Source of the DNA: Blastococcus mobilis
GTDB lineage: Bacteria > Actinomycetota > Actinomycetes > Mycobacteriales > Geodermatophilaceae
DNA: 64,000 bases
NCBI RefSeq assembly: GCF_900188025.1
Contig: NZ_FZNO01000011.1
Span: 1-64,000 of the forward strand
Reading direction: 5' to 3'
Positions within the stretch are counted from its first letter, which is position 1, and every line of letters starts with the position of its first letter. The position numbers were made by a program, and so were the translations under genes. Under the pieces are notes generated by a model. It was given only the letters and a program-made list of their open reading frames with translations. It made no database searches and was not told the origin of the DNA. Shown piece after piece: positions 1 to 64,000 of the stretch.

Positions 1-273
1 GCGCGACTCGTGGAGCCGGACGACGTGGTGACCAGCGGGCGGCTCCATGCCTACGAGCCGCACCCGGCGACCTACCGGAGAGCGCGGCAGGCAGGTGTCG
101 ACGTGCACGTGCCGGCCTCCGCGCGTGATACTCGCGGAGCACTCGAGGCGGGCATGTGCGTGGTGCGTGGGCGACGGCCGGGACACTCGGTGGACCCGGA
201 CGGCCCACAGCCGGGCCTGGAGATCCCCGACCCGGTCGGGCTGCCGAACGCGGTCGCCACGGTGGTGGGGTGA
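1..273 (+). CDS. C-terminal part of an unrecognised protein, cut by the window edge
   Basis: An open frame runs from the first base to a TGA at 271-273, so the real start is probably upstream of the window. The visible 90 or so residues are soluble, rich in Arg, Pro and Val, and contain a segment reading AYEPHPATYRRARQAGVDVH. I do not recognise the family. A distant resemblance to the C-terminal end of arginine-deiminase-like proteins crossed my mind, but no catalytic Cys motif can be shown. The codon pattern looks like real coding sequence. It could also be a chance open frame in high-GC DNA. Confidence 0.4.
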   Translation, partial: ARLVEPDDVVTSGRLHAYEPHPATYRRARQAGVDVHVPASARDTRGALEAGMCVVRGRRPGHSVDPDGPQPGLEIPDPVGLPNAVATVVG

Positions 274-316
274 CAGCGCCTGCGTGCGCCGGGGCATCGC
301 AGCGAGGGAGGAACCG

Positions 317-865
317 ATGTCCTGGTTGACCAGTCCGTGGCCCGATCTCGCCGTCGTGGCCGCCAAGGCGGGACTGATGTACGTCACAGCGCTGGTGTGT
401 CTGCGGCTCGCCCAGCGCAGGACCTTGGCGCAGTGGACGATCATCGACTTCGCCGCTGCCGTGGCGGTCGGTGCGATCGTGGGGCGTACCGCCATCGCGG
501 AATCACAGTCCTATGCGACGGGAGCGGTGGCCCTCGTCTCGATCGTGGCGGCCCACCGAGTGGCGAGTCTGCTGCGGTTCCAGCCGCTGCTCGGCAAGCT
601 GGCCGACTACCGCATCCGGGTGCTCGTGGCCGACGGGAAGGTCCGGCGGGGACAGCTGAGGTCGTGCGGGCTGACCGACAACGACCTGTACGCCGAGCTG
701 CGCCAGCGAGGGGTCTTCGACATCGCTCAACTGCAGTACGTGCTGTACGAGGCGAAGGGTGGCCTCACCGTGGTTCCCCGCCAGACGACGTCGCCGGCCC
801 CACTGGTCTCCGAAGGACTCAGGGCTTCGGTCGGCTATCAGAAGTTTCCGCCGTCCCGCGATTGA
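317..865 (+). CDS. DUF421 (YetF-like) membrane protein
   Basis: A 182-residue protein with two or three hydrophobic segments in about the first 80 residues, followed by a small soluble domain. The sequence LADYRIRVLVADGKVRRGQL followed by LTDNDLYAELRQRGV is typical of the DUF421 cytosolic domain. These are inner-membrane proteins of unknown biochemical role, represented by Bacillus YetF/YdfS. The ATG at 317 was chosen because GAGGAA lies 5 nt upstream; the frame stays open further upstream but that part looks non-coding. The family usually runs to about 160-230 residues, so the gene looks complete. It faces the next gene (convergent). Confidence 0.8.
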   Translation: MSWLTSPWPDLAVVAAKAGLMYVTALVCLRLAQRRTLAQWTIIDFAAAVAVGAIVGRTAIAESQSYATGAVALVSIVAAHRVASLLRFQPLLGKLADYRIRVLVADGKVRRGQLRSCGLTDNDLYAELRQRGVFDIAQLQYVLYEAKGGLTVVPRQTTSPAPLVSEGLRASVGYQKFPPSRD

Positions 866-936
866 CCCCGCGCGCCCGTCAGGCCCACCTGCACGTCCCA
901 GCCGCCGATCGCGGGCCGGCCGGCCGCGCGGGCCGA

Positions 937-1608
937 TCAGGCCAACCGGTCGACGAGATCCGTGAGCGACGGGACGGTCTGGGTGGGCGGGGTGAAGTAG
1001 TCGGGATACGGGGCGCCGGTGCGGTTGATCCAGACCGTTTCCATGCCGGCGCGTCCAGCCCCGTCGATGTCCCAGGGGTGCACGGCAACGAGCATCATGT
1101 CGGTGAGTTCCGCCTCGCAGACTCTGGCGGCGTACTCGTACGCTGCCCGCGCCGGTTTCCATGCTGCGGCGTCCTCGACCGACAGGAGCCGGTCGAAGCA
1201 GTCGCGGATGCCGGCGCTGGTCAACAGCTGGTCGGCCACCTGGCTCGCACCGTTGCTCAGGGTGACCAGCCGCAGCCCGGCGTCCCGCAGGCTCCTCGCG
1301 CCGTCAGCGACGTCGCCGTGGACCGGAAGCCGGCTGAAGCCCGTCAGGATGTGGTCGACGGCCGCGTCGAGGTCCTGCTCCAGGTCCAGGTCGCTGAAGA
1401 GTGTCCGCAGGGCTCCGGCCGCCAGCTTTGCGAACGGCTGTTGCGAGCGGGCAGCGGCCAGGGCGAACCCGTCTCGCAGCACCATGGTGAACCACAGCTT
1501 CGCGAGGTGTTCCGGCGCGCCGACGTCCGCGAAGCGCTGTGCCATGGGCTGCATGTCGGAGAGCGTCTCGTTGACGTCGAACACGACGGCGGACGGGCGA
1601 CTGCTCAT
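937..1608 (-). CDS. Haloacid dehalogenase, type II (HAD superfamily)
   Basis: A 223-residue HAD hydrolase. The residues expected of L-2-haloacid dehalogenases are all visible at family-like positions: nucleophile Asp11 in VVFDVNETL, Ser118-Asn119 in TLSNGA, Lys151 in WKPA, and Asp180 in HPWDIDGA. Members hydrolyse the C-halogen bond of short L-2-haloacids via an aspartyl ester, but many actinobacterial members have unknown substrates, so dehalogenase activity is inferred from family. The ATG at 1608 has GGAG about 6 nt upstream. The gene is monocistronic and convergent with the DUF421 gene. Confidence 0.88.
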   Translation of the reverse strand: MSSRPSAVVFDVNETLSDMQPMAQRFADVGAPEHLAKLWFTMVLRDGFALAAARSQQPFAKLAAGALRTLFSDLDLEQDLDAAVDHILTGFSRLPVHGDVADGARSLRDAGLRLVTLSNGASQVADQLLTSAGIRDCFDRLLSVEDAAAWKPARAAYEYAARVCEAELTDMMLVAVHPWDIDGAGRAGMETVWINRTGAPYPDYFTPPTQTVPSLTDLVDRLA

Positions 1609-1787
1609 CGGTGCTCCTCCGGTCGCGGCGCCGGCACTTCAGGAAGGCCCGTCAGCGCGCCACCACTGCCCGCAGCAGTGCCCGCAGAGGCCAGGGACCA
1701 ACCGCGGGAGAGGCGGCTGTGCCCCGTCGGCCGGCGCCACCACCGACTGGCCCTGCGCACCACCCGGTCCGGAAAGGTCCGGGTGGA

Positions 1788-2273
1788 TCACCCGAGCTGC
1801 GTGGTGATGTCGATGGCACCTCTCAGGCTTCGTGCCACCGGACAGCCGTCGGCGTGGAACGCGAGCACCCGCTGCACCTTCTCGGCATCCTCCGCGGCGA
1901 TGCTCAGGCCGGTATAGGTCACCTTGATGCGCTTGACCACCAGCACCTTGCCTTCGAGCTCCACCTCACCGCGCGCGTGCCCCACCAGACCGGTGGGGTC
2001 GATCCGCCGGGCCGCCAGGGCACCGGCGAACGTCCCGGTCAGCTAACCGAGGGCGGCTCCGACCAGGTGATCGATCGTGCTGGCATGACTGGGGCCCGTC
2101 CCTGGCTCCACCCCGTAGTGCTCGGCAATGGCCCCGTGCATGCCGTAGACCGTCGCCTCCTCCTCGCCCGGCAGGTACGCGGCGCGCAGTCGTCCACCCA
2201 GGCGCTCGACCCGGACTTCCGAGACGTAGGCGATGTCGGCCACCGGGTCCCTCCTGTCGTCGGTCACGGGCAT
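1788..2273 (-). pseudogene. OsmC/Ohr-family protein interrupted by an in-frame TAG
   Basis: Two open frames on the minus strand (2273-2043 and about 2042-1788) are in the same reading frame, separated only by a TAG at 2045-2043. Read through, they give one protein of about 160 residues with the OsmC fold: an N-terminal beta-rich half ending DHLVGAALG, then the stop, then LTGTFAGALAARR, and a C-terminal half with the second conserved Cys in HADGCPVARSL. OsmC proteins are thiol peroxidases for organic hydroperoxides. The TAG falls where the first (peroxidatic) Cys is expected. Either the gene is dead or the base call is wrong. No downstream start with a good ribosome site was seen. Confidence 0.8.
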
Positions 2274-2857
2274 CAGCTTCCCAGCCGATGCCGGTCACCA
2301 CCACGCGGACGCTGGCGCAGGACGGTCCCGCTGTCGCGCGGGCGCGGTCCTCCACGCCCGCGTCAGTCGTTCACGTCCACCGGGGCGTCACCGAGTGCGA
2401 GGGCTGGCCGGCGCGTTCGACAGCGGCGCGTCGCAGCCCGCCCGAGGCCAGTCGCTTGACGAGTACGAGCAGCGCGGGTCCGCCCCGCTGCCCGCGGTGG
2501 GGCCCGGGCCAGCCGCAGGAGGGCGGCGGCCACGGCACCGACCCGGCGCCCCCGCCGTTCCGTACGACCCAGCGAACAGGCCTGGCACATCCTGAGCGCA
2601 GCTGACATCGATGGCTGGGCCGGGCCGCTGGTCCAGGAGGACAGACCCCCTGCGTCGTGCTGCCCCGACCCGACCGACCTACGGAGTGTAGGCTCCCCGA
2701 GAGGGGGCGAACAAGGGCCTCTACCTGGCCGTATCGAGCCGCCCGGCGTGACCAATCCATGACCAATGGAGCGGAAAAGCGCGTATTGACCAGCCGTTCG
2801 GGGTTGTCCGTGGCGGCGACCAGAAGAGCGCCGGGGCGACGCCGGGTCCAGCCGTTC
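2274..2857. other. 584-bp stretch without a convincing gene
   Basis: Several overlapping frames are open on both strands, as expected at this GC content, but none shows a ribosome site, a known motif or normal codon use. The only clear object is the direct-repeat copy at 2701-2760. The stretch separates the OsmC pseudogene from the IclR-controlled catabolic cluster. Confidence 0.6.
2701..2760. repeat. Direct repeat copy A (pairs with 9261-9322)
   Basis: A stretch of about 60 bp is shared with 9261-9322 in the same orientation. The 30 bases 2724-2753 are identical to 9285-9314, and similarity extends on both sides: a GAGGGGCGAAC-like segment before and an ATxCATG segment after. The two copies bracket the SDR/IclR/amidohydrolase/ligase/transporter cluster. 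Copy B adjoins an integrase remnant, so an attachment-site origin is possible but not shown. Confidence 0.75.
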
Positions 2858-3622
2858 TCACTGGGCTGCTCTGGAGTCCCCGTCGATCGGGAACGCCTGC
2901 CCGGAGATCGTGCGACCGTGTGGTCCGGCGAGGAAGATCGCGAGGGCCGCGATGTCCGCAGGGTCGACGAAGTCCCTGATGGCCTGGTTGGCCAGCGCCA
3001 GCTCGGTCTCCTCCTCCACCGTGCGTCCGGAGATCGCCGCTCGTCCCTGCATCACCTGTTCGATGCGCGGTCCCCGGACAGCTCCGGGATGGATCGTGTT
3101 CGCGGTGATGCCGTGGGGCCCCAGTTCCAGGGAGAGGGTCTTGGTGAAGCCGACCAGGCCCCACTTCGTGGTCGAGTAGGCGATGCGGTTGGGATAGCCG
3201 AAACGGCCGGCGATGGAACTCATGACGATGATCGAGCCCCGGCTGGACTGCTTGAGCAGCGGGATCGCCCGCTGCGTCACGAGAAGCGTGCCCGTCAGGT
3301 TGACGGAGAGCACCTGCTGCCACGCCTGCAGATCGAGCTCCTCCGCCGGCTGAGTCAGGCCGGCGATGCCGGCGTTGTTGACCAGGACGTCCAGGCCGCC
3401 CAGCGTCTCCTCGACGTCGGTGAACATCCGCTGGACGGCCTGCGGGTCACTGACGTCGCAGACGGACCCGCTGATGCTCTCCGATGCGGCGGTCGTCCGG
3501 CGCAGGGCATCGGCGTCGACGTCGCCGACGTGGACCCGGGCCCCGTCGGCAGCGAAGGCCTCGGCGATGGCCAGGCCGATTCCACTGGCTCCGGCGGTGA
3601 CCAGGACTCGTTGCGCTGCCAT
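2858..3622 (-). CDS. SDR-family NAD(P)-dependent oxidoreductase (FabG-like)
   Basis: A 254-residue classical short-chain dehydrogenase. The cofactor motif TAGASGIG is at residues 9-16, NNAGIAG at 82-88, and the catalytic Ser135/136, Tyr149 and Lys153 (YSTTK) are in place. The ATG at 3622 was chosen because AGAGAGG precedes it; the upstream extension of the open frame is non-coding. These enzymes oxidise or reduce hydroxyl/keto groups. Next to an acetoacetyl-CoA-synthetase-like ligase, a 3-hydroxyacid or hydroxyacyl substrate is plausible, but that is inference. It is divergent from the IclR gene across a 143-bp region holding likely operators. Confidence 0.9.
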   Translation of the reverse strand: MAAQRVLVTAGASGIGLAIAEAFAADGARVHVGDVDADALRRTTAASESISGSVCDVSDPQAVQRMFTDVEETLGGLDVLVNNAGIAGLTQPAEELDLQAWQQVLSVNLTGTLLVTQRAIPLLKQSSRGSIIVMSSIAGRFGYPNRIAYSTTKWGLVGFTKTLSLELGPHGITANTIHPGAVRGPRIEQVMQGRAAISGRTVEEETELALANQAIRDFVDPADIAALAIFLAGPHGRTISGQAFPIDGDSRAAQ

Positions 3623-3723
3623 GGTGGACGTCCTCTCTCGGGAATCGGGTTCGTGTTCGTCGGCGCAGGTCGAGCTGTCCTCGGAGACCGTGGTGACGGT
3701 GCACGGCTCCCTCGGAGGGTGCC

Positions 3724-3745
3724 ATTCCATCCCGGGTGCTGGAAT
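3724..3745. promoter_or_regulatory. Likely IclR operator between the SDR and IclR genes
   Basis: Perfect inverted repeat ATTCCA-N10-TGGAAT in the divergent intergenic region. The half-site resembles the ATTCCG half-sites found upstream of the transporter gene. Binding by the neighbouring IclR protein is inferred. Confidence 0.55.
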
Positions 3746-3757
3746 CGCCATGTCATC

Positions 3758-3774
3758 ATTCCGGCATGCGGGAC
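3758..3774. promoter_or_regulatory. Imperfect IclR-type operator overlapping the IclR start codon
   Basis: ATTCCG-N5-CGGGAC, one good half-site and one degenerate half-site with the same 5-bp spacer as the two perfect sites at 8944 and 9052. The ATG of the regulator (3766) lies inside it, which would suit autorepression. Confidence 0.5.
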
Positions 3775-4539
3775 GCTCGTGAGACTGCTCCGCTCCAGTC
3801 GGTGGACCGGGCCCTGCACCTCGCGCTGATGCTGCGGGACGGTCGCCAGTTCTCCGTCCAGGAGGCCGGTGAGCTGCTGGGGACGGCGCCCTCCACCGCC
3901 CACCGCCTGCTCAGCGCTCTGGTGCGCCGTGGGTTCGCCGCCCAGGACCGGAACCGCCGGTACGTGGCCGGTCCGGTCTTCGTGCCGCAGGCTGCGCAGG
4001 TGAGCGCCGGCCTGCTCCGTCGGCTGGCGTATCCCGTGCTTCAGGGCCTGCACGAACGCCTGGGAGAGACGGTCCAGGTCATGGTGCTCAGCGGCAACAG
4101 CATCCTGTTCGTCGACGGTATCGAGGACGTGGAGCGGACGCTGCGGGTGGGCATGCGCATCGGGGACACGATGCCGGCCTACTGCTCGGCCGGTGGCAAG
4201 GCGATGCTGGCCGAGATGAGCAATCCCGACCTCGAGCACCTCTACCGAGGCGGGCTGACGCCCTGGCCTTTCGCTCGGTTCAGGACCCTGAATGCCCTCA
4301 AGCGCAACCTGGCCAGGGTGCGCCGGGTCGGCTACGGCACCAGCGTCGAGGAGACCGAACGCGGCGTGCACGGCTTGGGGGTCAGCGTGCACGCGCCCTC
4401 GGGCACCGCCGTGGCGGCGCTCACCACGGCGGTGCCGAGTGTGCGGTTCCGGCGCCAGGACGTCCCCGGTTATGTGGAGGCTCTGTCCGAGGCGAGGGCC
4501 TCGCTGGAGGAGCTGCTCGCCGCAGAGGCGCCCGGCTGA
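3766..4539 (+). CDS. IclR-family transcriptional regulator
   Basis: A 257-residue IclR protein. A winged helix-turn-helix occupies about residues 10-70 (SVQEAGELLGTAPSTAHRLL and the basic wing after it). The effector-binding domain follows, with typical IclR segments LGETVQVMVL, YCSAGGKAMLAE and SVHAPSGTAVAAL. Start at ATG 3766. IclR proteins bind palindromic sites and respond to small carboxylates or aromatic metabolites. Palindromes of one type occur both here and upstream of the transporter gene, so it probably controls the SDR gene and the minus-strand operon 4470-8858. Its 3' end overlaps the convergent amidohydrolase gene by 70 bp. Confidence 0.93.
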   Translation: MRDARETAPLQSVDRALHLALMLRDGRQFSVQEAGELLGTAPSTAHRLLSALVRRGFAAQDRNRRYVAGPVFVPQAAQVSAGLLRRLAYPVLQGLHERLGETVQVMVLSGNSILFVDGIEDVERTLRVGMRIGDTMPAYCSAGGKAMLAEMSNPDLEHLYRGGLTPWPFARFRTLNALKRNLARVRRVGYGTSVEETERGVHGLGVSVHAPSGTAVAALTTAVPSVRFRRQDVPGYVEALSEARASLEELLAAEAPG

Positions 4540-5441
4540 GTCGCAGGGAGGTCGTCGGACCGGGCGCCGGTGAGCTGGAGCAGCTCGATGGCGTTGTCCT
4601 TCATGATCCGGGGCCGGACCTCGGGCTTGATGTCCAGCTTCGCGAAGTCGGCGATCCAGCGGTCCGGGGGCAGCAGCGGGAAGTCGGAGCCGAAGAGGAC
4701 CTTGTCCCGGAGCAGAGTGTTGGCGTATTGCACCAGGGACGGCGGGAAGTACTTCGGGGACCACCCGGACAGGTCGATGTAGACGTGGGTGTGCCGTGAA
4801 GCGACCGCCAGGGCCTCGTCCTGCCACGGAAACGAGGGGTGGGCCATGATGATCTTCAGGTCGGGGAAGTCGACGGCGACGTCGTCGAGGGCCAGAGGGT
4901 TGGAGTACTTCAGGCGTATCCCCCCGGAGCCGGGCATCCCGGCGCCGATTCCGCTCTGGCCGGTGTGGAACAGGGCGGGGACACCGAGCTCCTGGATCTG
5001 CTCGTAGAGCGGGTAGGCGACGCGGTCGTTCGGGAAGAAGGCCTGCAGGTTGGGGTGGAACTTGAAGCCCTTGACGCCGTGGTCCTCCACCAGGGTCCGC
5101 GCCTCCCGCACCGCCTCCTCCCCTCGGGCCGGGTCGAGGCTGGCGAAGGGGATGAGCACGTCGGCGTGCTCGGCCGCCTGGGCGGCGATGTCCCGGTTGG
5201 AGATGGGCGGGTGACCGGTGGTCGACTCGTGGTCGACGGTGAACACGACGGCGGCCATCCGGCGTTGCCGGTAGTGCTCGGCCACGGCCGTGACGTCCAG
5301 CGGCGTGTGCGCGGCGCCGAAGTGCCGTTGGGCCGCTTCCCGGAACTCGTCGGGCATGTCGGTGTGGCCGTGGCCGTCGGACTCGATGTGGACGTGCATG
5401 TCGACGGCCACGAGGGCGTCCAGGTCCATGGATCTGGTCAT
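4470..5441 (-). CDS. Amidohydrolase 2 family hydrolase/decarboxylase (ACMSD-like)
   Basis: A 323-residue TIM-barrel metal-dependent hydrolase. Visible metal/active-site elements are the HxH in DMHVHIESDG near the N-terminus, FKFHPNLQAF, LFHTGQSG, IIMAHPSFPW and the late Asp in LFGSDFPLL. The family includes ACMS decarboxylase and the 4-hydroxyphenyl-beta-ketoacyl-CoA hydrolases of phenylpropanoid catabolism; the exact substrate cannot be read here. The last 20 or so residues are a low-complexity Ser/Ala tail coded in the 70-bp convergent overlap with the IclR gene, so the tail may be a recent extension. It is third in the minus-strand operon after the transporter and ligase. Confidence 0.88.
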   Translation of the reverse strand: MTRSMDLDALVAVDMHVHIESDGHGHTDMPDEFREAAQRHFGAAHTPLDVTAVAEHYRQRRMAAVVFTVDHESTTGHPPISNRDIAAQAAEHADVLIPFASLDPARGEEAVREARTLVEDHGVKGFKFHPNLQAFFPNDRVAYPLYEQIQELGVPALFHTGQSGIGAGMPGSGGIRLKYSNPLALDDVAVDFPDLKIIMAHPSFPWQDEALAVASRHTHVYIDLSGWSPKYFPPSLVQYANTLLRDKVLFGSDFPLLPPDRWIADFAKLDIKPEVRPRIMKDNAIELLQLTGARSDDLPATQPGASAASSSSSEALASDRAST

Positions 5442-5493
5442 GACAGTGGATTCATCTCCGGTTCGGATCGTCGGGTGTTCGAAGGGGAGTGGC

Positions 5494-7482
5494 TCAGCCC
5501 GGTTGGAGCACTCGGCTCACCCGGCGGGCGGTCTCGAGGACATCCTCAGGGTGGACGACCACCCCGGAGTCGAGCACGTCCCCGGGTGCCGCTCCCCGGA
5601 CGATGCGCTTGAGCGGGACCTCCAGGCGCTTGCCGTTCGGATTGCGGGGGATGCTGTCGACGAAGACGACGTGGTCGGGCACGTGCCGGGGGGACAGCTC
5701 GGTGCGCAGCGCCGTCCGGATGGCGGCCTCGAGTCGTGCGCGATCGACCGCCTCGTCGGCGGAGACGAGGAGGACCAGCTTCCCCATCCCGCTGCCGTCC
5801 TCGAAGTGCAGCACCATGCTGTCGTCGACCTGCGGCAGCCCGTCCAGGACGGCGTAGAACTCGGCCGTGCCCAGCCGCACCCCGCCGCGGTTCAGCGTGG
5901 CGTCGGAGCGCCCGGTGATGACCCAGGTGCCGCGCTCGGTGTGGGTCAGCCAGTCCCCGTGCCGCCACACCCCCTCGTAGACGTCGAAGTAGCTGGCGCG
6001 ATAGCGCTCGCCGTCCTCGTCCCCCCAGAAGAAGACCGGCATCGAGGGCATCGGCGCGGTCGCCACGAGCTCGCCCGGCGCCCCGCGCAGCGGGCGCCCG
6101 TCGGTGTCCCAGGAGTCGACGGCCACGCCCAGCGGCCGGCACGCCATCTCCCCGGCGTGGACGGCGGTCAGGGGACTCGCCCCCAGGAAGGCGGCGCAGA
6201 TGTCGGTGCCGCCTGAGGTGGGGGCGAGCACCAGGTCTGCGCCAACCTCGGTGTACACCCACCCCGCCACGTCGGCGGCCAGGGGGGATCCGGAGCACTG
6301 GATCTCCCGGAGCCGGCCGAGGTCCCAAGTTGCGCCCGGTCGCAGGCCGGCGTGTGCGCACGCCGCCAGGTACGCCGACCCGGTGACCAGGTAGGTGGCA
6401 CCGGTCTCGGCGGCGATCGCCCACTGCGACCAGGGGCCGTCCAGGGTCGGCCAGTTGGGGTCGCCGTCCACGAGGATCAGCGCCGCGCCCGTCAGCAGGG
6501 AGGAGATGCTCAGGGTCCACACCATCCACCCCGTGGTGCTGAACCAGAAGGCGGTGTCGTCGGGCCCGAGGTCGAAGTGCAGGCCCACGGCCTTGAGGTG
6601 CTCCAGCAGCAGGCCCCCGTGCGAGTGCACGATGGCCTTGGGGCGGCCGGTGGTCCCCGATGAGAACAGCACGGTCAGCGGGTGGTCGAACGGCACCGCC
6701 TCGAAGCGGATCTCGCCCTGCTCGCAGGTGAACTCGGCGTAGGGCAGGGCGCCGTCGGGCGCGGCGCAGTCTTCGTCGAGGTAGGGCAGGAGCACGACCG
6801 GGACGCTGGGCAGCGCGGCACGGATCGCGGCCAGTTCCCCGGCGCGCGACAGGTCCTTGCTGCCCCACCGGTAACCGTCGACGGCCAGCAGCAGGGACGG
6901 TTCGAGCTGGCCGATGCGGTCGAGCACGCTCCGGGGCCCCATCTCGGGCGGCACGGCGCACCAGATGGCGCCCATGGCCGTGACGGCCAGGTAGGCGGCC
7001 AGGGTCTGGGGGGTGTTGGGCAGGTAACCGGCCACCCGGTCGCCCGGCTCGATCCCCTGGCGGCGCAACCCCTGCTGGATGCGGCCGATCTCCTCCAGCA
7101 GCCGGGCGCCGGTCCAGTCGATGCTCCCGTTGGTCTGGCTGCGGGACCGGATCATGACGTCGTCCGTGCGTTCCCGGAGCGTGCGGACGACGTGCTCGGT
7201 GTAGTTCAGTCGCGCCCCCGGGAACCACTGGGCGCCCGGCATGGTCCGCTCGCGCAGGACGGTCTCGTAGGGCGAGTGCGTGATGACCCCGAAGAAGTCC
7301 CACACCCGCCCCCAGAACTCCTCCAGGTGGTCGACCGACCACTGCCAGGCGGCCTCGTAGTCGGGGAAGACCTGTCCGGTCTCCTCCTCGATGCGCTGCA
7401 GGAACCGGCCCATGCGGGAGCGGGGCCAGTCCTCCTTGGCGGGGGCGGGCCGCAGCAGGGTGCCGGGATCGACGCGGTCCAT
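5494..7482 (-). CDS. Acetoacetate--CoA ligase-like acyl-CoA synthetase
   Basis: A 662-residue ANL-superfamily enzyme, the normal length for acetoacetyl-CoA synthetase. The AMP-binding P-loop motif LFSSGTTGRPKAIVHSHGG, the FWFSTTGWMVW segment typical of this subfamily, TSGGTDICAAF, the GDW hinge (WRHGDWLTH), and the C-terminal NPNGKRLEVPLKR catalytic Lys are all visible. It would activate a short beta-keto or related acid with ATP and CoA. ATG 7482 follows GAGAGGAAG. It lies 26 nt after the transporter gene, so the two are almost certainly one transcript. In this context the substrate may be a beta-keto acid imported by the AAHS carrier (inference). Confidence 0.92.
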   Translation of the reverse strand: MDRVDPGTLLRPAPAKEDWPRSRMGRFLQRIEEETGQVFPDYEAAWQWSVDHLEEFWGRVWDFFGVITHSPYETVLRERTMPGAQWFPGARLNYTEHVVRTLRERTDDVMIRSRSQTNGSIDWTGARLLEEIGRIQQGLRRQGIEPGDRVAGYLPNTPQTLAAYLAVTAMGAIWCAVPPEMGPRSVLDRIGQLEPSLLLAVDGYRWGSKDLSRAGELAAIRAALPSVPVVLLPYLDEDCAAPDGALPYAEFTCEQGEIRFEAVPFDHPLTVLFSSGTTGRPKAIVHSHGGLLLEHLKAVGLHFDLGPDDTAFWFSTTGWMVWTLSISSLLTGAALILVDGDPNWPTLDGPWSQWAIAAETGATYLVTGSAYLAACAHAGLRPGATWDLGRLREIQCSGSPLAADVAGWVYTEVGADLVLAPTSGGTDICAAFLGASPLTAVHAGEMACRPLGVAVDSWDTDGRPLRGAPGELVATAPMPSMPVFFWGDEDGERYRASYFDVYEGVWRHGDWLTHTERGTWVITGRSDATLNRGGVRLGTAEFYAVLDGLPQVDDSMVLHFEDGSGMGKLVLLVSADEAVDRARLEAAIRTALRTELSPRHVPDHVVFVDSIPRNPNGKRLEVPLKRIVRGAAPGDVLDSGVVVHPEDVLETARRVSRVLQPG

Positions 7483-7508
7483 GGTGCTTCCTCTCGCTGT
7501 GGTCTTGG

Positions 7509-8858
7509 TCAGTGCGTGGCCGCGGGCACGGGCTGGGGGACCACCGGCGACGGCGTGCGCTTCATCGAGGCGTTCAGGGCGACGATGCTCAGCGCCGCGG
7601 CCGCCAGGGGGACGGCGAACAGGAAGAAGATGCTCTGCGGCGCCAACCCACCGGAGATGAGGTAGCCCACCAGGATGGGGGCGACGATCGAGACCAGCCG
7701 TCCCAGACCGATCATCCAGCCCACCCCGGTGGCCCGGGCGCGAGCGGTGTAGACGCCGGGCGAGGTGGCGTAGAAGCCGGCGATGCCCGCGGTGGTCAGG
7801 ATGCCCAGGAACAGGGCCAGGACCATGGCGAGGCCGATGAAGGAGAAGACCAGGCCGAAGACGACGTAGGCCAGGGCCGCACCGACCAGGGTGACCACCA
7901 GCAGCAGCTGGCTGCGGAGTTTGACGGCCAGGGCGCTGAAGATGAAGCACCCGATGATGCCGCCCGCGTTGGCGATGACCCCGGTGGTCACCCCGAGCGA
8001 GTCGTCGCCCGAGGCCGTGGCCATGATCTTCGGGGTCCAGGTGTTGGCGAAGTAATAGGCCGCCACCAGGCACGCGTAGCCGGTCCACAGCATCAGGGTC
8101 CGGAAGCGGACCGGGCGCGTGAGGACCTCCCGCACCGCTCCCTGCTCAGCGACCGCCGTCTCCACCGGGGGCAGGCTGTCCACCGGGGACTTGCCGATTC
8201 CCGTCAGGATCGCGTTGATCCTCTCCAGGGCCCGGGCCGGCCGGCGGGTGAGCAGGTAGTCCAGCGACTCGGGCAGGAACCGCCACGAGACGACGAGCAT
8301 GAGGACGGTCAGCGCGGCCCCGATGGCGAAGACGGACTGCCAGCCGAACTGCGGGATGAGCGGGCCGGCCGCGAGGCCGCCGACCGTGGCGCCGATCGGG
8401 TACCCGGCGGTGTAGATGCCGATGATCGACCCGCGCCGCTTGTCCGAGGCGTACTCGGCCACCAGCACGTTGAGGTTGGCCATCATCCCGCCCACCCCCA
8501 GGCCGGTGAGCACGCGGAAGGCCATCAACTGGGCGACCCCGGTGCTGGTGACCGACAGCACCATGCCGGCGCTGATGATGACCAACGAGATGATCGTCAG
8601 CTTGCGGCGCCCGATCCGGTCCGCCAGCGGGGTCAGGAAGATCGACCCTGCGGCCATCCCGAAGAGGCTCGCGCTGAGCAGAAACCCGAGCGTGACCGGG
8701 TCGATGTCCCACTCCCGGGACAGGACCGGGGCCGCGTAGGCCATGACCGCGACGTCAAAGCCGTCGATCAGGATCAGAGCAAGGGCGATGGTCACCGCCA
8801 CCACCTGGAACCGGCTCATCCGCGACTGGCGGATCTCCGAGAGAACGTCCATGTCCAC
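7509..8858 (-). CDS. MFS transporter, aromatic acid:H+ symporter (AAHS) type
   Basis: A 449-residue protein with about 12 hydrophobic segments. The first helix carries DGFDVAVMAYAAP, the AAHS signature that in PcaK/BenK binds aromatic carboxylates. The loop motif LADRIGRRKL between TM2 and TM3 and RVLTGLGVGGMMANL in TM4 also fit this group. It likely imports an aromatic or other organic acid with protons. ATG 8858 follows GAGGAAG; an alternative ATG lies two codons inside. It is first gene of the transporter-ligase-amidohydrolase operon, downstream of two perfect palindromic operators. Confidence 0.92.
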   Translation of the reverse strand: MDMDVLSEIRQSRMSRFQVVAVTIALALILIDGFDVAVMAYAAPVLSREWDIDPVTLGFLLSASLFGMAAGSIFLTPLADRIGRRKLTIISLVIISAGMVLSVTSTGVAQLMAFRVLTGLGVGGMMANLNVLVAEYASDKRRGSIIGIYTAGYPIGATVGGLAAGPLIPQFGWQSVFAIGAALTVLMLVVSWRFLPESLDYLLTRRPARALERINAILTGIGKSPVDSLPPVETAVAEQGAVREVLTRPVRFRTLMLWTGYACLVAAYYFANTWTPKIMATASGDDSLGVTTGVIANAGGIIGCFIFSALAVKLRSQLLLVVTLVGAALAYVVFGLVFSFIGLAMVLALFLGILTTAGIAGFYATSPGVYTARARATGVGWMIGLGRLVSIVAPILVGYLISGGLAPQSIFFLFAVPLAAAALSIVALNASMKRTPSPVVPQPVPAATH

Positions 8859-8943
8859 TTCCTCGTCGCTCGTGGCGAGGAGGCCACCTCACGACCGTGA
8901 CGCTAGTTACAAGGCGGGACGAGGAGAAAGGACTTTGTCCTTC

Positions 8944-8960
8944 ATTCCGTTGTGCGGAAT
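8944..8960. promoter_or_regulatory. IclR-type operator 1 upstream of the transporter operon
   Basis: Perfect palindrome ATTCCG-TTGTG-CGGAAT, 86 bp upstream of the transporter start. The same half-sites and spacing recur at 9052 and, degenerate, at 3758. IclR dimers typically recognise such sites. Confidence 0.75.
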
Positions 8961-9051
8961 CGCGGTGGGGCCAGACCGCCGCCAAAGGGCGGGCGGATCG
9001 GACGTAGAAGTGCCTGGTCCACCGGTCGCTGCATCGGCCGGCAGGCTGTCT

Positions 9052-9068
9052 ATTCCGCCCTGCGGAAT
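9052..9068. promoter_or_regulatory. IclR-type operator 2 upstream of the transporter operon
   Basis: Perfect palindrome ATTCCG-CCCTG-CGGAAT, centred 108 bp (about ten helical turns) from operator 1. The same-face spacing would allow looping or cooperative binding by an IclR tetramer, which is inference. Confidence 0.72.
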
Positions 9069-9260
9069 GTCCTGCATAGGCGTCACACCCGCGGACGGGA
9101 CCCGCTCCCGTATGGGGTACGGCGTCTCCCGCTCGGCGAGGGGATACCGGTTCGGCCATAGGACCTCGCCAGCCTCGGTGGAGGAGATCGCCCCGCGGAT
9201 CGCCGCTACGCACGGACTCGAGCTCACCACGTGACCAGTGGTGGTCACGATGGAGGGCCC

Positions 9261-9322
9261 CGGAGGGGCGAACGGCGTCTCTCGCCTGGCCGTATCGAGC
9301 CGCCCGGCGTGACCGATTCATG
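9261..9322. repeat. Direct repeat copy B (pairs with 2701-2760)
   Basis: Same-orientation copy of the repeat at 2701-2760, with 30 identical bases at 9285-9314. It lies directly at the 3' end of the degenerate integrase gene, which is where phage and ICE attachment sites often sit. Confidence 0.72.
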
Positions 9323-9720
9323 GGGTCTTCGTCCGGCGTCTCGGTAGTTGCGCCGAGCATGGCGTCGAGGGCTCGGGCGATGTCGGCGTCGCGGTCGTCG
9401 GCGGCGTGCTGGTAGAGGGGCGCGGCGGCGGGGGAGGAGTGGCCCAGCCGGCGCATCAGCTCCTTGGTGGTCGCGCCGGTGGCCGCGGCCAGGGTGGCAC
9501 CGGTGTGGCGCAGCTCGTGCGGCCGGACCGCGGGCAACCCGATGGCCTCAGCGGACCGGCGGAAAGTCTGGTTCCACTATCTGCGGGCCAGGTAACCGCC
9601 GGAGCTGGTGGCGAACCGGGGCGCTCTCGGAGGTTCGGGGACCTGCCGGTCGCGGTGATCCACCAGCACTGCGGCCGCGGACCCGCTTGCCGGCGTCATA
9701 GCCGATCGCTTCACCATCCC
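9315..9720 (-). pseudogene. Tyrosine recombinase (integrase) remnant
   Basis: The minus strand encodes a C-terminal integrase segment collinear with the intact integrase at 14056-15189. It retains RPHELRHTGATLAAATGATT, the RLGHSSPAAAPLYQHAADD segment with the catalytic His and Tyr, and the end ALDAMLGATTE. Upstream, TSSGGYLARR is followed by a TAG where the intact copy has Asn. Further upstream the match continues (IGYDAGKRV against KIDAGHRTV) only after a frame change. The N-terminal two thirds are absent. It is a decayed partner of the intact integrase and implies an older integration here. Confidence 0.85.
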
Positions 9721-9990
9721 TCGGTGTTGCTGGCCGACTGGGAGTGCAGCACCGCCGACGAGGACTGAACGTCACGCCGTTACCTGCCCGGACCGCCGAT
9801 CAGGCGAAGTCGGTCACCCACAGGCCGTAGCATTCGGTAACGCAGTGATTACCCCTCGTAAGGGCGGGCTATGTCGCCCTCGCCGCGTGGTCCCCCTCCG
9901 GTGGGCCACCGAAATGGCCGCGCGATCCCCGTTCGGCCGTGGCGACATCGCGGGCGCACCAGCCCGCCAGTGACGAGGAGCCGCTCTCGC
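9721..9990. other. Upstream region of the polysaccharide operon
   Basis: No gene seen. A short inverted repeat GGTAA-N8-TTACC at 9836-9853 lies about 140 bp before the dehydrogenase start and could be a regulator site. A ribosome site GAGGAG precedes the ATG at 9991 by 13 nt. Confidence 0.35.
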
Positions 9991-11339
9991 ATGTCCACTG
10001 CCGCGCCCCCCGACAGCCCGACCCTGAGCCACTCCGACCCACTGGCGGACCTGGCCACTGCCATCAGCGAGCGCACCGCGACCATCGCCGTCGTCGGTCT
10101 CGGATATGTCGGCCTGCCCCTCGCCCTGGCCGTAGCTCAGGCCGGTTTCGACGTGATCGGGATCGATGCCGTGCCGGACAAGGTTGCAGCACTACGGGCA
10201 GGCCGCAGCTACATCAGCGATCTGAGCGACGCCGACCTCGCTCCGCTGTCCACCGGCAGGTTCACGACCGACCCGGCTGCGGCAGGCGACGCCGACGTGG
10301 TCATCATCGCCGTTCCCACCCCCCTTCGGGACGGCGCCCCCGACCTGTCGCTGGTCGAGCAGGCCGGTGCCACCATCGGTCGGGTCCTGCGCCGCGGTGC
10401 GCTGGTCATCCTGGAGTCGACCACCTACCCGGGAACCACGGACGAGCTCCTGGTCCCGCTTCTCGAGCGTGGGGGGCTTCGCGCTGCTCGCGACTTCGCC
10501 GTCGCGTTCTCTCCTGAGCGGGTCGATCCCGGGTCGAGGCACACGCTGCGCGCCACGCCGAAGGTCGTCGGTGGGCTCACCCCCTCGTGCACCGGACTCG
10601 CGGCCGCCTTCTACGCGACCGTCGTGGACGAGGTCGTCACCACCCGTGGCCCGCGGGAGGCGGAGATGGCCAAGTGATCGAGAACACCTTCCGCCAAGTG
10701 AACATCGCCCTGGTCAACGAGCTGGCCACGATCGCTCCGGACCTCGGCGTGGACATCTGGGCAGCGCTCGACGCCGCGGCCACCAAGCCCTTCGGGTACA
10801 TGCCGTTCTGGCCCGGTCCTGGCGTCGGCGGCCATTGCATCGCGGTGGATCCGAGCTACCTGTCGTGGCGGGCCGAGCAGCAGCTCGGCTACGGCATCGG
10901 GTTCATCGAGCATGCCCGCGCCGTCAACAACCGCATGCCGGCGCACGTCGTGAGTCGGGTCCGGGACGTGCTGGGCGAGGAGGGCAGAGCGCTGCGCCGG
11001 GCTCGGATCCACGTCCTCGGTGTGGCCTACAAGCCGGACGTGAACGACGCCCGTGAGTCTCCGGCGGTCAGCGTCGCCGAGCGGCTCCTACGCGGTGGTG
11101 CCGACGTGTCGTACACCGACGCCTACCTGCGCCAGATCGAGCTCGACGGCCGGATGTTCGTCTCCGTCGACGCCACCGCCGACCTGGTCGCCGGATGCGA
11201 CCTCGTGGTGCTCCTGACTGCGCACCGCGGCCTCGACTACGACGCCCTCCTCGACGCGGCACCGCGGCTGCTGGACGTCACCGGCACTCTCCGGAACCGG
11301 ACCGACGCAGTCGACGCCGGCCGGTTGGTGCTTCTGTGA
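9991..11339 (+). pseudogene. Nucleotide-sugar dehydrogenase (UDP-glucose/UDP-HexNAc type), frameshifted
   Basis: The N-terminal Rossmann half (VVGLGYVGLPLALAVAQAGF, then VPTPLRDGAPDLS, ESTTYPGTTDELL and FSPERVDPG) ends at GPREAEMAK followed by TGA at 10675. The C-terminal half continues one frame over as IENTFRQVNIALVNEL, the catalytic Cys motif PGPGVGGHCIAVDP, then GVAYKPDVNDARESP. Normal members read AEMAK-L-IEN, so one base (the C of CTG) appears to be missing at about 10675. Joined, the protein would be about 450 residues, full length. These enzymes oxidise UDP-sugars to uronates for capsule or exopolysaccharide. It heads an operon with a glycosyltransferase and deacetylase (GTGA overlap). 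Mutation, sequencing error and recoding remain open. Confidence 0.85.
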
Positions 11340-12718
11340 AGCTCCTCAACGTCTCACTGGGCACGGTGCTGAGACTCGTGATCCTCGGCTATGCAGTCGC
11401 CATTCTCTACATGATCTGGATGGCCCGTGAGCTCACGATCGCGAGCCTGACGCGGGACCCCCTGTTCGCTACCTACTCCATCGCGGTGCTGTGCTACGTG
11501 CTCGGTCGCTTCGCGGTCGCGCTGTTCTACCGGCCGACGAAGGACATCGGATACCGCCGCTGGGTCAGCGTGATCATCCCCGCGTTCAACGAGGAGGAAG
11601 GCATCCTCGGCACGATCGAGTCGATCGTGCGCTCCGACTATCCCGCCGCGCAGGTCGAGGTGGTCGTCGTCAACGACGGGTCCACTGACGGCACCTGGTC
11701 GCAGATCCTGGCCGCCAAGGCGCGCTGGCCCCAGATCCGGGCGATCGATCTGAACGCGAACTACGGCAAGCGGGCGGCGATGGCCGAGGGCATCCGCCGG
11801 TCCGGCGGGGACGTCCTCGTTTTCGTGGACTCCGACTCCTACCTCCGTTCCGATGCGCTCGCCAATCTCGTCGCGCCGTTCACCGACGACCGGGTCGGTG
11901 GCGTGGTCGGCCACGCCGAGGTCAAGAACCGGCACGCAACATGGATCACCAAGATGCAGCAGGTCCGGTACTACGCCGCGTTTCGCATCATCAAGGGCAC
12001 GGAGTCGCTGCTGTCCGGCACCGTCATCTGCGCCTCCGGATGTTGCGCCGCCTACCGCCGCGACGTGCTCACCCCGTTCCTGCACGAGTGGGAATTCCAG
12101 ACGTTCCTCGGTCGGCCGGCGACGTTCGGCGACGACAGGGCGCTGACGAACCGGGTGCTGCAGACCCACCGAGTCGTCTACCAGTCGACGGCCCGCGCGG
12201 AGACGGTGGCTCCGGACACGCTGCGGCGTTTCCTGCGCCAGCAGCTGCGGTGGAAGAAGTCGTGGCTGCGCGAGTCGCTCTACGTGGTGCGGTACTTCTG
12301 GCGCAAGAACCCGCTGGCGGCGCTCTTCACGTACGCCAGCATCGGATTTCCGCTGTTCGCGCCGATCGTCGTGGTCCACGCCGTGTGGTCCGGGCTGTCC
12401 GGTGGCGCCGGCACGCTGTGGTTCTACGCCGTCGGGTCCTACGCGATGGCGGTCCTGTACTCCCTGTATTACGCCTTCGTGCGCCGCGACGGGTTGTGGT
12501 TTCACGGGATGACGTTCGTGGCCATCTACATGACCACGCTGGTGTTCCAGACGTACTGGGGCATGCTCACGATGCGCGACACCCGCTGGGGCACACGTGA
12601 CTCCACGGTCGAGCACCGGCCGGTCGACCAGCAGCGGGTCACGGACCTGGCGCCAGGCACGACGCCCGTCCTCGACGTGACCGGCGGGGATCTCGACCTC
12701 GTGGAGACAGACGCATGA
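11336..12718 (+). CDS. Processive family 2 glycosyltransferase (NodC/hyaluronan/chitin synthase-like)
   Basis: A 460-residue membrane glycosyltransferase. Two N-terminal membrane segments are followed by a GT2 catalytic domain: SVIIPAFNEEEGILGTI, VVVVNDGSTDGTW, the metal-binding VFVDSDSYL, the acceptor-region GDDRAL and the processivity motif RFLRQQLRWKKSW. Three or four further membrane helices close the protein. This layout matches NodC and hyaluronan synthases, which polymerise UDP-GlcNAc (and UDP-GlcA) and extrude the chain. GTG 11336 overlaps the dehydrogenase stop, and the stop overlaps the next ATG, so the three genes are translationally coupled. The preceding UDP-sugar dehydrogenase suggests a uronate-containing product (inference). 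Confidence 0.93.
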   Translation: MKLLNVSLGTVLRLVILGYAVAILYMIWMARELTIASLTRDPLFATYSIAVLCYVLGRFAVALFYRPTKDIGYRRWVSVIIPAFNEEEGILGTIESIVRSDYPAAQVEVVVVNDGSTDGTWSQILAAKARWPQIRAIDLNANYGKRAAMAEGIRRSGGDVLVFVDSDSYLRSDALANLVAPFTDDRVGGVVGHAEVKNRHATWITKMQQVRYYAAFRIIKGTESLLSGTVICASGCCAAYRRDVLTPFLHEWEFQTFLGRPATFGDDRALTNRVLQTHRVVYQSTARAETVAPDTLRRFLRQQLRWKKSWLRESLYVVRYFWRKNPLAALFTYASIGFPLFAPIVVVHAVWSGLSGGAGTLWFYAVGSYAMAVLYSLYYAFVRRDGLWFHGMTFVAIYMTTLVFQTYWGMLTMRDTRWGTRDSTVEHRPVDQQRVTDLAPGTTPVLDVTGGDLDLVETDA

Positions 12719-13749
12719 GCCGCTCTTCCCGGAGGGGCAGGGGCAAGCGTTCCCCCTTGCGCCAGGTCCTCGTCGGCGTGCTGGCGATCCCGCTCTCGAT
12801 GCTCCCCATGGTCGCTTACGGGCAGTTCACCCCCGAAGGGCAGCTGTTGGCCGCGCAAGCGCGGGTGCAGATCGCGCCACCGTCCCTCCCACGGTTGACC
12901 GACGCGCAGACTGCCCGGTACGAGGAATCCGCGCCGTCCTGGTCCGGGAAGGCCGCCGTGCTCGTCTACCACGGCCTGGGCGCCGGCAACGGTGAGCAGC
13001 GGTTCAACGTCTCGGTGGAGGCGTTCGCCGAACAGCTCGCGGCGATGCGGGCCGCCGGCATGAACCCCATCACCGCTGCGGAGCTGGCCGCGGCCCGTCG
13101 TGGCGAACGGGAGCTGCCCCCGAATGCCGTGATGATCACGTTCGACGACGGCCGAACCGACGCCTTCGTGTGGGCGGACCCGGTCCTGGCCGACGCGGGC
13201 TGGCGGGCGACGATGTTCGTCATCACCGACGAGGCCTCCCGGCGCGGGCTGTACTACGAGGGCTGGGACACGATCGCTGACCTCGCTGCGACCGGCCGGT
13301 GGGACATCCAGTCGCACACCGCCGGTCTTCACCATGAGCAACCTGTCGCAGGAGGCGACCGGCTGCCCGCGCTCACCAGCCTGCGGCCGAACGAGACGCT
13401 GGCGGAGTACCGGGAGCGGGTCAGTGTCGACCTGGACGACTCGCGGCGGGCCATCGAGCGACACATCGGGGTGGAGCCGGTCGCGTTCGCCTACCCGTTC
13501 GGCGCCTACGGCGGGGACCGCACGAATGATCCGCGGGTCCAGGACGTGCTCGCCGAGGTGCTCGCCACCCGCTTCGACGTGGCGTTCCAGCAGGACGTCC
13601 AGGACGAGGTGCCGCTGGCCGGCTGCGGCGATTCGCCCCTGCTTACCCGCCGTGTCGAGGTGGGTGATTGGTCGGGCGCCCAGCTCTTGGAAAGACTGAC
13701 GCAGATGGTCGCTGACACCGCACCTGGAGGGGACTGTCCGGCGGGCTGA
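12715..13749 (+). CDS. Polysaccharide deacetylase (NodB homology), secreted or membrane-anchored
   Basis: A 344-residue protein with a basic N-terminus and one hydrophobic segment at about residues 16-36 (signal anchor or signal peptide). The NodB domain follows: AVLVYHGLG, the metal/catalytic TFDDGRTDA, SHTAGLHH (the HxxxH metal site) and AYPFGAYGG. These enzymes remove N-acetyl groups from GlcNAc polymers, as PgaB/IcaB and NodB do. The ATG overlaps the glycosyltransferase stop by 4 nt. Function on the polymer made by the upstream synthase is inferred from coupling. Confidence 0.92.
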   Translation: MSRSSRRGRGKRSPLRQVLVGVLAIPLSMLPMVAYGQFTPEGQLLAAQARVQIAPPSLPRLTDAQTARYEESAPSWSGKAAVLVYHGLGAGNGEQRFNVSVEAFAEQLAAMRAAGMNPITAAELAAARRGERELPPNAVMITFDDGRTDAFVWADPVLADAGWRATMFVITDEASRRGLYYEGWDTIADLAATGRWDIQSHTAGLHHEQPVAGGDRLPALTSLRPNETLAEYRERVSVDLDDSRRAIERHIGVEPVAFAYPFGAYGGDRTNDPRVQDVLAEVLATRFDVAFQQDVQDEVPLAGCGDSPLLTRRVEVGDWSGAQLLERLTQMVADTAPGGDCPAG

Positions 13750-13773
13750 CGCGCATCGGCATGCGTTCCGAAA

Positions 13774-13798
13774 GGTCCGCTCTCGTCCCGAGCGGACC
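13774..13798. terminator. Hairpin terminator after the polysaccharide operon
   Basis: Perfect 9-bp stem GGTCCGCTC/GAGCGGACC with a 7-nt loop, 24 nt after the deacetylase stop. No T-run follows, as is usual for this GC content. Confidence 0.6.
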
Positions 13799-14055
13799 CG
13801 GCCCATGGTTGGCCTCGCCCGACCGCTCCGGACGCCGTCCGCTGCTGGCGGTAGCCGGTGCGGTCAGGCCCGGCGGCGTCGCAGTGCGCGTCCCGCCGTC
13901 GTTCTGCCGACCGACCTGCACAGCGGCAGGTCGGCGCAGACGCGCGCCGAACATCTGCTCCGCCGGCTGCGGGAGACGCCCGTCATGGCGCACGGGATCG
14001 ACCTGAGCGGCGCTGCCAGCATCGGCGTGGCCCTGGCCCCGCTGCACGACCACCA
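13799..14055. other. Non-coding stretch at the 3' end of the integrase gene
   Basis: No gene seen. It adjoins the integrase 3' end, so an attachment site may lie here, but I could not recognise its partner in the window. Confidence 0.35.
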
Positions 14056-15189
14056 CTACTCCGGCCGCTCGTCGACGTGGTCGTCCGGTGCCTCCGTGAT
14101 CGCGCCGAGCATGGCGTCGAGGGCGCGGGCGATGTCGGCGTCGCGGTCGTCGGCGGCGTGCTGGTAGAGGAGGGCGGTGGCGGGGGAGGGGTGGCCGAGC
14201 CGGCGCATGAGCTCCTTGGTGGTCGCGCCGGTCACCGCGGCGAGGGTGGCGCCGGTGTGGCGGAGCTCGTGGGGGCGGAACGCCGGTAGGCCGATGGCGC
14301 CGGCGGCTCGCCGGAACGTCGCGTTCCAGTTGCTGCGGGCGAGGTAGCCGCCGGAACTGGTGGAGAACAGGAGGGCGTCCGGAGCAACGGTGACGTGCTT
14401 CTCCAGGTGCTCCTCCAGTACGGCCGCGATGGCGGCCGGAAGGGTCACGGTCCGGTGTCCGGCGTCAATCTTGGGTTCGCCGACCACCCAGCGGCCGCCG
14501 ACGCGCCGGACCGATCGCTCGACGCGTAGCAGGCCGCCGGGCAGGACGTCGGACCGGCGCAGCGCGGTCGCCTCACCGAACCGGAGCCCGCCGAAGGCGA
14601 GGACGAGCAGCAGCGCGCGGTAGCGCTCGGTCCTCCTGTCCCGCCCCAGTTGCTCTGCCAGCTGCAGAGCCTCGGCCGTGGTGAGTGCACGGGACGGCCG
14701 GGTGGCCTTCGGCGTGCCGGCACCGCGTAACCGGCACGGGTTCGAGGCGATGGCTTCGTCGGCGACCGCGACGTTGAGCATGGCGCGCAGGAGCCGGTAG
14801 GACTGCGCCAGCGCTGTCGGGCCCGTTGTTCGGCCGGCCTTGGCGTGCCAGGAGCGGACGGCGGCCGGGGTTACTTCGTCGACGGGGACGTCGGCCCATG
14901 GCTCGGCGAGGTGGTGACGCCACAGCCCCGCGTAGAGGACGCGGGTGCTCCCGCGGAGGTCGTTGCGGGCGAGGTAGTCCTCGGCGTACTCGCCGACGGT
15001 GCGGCTGCTGAGGTTCGGGGCTCGCCAGCTCTTGCGGAGGAGGTCGGTCTGCTGACTCGCCAGCCACGCCCAGGCGTCCGCCTTGGTGCCGAAGATTTTG
15101 GTGTGGCGTCGACCATCGGGGCCCAGGTACCGGGCCCGGTAGCGGCCACTCGGGAGCCGGTCGACCGAGCCGAACGTCCGCTTCGCCAC
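14056..15189 (-). CDS. Site-specific tyrosine recombinase (integrase)
   Basis: A 377-residue integrase with an N-terminal AP2-like arm-binding domain (RYRARYLGPDGRRHTKIF), a SAM-like core-binding domain (about 65-160) and a catalytic domain with all expected residues: Arg in GGLRFGEAT, Lys in GEPKIDAGHR, HELRHTG (HxxR), the GHPSP His and the LLYQHA Tyr nucleophile. It looks intact. A small excisionase gene lies 41 nt upstream on the same strand, the usual actinobacterial plasmid/ICE layout. A close but decayed C-terminal copy lies at 9315-9720, so the polysaccharide operon sits between two related integrases. Confidence 0.95.
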   Translation of the reverse strand: MAKRTFGSVDRLPSGRYRARYLGPDGRRHTKIFGTKADAWAWLASQQTDLLRKSWRAPNLSSRTVGEYAEDYLARNDLRGSTRVLYAGLWRHHLAEPWADVPVDEVTPAAVRSWHAKAGRTTGPTALAQSYRLLRAMLNVAVADEAIASNPCRLRGAGTPKATRPSRALTTAEALQLAEQLGRDRRTERYRALLLVLAFGGLRFGEATALRRSDVLPGGLLRVERSVRRVGGRWVVGEPKIDAGHRTVTLPAAIAAVLEEHLEKHVTVAPDALLFSTSSGGYLARSNWNATFRRAAGAIGLPAFRPHELRHTGATLAAVTGATTKELMRRLGHPSPATALLYQHAADDRDADIARALDAMLGAITEAPDDHVDERPE

Positions 15190-15230
15190 GCGGCGACCCT
15201 GGCGGGAGTGTCAGCGGTTGTCCGCCGTCG

Positions 15231-15446
15231 TTACCGCTGACTGTGGATGCGGCCGGCGTCCGCAAACGCGTCTAGCGTCGTGCGCTCCAGGCGCACATAC
15301 TTGCCGACTTTGACGTAGCCGATCCGGCGCTCGGTGATGAGTCGGCGGACGAACCGCTCGCCGGTGCCGAGGTACTCACCGGCCTGGGCGACGGTCAGCA
15401 GCGGGTCGCGGTCGAAATTCTGACCCTGTGCCGCACGCGTCGTCAT
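15231..15446 (-). CDS. Excisionase-like helix-turn-helix protein
   Basis: A 71-residue protein of the AlpA/Xis (MerR-like winged helix) type: LLTVAQAGEYLGTGERFVRR forms the helix-turn-helix and YVKVGKYVRLERTTLDAF the wing. It lies directly upstream of the integrase gene in the same orientation. Such proteins bend attachment-site DNA and direct excision. The element it once belonged to seems reduced, as no replication or transfer genes are next to it. Confidence 0.88.
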   Translation of the reverse strand: MTTRAAQGQNFDRDPLLTVAQAGEYLGTGERFVRRLITERRIGYVKVGKYVRLERTTLDAFADAGRIHSQR

Positions 15447-15527
15447 GGGATCGAGCGTCGCAGGCGTCCTCCGGTGCTCCTCCGGTCGTCCTTCCTGTCA
15501 CCGTCTCACCGTGTGATCATGGGCGCG

Positions 15528-15779
15528 ATGAGCGCGGATGCGGGTTTCGAGGTCGTGGTGGGTGCTGACGGCGGCATCGCACCCGAGGAGCTGGCGCGCC
15601 ACGGTGTCCGGCCGGGCGCGCACCTGACCATCGTGGCCCAGGTCGAACGCCCGCTGATCCGTCCGGTCTATGGCGTACTCCGGGGGCAGGTCCGTGAGGT
15701 GTCCTGGGAGGACTTCGAAGCCGCCAGCCGCCTGGCCGTGGAGGACGTCGAGTCAGGCCCGACCCCTGACGATCGGTGA
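15528..15779 (+). CDS. AbrB/MazE-like antitoxin candidate
   Basis: An 83-residue protein (86 if the ATG at 15519 is used). The N-terminal 35 residues, FEVVVGADGGIAPEELARHG and then VRPGAHLTIV, resemble the swapped-hairpin AbrB/SpoVT DNA-binding fold. The rest is acidic. Its stop overlaps the PIN-domain toxin start (GTGA), the normal order for vapBC modules. DNA binding and neutralisation of the toxin are inferred from that arrangement. Confidence 0.72.
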   Translation: MSADAGFEVVVGADGGIAPEELARHGVRPGAHLTIVAQVERPLIRPVYGVLRGQVREVSWEDFEAASRLAVEDVESGPTPDDR

Positions 15780-16189
15780 GGATCGTCGGTGACACGCATG
15801 CACTCGTGTGGTTCCTAGAGGGCGACGAGCGCCTGAGTGCGCGAGCCCGGGAGGTACTCGAGCAAGCCCAGCAGGACCCCGACGACGGCATCGTCCTCTC
15901 GTTGGCGAGCCGCCTCGACCTGCACTATCTCCACCGGAAGGGTCGGTTGAGCTCGGACGACGTCCGGCGGATCTGGGCGGTGACAGAGGACCTGAGCTCG
16001 AACATCAGCTCGGGCCCGATCACGGCGCCAGTCGTGGCGCACTTCGACGCTGCCGAGTTGGCCGCGCTCCGCGACCCGTGGGACCGGCTGATCACCGCTA
16101 CGGCGATCGACCTCGGGCTTCCGCTGGTCACCAAGGACCGCGCCATCACCACCATCGGAGAGGCCGGCGCAGTCGAGATCATCTGGTAG
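15776..16189 (+). CDS. PIN-domain toxin (VapC family)
   Basis: A 137-residue PIN-domain RNase. Asp6 in RIVGDTHALVWFL is the first acidic residue. Later elements are LSARAREVLE, the Asp pair in RDPWDRLITATAIDLG, and VTKDRAI. VapC toxins are metal-dependent RNases cutting tRNA or rRNA. One unusual point: the second acidic position normally occurs as an S-x-x-[ED] segment after the first strand; here LSLASRLDLHYLHRKGRL carries Asp rather than the common Glu. It is paired with the upstream antitoxin and starts at GTG 15776. Confidence 0.85.
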   Translation: MRIVGDTHALVWFLEGDERLSARAREVLEQAQQDPDDGIVLSLASRLDLHYLHRKGRLSSDDVRRIWAVTEDLSSNISSGPITAPVVAHFDAAELAALRDPWDRLITATAIDLGLPLVTKDRAITTIGEAGAVEIIW

Positions 16190-16516
16190 CCGCCGGCGGC
16201 TTCGAAGGTGGTCCGCACCGTGGGCCCAAGCGACTGCTGATCCGCCGTAGGCGGCTCGCTGGCACTCGTCACAACGAGTTCCCGACCCGGCGGTGCATGA
16301 GGTGTAACCGTTGGCGATCTTGAATCGCCGCACTTGGGGATGAGAATGCAGGGGCCGTCCGGTGACGTCGTTACACACTGGCGCGGGCGAGCCCGTTGAG
16401 GTGTATGGCGCGGGGTCCTCGGGTGCCCTTGATTGCTGCCGTCGAGCGCGTGGGTCTGTGTCCTGGCAGAGGTCCCTCCGGACGGTGTCCACCCGCTGTC
16501 GTAGGAGGTGATCGGG
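16190..16516. mobile_element. Non-coding left flank of the IS110-family element
   Basis: No protein gene. In IS110-group elements the left non-coding end upstream of the transposase encodes the bridge RNA that selects target and donor. This 326-bp stretch is in the right place. It contains a small hairpin GGCGAT-N5-ATCGCC at 16313-16329 and several GC hairpins before the AGGAGG ribosome site at 16503. I could not fix the exact left boundary of the element or identify guide loops. Confidence 0.45.
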
Positions 16517-17350
16517 GTGGAGGTCCTGTTCGAGCGGGTCGCCGGGCTGGACATCGGCAAGGAGTCCTTGTGCGTCTGCGGGCGTACTCCCGGGCCGCGG
16601 GGCCGCCGGGTGAGCCAGACGCGGACGTTCAAGACGACCACTCGCTCGCTGGTGGTCATGCGGGACTGGTTGGTGGAGTCCGGGGTGACGATCGCGGCGA
16701 TGGAGTCGACCTCGACCTACTGGAAGGCGCCGTTCTACTGCCTGGAGGAGGTACTGGAGGTCTGGCTGCTCAACGCTGCGCACATGAAGGCGGTGCCCGG
16801 ACGTAAGACCGACGTCAAGGACGCGGAGTGGATCGCGCAGCTGCTCGAGCACGGGCTGCTGCGCCCCTCGTTCGTGCCTCCTCCAGAGATTCGCCGGTTG
16901 CGGATGCTGACCCGCTATCGGGAGCAGCTGATGGGCGACCGTACGCGGGAGGCGATGCGGCTGGAACTGATGCTCGAAGACGCCAGCATCAAGCTCTCCA
17001 CCGTCGCCTCCAGCCTGACCACGGTCTCCGCGCGGGCGACGCTGACCGCACTCATCGAAGGGGAACGGGATCCGCGGGCGCTGGCGGACCTGGCCAAGGG
17101 CCGGATGCGGGTCAAGATCCCGGCGCTGACCGAGGCGCTGACCGGGCACTTCGACGCCGGCCACGCCCGGTTAGCCCGCTCCATCCTGAACCGACTCGAC
17201 GCGGTCGAGGCCGCACTCGCCGAACTCGATGCGGTGATCGCCGAAGCCTGCGCCCCGTGGGCGCACCAGCTGGAGCTATTGCAGACCATCCCGGGAGTCG
17301 GGGAGAAGGTCGCCCAGGTCATCGTCGCCGAGACCGGCGCGGACATGCCC
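16517..17350 (+). pseudogene. IS110-family transposase, 3'-truncated
   Basis: The DEDD (RuvC-like) catalytic domain is present: Asp in AGLDIGKESLCVC, Glu in IAAMESTSTYWKAP, and the Asp pair in GRKTDVKDAEWIAQLL. The start of the Transposase_20 domain (LQTIPGVGEKVAQVIVAETG) is also there, but homology stops at about ETGADM. The catalytic Ser region and C-terminus are missing. After about 17350 the frame runs on antisense through the DUF4238 gene. GTG 16517 lies 8 nt after AGGAGG. The element cannot transpose by itself. Confidence 0.88.
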
Positions 17351-18266
17351 CACGTCACTGTTGGAGTCGAAGGGGTGGGGGGAGTGGGTGCCAGCACCAG
17401 GTATGGGAGCCAGTCCATCGAGGGGTGCGTGAACACCGCGTCGTCGGCCCCGCGGGCGAGGGTCTGGTTGACGACGTTCGCCAGGGGCGCGTCGAGTGAG
17501 CAGTTCGAAGCGCTGGCGAGTGGATGCTTCGCCGCGTAGAGCAGGTGCCGCGGGCTGACGCGCAGCATGAACGGCGATCCGGCGGGGAGAATGCCGTGCC
17601 GCCCTGTCGGTGCTGCGGTGAAGGTGGCCACGGGAGCGTCTGACGTGATGAGGACGTCGTCCGGTGACACCTGCAGGCTCCACACCCAGTCCGTGACCTC
17701 AACGACCAGTTCGTCGAACTTCCGGATCATCGTCCGCAGTCTCGCCCCGGGGTCGTTTCGAGTGACGCGCTGCCATGCGTCAGTCGCTGCCTGCTGCAGG
17801 AGCTCCATGTCGGTAGGTGACAACGAAGCGGGGTCGATCTCCTGGCGAACGAAGACGCCGTGAGCAAGGAGGAAGGGTCTCAGGTGGCTGGGCATCTGCT
17901 GCAGGTAGGACGCGACAGTGGCTGTGCGGAGAAGGCCCGCGACCGCCAACCGAGCAAGGGCAGGACGGTCCTCCGAGGTTGGCTGCTGCCCCTCGCATAG
18001 GCGCTGAAGAACCGGGCCAGCACTGTCTTCGACCTGTTTGTTGAGCCAGTCTTCGACTGCGTTCGAAGGCTCCCCCGACGCGTCGTGGAACGTGTAGAAC
18101 CGTCGTGGAACGTGTAGAACTTCGTGCGGACCGTCGCGCCGCTGACGGGGACCTCCTGCACCAGCCCGTTCCTTCGTCGCATCGTCACGAAGCCGCGTTC
18201 ATCGCTGAAGCCGCGCAGCAGCGTCCGGGGAACCGTGTGCTGGTGCCTCTTCAGCTTGTCTGCCAT
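17351..18266 (-). pseudogene. DUF4238 protein gene, frameshifted and truncated
   Basis: The N-terminus KLKRHQHTVPRTLLRGF is the hallmark of DUF4238 proteins, followed by a segment ending KFYTFHD. A 20-bp tandem duplication at 18081-18120 then shifts the frame. With one copy removed, the reading continues as ASGEPSNAVEDWLN and on through VAGLLRTATVASYLQQMP to DWLPYLVLAP, where it is cut at about 17350 by the IS110 fragment. DUF4238 proteins are of unknown function and often occur near mobile DNA. ATG 18266 has GGGGAGG upstream. Both a duplication and a truncation mean it is dead. Confidence 0.85.
18081..18120. repeat. 20-bp tandem duplication inside the DUF4238 gene
   Basis: CGTCGTGGAACGTGTAGAAC occurs twice back to back. 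Because 20 is not a multiple of three it shifts the frame of the DUF4238 gene. It looks recent, as both copies are identical. Confidence 0.92.
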
Positions 18267-18284
18267 GGCGCTCGATCCTCCCCG

Positions 18285-18347
18285 GTGTCCCGCCCCGGGT
18301 CTGATGGAGTGGTCGGCCCCGGCTCCACTGAACCCGGGGCGGGACAC
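18285..18347. repeat. Long perfect palindrome between divergent DUF4238 and GGDEF genes
   Basis: Arms GTGTCCCGCCCCGGGT (18285-18300) and its exact complement (18332-18347), with a 31-nt centre that itself contains GGAG...CTCC. It lies between two divergent genes, so a simple terminator role is unlikely. An operator, a mobile palindrome or a remnant is possible. Confidence 0.85.
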
Positions 18348-18402
18348 TCCAGGGGGTGAGGAGGGCTCAAGTGCCCACGGAGTTCGGGCCGATGACCGGG
18401 GC

Positions 18403-19632
18403 ATGTCCACTCCTCTGGCGCCGAACGTGGCCAGGGCCGTCGCCTATCCGGCGCGGCTGGCCGCGGTAGAGACGTACCGGCTGGCAGGTCATGCCGGTGA
18501 CCCTGATTTGGACGCGGTGGTGGCCCACATGGCCCGGTTGCTGCGCGCCCCGATGGCGGTGATCAACCTGGTCGGCCCGGATCTGCAGTGCTATCCCGCC
18601 GAGCACGGGGTGGGCGCGCCCAGCACGTCGGTCCCCGACGCGCTGTCCTTCTGCGCTTACGTAGTGGCCGACCGGGCGCCGCTGACGGTTCCCGACGCCG
18701 CCGACCATCCGGTGTTCGCGGGCAATCCGCTGGTGGCCACGGGCGCGGTGGCGGCCTACCTGGGTGTGCCGCTGATCTATGAAGACGGCTTCGTCCTCGG
18801 TGCCCTGAGCGTCTTCGACACCGACCCCCGGCAGTTCACCGCGGACGATCAGGAAGCCCTGCAGACTCTGGCCGGTCTGGTCCGGGCGGTGCTGTCGTTG
18901 CGGCGGCGGGTGCTGCGGCAGGAGTGGGATGCCCGGCTGCTGGCCGTCCAGGGCCAGGTGCTGGAGGAAGTTGCCACCGGGGGGCCCTTGCTGCCGATCC
19001 TGGGCATGCTCGATGCCGCGGTGGCCGAGTTGTCCCCGGGCGCGGACCCGGCACGCCGGCAGGCGCTTGCTGACACCGTCGACCGGCTGACCGCGATCGC
19101 CACCGAGTCCGACACCTGGCGGTCGACGATCAGACGGATGGCCCACCACGACCCGCTCACCGGCCTGGTCAACCGTGCCCAGTTCCACCAGCAAGGCGCC
19201 GCAGCACTGGCGGCTGGCGGCGGTGCGGTGCTGTTCATCGACGTCGACCGGTTTAAAGACGTCAACGACCGAGGCGGCCACGCCGTCGGTGACCAACTGC
19301 TCGTCCAGCTGGCTGAAGAGCTGCGCAGCCGGCTCACCACCGCCGTCCCTGCAGCGGTCATCGGCCGGCTGGGCGGGGACGAGTTCGCTGCCGTCCTACC
19401 CGGCCTGGACCGCGAAGCGGCGACGGCGCTGGCCGCGGAGCTGGTGACCGCACTGACCGCTCAGGCGACGGTCGGGCGACGCACCGTGCAGGTGTCGGTG
19501 AGCATCGGGCTGGCAATGAGCCGCCCCGCGGCGGATTTCCACGACGTCCTCCACGCTGCCGACGAAGCCATGTACACCGCCAAGAGCAACGGCCGTGGAC
19601 GCCTCCACTACGACGGGACCTTCGAGCCGTGA
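18403..19632 (+). CDS. GAF-GGDEF diguanylate cyclase
   Basis: A 409-residue protein with an N-terminal GAF domain (about 20-165, segments MAVINLVGPDLQCYPAEHGV and YLGVPLIYEDGFVLGALSVF), a helical linker and a GGDEF domain (about 240-405). The signature GGDEF is intact at 324-328 with the metal-binding FIDVDRFKDVND before it and SVSIGLAMS after it. The RxxD inhibitory site five residues before GGDEF is absent, so product feedback is unlikely. It should make c-di-GMP from two GTP. ATG 18403 has no clear ribosome site. The next gene starts 119 bp later in the same direction, opening a signalling block. Confidence 0.9.
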   Translation: MSTPLAPNVARAVAYPARLAAVETYRLAGHAGDPDLDAVVAHMARLLRAPMAVINLVGPDLQCYPAEHGVGAPSTSVPDALSFCAYVVADRAPLTVPDAADHPVFAGNPLVATGAVAAYLGVPLIYEDGFVLGALSVFDTDPRQFTADDQEALQTLAGLVRAVLSLRRRVLRQEWDARLLAVQGQVLEEVATGGPLLPILGMLDAAVAELSPGADPARRQALADTVDRLTAIATESDTWRSTIRRMAHHDPLTGLVNRAQFHQQGAAALAAGGGAVLFIDVDRFKDVNDRGGHAVGDQLLVQLAEELRSRLTTAVPAAVIGRLGGDEFAAVLPGLDREAATALAAELVTALTAQATVGRRTVQVSVSIGLAMSRPAADFHDVLHAADEAMYTAKSNGRGRLHYDGTFEP

Positions 19633-19751
19633 GCATCTTCCGAGGTCCTCGGCGACGGTCCTGCGCCGGATGTCACCGCATCGGGGGTCGTTCCTCACTC
19701 TGGCGGAGCAGGGCACCTGAAGATCGAGCAGGCGGGTGCCGATGCGTTGAC

Positions 19752-21923
19752 ATGGTCGAACAAACGGCCCCCGAGCCACCGCCGAGCGGTGTGTACGAGT
19801 CGATGTTTTTGCACGGCATCGACGGGTTCCTCTTCGCAACGGAGGACGGGCGCATCCTGCGGGCGAACCCGCGGGCGTGCGAGCTGCTCGGCCGGTCCGA
19901 GGCCGACCTGATCGAACACGGGCGCGACGGACTCACCGACCCTCGTGACCACCGCTGGGCCGAGGCCGTGGAGCGTCGGCGCCAGACGGGCGCCTTCCGC
20001 GGAGTACTGCGCCTCCTGCGCGGGGACGGATCGACCTTCTCCGCCGAGGTGAGCAGCGCCGTTCTCCCTGACGCCGCGGGTGTCTATGTCAGCTTCCGGG
20101 ACCTGACGGCCGAGGAGGCCGAGGCCGCGAGGACGGCGGAGACGAGGCGGGCCGCGGCGGAGGTGATCGACAGCCTGGAGTCCATCAGCGACATGTACGT
20201 CGGCGTGGACGCCGACTGGCGGGTCACATACATCAACGCCCCGGCCGAGACCCGCGTCGGGGTCTGCCGCGAGGACGTCGTGGGCGGGGATCTGTGGGAA
20301 CAGTTCCCGACGCTGGTCGGGTCGGTCTTCGAAGCCCCGTACCGGCGGGTGATGGACACCGGCGAGCCGGTGACGTTGGAGAACTTCTACGCCGCAGCCG
20401 ACCTGTGGACCGAGGTGCGGGTCTATCCGCTGCGCCGCGGTGGCATCGGGATCTACTTCCGCGACATCGCGGAGCGCAAGGCCCTGGAGTTGGAGCGCGA
20501 GCAGCTGCTGCTGGCCGAGCAGGAGTCCCGGCGAGCTGCCGAGCAGGCGAGGGTGGAAGCCGCCTACCAGGCCGTGCACGACGAGCTGACCGGCCTGCTC
20601 AACCGAGCCGGGCTCATCCAACAGGTCGACTCGTACCTGGCGTGCTGGCCGGCATCGTCCCTGACCGTCCTGGTGATCGATCTGGATCGCTTCAAGGTGG
20701 TCAACGACAGCCTGGGTCACCGCACCGGAGACGAACTGCTCACCGTGTACGCCCAGCGCCTGGCGACTCTGGCCGGCCCCACCGACCTGGTGGCCCGGTT
20801 GGGCGGGGACGAGTTCGTCGTCGCGATGTTCGGCGCCTCGGCGGCTGAGGCCGATCGGATGGCCGAAGCGGTCCTCGCCGCTGCCCGCCAGCCGGTGGAG
20901 GTGGGGGCGTCCCTGCTGGTTACCGCTAGTGTCGGCCTGGCCGGCACCGCCGACGCCGGTGCGGCCGACCCGCCGGTCGTTTGGGACGTCCTGCTGCGCG
21001 AGGCCGACGCGGCGATGTACCGCGCCAAGGAGACCGGTCGGGACCAGGCTGTGTGGTTCGACGAGCAGATGTACCTCCAGTCGATGCGCCGTATGCAGAC
21101 CGAGCATGACCTGCGGCTGGCACTGCAGCACGACGAGCTGTTCTTGGACTATCAGCCGGCCTTCGACCTGCGCTGCGAACGGATCGACCACGTCGAGGCA
21201 CTGGTCCGCTGGCGTCACCCGACGCGTGGCCTCGTCCCGCCGCTGGACTTCATCCCCGTCGCCGAGGACAGCGGCCTGATCCACCAGTTGGGCGAGTGGG
21301 TCCTCGCACGCGCCGTGGAACAAGCCGAACGCTGGGCGCACATCCCGGACATGCGCGTTTGGATCAACGTCTCCCCGCAGCAACTGGCCCACTGCGGGTT
21401 CCCGGAGCTCATCGCCACCCACCTCAACCGCGTCGGCCTGCCCGGCTTCCACCTCGGGATCGAGGTCACCGAGTCCACGCTCGCCGACCGGGACAGTCTC
21501 ACCACGGTGCTGCAGGAGATCCGCCAACTGGGGGTGGCGGTCGCCATCGACGACTTCGGCACCGGCTACAGCTCACTCGCCCGGCTCAGCACGTTCCCCG
21601 TCGACGTCATCAAGATCGACCGGTCCTTCGTCGCTGACGTGGAGACGCCCCGTGGCGAGACCGTCCTCGCCGGCATCGTCACCCTCGCCCACGCCACCGG
21701 CGCGCACGTCATCGCCGAAGGCGTCGAGACCGAGGCCCAACTCGCCGCCCTCAGCGCCCTGGGCGTGGACTCCGCCAGCGGCTATCTGCTGGCCAGGCCT
21801 GCGGCGCCCGAGCACCTGCCCCTCCCCGATGCCGGTCACTCCCCGCTCGAGCAGCGTCATGGCCTGCACCCGCGACTGCAGTATCTCCTGGGCGAGCTCG
21901 CCACCCCCAGGCCCGGAGAGTGA
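19752..21923 (+). CDS. PAS-PAS-GGDEF-EAL c-di-GMP turnover protein
   Basis: About 723 residues from ATG 19752; GTG 19629 (overlapping the previous stop) is an alternative but the extra N-terminus looks non-coding. Two PAS-like domains (about 15-120 and 140-250) precede GGDEF (intact, VARLGGDEFVV) and EAL domains. EAL catalytic elements are complete: EALVRWRHP, NVSPQQL, EVTEST, DDFGTGYSSL, VIKIDRSFV and EGVETEAQL. No RxxD I-site precedes GGDEF. It could both make and hydrolyse c-di-GMP, with PAS sensing; which activity dominates is unknown. It follows the GAF-GGDEF gene in the same direction. Confidence 0.92.
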   Translation: MVEQTAPEPPPSGVYESMFLHGIDGFLFATEDGRILRANPRACELLGRSEADLIEHGRDGLTDPRDHRWAEAVERRRQTGAFRGVLRLLRGDGSTFSAEVSSAVLPDAAGVYVSFRDLTAEEAEAARTAETRRAAAEVIDSLESISDMYVGVDADWRVTYINAPAETRVGVCREDVVGGDLWEQFPTLVGSVFEAPYRRVMDTGEPVTLENFYAAADLWTEVRVYPLRRGGIGIYFRDIAERKALELEREQLLLAEQESRRAAEQARVEAAYQAVHDELTGLLNRAGLIQQVDSYLACWPASSLTVLVIDLDRFKVVNDSLGHRTGDELLTVYAQRLATLAGPTDLVARLGGDEFVVAMFGASAAEADRMAEAVLAAARQPVEVGASLLVTASVGLAGTADAGAADPPVVWDVLLREADAAMYRAKETGRDQAVWFDEQMYLQSMRRMQTEHDLRLALQHDELFLDYQPAFDLRCERIDHVEALVRWRHPTRGLVPPLDFIPVAEDSGLIHQLGEWVLARAVEQAERWAHIPDMRVWINVSPQQLAHCGFPELIATHLNRVGLPGFHLGIEVTESTLADRDSLTTVLQEIRQLGVAVAIDDFGTGYSSLARLSTFPVDVIKIDRSFVADVETPRGETVLAGIVTLAHATGAHVIAEGVETEAQLAALSALGVDSASGYLLARPAAPEHLPLPDAGHSPLEQRHGLHPRLQYLLGELATPRPGE

Positions 21924-21958
21924 AGAGCGGTGGCGTCCGCGACCGACATAGCTAGCGA

Positions 21959-21986
21959 AGAGGCCCTATAAAAGAGGCCCTATAAA
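21959..21986. repeat. 14-bp tandem repeat, two copies
   Basis: AGAGGCCCTATAAA occurs twice head to tail. It is unusually AT-rich for this genome and adjoins IS debris, so it may be an insertion scar. Confidence 0.85.
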
Positions 21987-22066
21987 CTGGGCATACGTGC
22001 TCTCCCGCCGGCGAGTTTCGGCCACGGGGCGCGGTCTTCGCAGGCCGCACGATGAAGTGATGCCGT

Positions 22067-22135
22067 GCTCGCTCGCACCATCTGCACGGCCTCAGCCCTG
22101 AACTGCGGGCTGAACCCCCACCGCTGCTCTGGCAT
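22067..22135 (-). pseudogene. IS3-family OrfA N-terminal fragment
   Basis: MPEQRWGFSPQFRAEAVQMV resembles the first 20 residues of IS3-family OrfA proteins (pattern basic-FSPEFKAEAVRLV). Homology stops after about 23 residues. The fragment is too short for function. Confidence 0.55.
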
Positions 22136-22417
22136 GGACAGATCCTGCTCAAGGAGCGAGTCACTGTCCAAGATCGTTGGTACACCCCAGTCAGTCCCTC
22201 TCGATCTTGGCTGCTTTCGCAGTGGCTGTGGCGGCGCTTCGCTCGCGCCGCGGACCGCTGGGGAGAGGGGACTGGGCGGGGCGCTGGTCACCACTGCAGC
22301 CGGCTGGCCTCGGCAGGTGGAGAGACCCGGCTACGCCTTAAGTTGAGGCGTACTGCTGCCGAAACCGGTGGTGAGCTCCTGCCGAGGAGCCCAAAGCCGT
22401 GATCACCGGAGTGCCGC

Positions 22418-23590
22418 ATGACTTCCTTCTCTGCCGCGCTGCCCAAGCCGGGCGGCGACCTTGCCTCGATCCTCCTCGTGGACGATGAGGTGGCGATCCT
22501 GGACGGCCTGCGCCGCCAGCTCCGGAAGCGGTTCACCGTCCACACGGCGAACAGCGGGGCCGCCGCGCTTGAGCTGCTGGAGACCACCCCCGTGGCCGTC
22601 GTCGTGTCCGACATGCGCATGCCGCAGATGGACGGCGCGACGTTCCTGGCGAAAGTGCGCGCGACGCACCCCGACGTCGTCCGCATACTTTTGACCGGCC
22701 AAGCGGACACGCAGTCCGCCATCAACGCGGTCAACCAGGGGCAGATCTACCGGTTCCTCACCAAACCCTGCCCACCGGACGTGCTACTGGACGAGATCGG
22801 CAGCGCGGTGGAGTTCAACCGCCTTGTGACCGCGGAGAAGGAACTGCTGCGGACGACGCTGCGCCGGACCGTCGAGGCGCTCATCGAGACGCTGTCACTG
22901 GCGCAGCCGGCCGCTTTCGCCCGCGCCCAGCGCGTCACCCGCACGGCCGCCGAGCTGGCCAGCGAGCTGGAGATGGAGGAGCCCTGGGAGGTCGAGATCA
23001 CCGCCATGCTCGCCCATCTCGGCACGGTCACGCTTCCGCCGCGGCTGCTCGAAAAGCTTGAGGCCGGTCGCCCCCTCGACGAGGACGAGCGCGAGATGGA
23101 ACGTCGCGTGCCCGGCTTCAGCCGCGACCTGGTTGCTGGCATCCCGCGGCTGGAGTCCGTGGCCGAGGCAATCGGCTGGCACCGTGCCCGCTACGACGGC
23201 ACCGGGGCGGTCGGCGACGTCCCCCGCGGGGAGGACCTGCCCATCGCCGCCCGAGTCCTGCGCGTGGCGGTCGACTTCGACGCAGGCATGACCCAGCGTC
23301 CGTCGGTGCAGGACACCATCCAAGCGCTGCGTGCCGACGCCGGTGCCCATGACCCCGCCGTGCTCGACGCGCTGTCCCGCATCCACAACACAGAGGGGGC
23401 CGAGCCGGCCCCGAAGGCGCTGTCGATCGCGGACCTCGTGCCCGACATGGTCGTCTTCGACGACGTCTCGACCACCGATGGGCTGCTCCTCGTCGGCCGC
23501 GGCACAGTCGTCACCGAGGCGCTCATCCGCCGCCTCGAGAACTTCATCAGCCAGGACCGGGCGCGCGACGAGGTCTGGGTGCGCGGCTGA
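22418..23590 (+). CDS. Response regulator with degenerate HD-GYP-like output domain
   Basis: A 390-residue protein. The receiver domain (about 15-135) has the acidic pair Asp22-Asp23, phosphoacceptor Asp65 in VVSDMRMPQMDG and Lys116 in FLTKP. The output domain is RpfG-like in outline, but the HD pair is His200-Leu201 (AMLAHLGTVTLPP) and the GYP segment reads GWHRARYDGTGAVGDVPRG. Loss of the Asp and of GYP suggests it does not hydrolyse c-di-GMP and may bind it or a partner (inference). It is followed 65 bp later by a histidine kinase, its probable partner. ATG 22418. Confidence 0.87.
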   Translation: MTSFSAALPKPGGDLASILLVDDEVAILDGLRRQLRKRFTVHTANSGAAALELLETTPVAVVVSDMRMPQMDGATFLAKVRATHPDVVRILLTGQADTQSAINAVNQGQIYRFLTKPCPPDVLLDEIGSAVEFNRLVTAEKELLRTTLRRTVEALIETLSLAQPAAFARAQRVTRTAAELASELEMEEPWEVEITAMLAHLGTVTLPPRLLEKLEAGRPLDEDEREMERRVPGFSRDLVAGIPRLESVAEAIGWHRARYDGTGAVGDVPRGEDLPIAARVLRVAVDFDAGMTQRPSVQDTIQALRADAGAHDPAVLDALSRIHNTEGAEPAPKALSIADLVPDMVVFDDVSTTDGLLLVGRGTVVTEALIRRLENFISQDRARDEVWVRG

Positions 23591-23655
23591 TCACCCGTAC
23601 CACCCTGGCCGCTCACCACCCGCACCGCCGCGCCCCGACGTCCGATAGGTAGGTC

Positions 23656-25380
23656 ATGTCCATCCCCACGAAGACCCCGATCTCCCTCATGTCCTTCGAG
23701 GAGGCGAGCACCGCCGTCGTCGCCTTCCTCAAGGGCGCCGTGCCCCTGGGGCTCTGGTCGGTCACCAAGGCCGGCGACGGCCGTCAGACCTTACTGACCG
23801 TGGACGACGACGCCTACGGGCTCGAGGTGGGGGACTACGGCGCCTGGTCGGACTCCCTCTGCCAGCACATGGTCAACGGCGCGGCTCCGCAGATCGCCCC
23901 GGCGGCCATGGCCGTCCCTGCGTACGCGTCGGCGGAGGTTGCCCGACGCATGGAGATCGGCGCGTACGTGGGCGTCCCGATCCGGGACGGCGACGGGACC
24001 CTGTTCGGGACGCTGTGCGGGCTGGACCCGGCCGTGCAGTCCCCGCAGCTGCTGGAGCAGGCGCCGGTGCTCCGCCTGCTCGCCGACCTGCTCGGCCGTG
24101 TGCTGGAGGCCGAGCAGATGCGCGCCGACGCGGAGGAGCAGGCCGCCGAGCTGCGCCGGCGGAGCGGTGCACTGGCTCGCTCGGAAACCCTGCACCGCTT
24201 GCTGGCCGAGGGGAGCGCGGACGTCATCAGCCTGCACGCGCCCGACGGCCGGTTCCTCTACGTGTCGCAGGCGTCGCAGGACCTGGTGGGCACACCGCCG
24301 GAGGAGCTGCTGGGCACCTACCCGGCCGAACTCGTACACCCCGACGACCGAGCCGACCTATTCGGCGACGACGGCGGCGGTCCGAGCGAGGATGTGCCGG
24401 GCGAGCTGACCTTCCGGCTCCGTCACCGGGACGGCCACTGGGTTTGGGTAGAGGCGACGCAGTCAGTGGTACGTGACCCGTGGGGCGAGGTCAGCGAGGT
24501 CCAGATGGCCACCCGAGACATCACCCAGCGGCGTGCCCGGGAAGCCGAGAATCAGCGGGAATCCAAGCTCGAGTCGCTGGGACGGCTCTCCGCGGGGCTG
24601 GCCCACGAGATCAACACGCCCATCCAGTACGTCGGTGACAACGCGCGCTTCCTCGAGGAGGCATACCAGGAGCTCATCCGAGTCGTCGAGGTCTACCGCA
24701 CCCTGCTGGACACGTCCAACCCGATCGGCTGGGCCGAGCGCCAGGAGCGGGTCCGCGAGGCCGAGGCCGGCATCGACTTCGAGTATCTCGAGGAGGAGAT
24801 CCCGAGCGCTGTCGCGCAGACGCTGGAGGGGATCGACCGGGTTGCCACCATCGTCCGGGCCATGAAGACCTTCAGCCACCCCGGCCACCAGGAGCAGACG
24901 CCGGCCGACCTGAACGAGGCGCTGGCGGCCACGATCACCGTCACCCGCCACCAGGTCAATGACGTCGCCGACCTCAGCCTTGAGCTCGGCGAGCTCCCGC
25001 CGGTGCAGTGCAACATCGCCGACTTGAACCAGGTCTTCCTCAACCTCATCGTCAACGCGGCCGACGCGATCGAGGAGACCGGGCAGCGGGGCTCGATCAA
25101 CGTCTCCACCGCCGTGGAAGACGGCGACGCGGTCGTCCGCATCACCGACACCGGTGACGGTATCCCGGAGGAGGTCCGTGCCCGGATGTTCGACCCGTTC
25201 TTCACCACCAAGGACGTGGGCCGGGGTAGTGGACAGGGCCTGCCTCTCGCACGCGGCGTCGTGCAGGAGGGCCACGGCGGCAGCCTGGTCTTCGACTCAG
25301 TCATGGGCGAGGGCACCACCTTCGTCATCCGTATCCCCGTCGGGGGTCGGGCGTCGGCGGCCGAGCACGTCCAAGCCTGA
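23656..25380 (+). CDS. GAF-PAS hybrid sensor histidine kinase
   Basis: A 574-residue soluble kinase: GAF domain about 15-150, coiled linker about 150-178, PAS domain about 180-292 (ISLHAPDGRFLYVSQ through MATRDITQRR), then HisKA with phosphoacceptor His317 in SAGLAHEINTPIQYVGDN and an HATPase domain (NLIVNAADAIEE, RITDTGDGIPEE, GRGSGQGLPLARGVV). An insertion of about 50 residues between the H-box and X-region is characteristic of kinases with the AHEINTPIQYV box. No membrane segment, so it senses a cytosolic signal. The partner is probably the upstream response regulator. Confidence 0.93.
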   Translation: MSIPTKTPISLMSFEEASTAVVAFLKGAVPLGLWSVTKAGDGRQTLLTVDDDAYGLEVGDYGAWSDSLCQHMVNGAAPQIAPAAMAVPAYASAEVARRMEIGAYVGVPIRDGDGTLFGTLCGLDPAVQSPQLLEQAPVLRLLADLLGRVLEAEQMRADAEEQAAELRRRSGALARSETLHRLLAEGSADVISLHAPDGRFLYVSQASQDLVGTPPEELLGTYPAELVHPDDRADLFGDDGGGPSEDVPGELTFRLRHRDGHWVWVEATQSVVRDPWGEVSEVQMATRDITQRRAREAENQRESKLESLGRLSAGLAHEINTPIQYVGDNARFLEEAYQELIRVVEVYRTLLDTSNPIGWAERQERVREAEAGIDFEYLEEEIPSAVAQTLEGIDRVATIVRAMKTFSHPGHQEQTPADLNEALAATITVTRHQVNDVADLSLELGELPPVQCNIADLNQVFLNLIVNAADAIEETGQRGSINVSTAVEDGDAVVRITDTGDGIPEEVRARMFDPFFTTKDVGRGSGQGLPLARGVVQEGHGGSLVFDSVMGEGTTFVIRIPVGGRASAAEHVQA

Positions 25381-25420
25381 CCACAAAGCGCTGGGCCCAG
25401 TGCCCGGCCGCGCACCACGA

Positions 25421-25466
25421 ACGGGCCGCCGCCCGGGAGGACACCACCTCCCGTGCGGCGGCCCGT
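25421..25466. terminator. Bidirectional hairpin terminator
   Basis: Two 20-nt arms with one mismatch (left 25421-25440, right 25447-25466) around a 6-nt loop, between the convergent histidine kinase and GGDEF-EAL genes. Confidence 0.82.
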
Positions 25467-25472
25467 CCGCGG

Positions 25473-28070
25473 TCAGGCGGTGGGGACGACGACCCCCGCG
25501 GGCGCCGCCTCGCCGGTCATGACCGCGAGCACCGTCTCCGCGTCCACTGGGCGAGAGAACAGGTACCCCTGTGCCAGGTCGCAGCCGAGCTGGGCCACGT
25601 GCTCCTGCTGGTGCGCGGTCTCGATGCCCTCGGCCACCGTGAGCAGTCCGAGCGCGCCGGCCAGGTCGACGACGGCGCGGGTGACCACGTCGGCGTTGGC
25701 GTCCCGGCCGAGGCCGTCGACGAACTCGCGGGCAACCTTGAGCATGTCCAACGGGAAGGTGCACAGGTAGGCCAGCGAGGAGTAGCCGGTCCCGAAGTCG
25801 TCGATGGCGACGCGGACCCCGAGGGCCTTGAGATCGCGCAGGTTGCGGGTCGCGGCTTCTCGGTCCTGCATGAGCACCGTCTCGGTGATCTCCAAGACCA
25901 GCCGGTACGGGTCGAGTTTGGCCTCGGCGAGCGCGGCACGCACCTGCTCGACGGTCCGCGGGTCGGTGACCTCCTGGGCGGACAGGTTCACCGTGACCAT
26001 GGGAGCGGGGCCGTCGTCGTCCGGGCGGGTCCACCGAGCGGCCTGCCGGCAGGCGTCGCGCAGCACGAAGGCGCCGATCTCGGCGATCAGGCCGGTGTCC
26101 TCGGCCAGCGGGATGAAGGTGTCCGGCGGGCGGAACCCGTCGGTCGGGTGCTCCCACCGGACCAGCGCCTCCGCGCCGGCCGCCCGCCCGGTGCGCAAGT
26201 CCACCAGCGGCTGATAGTGCACGGTGAACTCCCCGCGGGCCAGCCCGGCGGCCAGCTCGGCACCCGGGTCGGGCCGGGTCGACCCGTCCTCCCCGAGGCC
26301 GGGCTCGTAGAACCTGGAGATGCCGCGGCCGCCGCGCTTGGCCGCGTACATCGCGGCGTCGGCGTGCTGGACGAGGGTCCCCACGTCGATGGCGGCGTCG
26401 GCGATGGCCACGCCGATGCTCGCGCCGACGGTCGCGACGCGCCCGGCGCCGAGGTCGATCGGCAGGGTCAGCTCTGCGCGGATGCGATCGAGCACCCGCT
26501 GCACCCCGGACTCGTCGATCGGCCCGTGCAGCAGCACCGCGAACTCGTCGCCGCCCAGTCGGGCGGCGGTGTCGGCCGCCCGCAGGCAGCCGTGCAGCCT
26601 CTCGGCGAACGCGCGCAGCAGGACGTCGCCGGCCTCGTGACCGTGGGTGTCGTTCACCGGCTTGAACCCGTCGAGATCGATGTAGAGCACCGCTGGCCAC
26701 AGGCCGTTGCGGCCGGCCAGGGCGAGGGCGTGCTCAGTCCGGTCCAGGAACAGGGTGCGGTTGGGCAACCCGGTCAGCGCGTCGTGCATCGCCTGGTGGC
26801 GCAGCTTTTCCTTGAGGTCGGTGACCTGGCGCAGGTCATGCTCCAGGCGGCCGCGCTCCAGGGACGTCGCCACATGACGGGCGAAGGTCTCCAGCAGCGC
26901 CAGGTCGTTCCGGTCGAAAGTGGCCACGTCACCGAGCCGGTCACCCACGAGCAGCAGGCCGTGCGTACGGCCCTCGGTCCCCAGCACCGACACCATCGCG
27001 TCCTTGAGGCCGCGGTCGGCCGCGTAGCGGTCGAGGGCCTGGCCGCCCGCGGCCCCCGTGCGGGTCGTCGAGGTCCCCGTGGCAGTCGCGCAGCAATCCA
27101 CCAGTCGAGTGGCCTGCTCGGGGTCCTCGAGCGGGGCCAGCGCCACTGGCTCCTGACCGTCGCGGCTGCGGCTCAAGGTCGCCGAGCCGTCTTCGCCGAG
27201 CAGCACCAGCTCAGCGACCCCGGCGGCGAAGGCGTTGCGCACGGCGGCGAGGAACTGCCCCAGCGCAGTGTCCGCGTCACCGGTGTAGAGCAGCGACGTG
27301 GTCTCGTGCAGCACGCGCAGGTTCTCCTCCTGCTTTCGGGCCCGCGTGTAGGCCCGATAGGCCGCGAAGACCAGCCCGGTGGGCACCGCGAGCAGGGCGA
27401 GGGCCGCGGGGTCGTCCATGGCCGTCCGCTCCACGACGAGGCCGACCGCGCCGGCGCCCAAGCTGAAGGGGAGGGAGAGAGTCAACATGCCTGGCAGCCG
27501 ACGCCAGTCGGCGCGCCCCTCGGACAGGCTGATCACGGCGAAGATGCACACGTCGGACGTCACGGTCAGCACCAGGACAGCGACCAGGGCAGCGAGCCAG
27601 TGCCACGGGTTGCTGCCCGCCTGCTCGTCGGTCAGTGCGGCGAACACGATGACCGCCAGAGTGCTACCCAGTAGGAGCGCGGCCGCGTTGAACGCCAGCT
27701 TGGTGCCCCGTTGCCGCCGGTACAACAACAGGGCGACACCGGCCCCCACGACCTGTGCCAGGACGAGGTCCGCCGGGGCAATGACGAGCATCCCGGCGGC
27801 GAGCAGCACGTCGCCGAGGGAGAAGGTGTGTGCCTCACGCTGGAAAGGCACGTGCACCACGATGACCTCGCTGATGGCAAAGGCCACTGCCCACCCGACC
27901 CAGGGCAGCGCGACCGTCGTCGCGGGAGTCGGCAACGGCTGGACGACGATGACGAACAGCGTCGCTGCGGCCGTGGCCAAGCTTGCCGTCAGCACCCAGA
28001 CCCGCTGGACGGAGCCCATGCGGAACCTCCGGATGTCGGCGGCGAGGCCGCCGTTCGTCATCGTCGTCAT
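25473..28070 (-). CDS. Membrane GAF-GGDEF-EAL c-di-GMP protein
   Basis: An 865-residue protein from ATG 28070 (ATG 28061 is equally possible). About the first 220 residues form a multi-helix membrane sensor; a GAF-like domain follows (about 235-400), then GGDEF (TAARLGGDEFAVLL) with an intact RxxD I-site (RAAD) five residues before it, then EAL (AEALVRWEHP, NLSAQEV, EITETVLM, DDFGTGYSSL, EGIETAHQQ). The I-site suggests an active, feedback-inhibited cyclase; the EAL residues look complete as well. Its start is only 4 nt from the stop of the secreted S8 protease gene upstream, so the two are co-transcribed. Confidence 0.92.
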   Translation of the reverse strand: MTTMTNGGLAADIRRFRMGSVQRVWVLTASLATAAATLFVIVVQPLPTPATTVALPWVGWAVAFAISEVIVVHVPFQREAHTFSLGDVLLAAGMLVIAPADLVLAQVVGAGVALLLYRRQRGTKLAFNAAALLLGSTLAVIVFAALTDEQAGSNPWHWLAALVAVLVLTVTSDVCIFAVISLSEGRADWRRLPGMLTLSLPFSLGAGAVGLVVERTAMDDPAALALLAVPTGLVFAAYRAYTRARKQEENLRVLHETTSLLYTGDADTALGQFLAAVRNAFAAGVAELVLLGEDGSATLSRSRDGQEPVALAPLEDPEQATRLVDCCATATGTSTTRTGAAGGQALDRYAADRGLKDAMVSVLGTEGRTHGLLLVGDRLGDVATFDRNDLALLETFARHVATSLERGRLEHDLRQVTDLKEKLRHQAMHDALTGLPNRTLFLDRTEHALALAGRNGLWPAVLYIDLDGFKPVNDTHGHEAGDVLLRAFAERLHGCLRAADTAARLGGDEFAVLLHGPIDESGVQRVLDRIRAELTLPIDLGAGRVATVGASIGVAIADAAIDVGTLVQHADAAMYAAKRGGRGISRFYEPGLGEDGSTRPDPGAELAAGLARGEFTVHYQPLVDLRTGRAAGAEALVRWEHPTDGFRPPDTFIPLAEDTGLIAEIGAFVLRDACRQAARWTRPDDDGPAPMVTVNLSAQEVTDPRTVEQVRAALAEAKLDPYRLVLEITETVLMQDREAATRNLRDLKALGVRVAIDDFGTGYSSLAYLCTFPLDMLKVAREFVDGLGRDANADVVTRAVVDLAGALGLLTVAEGIETAHQQEHVAQLGCDLAQGYLFSRPVDAETVLAVMTGEAAPAGVVVPTA

Positions 28071-28074
28071 GGGG

Positions 28075-29976
28075 TTACGCCCCCCAGGCAGCGGCCGACC
28101 AGGTCTTTGCCGACCAGGTCTTTGCTGACCAGGTCTTTGCTGACCAGGTCTTTGCTGACCAGGTCTTTGCTGACCAGGTCTTCGCTGACCAGGTCTTCGC
28201 CGACCAGGTCTTCGCCTCGAGCGTGCTGTCGCCGCCCTCGCTCCACGGCCCGATCCACTGCGTGCCGTCCCAGAACTGGCCGTAGAAGCCGTCGGAGTTC
28301 CAGGTGTGGCCGGTCCAGGCAGCCCCGTTCCAGGCGCCCGCCGTGAAGCCGGTGCTCTTCTTCTCCTCAACGACGGTGCCGCCCTGCCAGGTCCGGCCAG
28401 CCGCGGCGGCCGGCGCCCACGTGGCCGGCGACCAGGTCGTGCCCGTCGCGTCGGTCTCGCCGGCCAACTCGACGCCGTCGATGGCGATGTGCGCGCTGCC
28501 GCGGGCGGCCTCCAGGGAACCGGTGCCGGTGGCGCGGGGCCACGTCTGCACCGACTCGGGGGTGGCCGCGTCACGGGCGTTGACCAGGTCGAGCATCCCC
28601 TCGCCCTGGGCGATCCGGTCGGCGACCGGCAGCGTCTCGGCGGTGCTCATGAGCAACGCCTTCAGCTGGTCGGGCGTCATCTGGGGGCGCTGCTGGAACA
28701 GCAGGGCCGCTGCACCGGAGACGACGGCGGCCGCCTGTGAGGTGCCGCTGCCGCGGAAGAACCGCTCCCCCTGGCGCGCAGCGGGGTACTGGGTGTCCAA
28801 ATAGGACCCCGGACTGCGCAAGCTCACGACCGACGCGCCAGGGGCGACCAGGTCGGGGTTGCGGGTGCCGTCACCGGTGCTCGACCACGACGGGACGACG
28901 TCGTCCTGCACGCCGTAGGTGCCGCGGCTGTCCGCGCCGCCGACGGCGATCAGGTACGGGTCGTAGGCCGGGTTGTTCAGCTTCGCCGTTCCGTACCCGC
29001 CGTTGCCGGCCGCGACGACGACGGCGATGCCGCTGCGCCAGGCCACCTCAGTGGCGTAAGTGAGCGGGTCCAGCTGGTAGGACTGCACGCCGTCGGTGCC
29101 GAATGAGAGGTTGAGCACCCGGATGTTCAACCCGTTGCGGTCTTTGTTCTGCACAACCCAGTCGATCGCGGCGATGACCTGGGAGACGTCGGTTGCACCC
29201 GTGGCGTCGGCGACCTTGACGCTGACGATGCGGGCATCCGGCGCCATGCCGGCGAAGGTGTCGGGGTTGCGGTAGCTGCGCGGATTCGCGTTCGAGTCCC
29301 GACCGGCGATGATGCCGGCCATGTTCGTGCCGTGACCGTAGGAGTCGAGGTTCTCCGCTGGGCCCGCGGTGCAGCCGGCTTCAGCGCAGACCTCGGCCTC
29401 GAAGGAGAGGTCCGGGCCGTAAACGACCTTGTCCTTGGTGTTCAGGCCTTCGACCGGCACGATGCCGGAGTCGATGACCGCGACATCGACGCCCCGGCCG
29501 GTGATACCCCGCTCCCAGAGGGCCGTGGCGCCGGTCACCTCATGGGTGATCCGGTACATCGACCCGGCCTGGCCAGTGGTTGCGGCGGTCTCGCTGCTGT
29601 GCAGCCGGACGGAGGCGTCCTCGGTGACCGAGGCGACGCCGGGCACCACGCGCAGCGCATCCAGTCGCGCGGCCGGGAGGGTGGCGCTGAAGCCGTTGAT
29701 GATGCCGAGGGGCTCCCCGACGGTGCCGCCCAGTGCGGTGACCGCACCCTCAGGTGCGGTCGCGGCGCCCGGGACCTTTTGCACGATGACCTCGACCGGC
29801 TCGGCCGGGTGGTCCGTCGACGCCTGCGCGGCGGCCGGACCGGCCAGTCCCACGGCTACGGCCGCGGCGGTGGCGAGCGCGATGACCCGGTGGGAAATGT
29901 GGGACAGCCCGCCCCGCGTTCCTCCGGACGGGAGTCCGGCCAACAGCAGTCTCTTCGTTGTCGTGTTCCTGCGCAT
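28075..29976 (-). CDS. Secreted S8 (subtilisin-like) protease with C-terminal KTWSA repeats
   Basis: A 633-residue preproprotein. A long basic signal peptide ends near AGPAAAQA; an I9-type propeptide follows (VEVIVQKVPGAA to ASVTEDASVRL). The peptidase domain has Asp in DVAVIDSGI, His in SYGHGTNMAGI, the oxyanion Asn in VVVAAGNGG, and Ser in GSGTSQAAAVVSG. The C-terminal 150 residues are Trp-rich (WNGAAWTGHTWNSDGF, FWDGTQWIG), ending in eight KTWSA units. ATG 29976 follows AGAGAGGAAAG; an upstream ATG (30069) lacks a ribosome site. The Trp repeats may mediate wall or self-association (inference). The GGDEF-EAL gene follows directly. Confidence 0.93.
   Translation of the reverse strand: MRRNTTTKRLLLAGLPSGGTRGGLSHISHRVIALATAAAVAVGLAGPAAAQASTDHPAEPVEVIVQKVPGAATAPEGAVTALGGTVGEPLGIINGFSATLPAARLDALRVVPGVASVTEDASVRLHSSETAATTGQAGSMYRITHEVTGATALWERGITGRGVDVAVIDSGIVPVEGLNTKDKVVYGPDLSFEAEVCAEAGCTAGPAENLDSYGHGTNMAGIIAGRDSNANPRSYRNPDTFAGMAPDARIVSVKVADATGATDVSQVIAAIDWVVQNKDRNGLNIRVLNLSFGTDGVQSYQLDPLTYATEVAWRSGIAVVVAAGNGGYGTAKLNNPAYDPYLIAVGGADSRGTYGVQDDVVPSWSSTGDGTRNPDLVAPGASVVSLRSPGSYLDTQYPAARQGERFFRGSGTSQAAAVVSGAAALLFQQRPQMTPDQLKALLMSTAETLPVADRIAQGEGMLDLVNARDAATPESVQTWPRATGTGSLEAARGSAHIAIDGVELAGETDATGTTWSPATWAPAAAAGRTWQGGTVVEEKKSTGFTAGAWNGAAWTGHTWNSDGFYGQFWDGTQWIGPWSEGGDSTLEAKTWSAKTWSAKTWSAKTWSAKTWSAKTWSAKTWSAKTWSAAAWGA
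28097..28216. repeat. 15-bp in-frame tandem repeat (8 copies) in the protease gene
   Basis: Eight copies of a unit like GACCAGGTCTTTGCT encode the KTWSA units on the minus strand. Copies differ by at most one or two bases. The 15-bp period keeps the frame, so slippage would change tail length without breaking the gene. Confidence 0.95.
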
Positions 29977-30069
29977 GGCTTTCCTCTCTGCCTGGGGTGC
30001 TTCAGCAGAGAGGTCGGCACGGAGCGGGACCGCCTTGAACGCCGGGCGCGGACGAGGGGCGTGCTTCAC

Positions 30070-30238
30070 CCCCTAGTGGGAGACCATCCGGGACGGTGTT
30101 AGCGCGCCATCGCCCCGCCTTGCCCGGGGACCGGGAGACACTTGGCGGTCCGTGCCCGGCGCCGCTCGTGGGCTAGCGGCCCGTGCCCTACAGCTGCACG
30201 ACGTCGAGGTTACTCACGGCCAGGGCGTGCCTTATCCG
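30070..30238. other. Region between the protease gene and tRNA-Gly
   Basis: No gene seen. The protease promoter should lie between 29977 and about 30120. I could not pick convincing -10/-35 boxes. Confidence 0.3.
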
Positions 30239-30300
30239 TGCCTTAAGCACCGGCCAAAGCCGGTGGTCAGCGGTCAGCAGGGGTCAGCACCCTTAAGGCA
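30239..30300. repeat. Inverted repeat with inner hairpin and GGTCAGC repeats
   Basis: Outer arms TGCCTTAAG (30239-30247) and CTTAAGGCA (30292-30300) are exact complements. Inside are a hairpin CACCGGC-CAAA-GCCGGTG (30248-30265) and three GGTCAGC words. It lies about 60 nt downstream of the tRNA-Gly 3' end on the tRNA's strand, at the border between variable and core DNA. Confidence 0.65.
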
Positions 30301-30360
30301 CGAGAGCGGCGCCAAGGCCGCGCTGAGCTGCGCCGACGGGCATACGAGCTGGTCAGTAGG

Positions 30361-30434
30361 TGGAGCGGGTGACCGGGATCGAACCGGCATGGCCAGCTTG
30401 GAAGGCTGGGGCTCTACCATTGAGCTACACCCGC
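30361..30434 (-). tRNA. tRNA-Gly (anticodon TCC)
   Basis: Read on the minus strand, the acceptor arms GCGGGTG/CACCCGC pair fully, the D-loop reads TAGCTCAATGGTAGAG, the anticodon arm is CCAGC-CTTCCAA-GCTGG with TCC, and the T-arm GGTTCGATCC is standard. CCA is encoded (30361-30363). Confidence 0.96.
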
Positions 30435-30555
30435 GAGGTGCTCCGACAGCCTAACGGGCAGAGCCCACCCGCCGTGCGTCACCCGCCGATCAGCGTGGCC
30501 GGCCGGTACCAAGCCGAGGCCCGTGGTCCTGCAGTCGCCGATACGGTGCCGTCCC

Positions 30556-32007
30556 GTGATCGACACCACATGGCTGGACGCGACGGCGCAGGCAGAGCTG
30601 GTCCGCAGCGGGGCGGTGACCCCTAAGGAGCTGGTCGAGGCCGCCATCGACCGCATCCAACGGGTCAACCCCGAGCTGAACGCCGTGGTCCGCGAGCGTT
30701 TCGACGCGGCCCGCACGGAGGCCGCCGGCGAGCTGACCGACGGCCCCTTCCGCGGGGTGCCCATGCTGCTGAAGGACCTCGGGTGCCACGTCGCGGGCGA
30801 GGAGACGCACTACGGGACGTCGTTCCTGCGTGAGATGTCCTGGCGATGGCCCACGGAGAGCTATCTGGCGCGGCACTTCCGCTCCGCCGGCCTGGTGTTC
30901 CTCGGTCGCACGAACGTGCCCGAGTTCGGCACCACCGTCACCGCCGAGCCCCTCGCGAACGGGCCGGCGCGCAATCCGTACGACCTCCGCCGCTCCACCG
31001 GTGGTTCCAGCGGAGGGTCGGCGGCTGCCGTGGCGGCCGGACTGGTACCGGTGGCGCACGCGAACGACGGCGGGGGATCGATCCGCATCCCGGCCAGCGA
31101 GTGCGGGCTCGTCGGCCTCAAGCCCACCCGGGCTCGCGTGAGCCAGGGTCCCGACATCGGCGAGAGCTGGGCGGGCGCCACGATCGACGGGGTCGTGACC
31201 CGGTCGGTCCGGGACACCGCAGCCGTGCTCGACGTGATCGGCCGCCCGATGCCCGGCGACCCGTACATCGCACCCCCGTTCGTCCGGCCGCTGGCCCAGG
31301 AGGTCGGCGCCGCGGTGGGGCCGCTGCGCGTCGGCGTGCTCGACACCGACCCGGGGGAGCCCTATCTGGACCACCCCCAGTGCCGGGTGGCGGTCGAGCG
31401 CGCCGGGCGACTGCTGGAGGAGATCGGCTGCATCGTCGAGACGGGCACCCCCGACGGCATGTTCGACTCCCAGTTCCCGCGCTTCTTCACCACCACCATC
31501 GCCGGCGACACCGCTCTGACGATCTCCGCCTTCGAGCGAGTCCTCGGCCGCCCCGTGCGCGACGACGAACTGGAACCGCGCAACGCGATGTACCGCGCGG
31601 TGGGCAAGCGGATGACCGCGGAGGACTACCTCGGGGCCAGGTTCATGCTCGGCTCATGGGTCCGGCGCATGGCGGCGTGGTGGGCTCCTCGCGAGCTCGA
31701 CGGCCAGGGCTTCGACCTGCTGGTCACGCCGACCGTCGGTGCGCCGCCGCCCGAGCTGGGATGGTTCACCGAGGCGGGTCCCGAGCAGGAGGGCCGGCGG
31801 ATCAACAGCTTCATCCCGTACACCGCCCAGTTCAACGTCACCGGACAGCCGGCGATCAGCCTGCCGCTGCACTGGACGGAGGAGGGGCTCCCAATCGGCG
31901 ACCAACTGGTCGCCGCGTACGGCCGGGAGGACGTCCTGGTGCGGGTTGCCGCCGCCCTGGAGGAGGCGGCGCCATGGTCGGATCGGCGTTCCTCGGTCTC
32001 CGCCTGA
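30556..32007 (+). CDS. Amidase (amidase signature family)
   Basis: A 483-residue amidase-signature enzyme. The Ser-cisSer-Lys triad is visible: Lys in [10 protein letters not shown], the Ser pair in [19 protein letters not shown] and [24 protein letters not shown] precedes the Gly/Ser-rich signature. It hydrolyses an amide of unknown nature; resemblance to 6-aminohexanoate-cyclic-dimer hydrolase-type amidases is likely but not exclusive. GTG 30556 was chosen as the first start matching the family N-terminus; GTGCC precedes it and no strong ribosome site is seen. It stands alone between two tRNA genes. Confidence 0.9.
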
Positions 32008-32085
32008 CCGGTCCGCCGAGCGGACAGCACGGCCGATTCCGACCGCCGGAGCCCCGCGCCCGTCAGGACCGGGTACGGACCGGCC

Positions 32086-32091
32086 TAGACT
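32086..32091 (+). promoter_or_regulatory. -10 box of the tRNA-Pro promoter
   Basis: TAGACT lies 10 nt before the tRNA 5' end, the right place for a TANNNT -10 element. No clear -35 box. Confidence 0.6.
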
Positions 32092-32101
32092 CGGGCGGCC
32101 A

Positions 32102-32175
32102 CGGGGTGTGGCGCAGCTTGGTAGCGCACCCGCTTTGGGAGCGGGGGGCCGTGGGTTCAAATCCCGCCACCCCGA
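32102..32175 (+). tRNA. tRNA-Pro (anticodon TGG)
   Basis: Acceptor arms CGGGGTG/CACCCCG pair; the D-loop GGCGCAGCTTGGTAGCGC, anticodon arm with TTTGGGA and T-arm GTGGGTTCAAATCCC are regular. The anticodon is TGG. CCA is not encoded. Confidence 0.95.
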
Positions 32176-32193
32176 CAGAGCCCGCGACGTCTC

Positions 32194-32199
32194 TAGACT
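32194..32199 (+). promoter_or_regulatory. -10 box upstream of tig
   Basis: TAGACT, identical to the tRNA-Pro -10 box, about 70 nt before the tig start. No convincing -35. Confidence 0.5.
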
Positions 32200-32270
32200 C
32201 GTGGGTCCACCCGGCGTCGGCGATTCACCCAGGCGCCTAAGCCACTGTCTTACCGAGGAGCACTGCCGCT

Positions 32271-33719
32271 GTGAAGAGCACCATCGAGGAACTGGGCCCC
32301 ACGCGGGTCCGGATGGCGATCGAGGTGCCTTGGGGGGACCTGGACCACGCCTTCGGCGAGGTCTACAAGGAGCTGGGCAAGCAGGTGCGCGTGCCCGGCT
32401 TCCGCCCGGGCAAGGTGCCCAATCGCGTGCTCGACCAGCGCATCGGGCGGCCGGTCGTCCTCGAGCAGGTCATCCAGCACGCGATCCCGGAGGTGTACTC
32501 CCAGGTCGTGCGCGAGAACCAGGTGCGCGTGCTCGGCCAGCCCGACATCGAGGTGACCCGCCTCGACGACAACGACACCCTCGCCTTCACCGCCGAGGTC
32601 GACGTCGCGCCGCAGCTGGAGCTGCCCCCGCTGGAGAACCTCGCCGTCACCGTGGAGGACGTCGAGGTCACCGACGAGGAGATCGACAAGCAGATCGACG
32701 TCATGCGCGAGCGCTTCGGCATGCTCACCGGCGTCGAGCGGCCCGCCCAGGACGGCGACTTCGTCTCCATCGACCTCGAGGCGAAGCTCGACGGCGAGGT
32801 GCTGGAGGACGGTTCGACCACCGGCATGTCCTACGAGGTGGGCTCCGGCAACCTCATGGCGGGCCTGGACGACGCGATCCGCGGGCTGTCCGCCGACGAG
32901 AGCAAGACGTTCACCACCGCGCTGCTGTCCGGGCCGAACGCGGGCCAGGACGCCGAGGTGACCGTCACGGTCCGCTCGGTGAAGACCAAGGACCTCCCCG
33001 AGCTCGACGACGAGTTCGCCCAGACGGCGAGCGAGTTCGACACCCTGGCCGAGCTGCGCGACGACGTCCGCACCCGGCTGGCTCGCACCAAGACGCTGGG
33101 CCAGGGCGCAGAGGCACGCGACAAGCTGGTCGACCACCTGATCGAGGTCGTCGAGGTCCCGATCCCGGAGAACCTCGTCGAGCGCGAGATCGAGTGGCGC
33201 AACCGCGCCTTCGAGCAGGAGCTGCAGCAGGCCGGCATGGACTGGGACAGCTTCCTGTCGATGTCCGGTGTCGAGAACCGCGAGGCCTACGACGCCGACC
33301 AGCGCACGACCGTCGAGCAGGCGGTGAAGACGCAGTTCATCCTCGACGCGATCGCCGACGCCCGTGAGGTCACCGTCGACAACGACGACCTCTCCGCGCA
33401 GATCATGGCGCAGGCCCAGCGCAGCCGGATGAGCCCGGAGCAGTACGCCCAGCAGCTGCAGCAGGGCGGCAACATCGCCGAGTTCGTCGCCGACGTCCGC
33501 CGCACCAAGACGCTGGCCCAGCTCCTGGAGGAGACGACGATCACCGACGCGTCGGGCAACGTCGTCGACCTCGAGGCGCTGCGCCCGCAGACCGTGCGGG
33601 CCGCCCAGCCCGCCGCCGACGAGACGACCGAGGACGCGGCCACCGAGGACCCGGCCACCGGGGACGCGGCCACCGAGGACGCGGCCACCGAGGAGTCCGG
33701 GGACGCGCCGAAGGCCTGA
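32271..33719 (+). CDS. tig: Trigger factor
   Basis: A 482-residue ribosome-associated chaperone and peptidyl-prolyl isomerase. The ribosome-binding signature is GFRPGKVPNRVLDQRIG near residue 45; the FKBP-type PPIase domain spans about 150-240 (ARPAQDGDFVSIDLEAKLDG-like segment); the helical C-terminal chaperone domain follows. The last 50 residues are an Ala/Thr/Glu/Asp repeat tail coded by near-repeats of GAGGACGCGGCCACC. GTG 32271 is preceded by GAGGAG. The position before clpP1-clpP2-clpX is conserved in bacteria. Confidence 0.97.
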   Translation: MKSTIEELGPTRVRMAIEVPWGDLDHAFGEVYKELGKQVRVPGFRPGKVPNRVLDQRIGRPVVLEQVIQHAIPEVYSQVVRENQVRVLGQPDIEVTRLDDNDTLAFTAEVDVAPQLELPPLENLAVTVEDVEVTDEEIDKQIDVMRERFGMLTGVERPAQDGDFVSIDLEAKLDGEVLEDGSTTGMSYEVGSGNLMAGLDDAIRGLSADESKTFTTALLSGPNAGQDAEVTVTVRSVKTKDLPELDDEFAQTASEFDTLAELRDDVRTRLARTKTLGQGAEARDKLVDHLIEVVEVPIPENLVEREIEWRNRAFEQELQQAGMDWDSFLSMSGVENREAYDADQRTTVEQAVKTQFILDAIADAREVTVDNDDLSAQIMAQAQRSRMSPEQYAQQLQQGGNIAEFVADVRRTKTLAQLLEETTITDASGNVVDLEALRPQTVRAAQPAADETTEDAATEDPATGDAATEDAATEESGDAPKA

Positions 33720-33735
33720 CAGAAGACCCGTCCGA

Positions 33736-33773
33736 CGACGCCGTCCTGCCCCGACCGGGGCGGGGCGGCGTCG
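33736..33773 (+). terminator. Terminator after tig
   Basis: Outer stem CGACGCCG/CGGCGTCG with an inner CCCCGACCGGGG hairpin, 16 nt after the tig stop and followed by CTCGTTT. Confidence 0.75.
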
Positions 33774-33792
33774 CTCGTTTCCGCGACTTTCG

Positions 33793-33810
33793 CTGCGCCG
33801 TCGGCGAACA
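33793..33810 (-). promoter_or_regulatory. Candidate ClgR-binding site upstream of clpP1P2
   Basis: On the minus strand the 18 bases read TGTTCGCCGACGGCGCAG. They match 17 of 18 positions of the corynebacterial ClgR consensus as I recall it (core CGCYNANRGCG). ClgR activates clp genes in actinobacteria. No clgR gene is in this window. Confidence 0.55.
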
Positions 33811-33964
33811 CTGCCCCGAGCGGGAGTGTGTCGTCGGGGGTCCGCGTTAGGGTCGACAGGACTCAGGCGATCGCCGGGGGGTACCGCCTCCCGGGGGGCC
33901 GTTCAAGCCCGCACCACCCACCGAGACCGACCGCTCAGACAGTTCTACGGAGGTCACCGCACCC

Positions 33965-34603
33965 GTGAGCATTACCGACCCGAACCTGGCGGGCGCGCCC
34001 TTGATGCGCGGCGCCGGCGGAATGATGAACCTCGGCGACTCCGTCTACGAGCGCCTGCTGCGCGAGCGCATCATCTTCTTGGGCAGCCAGGTCGACGACG
34101 TCATCGCCAACCAGCTGGCCGCCCAGATGCTGCTGTTGTCCGCAGAGGACCCCAAGCGCGACATCCACCTGTACATCAACTCGCCCGGCGGTTCCGTGAG
34201 CGCCGGCATGGCGATCTACGACACGATGCAGTTCATCGACTGCGACGTCGCCACCTACGGCATGGGCCTGGCCGCCTCGATGGGCCAGTTCCTGCTCACC
34301 GCCGGCACGGCGGGCAAGCGCTACGCCCTGCCGCACGCGCGGATCATGATGCACCAGCCGTCCGCGGGCGTCGGTGGTACCGCCGCCGACATCGCCATCC
34401 AGGCCGACCTGTTCCGGCGGACGAAGACCGAGCTGAACGAGTTGCAGTCGCTGCACACCGGCCAGTCGGTCGAGCAGATCGAGAAGGACTCCGACCGCGA
34501 CCGCTGGTTCACCGCCCAGGAGGCCCTCCAGTACGGCATGGTCGATCACGTGGTCAGCCGCGCGGCGATGACCGGCAGCGCCAACCCGGTCACGGACAAC
34601 TGA
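33965..34603 (+). CDS. clpP1: ATP-dependent Clp protease proteolytic subunit 1
   Basis: A 212-residue serine protease subunit. Catalytic Ser is in [14 protein letters not shown], His in [10 protein letters not shown], with [10 protein letters not shown] in between as the oxyanion/substrate strand. It forms a mixed barrel with ClpP2, loaded by ClpX or ClpC. GTG start; the AGTTCTACGGAGGTC upstream gives a good ribosome site. Only 20 nt separate it from clpP2, so they form one operon. Confidence 0.96.
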
Positions 34604-34623
34604 CGGTTCGGAGGAACTGACCC

Positions 34624-35253
34624 ATGAGCTTCGAGATGCCCTCCAGCCGGTACATCCTGCCTTCCTTCGTGGAGCGCACGAGCTACGGCATGAAGGAGTC
34701 CAACCCCTACAACAAGCTCTTCGAGGAACGGATCATCTTCCTCGGCGTGCAGATCGACGACGCGTCGGCCAACGACGTGATGGCCCAGCTCATCACGCTG
34801 GAGTCCGCCGACCCCGACCGTGACATCACGATCTACATCAACTCGCCCGGTGGCTCGTTCACCTCGCTGATGGCGATCTACGACACGATGATGTTCGTCC
34901 GCCCGGACATCCAGACCGTCTGCATGGGGCAGGCCGCCTCGGCCGCCGCCGTCCTGCTCGCGGCCGGGACGCCGGGCAAGCGACTGGCCCTGCCGTACTC
35001 CCGCGTGCTCATCCACCAGCCCTCGGGCGAGGCGGGCGGCCAGGTGTCCGACCTGGAGATCCACGCCGCCGAGATCCAGCGCGTGCGCTCGCAGATGGAG
35101 GAGATTCTGGCGCGGCACACCGGCCGGTCGGTCGACCAGGTCCGTGCCGACATCGACCGCGACAAGATCCTCACCGCCCCGGAGGCGAAGGAGTACGGCA
35201 TCGTCGACGAGGTCATCCAGAGCCGGAAGCTCAACGCCCTTCCCGCGCTCTGA
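34624..35253 (+). CDS. clpP2: ATP-dependent Clp protease proteolytic subunit 2
   Basis: A 209-residue second ClpP paralogue. Catalytic Ser is in [16 protein letters not shown] and His in [11 protein letters not shown]. Actinobacteria carry ClpP1 and ClpP2, which must assemble together to be active. ATG 34624 with GGAGGAA upstream. It ends before a strong hairpin; clpX starts 310 bp later with its own leader. Confidence 0.96.
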
Positions 35254-35563
35254 CCCGTCGGGACGGGTCGAGGCCGCGACACGCGCGGCCTCGGCCCGTA
35301 CCGTCCTAGGAGCCGGGGATCGAGGGACAGAGGGCGCCTGGGGGACAGAAGTGGGACGGTCGCCGCAACCGGGTGAGTCATTGCCCGTCGACGTCGACAG
35401 TCGGGGTTACGGTCTTCGAGAGCCCGATCCCCGGCAGCGCAGTGCCGGGAGATGACCCTCGCGGGGCAGCCCGGACCATGAGGCCGATCAGGGGCAGAGC
35501 AGCCAGAATCAATCCGCAGGCTCCTGGGACCAGGACCAGCGATTCACAGGTGGAGGTCAGCAG
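35254..35563. other. clpP2-clpX intergenic region
   Basis: 310 bp without a gene. It holds the hairpin at 35269-35293 just after clpP2, a second small hairpin CCCGGCA-N6-TGCCGGG at 35430-35449, and presumably the clpX promoter. No clear -10/-35 pair was seen. Confidence 0.4.
35269..35293 (+). terminator. Hairpin terminator after clpP2
   Basis: Perfect 10-bp stem CGAGGCCGCG/CGCGGCCTCG with a 5-nt loop, 15 nt after the clpP2 stop. Confidence 0.7.
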
Positions 35564-36838
35564 GTGGCACGAATCGGTGAGAGTGGTGACCTGCTCAAGT
35601 GCTCGTTCTGCGGGAAGAGCCAGAAGCAGGTCAAGAAGCTCATCGCGGGCCCCGGGGTCTACATCTGCGACGAGTGCATCGACCTCTGCAACGAGATCAT
35701 CGAGGAAGAGCTCTCGGAGTCCTCTGATCTGAAGTTCGACGAGCTGCCGAAGCCGAAGGAGATCCACGACTTCCTCGAGCAGTACGTCATCGGCCAGGAC
35801 AAGGCCAAGCGGACCCTGTCGGTCGCCGTCTACAACCACTACAAGCGAATCCAGGCCGGTGGTGACCGCGCCTCCCGTGACGAGGGTGTGGAGCTGGCCA
35901 AGTCCAACATCCTGCTGATGGGGCCGACCGGGTGCGGCAAGACGCACCTGGCGCAGACCCTCGCCCGGATGCTGAACGTGCCCTTCGCGATCGCCGACGC
36001 CACGGCGCTGACCGAGGCCGGCTACGTGGGTGAGGACGTCGAGAACATCCTGCTGAAGCTGATCCAGGCCGCCGACTACGACGTCAAGCGGGCCGAGACC
36101 GGCATCATCTACATCGACGAGGTCGACAAGATCGCCCGCAAGAGCGAGAACCCGTCGATCACCCGCGACGTCTCCGGTGAGGGCGTGCAGCAGGCTCTGC
36201 TGAAGATCCTCGAGGGGACGACGGCGTCGGTGCCTCCGCAGGGTGGTCGCAAGCACCCGCACCAGGAGTTCATCCAGATCGACACGACGAACGTGCTGTT
36301 CATCGTGGGTGGCGCGTTCGCCGGCCTCGAGAAGGTCATCGAGCAGCGCACGAGCAAGCAGGGGATCGGCTTCGGTGCCGAGATCCGCGGCAAGGCAGAG
36401 ATCGCCGAGGCCAACGCCTTCGCCGAGGTCATGCCGGAGGACCTGCTCAAGTTCGGCATGATCCCCGAGTTCATCGGCCGGCTCCCGGTCATCACCAGCG
36501 TGCAGAAGCTCGACCGTGAGGCGCTGATCAACATCCTCACCGAGCCGAAGAACGCACTGGTGCGCCAGTACCGGAAGCTCTTCGAGCTCGACGGCGTCGA
36601 CCTGGAGTTCACCGACGACGCACTCGAGGCGGTCGCCGACCAGGCCATCCTCCGTGGCACCGGCGCCCGCGGCCTCCGCGCGATCATGGAGGAGGTGCTC
36701 CAGTCGGTGATGTACGACATCCCCAGCCGGGAGGACGTCGCCTCCGTGGTGATCAGCAAGGAGGTCGTCCTGGAGCACGTGAACCCGACGATCGTCCCGC
36801 GCAAGCCCACCCGCGAGCGCCGCGAGAAGTCCGCCTAG
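35564..36838 (+). CDS. clpX: ATP-dependent Clp protease ATP-binding subunit ClpX
   Basis: A 424-residue AAA+ unfoldase. The zinc-binding domain has CSFCGKSQ and CDECIDLC (C4 type). Walker A is [12 protein letters not shown], Walker [12 protein letters not shown], the pore loop GYVGEDVE, and the sensor-2 region [11 protein letters not shown]. It unfolds tagged proteins for ClpP1P2. GTG 35564 with GGAGGTCAGCAG upstream. Followed by a hairpin terminator. Confidence 0.97.
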
Positions 36839-36846
36839 CCGTACGC

Positions 36847-36887
36847 GGCAAGCGAGCCCGTCCCCGGCCAGGGGGCGGGCTCGTTGC
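36847..36887 (+). terminator. Terminator after clpX
   Basis: Imperfect long hairpin: arms GAGCCCG...CGGGCTC extended by TCCCC/GGGGG, 8 nt after the clpX stop. Confidence 0.65.
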
Positions 36888-36903
36888 CTGTGTGGGTGCT
36901 GAG

Positions 36904-36956
36904 CGTGTGCGCTGACGCCCGGTTCGAGGGCCGAAAACCGGGCGGCAGCGCACACG
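36904..36956. repeat. Long palindrome, left of the AbiEi/DUF559 gene
   Basis: Two 21-nt arms (36904-36924 and 36936-36956) complementary at 20 of 21 positions, with an 11-nt centre. The arm core GTGCGCTGACGCCCGGTT also forms the arm of the palindrome at 37942-37988 on the other side of the gene. Confidence 0.9.
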
Positions 36957-37026
36957 CCGAGGTGGGGCTGTCCACAGATTCCGGCTGAAGCGGCCACCGG
37001 AGGCCACAGCTGGACACGCTCCGTCC

Positions 37027-37950
37027 GTGGCGCACGAGGTCGAGGCGGTCGTCGGGCCGGACGGGTGGATCACCTGGGACGCGCTGACCGCGCGGGTCGA
37101 CCGGAAGACGGTGGCCAGTTGGGTCGGTGGTGGACGCCTCCATCGCATCCAGCCAGGCGTCTACGCCGTTCCCTCCGCCGCCGGTGATTGGCGGATCCGG
37201 TTGGCGGCCGCCGTCAGGGCCTGTGACGGCGTGGCCAGCCACCGGACCGCGCTGACGCTGTGGGACCTGCTGCCGCCCGAACCTCGGGCGCCGATCCATC
37301 TGACGGTGGCGCACAGCCGGAGCGGCCGCGGCACCAGTGGCGTCGCCCTGCACCGGACGCGCTGTCTCGACCAAGCGGTCCGCCGGGTCGACGGCCTCCC
37401 CGTCACGTGCGTCGAGCGAGCGGTGCTGGACTCGTGGGGTCGGCCCGCTGGCCTCACGCGGTCGGAAGTTCGCGCGGCCGCGATCGACGCCGTCCGTCGG
37501 CGACTGTGCTCCCCTCGGGACCTGCTGCGGGAGGTGGAGCGGAGGCCGTGCCTGCCCGGGCGCGCCGCGCTCGTCGACCTCGTCCGCCTGCTCGCCGAAG
37601 GATGCCGGAGCGAGCTGGAGATCTGGGGCTGCCTGCACGTGCTGCGCGGACCTGGCATGCCGGCGTTCACGCTGCAGCGGCCGGTCGAGGTAGCGGGGGA
37701 GCGGTTCGTGCTCGACGCCGCGTGCGATGAGGTGCTGCTCGCGGTGGAGATGGACGGCGCCAGCTTCCACGGCTCCCGTCAGCAGCGGGAACGGGACATC
37801 CGCCGGGACGCGCTCCTGGCCTCCGTCGGCTGGCAGACCCTCCGGTTCGGCTTCCGGCGCCTGACCGGCTCCCCGGACGCCTGCCGTCACGACATCCGGT
37901 CGACCTACCACGCCCGGCGACAGCTGCTGCGCCTGGACGGAGTGCGCTGA
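37027..37950 (+). CDS. AbiEi-like N-terminal domain plus DUF559 (Vsr-like nuclease fold) protein
   Basis: A 307-residue protein. The N-terminal 60 residues (ITWDALTARVDRKTVASWV, then GGRLHRIQPGVYAVP) match the winged-helix of AbiEi-type antitoxins, although no AbiEii toxin is adjacent. The C-terminal third has the DUF559/Vsr-like pattern: SELEIWG, VLDAACDEVLLAVEMDGASF with the Asp and ExD residues of a PD-(D/E)XK core, and GWQTLRFGFRRL. It is a common solitary gene in actinobacteria with no proven role. GTG 37027. Each side carries a long palindrome with the same arms, and the stop codon lies inside the right one. Confidence 0.8.
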   Translation: MAHEVEAVVGPDGWITWDALTARVDRKTVASWVGGGRLHRIQPGVYAVPSAAGDWRIRLAAAVRACDGVASHRTALTLWDLLPPEPRAPIHLTVAHSRSGRGTSGVALHRTRCLDQAVRRVDGLPVTCVERAVLDSWGRPAGLTRSEVRAAAIDAVRRRLCSPRDLLREVERRPCLPGRAALVDLVRLLAEGCRSELEIWGCLHVLRGPGMPAFTLQRPVEVAGERFVLDAACDEVLLAVEMDGASFHGSRQQRERDIRRDALLASVGWQTLRFGFRRLTGSPDACRHDIRSTYHARRQLLRLDGVR

Positions 37951-37988
37951 CGCCCGGTTCTGAGCACCAGAACCGGGCGTCAGCGCAC
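37942..37988. repeat. Long perfect palindrome, right of the AbiEi/DUF559 gene
   Basis: Two exact 21-nt arms (37942-37962 and 37968-37988) around a 5-nt loop. The arm core GTGCGCTGACGCCCGGTT equals the left palindrome's. It includes the stop codon of the DUF559 gene and ends 4 nt before the convergent valS stop, so it may act as a two-way terminator. Confidence 0.93.
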
Positions 37989-37992
37989 CCGC

Positions 37993-40605
37993 TCAGTCCG
38001 CGACCGGTGCCAGGACGACGTCGACCGTGAGCGGGCCGGTGCCGGCCACCACCGACAGCGTGGCGATGCGGCCTGCGTCGACCAGGTCCGACCGGGCGGC
38101 GTCCACGAGGGCGACCTGCGCCTCCGGGGCGATCACGGTCACCGTCTCGACGTCGGCCCGCATGGAGACCTTGGCGTCGGACTTCGCCTTGCGCACCCCG
38201 GCCAGCGCCTCGGCCGCCGCCGTCACCACGGCGGGGTCACCGCCGGTGGGCAGCTCGGAGGTCACCGGCCACGGCGCGCGGTGCACCGAACCCGCCTGCC
38301 ACCACGACCACACCTCCTCGGTCACGAACGGCAGCACCGGCGCGAACAGGCGTAGCTGCACCGCGAGCGCCAGCGCGAGAGCCGCCTGAGCAGACTCCGC
38401 CGCCGCGTCGGACCGGTACGCCCGGGACTTCACCAGCTCGACGTAGTCGTCGCAGAACGACCAGAAGAACGTCTCGGTGACCTCGAGGGCGCGCGTGTAG
38501 TTGTAGGCGTCCATCGCGGCGGTCGCCTCGTCCACCACGGTGGCCAGCGACGCCAGCAGTCCCTGGTCGATGGGCTCGGTGATCTTCCCGGCGGCCGCCT
38601 GCAGGTCGACCGAGCCGGCGCCCAGCCCCAGCACGAACTTGCCGACGTTGAGGATCTTCATGGCCAGCCGCCGGCCGACCTTCATCTGCGCCTCGTCGAA
38701 CGGCGAGTCCGCCCCCGGCCGGGCACCCGCGGCACGCCAGCGGACGGCGTCGGTGCCGTAGCGCTCGAGGACGTCGATCGGCGTGGTGGCGTTGCCCTTC
38801 GACTTCGACATCTTCTTGCGGTCCGGGTCGACCACGAAGCCGGAGATCGTGGCGTGCGTCCAGGGCACCGTGCCGTGCTCGAAGTGCGCGCGGACGACGG
38901 TGGAGAACAGCCAGGTCCGGATGATGTCGTGGGCCTGCGGCCGCTGGTCCATCGGGAAGACCTTCGCGAACAGCTCCGGGTCGGTGTCCCAGCCCGAGGC
39001 GACCTGCGGCGACAGCGACGACGTCGCCCAGGTGTCCATGACGTCGGGGTCGGCCATGAACCCGCCCGGCTTGCCGCGCTGGTCCTCGGTGTAGCCGTCC
39101 GGCACGTCGGACGACGGGTCGACCGGCAGCGCCGACTCGGGTGCCAGCAGCGGGTCGGAGTAGTCGGGCTCGCCCTCGGCGTCCAGCCGGTACCAGACCG
39201 GGAACGGCACCCCGAAGAAGCGCTGGCGGCTGATCAGCCAGTCGCCGTTGAGGCCCTCGACCCAGTTGTCGTAGCGGTGCCGCATGTGCTCGGGCACCCA
39301 CTGGATCTCCCGGCCACGCGCGACGAGGGCGTCGCGCAGGTCGGCGTCCCGGCCGCCGTTGCGGATGTACCACTGGCGGGTGGTGACGATCTCGAGCGGG
39401 CGCTCGCCCTTCTCGAAGAACTTCACCGGGTGGGTGATCGGCTTCGGCTCACCCTCCAGGTCGCCGGACTCGCGCAGCATTTCCACGATCCGCTGCTGGG
39501 CACTGAAGACGGTCTTGCCCGCCAGCTCCGCGTAGGGCTGCGCGGGCACGTCGGCCGGCGGTTCGGCGAGGAGCCGGCCGTCCCAGCCGACGATCGCGCG
39601 GGTCGGCAGCTGCAGCTCCCGCCACCAGGTCACGTCGTTGAGGTCGCCGAAGGTGCAGATCATCGCGATGCCGGAGCCCTTGTCGGGCTCCGCGAGCCGG
39701 TGCGCGAGGACCGGCACCTCGACGTCGAACAGCGGCGTCCGCACCGTCTGACCGAACAGCGGCTGGTAGCGCTCGTCGTCGGGGTGGGCGACCAGGGCGA
39801 CGCAGGCGGGGATCAGCTCGGGCCGGGTGGTCTCGATGAAGACCGGGCCGGAGGGGCCGGCGAAGGCGATCCGGTGGTAGGCGCCGGGGCGCTCGCGGTC
39901 CTCGAGCTCGGCCTGGGCCACGGCGGTCCGGAAGGTGATGTCCCAGAGGGTCGGCGCCTCCTGGGCGTAGGCCTCACCGCGGGCGAGGTTGTGCAGGAAC
40001 ATCCGCTGCGCCGTGGCCCGCGAGGACTCCGAGATCGTCCGGTACACGTTCGACCAGTCGACCGAGAGCCCGACCCGGCGCCAGAGCTTCTCGTACTCGG
40101 CCTCGTCCTCCTCGGTCAGCCGCATGCACAGCTCGACGAAGTTCCGCCGGGAGATCGGGAGCTGGTCCTTCGACGGCTTCTCCGGGGGCTCGAACGACGG
40201 GTCGTAGGGCAGCGCGGGGTCGCAGCGAACGCCGTAGTAGTTCTGCACCCGGCGCTCGGTCGGCAGCCCGTTGTCGTCCCAGCCCATCGGGTAGAAGACG
40301 TGCTTGCCGCGCATCCGCTGGTAGCGGGCGACGAAGTCGGTGTGGGTGTAGCTGAAGACGTGTCCCACGTGCAGCGAGCCGCTCGCCGTCGGCGGGGGAG
40401 TGTCGATGGAGTAGATCTGCTCGCGCGGCGTCGCGGGGTCCAGCGCCGCGGCCCGGTCGAAGGCGTAGGTGTCGTCGGACGCCCAGCGCTCGACCCACTT
40501 CTCCTCCAGCCCGTCGATCGACGGCTTCTCGGGTACGCCGACGGTCGCTCCCGGGTCGGCCGCAATCTCGACGGCACCTTCCGGGGTCGCGATGCGGGTA
40601 TCCAT
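37993..40605 (-). CDS. valS: Valyl-tRNA synthetase
   Basis: An 870-residue class I synthetase. The HIGH motif is [15 protein letters not shown] with PPTAS before it, the editing (CP1) domain carries [20 protein letters not shown], and [12 protein letters not shown] is the KMSKS loop. A helical anticodon-binding domain and C-terminal coiled coil follow. ATG 40605 is used; an in-frame ATG at 40614 gives three more residues and neither has a clear ribosome site. The enzyme charges tRNA-Val with valine. It is convergent with the DUF559 gene and divergent from yccF. Confidence 0.96.
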
Positions 40606-40710
40606 GCCTCGCATCCTAGAAAGGCACGGCAACGCGATCGCCGTCGGCGCTGTGGCCCGACCCACGGCCCGGGTGGGAACCGCCGGGCACTCCCCGCGCG
40701 TGGAACTGGT

Positions 40711-41166
40711 GTGAACACGTTGCGGCTGCTGCTGAACGTCGTCTGGCTGGTGCTGCAGGGCTGGGTGCTGGCCCTGGCCTACGCCCTGGCCGGCGTGCTC
40801 GCCTGCCTCCTGGTCGTCACCATCCCGTTCGGGATCGCCGCGTTTCGCCTGGCGTTCTTCGTGCTCTGGCCGTTCGGGCGGACCACCGTGCGGGCCCCGG
40901 ACGCCGGGGTCCCGTCGGCGCTGGGCAACCTGCTGTGGTTCCTGGTGGCCGGCTGGTGGCTGGCGCTGGTCCACATCGTCGCCGGCATCGGCTTCTGCCT
41001 GACGATCGTCGGGATCCCGTTCGGGATCGCCTCCTTCAAGCTCGCCGCCGTGGGGCTCTTCCCGCTCGGGAAGCGGGTGGTGGAGGCGGCTCCGCCGCGC
41101 GACTGGATGCACGCCGGCGGAACGGTCGTCCACGGCGGCGCCCGGGAGCCTGCGTTCGTCCGGTGA
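40711..41166 (+). CDS. YccF-family membrane protein
   Basis: A 151-residue protein made of two similar YccF halves, each a pair of membrane helices ending in the family motif: [20 protein letters not shown] in the first, [20 protein letters not shown] in the second. The role of YccF is unknown. GTG 40711. Its end lies 22 nt before folC, so co-transcription with folC is likely. Confidence 0.9.
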
Positions 41167-41188
41167 CCGGGCTGGCATCCTGAGCAGG

Positions 41189-42556
41189 ATGAGCAACAGC
41201 AGCACCGGTGACAGCTCCCGGGACATGGCCCGGGTGGAGAAGGAGCTGCTGGCCCGCTGGCCGGAGAGCCGGCTGGAGCCCTCGCTGACCCGGATCACCG
41301 CGCTGGTGGACCTCCTCGGCTCGCCGCACCGGGCGACCCCCGTCGTCCAGGTGGCCGGCACCAACGGCAAGACGACGACGGCGCGGATGATCGACGAGCT
41401 GCTGCGCGGGTTCGGTCTGCGGGTCGGCCGCTTCACCAGCCCGCACCTGCAGTCGATCCGGGAGCGGATCGTCCTGGACGGCGAGCCGGTGAACGCCGAG
41501 CGCTTCGTCGAAACCTACGACGACATCGCCCCGTACGTGCAGATGGTCGACGCGGCCGGCGAGCACCCGATGTCCTTCTTCGAGGTCATGGTGGGCATGG
41601 CGTACGCCCTGTTCGCCGACGCGCCGGTCGACGTCGCTGTCATCGAGGTCGGTATGGGCGGTACGTGGGACGCCACCAACGTGGCCGACGCCCGCGTCGC
41701 CGTCGTCACGCCGGTGGCCCTCGACCACGCGGAGTACCTCGGGCCCGACGTCGCGACGATCGCGGGGGAGAAGGCCGGGATCATCAAGGCCGACGCGATC
41801 GCGGTGCTCGCCCACCAGCAGCCGGGGGCGCTGGACGCCCTGGTCCGGCGGGCCGTCGACGTGGAGGCGGTCGTCGCGCGCGAGGGCACCGAGTTCGGCG
41901 TCCTGGAGCGGCGGGTCGCCGTCGGCGGGCAGCAGGTGCGCCTGCAGGGTCTCGGCGGGGAGTACGAGGAAATCTTCCTGCCGCTGTTCGGGGCCCACCA
42001 GGCGCAGAACGCCGTCACCGCCCTCGCGGCGGTCGAGGCCTTCCTCGGCGCGGGCGCGGCCACCGGCCCGATCGAGCAGGAGACGGTCCGCGCCGCCTTC
42101 GCCGGTGTCCGGTCCCCGGGCCGCCTGGAGCGGGTGCGCACGTCGCCGACAGTCCTCGTGGACGCCGCGCACAACCCGGCAGGCATGGCCGCGACCGTCG
42201 ACGCGATCAAGGAGTCCTTCGACTTCACCCGGCTGGTCGGCGTCGTCGGCTGCGTGGCCGGCAAGGACGTCGCCGGGATGCTGACCGCGCTCGAGGACGT
42301 CTGCGCCGAGCTGGTCGTCACCCAGAACAGCTCCTCGCGGGCGATGCCCGCTGACGAGCTGGGCGCACTGGCCGTCGACGTCTTCGGCGCCGACCGGGTC
42401 AGCGTCTCGCCGCGGCTACCCGAAGCCCTGACGGAGGCGATGGAGCTGGCCGAGGCCGGTCCGGACGACGCTCTCGGCGGGTCGGGCGTGCTGGTGACCG
42501 GCAGCGTGATCACCGCGGGGGAGGCCCGCACGCTGATGGCGGGACCCCAGGCATGA
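41189..42556 (+). CDS. folC: Bifunctional folylpolyglutamate/dihydrofolate synthase
   Basis: A 455-residue Mur-ligase-family enzyme. The ATP-binding loop is [13 protein letters not shown], followed by [15 protein letters not shown], the [13 protein letters not shown] helix, [13 protein letters not shown], and the C-terminal domain start [10 protein letters not shown]. It adds glutamates to folates and may couple dihydropteroate to glutamate. ATG 41189 follows GAGCAGG. It overlaps the DUF4233 gene by 4 nt, and ndk follows, the common actinobacterial order. Confidence 0.96.
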
Positions 42557-42960
42557 CCGCCCCGGATCCGGTCCGCGCCGGGCGGGCGCTGAACGGTGCC
42601 GCGGCCGGGATCCTCGTGCTCGAGGGCATCGCGGCACTGTTCGTCCCGCGCGGCATCGCGCAGAGCGGCGACGGGCTCACCAGCGGACGGCTCACCTACC
42701 TGCTCGTGCTGGCCGTCGTGCTGATCCTGGCCGCCGGCATCCAGCGTCGTCCGCGTGGGCTGGTGATCGGCACCGCGCTGCAGCTCCCGCTCCTGCTGAC
42801 CGGTCTCTTCTCCGGCGTCATGTGGCTGGTCGCCGGCGCCTTCGTGCTGATCTGGCTCTACCTGCTGCAGGTGCGCAAGGAGCTCCTCGGCTCACCCTTC
42901 GGAGCCCCCCGGGTACCCGAGCATGGTCATGACGACGGCGGGCCGGCGACCACCCCGTAG
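42553..42960 (+). CDS. DUF4233 membrane protein
   Basis: A 135-residue protein with four hydrophobic helices ([63 protein letters not shown]) and a polar tail. It is always found between folC and ndk in actinobacteria and its role is unknown. ATG overlaps the folC stop. The stop codon lies inside the -10 box of the ndk promoter. Confidence 0.9.
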
Positions 42961-42963
42961 GCT
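42958..42963 (+). promoter_or_regulatory. -10 box for a near-leaderless ndk transcript
   Basis: TAGGCT ends 8 nt before the GTG of ndk, so transcription would start at or near the start codon. The TAG is also the DUF4233 stop. Confidence 0.6.
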
Positions 42964-42971
42964 GCCGCCCC

Positions 42972-43382
42972 GTGACCGAACGCACTCTTGTCCTCGTCAA
43001 GCCGGATGGCGTCGCCCGTGGCCTGGTCGGCGAGGTGATCACCCGTCTCGAGCGCAAGGGCCTGCGCCTCGTCGCCGCCGAGCTGCGCACGCTCGACCGT
43101 GAGGTCGCGGAGACCCACTACGCCGAGCACCGCGAGCGGCCGTTCTTCGGTTCACTGGTCGAGTTCATCACCGGCGGCCCGCTGATGGCCCTGGTGGTCG
43201 AGGGCCCGCGCGCCATCGAGGCGTTCCGCGGCCTGGCCGGTGCCACCGACCCGGTGAAGGCCGGCCCCGGCACCATTCGCGGCGACTTCGCCCTCGAGGT
43301 GCAGAACAACATCGTGCACGGCTCGGACTCGCCGGAGTCCGCCGAGCGCGAGGTCAAGCTCTTCTTCCCCGACCTGGGCTGA
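42972..43382 (+). CDS. ndk: Nucleoside-diphosphate kinase
   Basis: A 136-residue kinase. [19 protein letters not shown] is the N-terminal signature, and the phosphorylated His lies in [13 protein letters not shown]. It balances NTP pools by phosphate transfer through His. GTG 42972, with a -10 box directly upstream rather than a ribosome site. A long palindrome follows the stop. Confidence 0.97.
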
Positions 43383-43393
43383 GGCGCCGCGAA

Positions 43394-43461
43394 CGAGTGA
43401 GCAGTTGTGGTCGCCGACACCGGCGGACACGCCGCGACGGAGGACCACAACTGCTCACTCG
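43394..43461. repeat. Long perfect palindrome after ndk
   Basis: Two exact 19-nt arms beginning CGAGTGAGCAGTTGTGG (43394-43412 and 43443-43461), with a 30-nt centre containing GCCG-ACAC-CGGC. It starts 11 nt after the ndk stop and may end its transcript, but arm length is unusual. Confidence 0.9.
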
Positions 43462-43603
43462 GCCGGGGGAAGTGGTTCCAGGACCCCCGGCTCAGCCAGT
43501 CCGCCGGGACGAACGGCCGGACCTCCACGGGTGCAGGCTAGGCGGGGGAGCCCGCTCGATCGATCGGATTGCCCGGCGACCCGGCGGCTACCCTGGACAG
43601 GTC

Positions 43604-45526
43604 ATGACTGGTGAGACCCTGTACCCCCGCCTCGAGCCCCTGCTGGCTCAGATCCAGAAGCCGATCCAGTACGTCGGCGGTGAACTGAACTCGCAGGTGA
43701 AGCCCTGGGAGGACGCCGCGGTCCACTGGGCGCTGATGTACCCGGATGCCTACGAGGTGGGCCTGCCCAACCAGGGCCTCATGATCCTGTACGAGGTGCT
43801 CAACGAGCGCCCGGACGCCCTGGCCGAGCGCACCTACGCCGTCTGGCCGGACCTCGCGGCCCTCATGCGCGAGCACGGCGTCCCCCAGTTCACCGTCGAC
43901 GGGCACCGCTCCGTCGCCGACTTCGACCTGCTCGGGGTCAGCTTCGCCACCGAGCTCGGCTACACCAACCTGCTCGAGGCGCTCGACCTCGCGGGCGTCC
44001 CCATCCACGCCGTCGACCGCGACGGGAGCCACCCGGTCGTCGTCGCCGGCGGGCACGCCGCGTTCAACCCCGAGCCGGTCGCCGACTTCGTCGACTGCGC
44101 CGTCCTCGGTGACGGCGAGCAGGTCGTCGGCGACATCACCGACGTCGTCAAGGCCTGGAAGGCGCAGGGGAGGCCCGGCGGCCGGATGGAGCTGCTGGCC
44201 CGCCTGGCCCGCGTCGAGGGTGTGTACGTCCCACGCTTCTACGCCGTCTCCTACGGCCCGGACGGCGCCATCGCCGGCGTGCAGCGCACGCGGGACGACG
44301 TCCCGGCCACGGTCGGCAAGCGCACCGTCATGGACCTCGACGAGTGGCCCTATCCGAAGACGCCGATCGTGCCGCTGGCCGAGTCGGTGCACGAGCGGAT
44401 GAGCGTCGAGATCTTCCGCGGCTGCACCCGGGGCTGCCGCTTCTGCCAGGCCGGGATGATCACCCGCCCGGTGCGCGAGCGGACCATCACCGGCATCGGC
44501 TCGATGGTCGAGCAGGGGCTCAAGGCGACCGGCTACGAGGAGGTCGGCCTGCTGTCGTTGTCCAGCGCCGACCACTCGGAGATCGGGCAGCTCGCCAAGC
44601 AGCTCGCCGACCGCTACGAGGGCACCAACACCAGCCTGAGCCTGCCGAGCACCCGCGTGGACGCCTTCAACGTCACGCTGGCCAACGAGCTGTCCCGCAA
44701 CGGACGGCGCTCCGGCCTCACGTTCGCCCCCGAGGGCGGCAGCGAGCGGATCCGGCGGGTGATCAACAAGACGGTGTCCAAGGAGGACCTGGTCCGCACG
44801 GTCACCACCGCGTACGCCAACGGCTGGCGCCAGGTGAAGCTGTACTTCATGTGCGGTCTGCCCACCGAGACCGACGAGGACGTGCTGGAGATCGCCGAGC
44901 TGGCGGTCGAGGTGATCCGGGCGGGCCGCGAGGCCAGCGGCTCCAAGGACATCCGCTGCACGGTCTCCATCGGCGGGTTCGTGCCCAAGCCGCACACGCC
45001 GTTCCAGTGGGCGAGCCAGGCCAGCGCCGAGACCATCGACCACCGGCTGCGGGTGCTGCGGGAGGCGATCAACGCCGACCGCCGCATCGGCCGCTCGATC
45101 GGCCTGCGCTACCACGACGGCAAGCCTGGCGTGATCGAAGGCCTGCTCTCCCGGGGCGACCGGCGTGTGGGCCGCGTCATCGAGCGGGTCTGGCGCGAGG
45201 GCGGGAAGTTCGACGGCTGGAGCGAGCACTTCTCCTACGACCGCTGGACGGCGGCCGCCGCCGAGGAGCTCGCCCCCTTCGGCGTCGACCTCGACTGGTA
45301 CACCACCCGCGAGCGCACCGAGCACGAGATCCTGCCCTGGGACCACCTGGACTCCGGGCTGGACAAGGAGTGGCTCTGGGAGGACTGGCAGGAGGCCCTG
45401 TCCGAGGAGGAGGTCGCCGACTGCCGGTGGACCCCCTGCTACGACTGCGGTGTCTGCCCGACCATGGGCACCGAGATCCAGATCGGCCCCACCGGGCGCA
45501 GCCTGCTCCCGCTGACCGTCGTCTGA
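43604..45526 (+). CDS. TIGR03960-family B12-binding radical SAM protein
   Basis: A 640-residue protein. The N-terminal domain has the vitamin-B12-binding-like fold (residues about 40-190; FDLLGVSFATELGYTNLLEAL). The radical SAM core has the CxxxCxxC cluster in RGCTRGCRFCQAGMI and later TFAPEGGSERIRRVIN and MCGLPTETDED. The C-terminal part is Trp-rich and ends with a CYDCGVC cluster. The reaction is unknown. ATG 43604 was chosen over upstream GTGs since it matches the family N-terminus (TLYPRLEPLLAQIQKPIQYV). Its stop overlaps the partner gene by one base. Confidence 0.92.
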   Translation: MTGETLYPRLEPLLAQIQKPIQYVGGELNSQVKPWEDAAVHWALMYPDAYEVGLPNQGLMILYEVLNERPDALAERTYAVWPDLAALMREHGVPQFTVDGHRSVADFDLLGVSFATELGYTNLLEALDLAGVPIHAVDRDGSHPVVVAGGHAAFNPEPVADFVDCAVLGDGEQVVGDITDVVKAWKAQGRPGGRMELLARLARVEGVYVPRFYAVSYGPDGAIAGVQRTRDDVPATVGKRTVMDLDEWPYPKTPIVPLAESVHERMSVEIFRGCTRGCRFCQAGMITRPVRERTITGIGSMVEQGLKATGYEEVGLLSLSSADHSEIGQLAKQLADRYEGTNTSLSLPSTRVDAFNVTLANELSRNGRRSGLTFAPEGGSERIRRVINKTVSKEDLVRTVTTAYANGWRQVKLYFMCGLPTETDEDVLEIAELAVEVIRAGREASGSKDIRCTVSIGGFVPKPHTPFQWASQASAETIDHRLRVLREAINADRRIGRSIGLRYHDGKPGVIEGLLSRGDRRVGRVIERVWREGGKFDGWSEHFSYDRWTAAAAEELAPFGVDLDWYTTRERTEHEILPWDHLDSGLDKEWLWEDWQEALSEEEVADCRWTPCYDCGVCPTMGTEIQIGPTGRSLLPLTVV

Positions 45527-46287
45527 TGGCCCGCCAGCCCGAGGGCCCGCCCCCGCCGCCCACCGTCCAGAAGCTGCGCCTCCGCTACGCCAAGCGGGGC
45601 CGGCTCCGGTTCGCCTCGCACCGCGACCTCGCCCGCACCCTGGAGCGGGCGCTGCGGCGGGCGCAGGTGCCGATGGCGTTCTCCGCCGGCTTCAGCCCGC
45701 ACCCCAAGATCTCCTACCTCGGCGCTGCCCCTACCGGTGCGGCGAGCGAGGCGGAGTACGTCGAGATCGGCCTCTCCGTCCGGTGCGACCCGGAGGCCGT
45801 GCGGGCCGGGCTCGACGCCTCCCTGCCGGACGAGGTCGCGATCCTGGAGTGCGTGGAGGCGGGGGAGGGAACCGGCTCGCTGGCCGACCGGATCGACACC
45901 TCCGTCTGGCGCGTGGAGCTACCCGGGGTGACCCTGGCCGAGCTCCGGCCGGCGGTCGAGGAGTTCCTGTCCCGGGACGTCGTGACCGTCGCCAAGCGGA
46001 CGAAGAACGGCCTCAAGGACATCGACGCCCGGGCCTCGGTCGCCAGCGCGTCGGCGGGCGAAGAGGCAGGTTGTGCCATACTGCACATGGTCGTCCGGCA
46101 GCTGACGCCCGCTGTACGACCTGACGACGTGTTGGCCGCCCTGGCTGCCGTCGCCGACCTGCACCCGCCGTTGCCCCCTCGGGCCGTGCGTGAGGCGCAG
46201 GGCCGGCTCGACGACACCGGGACCGTGGCCGATCCGCTCGGTCCCGACCGCGCGGCGCGCATCCCCCGGGAGCACGCGGCGATCTGA
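45526..46287 (+). CDS. TIGR03936-family radical SAM-associated protein
   Basis: A 253-residue protein of the family that accompanies TIGR03960; in some bacteria the two are fused. KLRLRYAKRGRLRFASHRDL, then ARTLERALRRAQVPMAFSAG and FSPHPKISYLGA are typical. No enzyme motif is evident. The ATG overlaps the preceding TGA by one base. The pair sits upstream of rne, rplU, rpmA and obgE, so a job in RNA modification or ribosome assembly is plausible (inference). Confidence 0.9.
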   Translation: MARQPEGPPPPPTVQKLRLRYAKRGRLRFASHRDLARTLERALRRAQVPMAFSAGFSPHPKISYLGAAPTGAASEAEYVEIGLSVRCDPEAVRAGLDASLPDEVAILECVEAGEGTGSLADRIDTSVWRVELPGVTLAELRPAVEEFLSRDVVTVAKRTKNGLKDIDARASVASASAGEEAGCAILHMVVRQLTPAVRPDDVLAALAAVADLHPPLPPRAVREAQGRLDDTGTVADPLGPDRAARIPREHAAI

Positions 46288-46649
46288 CCGGCGGGTCCCC
46301 GGAGGCCTCGCGCCGTCGAGCGCCACGGCTGCCAGACGTGACGCAGACCGATCCGGGCCACCCGGCCCGGACCACGCAGACCCTCGCTCCACCGACAGAC
46401 CAGCACCCCCACCAGACAGTACGAGAACGACCAGCACCACCGGACCGGCGTTCTGCGCCGGTCCGGGCACCGCCGGCATTCCGGTCTCCGCCGTGGCAAC
46501 CGCCGCGCGGTGGCCGACATCAGACTTCCGCAGGACGAGCCACCTTCGCCGTACCCCGTGCGACGGCCCGTCCCGCCCTACCCGTGCTCCTGCGCGGCCG
46601 CCAGTCCTCACCGATCGGCGCCCGGGAGCACATGAGGAGACGAGCCCTC
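46288..46649. other. Leader region of rne
   Basis: 362 bp between the radical SAM-associated gene and rne. It contains the strong hairpin at 46440-46466 and no supported gene; frames open here lack starts and motifs. Confidence 0.5.
46440..46466. promoter_or_regulatory. Perfect hairpin in the rne leader
   Basis: 11-bp perfect stem CCGGACCGGCG/CGCCGGTCCGG with loop TTCTG, about 185 nt upstream of the rne start. It may end the upstream transcript or form a 5'-UTR structure used for RNase E autoregulation, as is known in E. coli. Confidence 0.6.
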
Positions 46650-49646
46650 GTGGCCGATCACGACAGCACCAGTACCGACACCACCGACGCGACCCCGGAG
46701 GATTCCCGGCGGGCCGACTCCGGCGGCCGCCCGGATGGCGAGGTGGCCGAGGTTCCCGCCGTGTCCGAGGTTCCCGCCGTGTCCGAGGACTCCGCCGTTC
46801 CGGCGGACCCGGAGGAAGAGGAAGAGGTCGAGGCCTCCGCCGAGGAGGTCCCCGCAGGGGCCGAGCCCGAGGCTGAGGCCGAGCCGGAGCCCGCTCTGCC
46901 ACGGTTCGCGACCGCGTTCAGCTCCCCCGAGCCCACCGCCGTGGTCGCCCGCCCTCGCCGGCGCGCCACCCGTTCGGTGATCGCGGCCGACCCCGACTCC
47001 GTCGAGGCGCCCGTCCCGGTGGCTCCGGCGATGCCGGCCTTCGTCAGCTTCGTGGCGCCCAGCGAGACCGACGCCTCGCCGCCCCGCCGCCGCAGCCGGC
47101 GCCCCGTCGAGGCCCCGGAGCCCGAGGTCGCGGACGAGGTCACCGCCGACGAGGACACCGAGGACGCCGCCGAGCCCGCCCGTCCCCGGCGCAGCCGCTC
47201 CCGCCGTCGTCCGGCCGAGCAGGCCGACGTGGTCGAGGACGCCGACGACATCGAGGACGTCGAGGCCGACGTCGAGGCCGACGACGAGGACGCCGAGTCC
47301 GCCGACGAGGGCACCACCGGCAGCCGGCGGCGCCGCCGCGGTCGCCGGGGGCGTGGCCGTGGCCGCACCGGCGAGGACAGCGGGGACGAGGACGTCGTCG
47401 ACGAGACCGGCGAGGAGACCGGCGAGGCCGCCTCGGACGAGGACGACGAGGACGGCGAGTCCGCCCAGGACACGGCCGAGGCCGACACCGACGAGGCCGA
47501 GGGCGGTTCGAGCACCCGCCGCCGGCGCCGCCGTCGTCGCCGCAGCAGCGGTGGGGGCGGGGGCGACGCCGTCAGCGACGACTCCGACGACGACGACCGC
47601 CCCGAGCGGGCCGGACGCAACGGCCGGACCACCAGCGACGACGACGTCCGCGGGGTGGCCGGGTCGACCCGCCTGGAGGCCAAGCGCCAGCGCCGCCGCG
47701 ACGGCCGGGACACCGGACGCCGCCGCACCCCGATCCTGACCGAGAGCGAGTTCCTCGCCCGCCGCGAGGCCGTGGACCGCAAGATGGTCATCCGCCAGCG
47801 CGGCGAGCGGACGCAGATCGCCGTCCTCGAGGACGACGTCCTCGTCGAGCACTACGTGACCCAGGCGTCGGCCACGTCGTTCGCCGGCAACGTCTACCTC
47901 GGCCGGGTGCAGAACGTCCTGCCGAGCATGGAGGCGGCGTTCGTCGACATCGGCAAGGGGCGCAACGCCGTCCTCTACGCCGGTGAGGTCAACTGGGACG
48001 CCGCCGGCCTGTCGGGCAAGCAGCGCTCCATCGAGACGGCCATGAAGTCCGGCGACAAGGTGCTGGTGCAGGTCACCAAGGACCCGATCGGCCACAAGGG
48101 TGCCCGCCTGACCCAGCAGATCAACCTGCCCGGCCGGTTCCTCGTCTTCGTGCCCGGCGGGTCGATGACCGGCATCAGCCGCAAGCTGCCCGACACCGAG
48201 CGCCAGCGGCTCAAGGACATCCTGAAGAAGATCGTCCCCGACGACGCCGGCGTGATCATCCGGACCGCGGCGGAGGGCGCCTCCGAGGAGGAGCTCACCC
48301 GCGACGTCAACCGGCTGACCGCCCAGTGGGACGTCATCCAGAAGAAGGCCGAGTCCCTCCAGAACGGCTCGGGGAACGCTCCCGCTCTCCTGTACGGCGA
48401 GCCCGATCTGGCGATCCGCGTCATCCGCGACGTCTTCAACGAGGACTTCAAGGAGCTCGTCGTCCAGGGCGACGACGCCTGGGACACCGTCGAGGCCTAC
48501 GTCGCGCACGTCTCCCCGGAGCTGACCGGCCGCCTGACCCGGTTCACCGGCGAGGGCGACGTCTTCCGCGACCTGCGCATCGACGAGCAGCTGGCCAAGG
48601 CGCTCGACCGCAAGGTGTGGCTGCCCTCGGGCGGCTCGCTGGTCATCGACCGCACCGAGGCGATGACCGTGGTCGACGTCAACACCGGCAAGTTCGTCGG
48701 CTCGGGCGGCAACCTCGAGCAGACCGTCACGCGCAACAACATGGAGGCGGCGGAGGAGATCGTCCGCCAGCTCCGGCTGCGCGACATCGGCGGCATCATC
48801 GTCATCGACTTCATCGACATGGTCCTCGAGAGCAACCGGGACCTCGTGCTGCGGCGGCTCACCGAGTGCCTGGGCCGGGACCGCACCAAGCACCAGGTCG
48901 CCGAGGTCACCTCGCTGGGCCTGGTCCAGATGACCCGCAAGCGGGTGGGCCAGGGCCTGCTCGAGGTCTTCTCCGAGTCGTGCGAGCACTGCCGTGGCCG
49001 CGGCGTCATCGTCAGCACCGACCCGGTGGACGAGAAGCGTCGTGGGGGCGGCACCAGCGGCAGCAACGGCGGCGGCAACGGGAGTGGCGGCGGGGGTGGC
49101 GGCGGCAACAACCGCCGGGACCGCTCCGGCGGCTTCCGGGACAACGCCAAGGACGCTGACGCCGCGGCCACGGAGGTGGCCGAGGAGCCGGCGGCCGAGG
49201 TCGTCACCGGTGACGGCGAGCCCACCGAGGGCGCCCGCAGCGGTGGACGCCGCAACCGGGGCCGCCGCAGCCGCGGCCAGTCCGGGGAGGAGCGCGCGGC
49301 CGAGGACGCCGCCGTCCTCGCCGGAGTCGGTGCCCCGGCGGAGGGGATCGGGCCGACTCCTGCCCAGAGCAATGCCGTGCAGGTCCTCCCGGTCACGGAC
49401 GAGCCGTCGGGCGACGAGTCCTCGATCGAGGCGGCACCGGGCGAGGCCGTCGCCGTCGAGGTGGCACCGGTCGAGTCGGCACCGACCGAGGTGGCACCGG
49501 CCGAGGCGGCGGCCGTCGAGGAGTCGGCCGCCGAGGCGCCGGCGGCGGAGGAGCAGGGCGTCGCGGCCCCCGCCGCGGCCGAGGCCACGACGCGGCCGCG
49601 CCGCCGCCGGGCGGCGAGCCGACCGGCGGGCCCGCCCGTCTCGTGA
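46650..49646 (+). CDS. rne: Ribonuclease E/G family endoribonuclease
   Basis: About 998 residues. The first 370 residues are acidic with basic patches (SRRRRRGRRGRGRGR), a disordered arm typical of actinobacterial RNase E. The catalytic core follows: S1 domain (GNVYLGRVQNVLPSMEAAFV), 5'-sensor region, DNase-I-like subdomain with MTVVDVNTGKFVGSGGNLEQ carrying the metal Asp, and the Zn-link CEHCRGRG. A second Ala/Glu/Pro-rich arm closes it. It starts mRNA decay and matures rRNA. GTG 46650 lies 10 nt after GAGGAG; ATG 46632 is an alternative. Confidence 0.95.
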   Translation: MADHDSTSTDTTDATPEDSRRADSGGRPDGEVAEVPAVSEVPAVSEDSAVPADPEEEEEVEASAEEVPAGAEPEAEAEPEPALPRFATAFSSPEPTAVVARPRRRATRSVIAADPDSVEAPVPVAPAMPAFVSFVAPSETDASPPRRRSRRPVEAPEPEVADEVTADEDTEDAAEPARPRRSRSRRRPAEQADVVEDADDIEDVEADVEADDEDAESADEGTTGSRRRRRGRRGRGRGRTGEDSGDEDVVDETGEETGEAASDEDDEDGESAQDTAEADTDEAEGGSSTRRRRRRRRRSSGGGGGDAVSDDSDDDDRPERAGRNGRTTSDDDVRGVAGSTRLEAKRQRRRDGRDTGRRRTPILTESEFLARREAVDRKMVIRQRGERTQIAVLEDDVLVEHYVTQASATSFAGNVYLGRVQNVLPSMEAAFVDIGKGRNAVLYAGEVNWDAAGLSGKQRSIETAMKSGDKVLVQVTKDPIGHKGARLTQQINLPGRFLVFVPGGSMTGISRKLPDTERQRLKDILKKIVPDDAGVIIRTAAEGASEEELTRDVNRLTAQWDVIQKKAESLQNGSGNAPALLYGEPDLAIRVIRDVFNEDFKELVVQGDDAWDTVEAYVAHVSPELTGRLTRFTGEGDVFRDLRIDEQLAKALDRKVWLPSGGSLVIDRTEAMTVVDVNTGKFVGSGGNLEQTVTRNNMEAAEEIVRQLRLRDIGGIIVIDFIDMVLESNRDLVLRRLTECLGRDRTKHQVAEVTSLGLVQMTRKRVGQGLLEVFSESCEHCRGRGVIVSTDPVDEKRRGGGTSGSNGGGNGSGGGGGGGNNRRDRSGGFRDNAKDADAAATEVAEEPAAEVVTGDGEPTEGARSGGRRNRGRRSRGQSGEERAAEDAAVLAGVGAPAEGIGPTPAQSNAVQVLPVTDEPSGDESSIEAAPGEAVAVEVAPVESAPTEVAPAEAAAVEESAAEAPAAEEQGVAAPAAAEATTRPRRRRAASRPAGPPVS

Positions 49647-49893
49647 CAGCGGACCCCGTCCTCCCCGCCACTCGCGCGCGTGCGGCGGTGCCCTGGACGG
49701 GGCCACGGTCGTCGGACCACGTTCGACCCGGCGTTGATGCTTCGGGTACGCTGGTCGGGTTGCATCGCCACCGCGCGGGCGCCTTCGGGTGCCGCCGGGT
49801 CAGGCGTCCGCAGCCCGTCCAGCACCCGGCGATCGCTCCGGTCTGTGCCGGAACACAGAGCTTGGACATTACGAGCGATACGAGGAGTCAGTG
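49647..49893 (+). promoter_or_regulatory. Promoter region of rplU-rpmA
   Basis: No gene. TACGCT at 49747-49752 is a plausible -10 box with TTCGAC at 49722-49727 as a weak -35 (19-bp spacer). The leader that would result is about 135 nt, as expected for an L21 operon leader, but I see no named motif. Confidence 0.35.
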
Positions 49894-50205
49894 GTGTACG
49901 CAGTGGTGAAGGCCGGTGGCAGCCAGCACAAGGTGGCCGTGGGCGACACGTTCACGATCAACCGCCTGGCGGGTGCGGCGGGCGACACCGTCGCTCTCCC
50001 GGCCATCCTGCTGGTCGACGGCGACACCGTCACCAGCGACGCGGCGGCCCTGGCCAAGGTGACCGTGACGGGTGAGATCGTCGAGCACGGCAAGGGCCCG
50101 AAGATCCACATCCACAAGTTCAAGAACAAGACCGGTTACCACAAGCGGCAGGGGCACCGTCAGCCCCTGACCAGCGTCGTGGTCCGCGACATCTCGAAGG
50201 GCTGA
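49894..50205 (+). CDS. rplU: 50S ribosomal protein L21
   Basis: A 103-residue L21. [17 protein letters not shown] is the family N-terminus and the C-terminus [17 protein letters not shown] holds the conserved rRNA-binding stretch. GTG 49894 was chosen over the adjoining GTG 49891 for spacing to GAGGAG. It is 7 nt from rpmA. Confidence 0.97.
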
Positions 50206-50212
50206 CGCCGAC

Positions 50213-50470
50213 ATGGCACACAAGAAGGGCGCCTCGTCGTCCCGCAACGGTCGCGACTCGAACGCTCAGCGCCTCGGCGTGAAGCGCTTCGGCGGCCAGG
50301 TCGTCAAGGCCGGCGAGATCATCGTGCGGCAGCGCGGCACTCACTTCCACCCGGGTCTCGGCGTCGGTCGCGGCAGCGACGACACGCTGTTCGCGCTCGC
50401 TCCGGGTGCGGTCACCTTCGGCACCCGGCGGGGACGGAAGACCGTCTCCATCGCCGCGGTCGAGGCCTGA
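50213..50470 (+). CDS. rpmA: 50S ribosomal protein L27
   Basis: An 85-residue L27. [20 protein letters not shown] is the conserved N-terminal tail that reaches the peptidyl-transferase centre; [20 protein letters not shown] follows. No cleavable N-terminal extension is present (unlike Firmicutes). It is co-transcribed with rplU and ends before a perfect 14-bp hairpin. Confidence 0.97.
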
Positions 50471-50543
50471 GAAAGTAGAAGGACCCCGTCCTCCTCATCC
50501 CTCGCGAGCTCGGGACGAGCCTCGGGACGGGGCCGATCCGCGC

Positions 50544-50575
50544 ACGAGCGCACGGGCATTCGCCCGTGCGCTCGT
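50544..50575 (+). terminator. Hairpin terminator between rpmA and obgE
   Basis: Perfect 14-bp stem (50544-50557 and 50562-50575) with loop ATTC. It ends 28 nt before obgE, so obgE may have a weak internal promoter or depend on read-through. Confidence 0.78.
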
Positions 50576-50603
50576 CGCGCTCGACAGGTAAGGGGCGGCG
50601 GAG

Positions 50604-52121
50604 ATGGCCGCTTTCGTCGATCGAGTAGTCGTGCACGTGGCCGCCGGCAACGGCGGGCACGGCGTCTCGTCGATCCATCGGGAGAAGTTCAAGCCCCTCG
50701 GCGGTCCCGACGGGGGGAACGGCGGCGACGGCGGCGACGTCGTCCTCGAGGTCGATCCCAGCGTGCACACGCTGCTGGACTTCCACCACCGGCCGCACCA
50801 GAAGGCCGGCAACGGCCGGCCGGGTGAGGGCAGTAACCGGCACGGCGCCAAGGGCGAGGACCGGATCCTCAAGGTCCCGGCCGGCACGGTGGTCAGCACC
50901 CCCGACGGCCGGGTGATCGCCGATCTCGTCGGCGCCGGCACCCGCGTGGTGCTGGCCAGGGGCGGCAAGGGCGGGCTCGGGAACGCCGCGCTCGCCAACG
51001 CCCGCCGCAAGGCGCCCGGCTTCGCCCTGCTGGGCGAGGAGGGCGAGGCGTTCGACGCCGTCATCGAGCTCAAGAGCGTCGCCGACGTCGGCCTCGTCGG
51101 TTTCCCCTCGGCGGGGAAGTCGTCGCTGATCGCGGCGATGTCGGCGGCGCGTCCCAAGATCGCCGACTACCCGTTCACGACCCTGGTGCCCAACCTCGGG
51201 GTGATCCGGTCCGGCGACACCGTCTACACGATGGCCGACGTGCCGGGGCTGATCCCGGGCGCCTCCACCGGCAAGGGCCTCGGCCTGCAGTTCCTGCGGC
51301 ACGTCGAGCGGTGCGCCGTCCTGGTGCACGTCGTCGACATGGCGACGATGGAGCCCGGCCGCGACCCGGAGAGCGACATCGAGGCGCTCGAGCACGAGCT
51401 GGCCGAGTACTCGGGAGCGGCGGTCGGCGGCGACGAGCTCGACCTCGTCAGCCGGCTGCGGATCGCCGTCCTCAACAAGATCGACGTTCCCGACGCCCGG
51501 GAGCTGGTCGACCTCGTCCGTGCCTCCCTGGAGAAGCGTGGACTGGACGTCTACCCGGTCAGCGCCGCCACCGGCGAGGGCCTCAAGGAGTTCGGCTTCG
51601 CCCTCGCCGCCGCCGTCGAGGAGCACCGGGCGGGCCTGCCGCCCATGGAGCCGGCCCGCGTCACCCTCACCCCGAAGGCCGTGGACGACTCCGGCTTCAC
51701 CGTGGAGCGCGATCCGGAGGGGGCGGGCGGGGACGACGAGAGAGCGTTCATCGTGCGGGGTGTCCGGCCAGAGCGCTGGGTCCGCCAGACCGATTTCACC
51801 AACGACGAGGCCGTCGGCTTCCTCGCCGACCGGCTCAACCGGCTCGGGGTCGAGGAGCAGCTCGCCAAGGCCGGTGCGCGCGAGGGCGACGCCGTCACCA
51901 TCGGTGGCGTGACCTTCGACTGGGAGCCCACGCTGCCGGCCGGGACGCTCACCGTCGAGGAGTCCGCGGGCCTCGGCGGTCGCGGCACCGACGCCCGCAT
52001 CGACTCGCCGCACCGAGTGCGCGCCCAGGAGCGGCTGGCCGCCAAGAAGGCCCGCCGGACGCCCTACGAGCTCAGTGAGGACGGCTGGACGGACGACGAG
52101 ATCCCGGACGACGTCGAGTGA
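50604..52121 (+). CDS. obgE: GTPase ObgE/CgtA
   Basis: A 505-residue Obg GTPase. The Gly-rich OBG domain spans 1-160 ([30 protein letters not shown]), the G domain has [10 protein letters not shown] (G1), [10 protein letters not shown] (G3) and NKIDVPD (G4), and the C-terminal OCT domain occupies about 350-430, followed by a charged tail. It acts in 50S assembly and growth control. ATG 50604 after GGCGGAG. It overlaps proB by 4 nt. Confidence 0.97.
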
Positions 52122-53239
52122 CCGCGCGTCCGCAGATCGCCGGAGCCCGCCGGGTCGTCGTCAAGGTCGGTTCCTCGTCACTGACCACGCTGCCCGGCGG
52201 GCTGGACGCCGAGCGGCTGTCGGCGCTGGTCGACGTCCTCGGCGCGGTGCGGTCCGCCGGCCGGGAGGTCGTCCTCGTCTCCTCGGGGGCGATCGCCGCG
52301 GGCCTGGCTCCGCTGCAGCTCGACGGCCGCCCGCGTGACCTCGCGACGGCGCAGGCCGCGGCCAGCGTCGGGCAGCTCCGGCTGGTGCAGACCTACGCCG
52401 ACGCCTTCGCCCGGCACGACATCACCGTCGGCCAGGTCCTGCTGACCGCCGACGACCTGACCCGCCGCAGCCACTACCGCAACGCCCACCGGACGATGGA
52501 GCGGCTGCTGGCCCTCGGGGCCCTGCCGATCGTCAACGAGAACGACACCGTCGCCACCGAGGAGATCCGGTTCGGCGACAACGACCGGCTCGCCGCCCTG
52601 GTCGCGCACGTGGCGCAGGCCGACGCCCTGGTCCTGCTCTCCGACGTCGACGGCGTCTACGACGGCGATCCGCGCGTCGGCCCCGCCCAGCTGGTGGACA
52701 CCGTCACCGGCCCGGCCGACCTCGCCGCCGTCACCCTCGGCACCGCCAAGCGCAACGGTGTCGGCACCGGTGGCATGGCGACCAAGGTCGAGGCCGCGTT
52801 CATCGCCGCCCACGCCGGTGTCCCGGTCGTCGTCACCTCGACCCCGCAGGGTGCCGCCGCGCTCGCGGGGGAGCGGGTGGGGACGCTGTTCACCCCCATG
52901 GGCCGCCGGCCCAGCGCCCGTCAGTTCTGGTTGCGGTACGCCAGCCGGCCGCGGGGGCGAGTCCTGCTGGACGAGGGGGCGGTCCGCGCCGTCCGCGAAC
53001 GGCACGCCTCGCTGTTGGCCGCCGGGATCACCGGCGTCACCGGTGACTTCCTCGCCGACGACCCGGTCGAGCTGGTCGGACCCGACGGCGCCGTCGTCGC
53101 CCGCGGGCTGGTCGCCTACGACGCCCGGGAGATGCCGGCCCTCCTCGGCCGCAAGACCGGGGACCTCGCCCCCGAGTACCGCCGGGAGGTCGTCCACCGC
53201 GACGAAATGGTGCTGGTCGGCCGCCACGTCGGCCGCTGA
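52118..53239 (+). CDS. proB: Glutamate 5-kinase
   Basis: A 373-residue amino-acid kinase with C-terminal PUA domain. [11 protein letters not shown] is the phosphate-binding N-terminus, [20 protein letters not shown] the substrate/metal region, and [12 protein letters not shown] the late ATP site. It makes glutamyl-5-phosphate for proline synthesis, with ProA (58846) completing the step. GTG overlaps the obgE stop (GTGA). The proA gene is separated by the zinc operon. Confidence 0.97.
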
Positions 53240-53263
53240 ACACCGGTTGAGAGACTGCACGGC

Positions 53264-53746
53264 GTGACGATCCGTCCCATCCGCGAAGTCGGTGACCCGG
53301 TGCTGCGCACCCCGGCCGACGAGGTGCGTGCCTTCGACCGCGACCTGGCCGCCCTGGTCCGCGACCTGCTGGAGACCGTCGACCACCCGGGCCGGGCCGG
53401 GCTGGCCGCGCCGCAGATCGGGGTCGGCCTGCGGGCGTTCTCCTACAACGTCGACGGCGTCATCGGGCACATGGTGAACCCGGTGATCGTCGAGCTGTCG
53501 GAGGAGACCCAGGACGGCGACGAGGGCTGCCTGTCCGTGCCCGGCATCTGGGCGCCGACGGTGCGCGCGATGCACGCAGCGGTCGAGGGCTTCGACGTCG
53601 ACGGCAAGCCCCTGCGGCTGGAGGGCAGCGGACTCATGGCGCGCTGCCTGCAGCACGAGGTGGACCACCTCGACGGCAAGCTGTTCCTCGATCGGCTGAC
53701 CGGCGAGGCACGCAAGACCGCGCTGCGCGCCCTCCGGTCCCGCTGA
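53264..53746 (+). CDS. def: Peptide deformylase
   Basis: A 160-residue metalloprotease. Motif 1 [12 protein letters not shown], motif 2 EGCLSVPG with the metal Cys, and motif 3 [13 protein letters not shown] with the two metal His and catalytic Glu are complete. It removes the formyl group from new proteins. GTG 53264. The next gene starts two bases after its stop. Confidence 0.96.
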
Positions 53747-53747
53747 G

Positions 53748-54353
53748 GTGGCATTCCTCGAACCGGTGAGCCTGACCGGCGATCTGGTCTCCCTGGAGCC
53801 GCTGCGCCCCGACCACCACGACGAGCTGGTCGCTGCCGCCTCCGACGGGCAGCTCTGGGAGCTCTGGTACACGTTCGTGCCGTCACCCGCGGAGATGGCC
53901 GACGACGTCGCGGCCCGGCTGGCGCGGCAGGCGGCCGGGACGATGCTGCCGTTCGTCGTGCGCCGGTCCGCCGACGGAACGGTGGTCGGCTCGACCACCT
54001 ACTGCAACGCGGACGCCGAGGCGCCGCGGCTGGAGATCGGCTACACCTGGACCGCGCAGTCGGCGCAGCGCACCGGCGTCAACGCCGAGAGCAAGCTGCT
54101 GCTGCTCACCCACGCCTTCGACGTGCTCGGCTGCCTGGCGGTGGAGTTCCGGACGCACTGGCACAACCTGCAGTCCCGGGCGGCGATCGAGCGGCTGGGG
54201 GCCAAGCAGGACGGCGTCCTGCGGCACCACCGGCGGATGCCGGACGGCACGCTGCGGGACACGGTCGTCTACTCGATCCTGCACGCCGAGTGGCCGGCCG
54301 TCCGCAACGGGCTGCGCGCGCGGCTCGGCAGGGAACCGGGTCAGTCGCGGTAG
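53748..54353 (+). CDS. GNAT-family N-acetyltransferase (RimJ/RimL-like)
   Basis: A 201-residue acetyltransferase. LEIGYTWTAQSAQRTGVNAE is the RimJ-type acetyl-CoA region and HWHNLQSRAAIERLGAKQDG the C-terminal RAAIERLG motif of this group. The substrate is unknown; small-molecule or protein N-terminal acetylation is possible. GTG 53748 lies right after def. Its end overlaps the convergent DinB-like gene by 13 bp. Confidence 0.9.
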   Translation: MAFLEPVSLTGDLVSLEPLRPDHHDELVAAASDGQLWELWYTFVPSPAEMADDVAARLARQAAGTMLPFVVRRSADGTVVGSTTYCNADAEAPRLEIGYTWTAQSAQRTGVNAESKLLLLTHAFDVLGCLAVEFRTHWHNLQSRAAIERLGAKQDGVLRHHRRMPDGTLRDTVVYSILHAEWPAVRNGLRARLGREPGQSR

Positions 54354-54985
54354 CTGCCGGCCGCGGCAAGCCGCAGGGTGTCGGCGCCGTCGCCGGTGAG
54401 CTGGTCGAGGGCAGTGCGGCGCCCGGTGACCAGCAGCAGGAGAGAGGCGATCGGGCCCTCCACCGCGGCCCCGGAGCCGACGGACCAGTCGGTGTCCGTG
54501 GCGGCGAGCCGGAACCCGGCCAACCGCCGCCGGGCGCGGAAGGGGAACCCCATGTCCCACACCCGCTGTGCGGCCGCGGCCGCGGCATCGGTGGGCATCG
54601 GTCGGGCCCGGCCCAGGGGCAGGGACATGTCCTGTCCGTGCACCAGCACGTCGATGAGCGGCTCCATGGGCGTGATGAAGGGTGCCGTGCGCCGGGAGCC
54701 CACCATGGTCCGCAGCCGCCGCGCGTACTCCTCACGGGGCAGGCCGGCGGCGCGCAGGGCGGTGTCCCGGATCATCCGGTCGAAGTCGCCCCTGGCCCGC
54801 ACCGCGCCGACGACGGCCGCGCGGTAGCCCATGTGCGCGAGCGTGAGGTGGGCGGCGACGTCGCGCACCAGCCAGGCGTCGCACAACGACGGGGTCTGCC
54901 ACTCGTCCGGGGACAGATCCTCGACGAGGTCCGCCACGCCGGCCCGCTCGGCGTCGATCGTTCGCCAGACGTCGTCGAGGTCCAT
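54341..54985 (-). CDS. DinB/mycothiol-dependent enzyme-like (TIGR03083 family) protein
   Basis: A 214-residue protein of the maleylpyruvate isomerase N-terminal/DinB-like group. LSPDEWQTPSLCDAWLVRDV holds the typical W-x-x-P-S-x-C-x-x-W segment, and HLTLAHM and EPLIDVLVHGQDM contain the likely metal-binding His. Many members bind zinc and use mycothiol. ATG 54985 follows GGGGAGG. It is divergent from a MarR-type regulator across 72 bp, so the regulator may control it. Confidence 0.85.
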   Translation of the reverse strand: MDLDDVWRTIDAERAGVADLVEDLSPDEWQTPSLCDAWLVRDVAAHLTLAHMGYRAAVVGAVRARGDFDRMIRDTALRAAGLPREEYARRLRTMVGSRRTAPFITPMEPLIDVLVHGQDMSLPLGRARPMPTDAAAAAAQRVWDMGFPFRARRRLAGFRLAATDTDWSVGSGAAVEGPIASLLLLVTGRRTALDQLTGDGADTLRLAAAGSYRD

Positions 54986-55025
54986 CACGCCTCCCCACGG
55001 TTGGTACGATGCTCTGACCATTTTC

Positions 55026-55040
55026 GTCAGATCATCTGAC
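55026..55040. promoter_or_regulatory. MarR-type operator in the divergent DinB-like/MarR region
   Basis: Perfect palindrome GTCAGAT-C-ATCTGAC. In addition TCTGACCATT occurs twice (55013-55022 and 55035-55044), 22 bp apart. The site lies between the two starts and could regulate both. Confidence 0.7.
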
Positions 55041-55057
55041 CATTGTCAAGAGGTGGC

Positions 55058-55504
55058 ATGACCGAGGATCCCGAGGAGCGGCAGAACCTGGCACTGCTCT
55101 GCTTCTATCCGGCCCGGGCCATGGAGGCCCGCCTGTACGCAGCGCTGGCCGCAGCCGGCTTCGACGACATGACCCCCGCCCAGGGCCGCATCGCCGCGCG
55201 CATCGGCCCCCACGGCACCCGGCTCACCGACCTCGCTGAGCAGGCGCTGGTCACCAAGCAGACCGCCGGTCACCTGGTCGACCAGTTGGAGCGCGCGGGC
55301 TACGTCCGCCGGGTGCCGGACCCGACCGACGGACGTGCGCGGCTGGTCCAGATGGCAGAGCGCGGGCGGGAGGTCGTCGCGCTGGCCCGGAAGATCGAAC
55401 ACGAGGTGGAGGCCGAATGGACGGCGCACCTCGGGGACAAGACCGCCGCCCAGCTGCGCGCCGCCCTCGAGCGACTGCGCGAGGTGACCGACCCCTACCG
55501 CTGA
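55058..55504 (+). CDS. MarR-family transcriptional regulator
   Basis: A 148-residue winged helix-turn-helix regulator. The recognition region LTDLAEQALVTKQTAGHLVD and the wing YVRRVPDPTDGRARLVQ are typical. ATG 55058 after CAAGAGG. It probably represses itself and the divergent DinB-like gene through the palindrome at 55026. The 3' end overlaps zur by 10 bp (convergent). Confidence 0.92.
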   Translation: MTEDPEERQNLALLCFYPARAMEARLYAALAAAGFDDMTPAQGRIAARIGPHGTRLTDLAEQALVTKQTAGHLVDQLERAGYVRRVPDPTDGRARLVQMAERGREVVALARKIEHEVEAEWTAHLGDKTAAQLRAALERLREVTDPYR

Positions 55505-55923
55505 GGTTCGCGGGCGGCGGCGCAGGCGGCGCAGGTCCCGAAGACCTCGAGCTGGTGCTGCACGTCGGCGAACCCGTGCTGGTCGGCGACGCGGGCGGCC
55601 CAGCGCTCGACGGGGGAGTCGGCGAGCTCGACCGTGCGGCCGCAGGAGCGGCACATGAGGTGGTGGTGGTGCGCCGTGGAGCACCGGCGGTAGGTCGCCT
55701 CCCCGTCGGCATTGCGGACGACGTCGACCTGACCCTGGTCGGTCAGCGCCTGCAGGGTCCGGTAGACCGTGGCCAGGCCCACCCCGTCGCCCCGCGCGCG
55801 GAGCAGCGCGTGCAGCTCCTGCGCGCTCCGGAAGCCGTCGGTGTCGCTGAGGACCGCGAGCAACGCGCTGCGCTGGCGGGTGGGCCGGCGGCTCGCCGCC
55901 TCGGCCGGTTCCGGTCGCGTCAC
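55495..55923 (-). CDS. zur: Fur-family zinc regulator
   Basis: A 142-residue Fur protein. The winged helix includes FRSAQELHALLRARGDGVGL, then ATVYRTLQALTDQGQV. Metal sites are visible: HHHHLMCRSCG with the first CxxC and FGTCAAC with the second, which hold structural zinc. Placement at the end of a znuA-znuC-znuB operon identifies it as Zur rather than Fur. GTG 55923 overlaps the znuB stop by 4 nt (GTGA). Confidence 0.93.
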   Translation of the reverse strand: MTRPEPAEAASRRPTRQRSALLAVLSDTDGFRSAQELHALLRARGDGVGLATVYRTLQALTDQGQVDVVRNADGEATYRRCSTAHHHHLMCRSCGRTVELADSPVERWAARVADQHGFADVQHQLEVFGTCAACAAAREPQR

Positions 55924-56948
55924 GGCCGGCTCGCCTCCTCGATGGGCGGCGTCGCCACCGCATGCGCGCCGTGCTCGTCGTAGTGCAGTCCGGCGCCGGT
56001 CCGGTGCGGGGCGTGGAGATGTCCGTCGTGGTCGTAGTCGACGTGGTCGCCGTGGGGCACCGGCACGTGCCCACAGCCCTGGCCGTGCTCGTGCGGATGC
56101 GCGGCATGCACGTCGGCCCGTCGGCGGTGCCGACGGCGGGCCGAGGTGTCCCGCACGGCCAGGGCGGCCGTCACCAGGAGGAACAGCGCGATGGCCAGCA
56201 GGACGATCGTGCCGCCCGAGGGGGTGCCCGCGTAGTAGGACGCGGTCGTGCCGGCCACGCTGACGACGACACCGATGGCGCAGGCCAGGTAGACCGTCGT
56301 CCGGAAGCTTCGGGCCACCAGTTGGGCGACGGCGCTGGGCACGATCATCAGCGCGCTGATCAGCAGCAGGCCGACGACCCGCATCGACAGCACGACGGTG
56401 CAGGCGACCAGCGTGGCCAGCACCATGTTGAGGGCGAGGACGGGGAGCCCGACGGCCCGGGCGTACTCCTCGTCGTCACTGACCGCGTACAGCCGTCGGC
56501 CGAGCAGTGCGACGACGCCGAGGACGATCAGGGTGATGACCAGGAAGACCGTGACGTCGGCGGTGCTCGTGGTGGTGATCGCGCCGAACAGGTACGCGTC
56601 GAGATTGGTCGCCTGGCCGCGCGGAGCGAGGCTGAGCAGGACGACGCCGCCGGCGATGCCGCCGTAGAACAGGACGGCGAGGGCGACGTCGCCGCTCGTC
56701 CGGCCCCGGGCGCGGACCAGCTCGATCAGGACCGCGCCCAGCACGGCGGCGACCAGCGCGGTCCCCACCGGAGCGGTCGCCGTCAGGACGCCCACGGCGA
56801 CGCCGGTGAGGGCGACGTGCCCGAGCCCGTCGCCGAGGAGGGAGAGCCGGCGCTGGACGAGGAACACGCCGACGGCGGGAGCCACCAGGCCGACCATCAG
56901 GGAGGCGAGGAGTGCGCGCTGCATGAAGCCGTACTCGAGGATCTCCAT
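55920..56948 (-). CDS. znuB: Zinc ABC transporter permease with His-rich tail
   Basis: A 342-residue ABC-3 permease with eight or so membrane helices (about 1-270). Family segments include QRRLSLLGDGLGHVALTGVA and VVGLLLISALMIVPSAVAQL. The C-terminal 65 residues form a long cytosolic His/Asp-rich tail (HAAHPHEHGQGCGH, HGDHVDYDHDGHLH) not present in typical ZnuB. The tail may buffer or sense zinc (inference). One base separates its start from znuC's stop. Confidence 0.95.
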   Translation of the reverse strand: MEILEYGFMQRALLASLMVGLVAPAVGVFLVQRRLSLLGDGLGHVALTGVAVGVLTATAPVGTALVAAVLGAVLIELVRARGRTSGDVALAVLFYGGIAGGVVLLSLAPRGQATNLDAYLFGAITTTSTADVTVFLVITLIVLGVVALLGRRLYAVSDDEEYARAVGLPVLALNMVLATLVACTVVLSMRVVGLLLISALMIVPSAVAQLVARSFRTTVYLACAIGVVVSVAGTTASYYAGTPSGGTIVLLAIALFLLVTAALAVRDTSARRRHRRRADVHAAHPHEHGQGCGHVPVPHGDHVDYDHDGHLHAPHRTGAGLHYDEHGAHAVATPPIEEASRP

Positions 56949-56949
56949 G

Positions 56950-57783
56950 TCAGCTGCCTCCGAGGCGGGCGCGGGCGGCGTCCGGGGTCACCCGGAGCTG
57001 GTCCAGCCGGTAGCCACGGCCCTCCGGCTCGACGGGGTCGTCGGAGTGGTGGTGACCACCGGTGCCGGGTTCGGCGCCGGCGAGCGGACCGTCGTAGCTG
57101 ATGCGTCCGTGGTCGACCACGACCGCCCGGCGGAGGACGCCGGCGAGGGGGCCGGTCTCGTGGGTCACGACGGCGAGCGTCGTGCCGGTCGCCGACACGT
57201 CGGCGAGGACGGCGGCGAGCGCTTCCTGGCTGGCGGCATCCACGCCCGCCGTCGGCTCGTCCATGATCAGCAGCTCCGGTTCGGCCGCCAGGGCCCGCGC
57301 CACGAGCACGCGGCGCTGCTGGCCTCCGGAGAGGGAGGCGACCGGGTCGTTCATCCGGTCGCTGAGCCCGACGGCGGCGACGGCGTCGGCGACGACGGAC
57401 CGGTCGCCCGGGCCGAGCCGCCGGAAGAGGCCCAGCCGCGCGAGCCGGCCCACCCCGACGACCTCACGGACCGTCGCGGGGACCGCGCCGCTCACCGTGT
57501 GCCGCTGGGGGACGTATCCGACCCGGCCGCGCGGGCCGGGCAGCCGTCCGACCGGCGCGCCCAGCACCTCCACCTCGCCGTCCAGCACCGCGGCGAGACC
57601 GAGGAGACCGCGGGCGAGCGTCGTCTTGCCCGACCCGTTGGACCCGAGGACGGCCACGGCCTCGCCGTGCCCGACGGTCAGGTCGACGTGCGCCACGATC
57701 GACACGTCGCCGTAACCGATGCTCGCGTCGCGCAGCCGGATCGCGGGCCCGCGACCCGGCCCAGCGCCCTGCGTGCCGGTCAT
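56950..57783 (-). CDS. znuC: Zinc ABC transporter ATP-binding protein
   Basis: A 277-residue ABC ATPase. Walker A is LGSNGSGKTTLARG, the Q-loop lies in VGYVPQRH, the signature is SLSGGQQRRVLVARALA, Walker B is LLIMDEPTAGVD, and the switch His is in VVTHE. GGHHHSDD near the C-terminus is a small metal-binding patch. It powers zinc uptake with ZnuB and ZnuA. ATG 57783 overlaps the znuA stop by 4 nt. Confidence 0.95.
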   Translation of the reverse strand: MTGTQGAGPGRGPAIRLRDASIGYGDVSIVAHVDLTVGHGEAVAVLGSNGSGKTTLARGLLGLAAVLDGEVEVLGAPVGRLPGPRGRVGYVPQRHTVSGAVPATVREVVGVGRLARLGLFRRLGPGDRSVVADAVAAVGLSDRMNDPVASLSGGQQRRVLVARALAAEPELLIMDEPTAGVDAASQEALAAVLADVSATGTTLAVVTHETGPLAGVLRRAVVVDHGRISYDGPLAGAEPGTGGHHHSDDPVEPEGRGYRLDQLRVTPDAARARLGGS

Positions 57784-58760
57784 GGACAGGACTGCCCCTG
57801 CTGCAGGACGGCGAGATTGCTGCGCATCACCTCGAGGTAGTCCTCTCCCGCGGAATCGTCGGTCAGGCCTTCCAGGGGATCCAGCACCGCAGTCCGCACG
57901 CCGGCCTCGGCTGCCACGGTCTCGGCGACCGCGGGGTCGATGAGCGTCTCGGTGTACACCGTGGTGACCCCTCGATCGTTCACCAGCTCGGAGATCTCGG
58001 CGAGCTGCGCGGGGTCGGGTTCCTGCGACGGGCTGAGGCCGCTGATGCCGACCACCTCGAAACCGTAGCGGTCGGCGAGGTAGCCGAAGGCGTCGTGGCT
58101 GGTGACGAGGGTGTCCACCGCGCACCCGGTCAGGCCCGCCTGCATCTCGGCGTCCAGTTCCTCGAGGTCCGTCCGCAGGGCGGCGGCGTTGTCCCGGTAG
58201 GCGGCCGCACCGTCCGGGTCGATCTCGGCGAGTCGCCCGGCCAGTGCGTCGCCCACGGCGGCGAGCCGAGTCGGGTCGAGCCAGAAGTGCGGATCGGCGG
58301 CCTCGTCCGCTTCGTCCACGGAATGCGCTTCGTCCCCGGCGTGCGCTTCGTCCCCGTGCGCACCGTCCTCGTGCGCTTCCTCATCGTGGGCCGGGGCGGT
58401 GAGGGAGAGGTCCGCGGCCTGGCCGGCGTCCCAGGCCCGGTCCCCGGCCTCCGACCGGGCCGCTTCGTCGACGGCGGGCTGGAAGCCCTCGAGGAACACC
58501 ACCAGGTCGGCCTCGGCGACGGCGGCCACGTCCTGGGGCGCCAGCTCGAGGTCGTGCGCCTCGGCGCCCGGCGGAGTCAGCGAGGACACGGTGACGGCAT
58601 CCCCTCCCACCCGCGAGGCCACCCACTCCAGCGGGTAGAAGCCGGCGACGACCGTGACGCCGTCCTCCCCGCCGTCTTCGCCGTTCTGGCCCGCGCACCC
58701 CGCCAATAGGGTGGCGGCCGCGACGGCGGCAGCTACGGCATACCGCGTCTTAACGTTCAT
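57780..58760 (-). CDS. znuA: Zinc-binding lipoprotein of the Znu transporter
   Basis: A 326-residue cluster A-I substrate-binding protein. The lipobox is LLAGC near residue 22. Zinc ligands expected of the family are visible: His in PGAEAHDLE, His in ADPHFWLD, His in TSHDAFGYL and the late Asp/Glu region. An His/Asp/Glu-rich loop ([20 protein letters not shown]) lies before PHFWLD, as in other ZnuA. ATG 58760 abuts the Zur box, so the transcript may be nearly leaderless; ATG 58769 lies inside the box. Confidence 0.95.
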
Positions 58761-58773
58761 GAGAATCATTCTC
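58761..58773. promoter_or_regulatory. Zur box upstream of znuA
   Basis: Perfect palindrome GAGAAT-C-ATTCTC, embedded in ATGAGAATCATTCTCGCA. It resembles actinobacterial Zur boxes and begins at the base next to the znuA start codon. Zur bound with zinc would block transcription. Confidence 0.8.
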
Positions 58774-58845
58774 GCACAGTTTCGGACGACGGCGGCGCCC
58801 GCCGAGGCGCCGGGGGAGCGCGCGCACCCGCGTACCCTCGCCTGC

Positions 58846-60099
58846 GTGTCCGACGTCACCGACCTGCCACTGATCGGCGCCGCAGCGCTCCGCGCGCGGT
58901 CGGCCGCCCGGGTGCTGCGCACCCTGCCGACGGACGTGAAGGACGCCGCTCTGGCGGCGATGGCCGACGCGCTCGTCGCCCGCAGCGACGAGGTGCTGGC
59001 CGCCAATGCCGCCGACATCGAGGCCGCCGCCGCTGCGGGAACGCCCGACTCGATCCTCGACCGTCTCCGCCTGGACGCCGGGCGGGTGGCCGGCGTGGCC
59101 GCCGCCTTGCGCGAGCTCGTGGCGCTGCCGGACCCGGTCGGCGACGTCGTCCGTGGCTCCCGGCTGCCCAACGGTCTCCAGTTGCGGCAGGTGCGGGTGC
59201 CGTTGGGCGTCGTCGGCATCGTCTACGAGGCCCGTCCGAACGTGACCGTCGACGCCGCCGGCCTCTGCTTGAAGAGCGGGAACGCAGCACTGCTGCGCGG
59301 CTCGGCGTCGGCCTTCCGCACCAACACCGCGCTGGTCGCCATCCTCACCGAGACGGCCGAGAAGTCCGGTCTGCCCGCCGGCTCCGTGGAGCTGCTGCCC
59401 GCCGACCGTGCGTCGGTCGGAGAGCTCCTCAACGCCCGCGGGCTGGTCGACGTGGTCATCCCGCGCGGTGGGGCCTCCCTCATCGAGCGCGTCGTCCGGG
59501 AGTCGACCGTGCCGGTCATCGAGACCGGGGTCGGCAACTGCCACGTGTACGTCGACGCCTCCGCCGACGCCGCGATGGCCGAGGCGATCGTGCTGAACTC
59601 CAAGACCCACCGTGTGAGCGTCTGCAACTCCGCGGAGACCCTGCTGGTGCACCGCGACGTCCCGTTCCTCCCGCGCCTGCTCGGCGCGCTGGCCGGGGCG
59701 GGCGTGGCCCTGCACGGGGACGAGTCGGCGCGGGCGGCCCACGAGGGCGTGGTCCCGGCGACCGACGAGGACTGGGCCACCGAGTACCTGTCGATGGACA
59801 TGGCGGTGCGGGTCGTCGACGACCTGCCCGCCGCGCTGGAGCACATCGCCCGGTGGGGGAGCGGGCACAGCGAGGCGATCGTGGCCGACTCCGCGAGCGC
59901 GATCGCCGACTTCACCGCCGGTGTGGACGCCGCCGCGGTGCTGGTGAACGCATCGACCCGGTTCACCGACGGTGGCGAGTTCGGCTTCGGCGCCGAGATC
60001 GGCATCTCCACCCAGAAGCTGCACGCCCGCGGCCCGCTGGGCCTGCCGGAACTCACCTCCACCACCTACGTCGTGACCGGCAGCGGCCACACCCGCTGA
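58846..60099 (+). CDS. proA: Gamma-glutamyl phosphate reductase
   Basis: A 417-residue aldehyde-dehydrogenase-fold enzyme. [20 protein letters not shown], then [10 protein letters not shown] and the catalytic-Cys stretch [17 protein letters not shown] are in place; [20 protein letters not shown] is the ProA C-terminal signature. It reduces glutamyl-5-phosphate to the semialdehyde with NADPH in proline synthesis. GTG 58846 follows TACCCT, a -10-like box 7 nt before it, suggesting a leaderless mRNA. It is divergent from znuA. Confidence 0.96.
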
Positions 60100-60100
60100 C

Positions 60101-60216
60101 CGCCGCCGCTGCGCCAGCCACCCCGCCGCCGCTGCGCCGGCCACCCACCCCGCCGCCGCTGCGCCAGCCACCCACCCCGCCGCCGCTGCGCCAGCCACCC
60201 ACCCCGCCGCCCCAGC
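60101..60216. repeat. 27-bp GC tandem repeat, four copies plus a partial
   Basis: Units beginning CGCCGCCGCTGCGCC occur at 60101, 60124, 60151 and 60178, with the first shortened. It starts 2 nt after the proA stop and fills almost the whole gap to the MoxR gene. Confidence 0.88.
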
Positions 60217-60226
60217 AAGGAGCCGC

Positions 60227-61114
60227 ATGCCCCGCCCGCCGTCGCAGTCCCCGCAGTTCTCCTCGGTCGCGGACGTCAGCAAGCGGCTGTCCACGGCCGG
60301 GTACCTGCCCGACGCCCAGATCGCGACGACGGTGTTCCTGGCCGACCGGCTGGGCAAGCCGCTGCTGGTCGAGGGCCCGGCCGGCACCGGCAAGACCGAG
60401 CTGGCCAAGGCGCTGGCGACGGCGACGGGGTCCGGGCTCATCCGCCTGCAGTGCTACGAGGGCCTCGACGAGGCACGGGCGCTGTACGAGTGGAACTACA
60501 AGAAGCAGCTGTTGCGCATCCAGGCGTCCCAGGGCACCGACGGCGCGGACTGGAACACCGTCCACGACGACATCTTCGGCGAGGAGTTCCTGCTCTCCCG
60601 CCCGCTGCTGACCGCGATCCGGCGGACCGAGCCGACGGTCCTGCTCATCGACGAGACCGACAAGGCCGACGTCGAGGTCGAGGGCCTGCTCCTGGAGGTG
60701 CTGTCGGACTTCCAGGTGACCATCCCCGAGCTCGGCACGATGACCGCGACGCGTCGTCCGATGGTGGTGCTCACCTCGAACGCCACCCGCGAGCTGTCCG
60801 AGGCGCTCAAGCGGCGCTGCCTCTACCTGGCGCTGGACTACCCGTCGGCCGACCGGGAGCGGGAGATCGTGCTGTCCCGGGTGCCCGATCTCGCGCCCGG
60901 CCTGGCCGAGCAGCTGGTCCGGACGGTCCGGGCGCTGCGGGCTCTGGAACTGAAGAAGTCGCCGTCGATCTCCGAGACCCTCGACTGGGCCCAGACGCTG
61001 CTCGAGCTCGGCCTGGACACCCTCGACGAGTCGGCGATGCGGTCGACGCTGGGCGTGGTCCTCAAGCACGCCAGCGACCAGGACCGCGCCGCGGCCGAGC
61101 TCCGGCTGAACTGA
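60227..61114 (+). CDS. MoxR-family AAA+ ATPase
   Basis: A 295-residue AAA+ protein. Walker A is EGPAGTGKTELAKAL, Walker B VLLIDETDKAD, sensor 1 MVVLTSNATREL, and the arginine finger is in LKRRCLYL. MoxR proteins act as chaperones that assemble or activate metalloenzymes, usually with a VWA partner; here the partner is the overlapping next gene. The substrate complex is not nearby. ATG 60227 with AAGGAG upstream. Confidence 0.92.
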   Translation: MPRPPSQSPQFSSVADVSKRLSTAGYLPDAQIATTVFLADRLGKPLLVEGPAGTGKTELAKALATATGSGLIRLQCYEGLDEARALYEWNYKKQLLRIQASQGTDGADWNTVHDDIFGEEFLLSRPLLTAIRRTEPTVLLIDETDKADVEVEGLLLEVLSDFQVTIPELGTMTATRRPMVVLTSNATRELSEALKRRCLYLALDYPSADREREIVLSRVPDLAPGLAEQLVRTVRALRALELKKSPSISETLDWAQTLLELGLDTLDESAMRSTLGVVLKHASDQDRAAAELRLN

Positions 61115-62544
61115 TGACCACCCCGGTCGCGGCCGGCGGGCTCGCCGGGCATCTCGACGGGTTCGTGCGCGCCGTGCGTGAGGCAGGCATCCCGGTCGGG
61201 ATCAGCCAGGCCGTGGATGCCGCCGAGATCCTGACGGTGGTCGACCTGCTCGACCGGGAGCAGCTCCGGCACGGGCTGGCCGCGGTGCTGCTGCAGCGCG
61301 CAGCCCAGCGCCCCACCTACGACGTCCTCTTCGACCTGTGGTGGCCGCTGTCGGACCGCCCGCCGGCTGCGTCCGACGGGGAGGGGACGGACGGCAGCCC
61401 CGATGACGAGGCGGGGGAGTCGACCCTGGACGTGCCGGGGTCCGACGACGCCGACCTGGCCGCGCTCATGCGCGAGCGGCTGCTGCGGCTGCTGCTCGAC
61501 GGGGACGAGGAGGCGCTGCGCCGGTTCGCGCGCGAGGCCGTCGAGCTGCTGGGGCGCGGTCAGCCCTCGCCCTCGGGGCAGTCGTACTTCAGCTACCGGG
61601 TGCTGCGCGCGCTGTCGCCGGACACGCTCGTCTCGCAATTGCTGGCCGGGCTGCTCGCCGAGGGCGATCGCGGCGGACTGGGCGAACAGGTGGCCCGCCA
61701 GACGATCCGCGAGCGGCTGTCGGCGCTGCGCTCCGCGATCGAGTCCGAGGTGCGCCGGCGGACGGCGGCGGAGAAGGGGCGGGACAAGGTCGCGAAGAAC
61801 GCCGTCCGGCCGCTGGTGGACCAGGTGGACTTCCTCCGTGCGCAGTCGACCGACCTGGCCGAGCTGCGACGGGCCGTGGCGCCGCTGGCCCGCCGGCTGG
61901 CGGTACGGCTCTCCGCGCGCCGCCGGCTGGGGCGCGAGGGCCGGCTGGACTTCCGCAAGACGGTGCGGGCCTCGCTGGGCACGGGCGGCGTTCCGGTGGT
62001 CACCCACCACCGGCCGCGGAAGGTCCACAAGCCCGAGCTCGTCGTGCTCTGCGACGTGAGCGGATCGGTGGCGGGGTTCAGCCACTTCACGCTGATGCTG
62101 ACCCAGGCCCTGCGGGAGCACTTCACCGGCGTGCGGGCCTTCGCGTTCGTCGACACCACCGACGAGGTGACCCGCTTCTTCAAGCCCGGTGCCGACGTCG
62201 TCGACGCGATCGCCCGGATCGGGCGCGAGGCCGACGTCGTGGGTTTCGACGGGCACAGCGACTACGGGACCGCCTTCGAGGTGTTCGCCGACCGCTGGGC
62301 GTCCGCGGTCGGCCCGAAGACGTCGCTGCTGGTCCTCGGCGACGGTCGGACGAACTACCGGCAACCGGGCCTGCCCGTGCTGGCCGACCTGGTCCGGCGG
62401 TCGCGGTCGGCGCACTGGCTCAATCCCGAGCCCCGGCGGTTGTGGGGCAGCGGTGACTCGGCCGCGAACCGTTACGGCGAGGTCATCGACATGGTGGAGT
62501 GCCGCAACGCTGCCCAGCTGTCGGAGTTCGTCACCACCCTCTGA
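61114..62544 (+). CDS. VWA-domain (CoxE-like) partner of MoxR
   Basis: A 476-residue protein with an N-terminal helical region and a C-terminal VWA domain starting at about residue 300. The MIDAS motif is DVSGSVAG (DxSxS) with the later Thr/Asp of FVDTTDEV and LVLGDGRTNYR. CoxE in carbon monoxide dehydrogenase clusters has the same layout. ATG 61114 overlaps the MoxR stop by one base, so the pair is made together. No cox genes lie in this window. Confidence 0.9.
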   Translation: MTTPVAAGGLAGHLDGFVRAVREAGIPVGISQAVDAAEILTVVDLLDREQLRHGLAAVLLQRAAQRPTYDVLFDLWWPLSDRPPAASDGEGTDGSPDDEAGESTLDVPGSDDADLAALMRERLLRLLLDGDEEALRRFAREAVELLGRGQPSPSGQSYFSYRVLRALSPDTLVSQLLAGLLAEGDRGGLGEQVARQTIRERLSALRSAIESEVRRRTAAEKGRDKVAKNAVRPLVDQVDFLRAQSTDLAELRRAVAPLARRLAVRLSARRRLGREGRLDFRKTVRASLGTGGVPVVTHHRPRKVHKPELVVLCDVSGSVAGFSHFTLMLTQALREHFTGVRAFAFVDTTDEVTRFFKPGADVVDAIARIGREADVVGFDGHSDYGTAFEVFADRWASAVGPKTSLLVLGDGRTNYRQPGLPVLADLVRRSRSAHWLNPEPRRLWGSGDSAANRYGEVIDMVECRNAAQLSEFVTTL

Positions 62545-62858
62545 GCGTCCCGGTGCGGCGCACTGTCGACGGGGCGACACGTCGGCCGGTCGACAGGTCG
62601 ATCCGGCGCCTCGTCGCCTGCCGTCGCGACACGCCGGGGTTCCGGAGCGCCGCCGTAACCGATGTCGTCCCCGAGCGTTGGTCAGGGCGGCGCCGCACCA
62701 GGTGCGGACGTGCTCAATCGGGGCAGCGACGCACGGTGTCGATCGCGACCGGCTGCACGGGGGAGCCGGTCGCGGCGGTCGCGGGTTCTCCACCTCCGGG
62801 TGGGGCCCCGGCCGCGGCCGGCGCCGATCCTGACGGGGCCCGTCCCGGTGGTCCCCGA
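62545..62858. other. 314-bp non-coding stretch before nadD
   Basis: No gene or long hairpin was recognised. Open frames here are GC-driven. The nadD promoter lies at its right end. Confidence 0.5.
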
Positions 62859-62864
62859 TAGGCT
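62859..62864 (+). promoter_or_regulatory. -10 box for a leaderless nadD transcript
   Basis: TAGGCT ends 6 nt before the GTG start of nadD, the same arrangement as at ndk. Confidence 0.62.
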
Positions 62865-62870
62865 CGTCCG

Positions 62871-63539
62871 GTGGCAGGTGGCCGGGTCGGGATCATGGGC
62901 GGGACGTTCGATCCCATTCACCACGGTCACCTCGTCGCCGCCAGCGAGGTCGCGGGCCTCTTCGGTCTGGACGAGGTCATCTTCGTGCCGACCGGCGAAC
63001 CGTGGCAGAAGAGTGAGCGCGCGGTCAGCCCCGCGGAGGACCGCTACCTCATGACCGTGATCGCCACGGCGTCCAACCCGCGGTTCTCCGTCAGCCGGGT
63101 CGACATCGACCGGGGCGGCCCGACGTACACCATCGACACCCTCACCGATCTCCATCGGCAGCGGCCCGACGCCGAGCTGTTCTTCATCACCGGCGCCGAT
63201 GCCCTGGCCCAGATCGTCAGCTGGCGGGAGAACCAGCAGTTGTTCGACCTGGCCCACTTCATCGGAGTCACCCGGCCGGGATTCCACCTCGCGGACTCCC
63301 ACCTGCCCGAGGGCGTCGTCAGCCTCGTCGAGGTGCCCGCCCTGGCGATCAGCTCGACCGACTGCCGCGAACGGGTCGGCCGGGGCATGCCGGTCTGGTA
63401 CCTCGTTCCCGACGGCGTCGTGCAGTACATCGACAAGCGCGACCTCTACCGCGAGGTGCCGCGTCGACCCGGCGCCGAGGTCATCCAGCACCCCGCTACC
63501 CAGCCCCCGACCGACCACCTCCAGGAGGTACCCCGATGA
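62871..63539 (+). CDS. nadD: Nicotinate-nucleotide adenylyltransferase
   Basis: A 222-residue nucleotidyltransferase. [19 protein letters not shown] carries the HxGH motif and [16 protein letters not shown] the ISSTxxR motif. It makes deamido-NAD from nicotinate mononucleotide and ATP. GTG 62871. It overlaps rsfS by 4 nt. Confidence 0.96.
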
Positions 63540-63967
63540 CCGCCTCGGCCGAGGCGCGGGACACCGCGCTGCTCGCCGCTCAGGCGGCTGCGGACAAGCT
63601 CGCCACCGACGTCTCCATCGTCGACGTGAGCGACCGGCTCGCCATCACCGACGCCTTCGTCCTGGCCTCGGCGCCCAACGAGCGCCAGGTCCAGTCGATC
63701 GTCGACGAGGTGGAGGAGCGACTCCGCGAGCACGGCATCAAGCCCGTCCGTCGGGAGGGCGTCGCCGAGTCGAGGTGGGTCCTGCTCGACTTCGTGGACG
63801 TCGTGGTGCACGTCCAGCACGCCGAGGAGCGGGCGTACTACGCCCTCGAGCGGCTCTGGAAGGACTGCCCGACCATCCCGTTCGTCGACAACGCGAACCC
63901 TGCGCCGACCGGCGACACCGCGGCCGAGGGCGGCAGGTCCCCCGACGGGGAGACGTCCGGCCGGTGA
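63536..63967 (+). CDS. rsfS: Ribosomal silencing factor RsfS
   Basis: A 143-residue RsfS/YbeB protein. [20 protein letters not shown] and the segment [17 protein letters not shown] are the family core. It binds L14 and blocks subunit joining under starvation. The C-terminal 30 residues are a variable tail. ATG overlaps nadD (ATGA), and the stop overlaps the next start. Confidence 0.96.
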
Positions 63968-64000
63968 CGGGCAGAGCCCTGCCGGTGCCGCGGCTGGTCC
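63964..64000 (+). CDS. Start of a downstream gene, cut by the window edge
   Basis: GTG 63964 overlaps the rsfS stop (GTGA) and opens a frame to the window end (12 codons visible, [12 protein letters not shown]). In actinobacteria a histidine phosphatase (phosphoglycerate-mutase family) gene commonly follows rsfS; that identity is a guess from gene order. Confidence 0.4.
   Translation, partial: MTGRALPVPRLV

Follow-up and report, generated by a model that had tools for sequence, protein, structure and literature searches.

The gene lying between clpX and valS in Blastococcus mobilis raises the question of why a nuclease-like gene should be bordered on both sides by long palindromes that resemble each other, and whether gene and palindromes belong together. 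The original prediction, drawn from the window (the whole 64,000-nt stretch of DNA that was analysed), had proposed that they form an undescribed palindrome-nuclease unit, inserted between clpX and valS and recalling the REP/RAYT units. The features of the locus are the following.

35564-36838, + strand: clpX, the left flanking gene
about 36847-36888, + strand: separate G+C-rich hairpin downstream of clpX, lacking a T tract, read from the sequence
36903-36957, no strand: left palindrome, 22-nt arms, 95% complementary, 11-nt gap
36907-36953, no strand: 47-nt core of the left palindrome, GTGCGC...GCGCAC, with the start codon 70-120 nt downstream
37027-37950, + strand: 307-aa DUF559 gene, AbiEi-like N-terminal half and DUF559/Vsr-fold nuclease
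37027-37176, + strand: residues 1-50, winged helix within the AbiEi-like region in the structure model
37183-37596, + strand: residues 53-190, nucleotidyltransferase-like fold, comparable to the second AbiEi domain
37609-37923, + strand: residues 195-299, Vsr-type nuclease domain
37942-37988, no strand: right palindrome, 47 nt, 21-nt arms, 100% complementary, 5-nt gap
37993-40605, - strand: valS, the convergent right flanking gene, 870 aa from the start used

Both palindromes of the original prediction were recovered, at 36903-36957 and 37942-37988, and both exceed chance: the best palindrome scores were 19.5 (left) and 21.0 (right), against null means of 7.4 and 6.4 and 95th percentiles of 10.5 and 9.0, the null being 340 windows per side inside such DUF559 genes, with sizes slightly unlike those of the scored window regions. 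The arm that they had been said to share corresponds to 82% identity over 51 nt between the two, and the stop codon TGA of the gene (37948-37950) does lie inside the right palindrome. As to the statement that clpX has a terminator of its own, a separate hairpin follows clpX; a T-tract terminator was not found, the pattern search for intrinsic terminators with T tracts and for sigma-70 promoters having returned neither. Hairpins of this clpX type are also present in relatives; in some of them (L075, L081, L095, and L096) another palindrome replaces the hairpin. The window genome (G000) holds two more DUF559 matches over the cut-off, at C73:78507-78713 and C57:2852-2977.

The combination of an AbiEi-like region with a Vsr-type domain was borne out by the predicted structure of the protein (pLDDT 91.8), in which residues 1-190 take the AbiEi fold and residues 189-299 the Vsr/DUF559 fold. 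Residues 1-190 matched AbiEi (6y8q, Z 14.0) and Rv2827c (1zel, Z 10.2), and residues 53-189 matched MenT1 (8an5, Z 10.1), while the C-terminal part matched a DUF559 protein (3hrl, Z 13.4), the homing endonuclease I-Bth0305I (3r3p, Z 12.4, rmsd 2.4 over 96 residues), and Vsr (1cw0, Z 10.2). The Pfam search gave DUF559 (PF04480) with 35.8 bits against a cut-off of 20.6 and MTES_1575 just above its cut-off, whereas AbiEi_4 stayed under it (12.9 vs 25). Pfam and NCBIfam matches were limited to REase, DUF559, DUF2726, AbiEi-type, and weak unrelated models, with no match to a Y1/HUH transposase in either. Conservation of D230, E241, D243, G244, H248, D257, and D261 is 96-100% in an alignment of 83 proteins that includes the one of the window, so the nuclease is probably active.

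The AbiEi-like half could also indicate a defence or toxin-antitoxin gene of the AbiE kind, whose palindromes would mark host DNA or control its release. The PADLOC AbiEi models do match the window protein (best 2.2e-25), and anti-phage proteins were matched weakly at their nuclease domains. Of what defines the type IV AbiE systems, however, only the AbiEi fold was found: the gene has no adjacent AbiEii toxin gene as partner, its neighbors being clpX and valS. Homologues were absent at E 1e-5 from 72,556 plasmid records and from 50,697 phage records, and PHROGs gave no significant match. We therefore consider a defence role very improbable.

Sequence search yielded 46 relatives of the gene, which together with the window make up a lineage of 47 loci. 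In 42 of them the right palindrome has its start exactly 8 nt ahead of the gene end, and the core of the left copy, wherever a good one was found, begins 113-152 nt ahead of the start codon. The ends of the palindromes are common to the loci and the interiors vary; left and right interiors share 9.8 of 14 positions within loci vs 6.9 between loci (z 11.5), a comparison covering the 34 of 47 loci in which both copies have the required ends, 13 being omitted for a left or right copy that failed the end criteria. Paired interior positions change together, the pairing of right-copy interiors amounting to 0.74 vs 0.54 after shuffling. Scanned against the internal-window null (85 of 90 genes used), the left palindrome exceeded the 95th percentile in 39 of 59 genes of the window lineage and in 16 of 26 diverged paralogues, and the right one in 49 of 59 and 13 of 26, respectively. 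The recurrent association of palindromes and nuclease gene is thus real. At one locus (L017:2876-3956) the two palindromes are unlike, the left interior being that of the same-genome copy L044 and the right another. Two loci carry the labels Bacillus sp. AZ43 (L009, unverified) and Chloroflexi bin (L038), although their genes group with Geodermatophilaceae; the clpX of L009 is 95% identical to that of the window, and both taxon labels are probably wrong, as judged from sequence.

The paralogues, about 38-47% identical to the window gene and often located at clpX-valS in opposite orientation, carry palindromes unrelated to the window type, yet left and right are matched again. Comparison of the left palindrome with the right region gave z 10.2 for all 26 scanned and z 4.7 when restricted to the 8 in which left and right copy both exceed the null; examples of matched pairs are L137 (palindrome GGCATAGGTACC), L086 (palindrome ACCGTTGAACCCC), and L142. 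The first 1.3 kb from clpX contain a diverged DUF559 gene in opposite orientation in 20 genomes (L084-L103). In L085, L092, L098, and L100, and also in L064, the DUF559 match is split across frames, so that the gene is possibly broken there. In the class-wide survey, a match at E <= 1e-25 was present in 37 of 196 genomes, and matched pairs (both alignment scores >= 23) were found at 11 of 29 out-of-family loci, where the gene was called automatically by longest frame, wrongly for some loci; the majority of the 11 are of the CCATGATCAT...ATGATCATGG type. Many actinobacterial genomes encode several DUF559 proteins with AbiEi-like halves.

The genomic placement of the gene was examined through its flanks. 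By blastn of 3-kb flanks, the 47 lineage loci fall into about 12 groups, a number that a more sensitive search could lower by merging single ones. The copy of L040 is inverted at clpX-valS, the protein tree, covering 46 of 47 rows, implies at least 12 changes among seven place labels, and the sisters L033 and L045 (support 100/98) occupy different places with similar palindrome interiors. Twenty clpX-valS regions for which no gene was listed were fetched. Three contain a DUF559 gene or fragment after all (L064, L065, and L080), and L076 has a DUF559 fragment that was found with a diverged query; seven fetched regions end before valS (L066, L068, L069, L073, L079, L082, and L083), and in four clpX and valS are separated by about 1 kb that gave no DUF559 match (L070, L074, L077, and L078). 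In the remaining five relatives, clpX and valS are almost adjacent (L067, L071, L072, L075, and L081). Four of these five short empty gaps hold an extra palindrome, L071 having the clpX hairpin only, and in L067, which belongs to the genus of the window, a single GTGCGC-type palindrome stands where others carry palindrome, gene, and palindrome. Target-site duplications or a sharp insertion edge were not readable. In L078, two palindromes that resemble each other are spaced by 0.9 kb (138-1060 from clpX); the interval gave no DUF559 match and perhaps contains a gene too diverged for detection.

These observations bear on two statements made with the original prediction. Fixation of the locus in all relatives had been named as a finding that would speak against a unit, and the locus is not fixed, with about 12 flank groups, the reversed copy of L040, and the five relatives in which clpX and valS nearly touch. 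Insertion between clpX and valS agrees with those five relatives, but the description is too narrow, the gene with its palindromes occurring at about 12 places and in other lineages too. The association of palindromes and nuclease therefore comes with evidence of movement and of joint change.

We then consider palindromes apart from the gene. The genome-wide search for the arm that had been suggested with the original prediction found the exact 18-nt arm only at this locus in the 5.09-Mb window genome, and a looser pattern, GTGCGCTGA-N-TCAGCGCAC, added three 47-nt palindromes on C38, C54, and C76 with a reversed-pattern control of 0. None of the three adjoins a DUF559 gene, and two lie between convergent genes. 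Allowing up to 3 mismatches gave two decayed, likely members (C48 and C61) and three unconvincing matches, the reversed control giving 2 per strand. The window genome thus has one gene unit, three clear solo copies, and probably two more decayed ones, and with so few the activity of the unit may lie in the past.

Across the family, the 47-nt pattern was present in 41 of 96 genomes, gene-flanking copies counted (reversed-pattern control 0), at 0-7 exact copies per genome, and it was absent from all 195 other genomes of the class, which lie outside the family of the window. Among the matches listed, at least 52 copies of 47 nt (46- and 48-nt copies omitted) in at least 30 family genomes are, by position, distant from the DUF559 matches listed. 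No DUF559 match was found within 1.5-2 kb at 21 of 23 such solo loci; the two exceptions are L110, where another DUF559 gene ends, and L112, where the match is weak (E 0.008). The pattern, gene-flanking copies again counted, is found in 27 of 46 genomes with an A-type gene (a full-length match of at least 54% identity, among the matches listed) vs 14 of 50 without (Fisher P 0.004), the genome with a gene fragment (G035) being placed among the latter. Solo interiors agree with the gene-flanking interiors of their own genome at 7.2 of 11 positions and with those of other genomes at 5.9 of 11 (permutation P 0.00005, 16 genomes), an excess that is partly shared ancestry, as in G084-G086, and that is reversed in three of the 16 genomes (G022, G007, and G027).

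Presence and absence could also be followed at a single solo site behind a helicase gene. It carries a GTGCGC-type palindrome in G000, G029, and G018, in the last after an extra gene. Among 40 further genomes, four have the GTGCGC type (G002, G026, G025, and G027, the last three partly decayed), 12 have other palindromes, and 24 have none, including the close relatives G031, G030, and G028. The spacers at this site are too diverged for an exact insertion edge to be read. Elsewhere, two solo palindromes surround a flagellin-like gene (L123:2001-4496), the same genome having a further pair on C52 with a spacing of 2.1 kb, and two surround a small secreted-type frame in L120. These pairs were not accepted as units; the L120 interiors are unlike each other.

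The solo interiors exhibit a pairing of 0.78 vs 0.47 shuffled, and their mismatches are about equally G.T (29 of 124) and A.C (31 of 124), in an analysis of the 52 solo copies that repeated one made on 36 hand-picked ones. This equality is what selection on DNA, not RNA, is expected to leave, and it disfavors an RNA hairpin as the selected form. An RNA element was also rejected as a candidate, its Rfam matches being far under the gathering scores and mostly microRNA models on hairpins. The same numbers weigh on the view that the palindromes are bidirectional terminators, that is, hairpins behind genes that recombination between repeats has homogenised, with the nuclease gene a mere neighbor. 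In actinobacteria, candidate terminators that are G+C-rich hairpins lacking T tracts are common, many of the copies are downstream of genes, and L075, L081, and others have such a palindrome at the usual position of the clpX hairpin. Against this stand the lack of a G.T excess over A.C, a length of nearly always 47 nt with fixed ends and a reversed-pattern control of 0, the matching copy that is also found upstream of the gene, the gene lineages whose palindromes are unrelated to one another yet matched within the lineage, and the absence of the pattern from 195 other class genomes. Taken together, these points make terminators a quite improbable explanation.

A link between dispersed palindromes and particular DUF559 genes was also visible, and more strongly, outside the family of the window. 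Twelve class genomes, ten of family f19 and two of other families, were searched for the CCATGATCAT palindrome, which was dispersed in 8-81 copies in all ten f19 genomes (control 0) and absent from both of the others. In one of them (G192), a manual tally of the interiors of the 37 listed out of 42 copies gave 21 of CAACCT, 11 of CAATGATC, and five of CGGC type, and three of its four DUF559 matches carry these three types: the gene on C206 has a CAACCT-type palindrome on both sides, that on C228 a CGGC-type one on both sides, and that on C236 ends in half a palindrome of the CAATGATC type, interrupted by other DNA. The interruption lies near the centre of this last palindrome (L202:2434). In G212, the gene at 7587128 has GTTCCCT copies on both sides and eight more such copies are dispersed, and G230 has three DUF559 genes with such palindromes on both sides. 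At the 20 DUF559 loci of G212 and G230, to which the 7587128 gene does not belong, a palindrome was found at one end at least in 16, at both ends in six, and at neither in four; L243, L252, and L253, where the match covers the C-terminal half only, are among the palindrome-bearing loci. Subfamilies and genes do not correspond one to one, some genes being without dispersed exact copies and some solo types without a gene seen, and the f19 palindrome subfamilies match only partly those flanking their own DUF559 genes. The other finding named in advance as speaking against a unit, arms that are ordinary terminators without a link to DUF559 genes, was not what emerged: solo copies do exist, and the left/right match, the lineage-specific palindromes, and the cognate subfamilies tie the palindromes to DUF559.

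An alternative closer to the protein itself is autoregulation, with the palindromes serving as operators for an AbiEi-type repressor whose nuclease domain would be incidental, the upstream copy silencing the gene and the downstream copy helping looping or termination. Both AbiEi and Rv2827c are autorepressors that bind inverted repeats within their promoters (PMC7319586); the left palindrome precedes the start codon by 70-120 nt, and the mismatch pattern points to selection at the level of DNA. Operators would not, however, be expected as solo copies without a nearby DUF559 gene, two of the three in the window genome between convergent genes, nor in 8-81 copies per f19 genome, nor would gene and palindromes be expected at about 12 places; in G212, 17 of 22 copies examined had no enclosing long frame, judged on reading frames only. 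As the whole explanation autoregulation is unlikely, although it can coexist with a selfish system.

We regard it as rather probable that the locus represents a selfish DNA system like REP/RAYT, built on a Vsr-fold nuclease, for which binding, cutting, and enzyme-driven movement are inferred. This reading starts from the observed architecture, the left/right match, the maintenance of the palindromes, the several places, presence and absence, the solo copies, and the partly cognate subfamilies. Speaking against it are the persistence of the pattern in 14 of 50 family genomes that lack a full-length A-type gene, the restriction of matched pairs to 11 of 29 out-of-family loci, the four palindrome-free loci of G212 and G230, the few copies in the window genome, and the loose correspondence between subfamilies and genes. 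The gene and its two palindromes would be one unit of such a system, with a nuclease unrelated to that of REP/RAYT. Its AbiEi-like N-terminal half would bind the palindrome with one protomer per arm, and the tethered C-terminal Vsr-fold nuclease would nick or cut the palindrome, or a hairpin extruded from it. Through copying or repair at the break the palindrome would reach further intergenic sites, and on rarer occasions the whole palindrome-gene-palindrome unit would be moved or homed. Palindrome and protein would change together, leaving each gene lineage with a palindrome of its own. The N-terminal half is put forward as the palindrome reader by analogy, because AbiEi is reported to bind two 23-bp inverted repeats with 3 bp between them (PMC7319586), close to the arms and the length found here.

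The undescribed, REP/RAYT-like palindrome-nuclease unit of the original prediction is thus supported by the roughly 12 places, the left/right match, and the cognate subfamilies, its action being predicted from sequence. A wider version, which we offer tentatively as a possibility somewhat short of even, is an independent and widespread actinobacterial counterpart of REP/RAYT, in which DUF559 nucleases with an AbiEi-like reader multiply their own palindromes through a homing-like double-strand or cruciform cut and co-evolve private specificities. The literature searched, open-access with few subscription papers and no preprints, contained no description of such a system and none of a role for DUF559 proteins with AbiEi-like halves, to which the palindrome-nuclease reading gives a testable one. 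If true, dispersed bacterial palindromes, which are otherwise linked to HUH transposases, would have behind them a second class of enzyme with a different chemistry, and the many gene lineages with private long palindromes would be a possible source of diverse long-site DNA readers.

Several known systems share features with the present one. The IS200/IS605 elements also have a gene with hairpins at each end, but their enzyme is unrelated, neither Pfam nor NCBIfam giving a Y1 transposase match for the protein here. The likeness to EDxHD-type homing endonucleases such as I-Bth0305I consists in the fold of the nuclease domain (Z 12.4) and in the empty sites, which here keep one palindrome. It differs in that the gene here is bracketed by two copies and its presumed target is uninterrupted, in the AbiEi-like half, and in that no phage record contains a homologue of the window protein. 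AbiEi and Rv2827c share the fold of residues 1-190 (Z 14.0 and 10.2) and bind paired inverted repeats (PMC7319586), as would be predicted by analogy here; in the present protein this region is fused to a nuclease domain, and palindromes stand at both ends of the gene and elsewhere in the genome.

REP/RAYT comes closest. Both systems have a nuclease gene between two palindrome copies, dispersed extragenic copies, gene-specific palindrome types, and compensatory changes (PMC2817692 and PMC3733652). RAYT genes were described as always bordered by two REPs (PMC2817692) and later also found bordered by other inverted repeats (PMC3733652). Two flanking copies were found here, and so were dispersed cognate copies, though few in the window genome. 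REP/RAYT usually exceeds 100 copies per genome, whereas here there are 0-7 exact copies in the family and at most 81 in f19. The palindromes here are about 47-58 nt long, and the right copy contains the stop codon, unlike in REP/RAYT. The GTAG tag of that system is replaced by symmetric GTGCGC/GCGCAC ends here and by CCATGATCAT ends elsewhere, and its HUH/Y1 transposase by a Vsr-fold enzyme with an AbiEi-like half. Any kinship of the nuclease to RAYTs, which the original comparison might suggest, was not upheld, the enzyme here being unrelated. The present system acts like REP/RAYT but is not a member, because the defining HUH enzyme and tag are absent; its layout is already known from REP/RAYT, and its enzyme and palindromes are unrelated to those.
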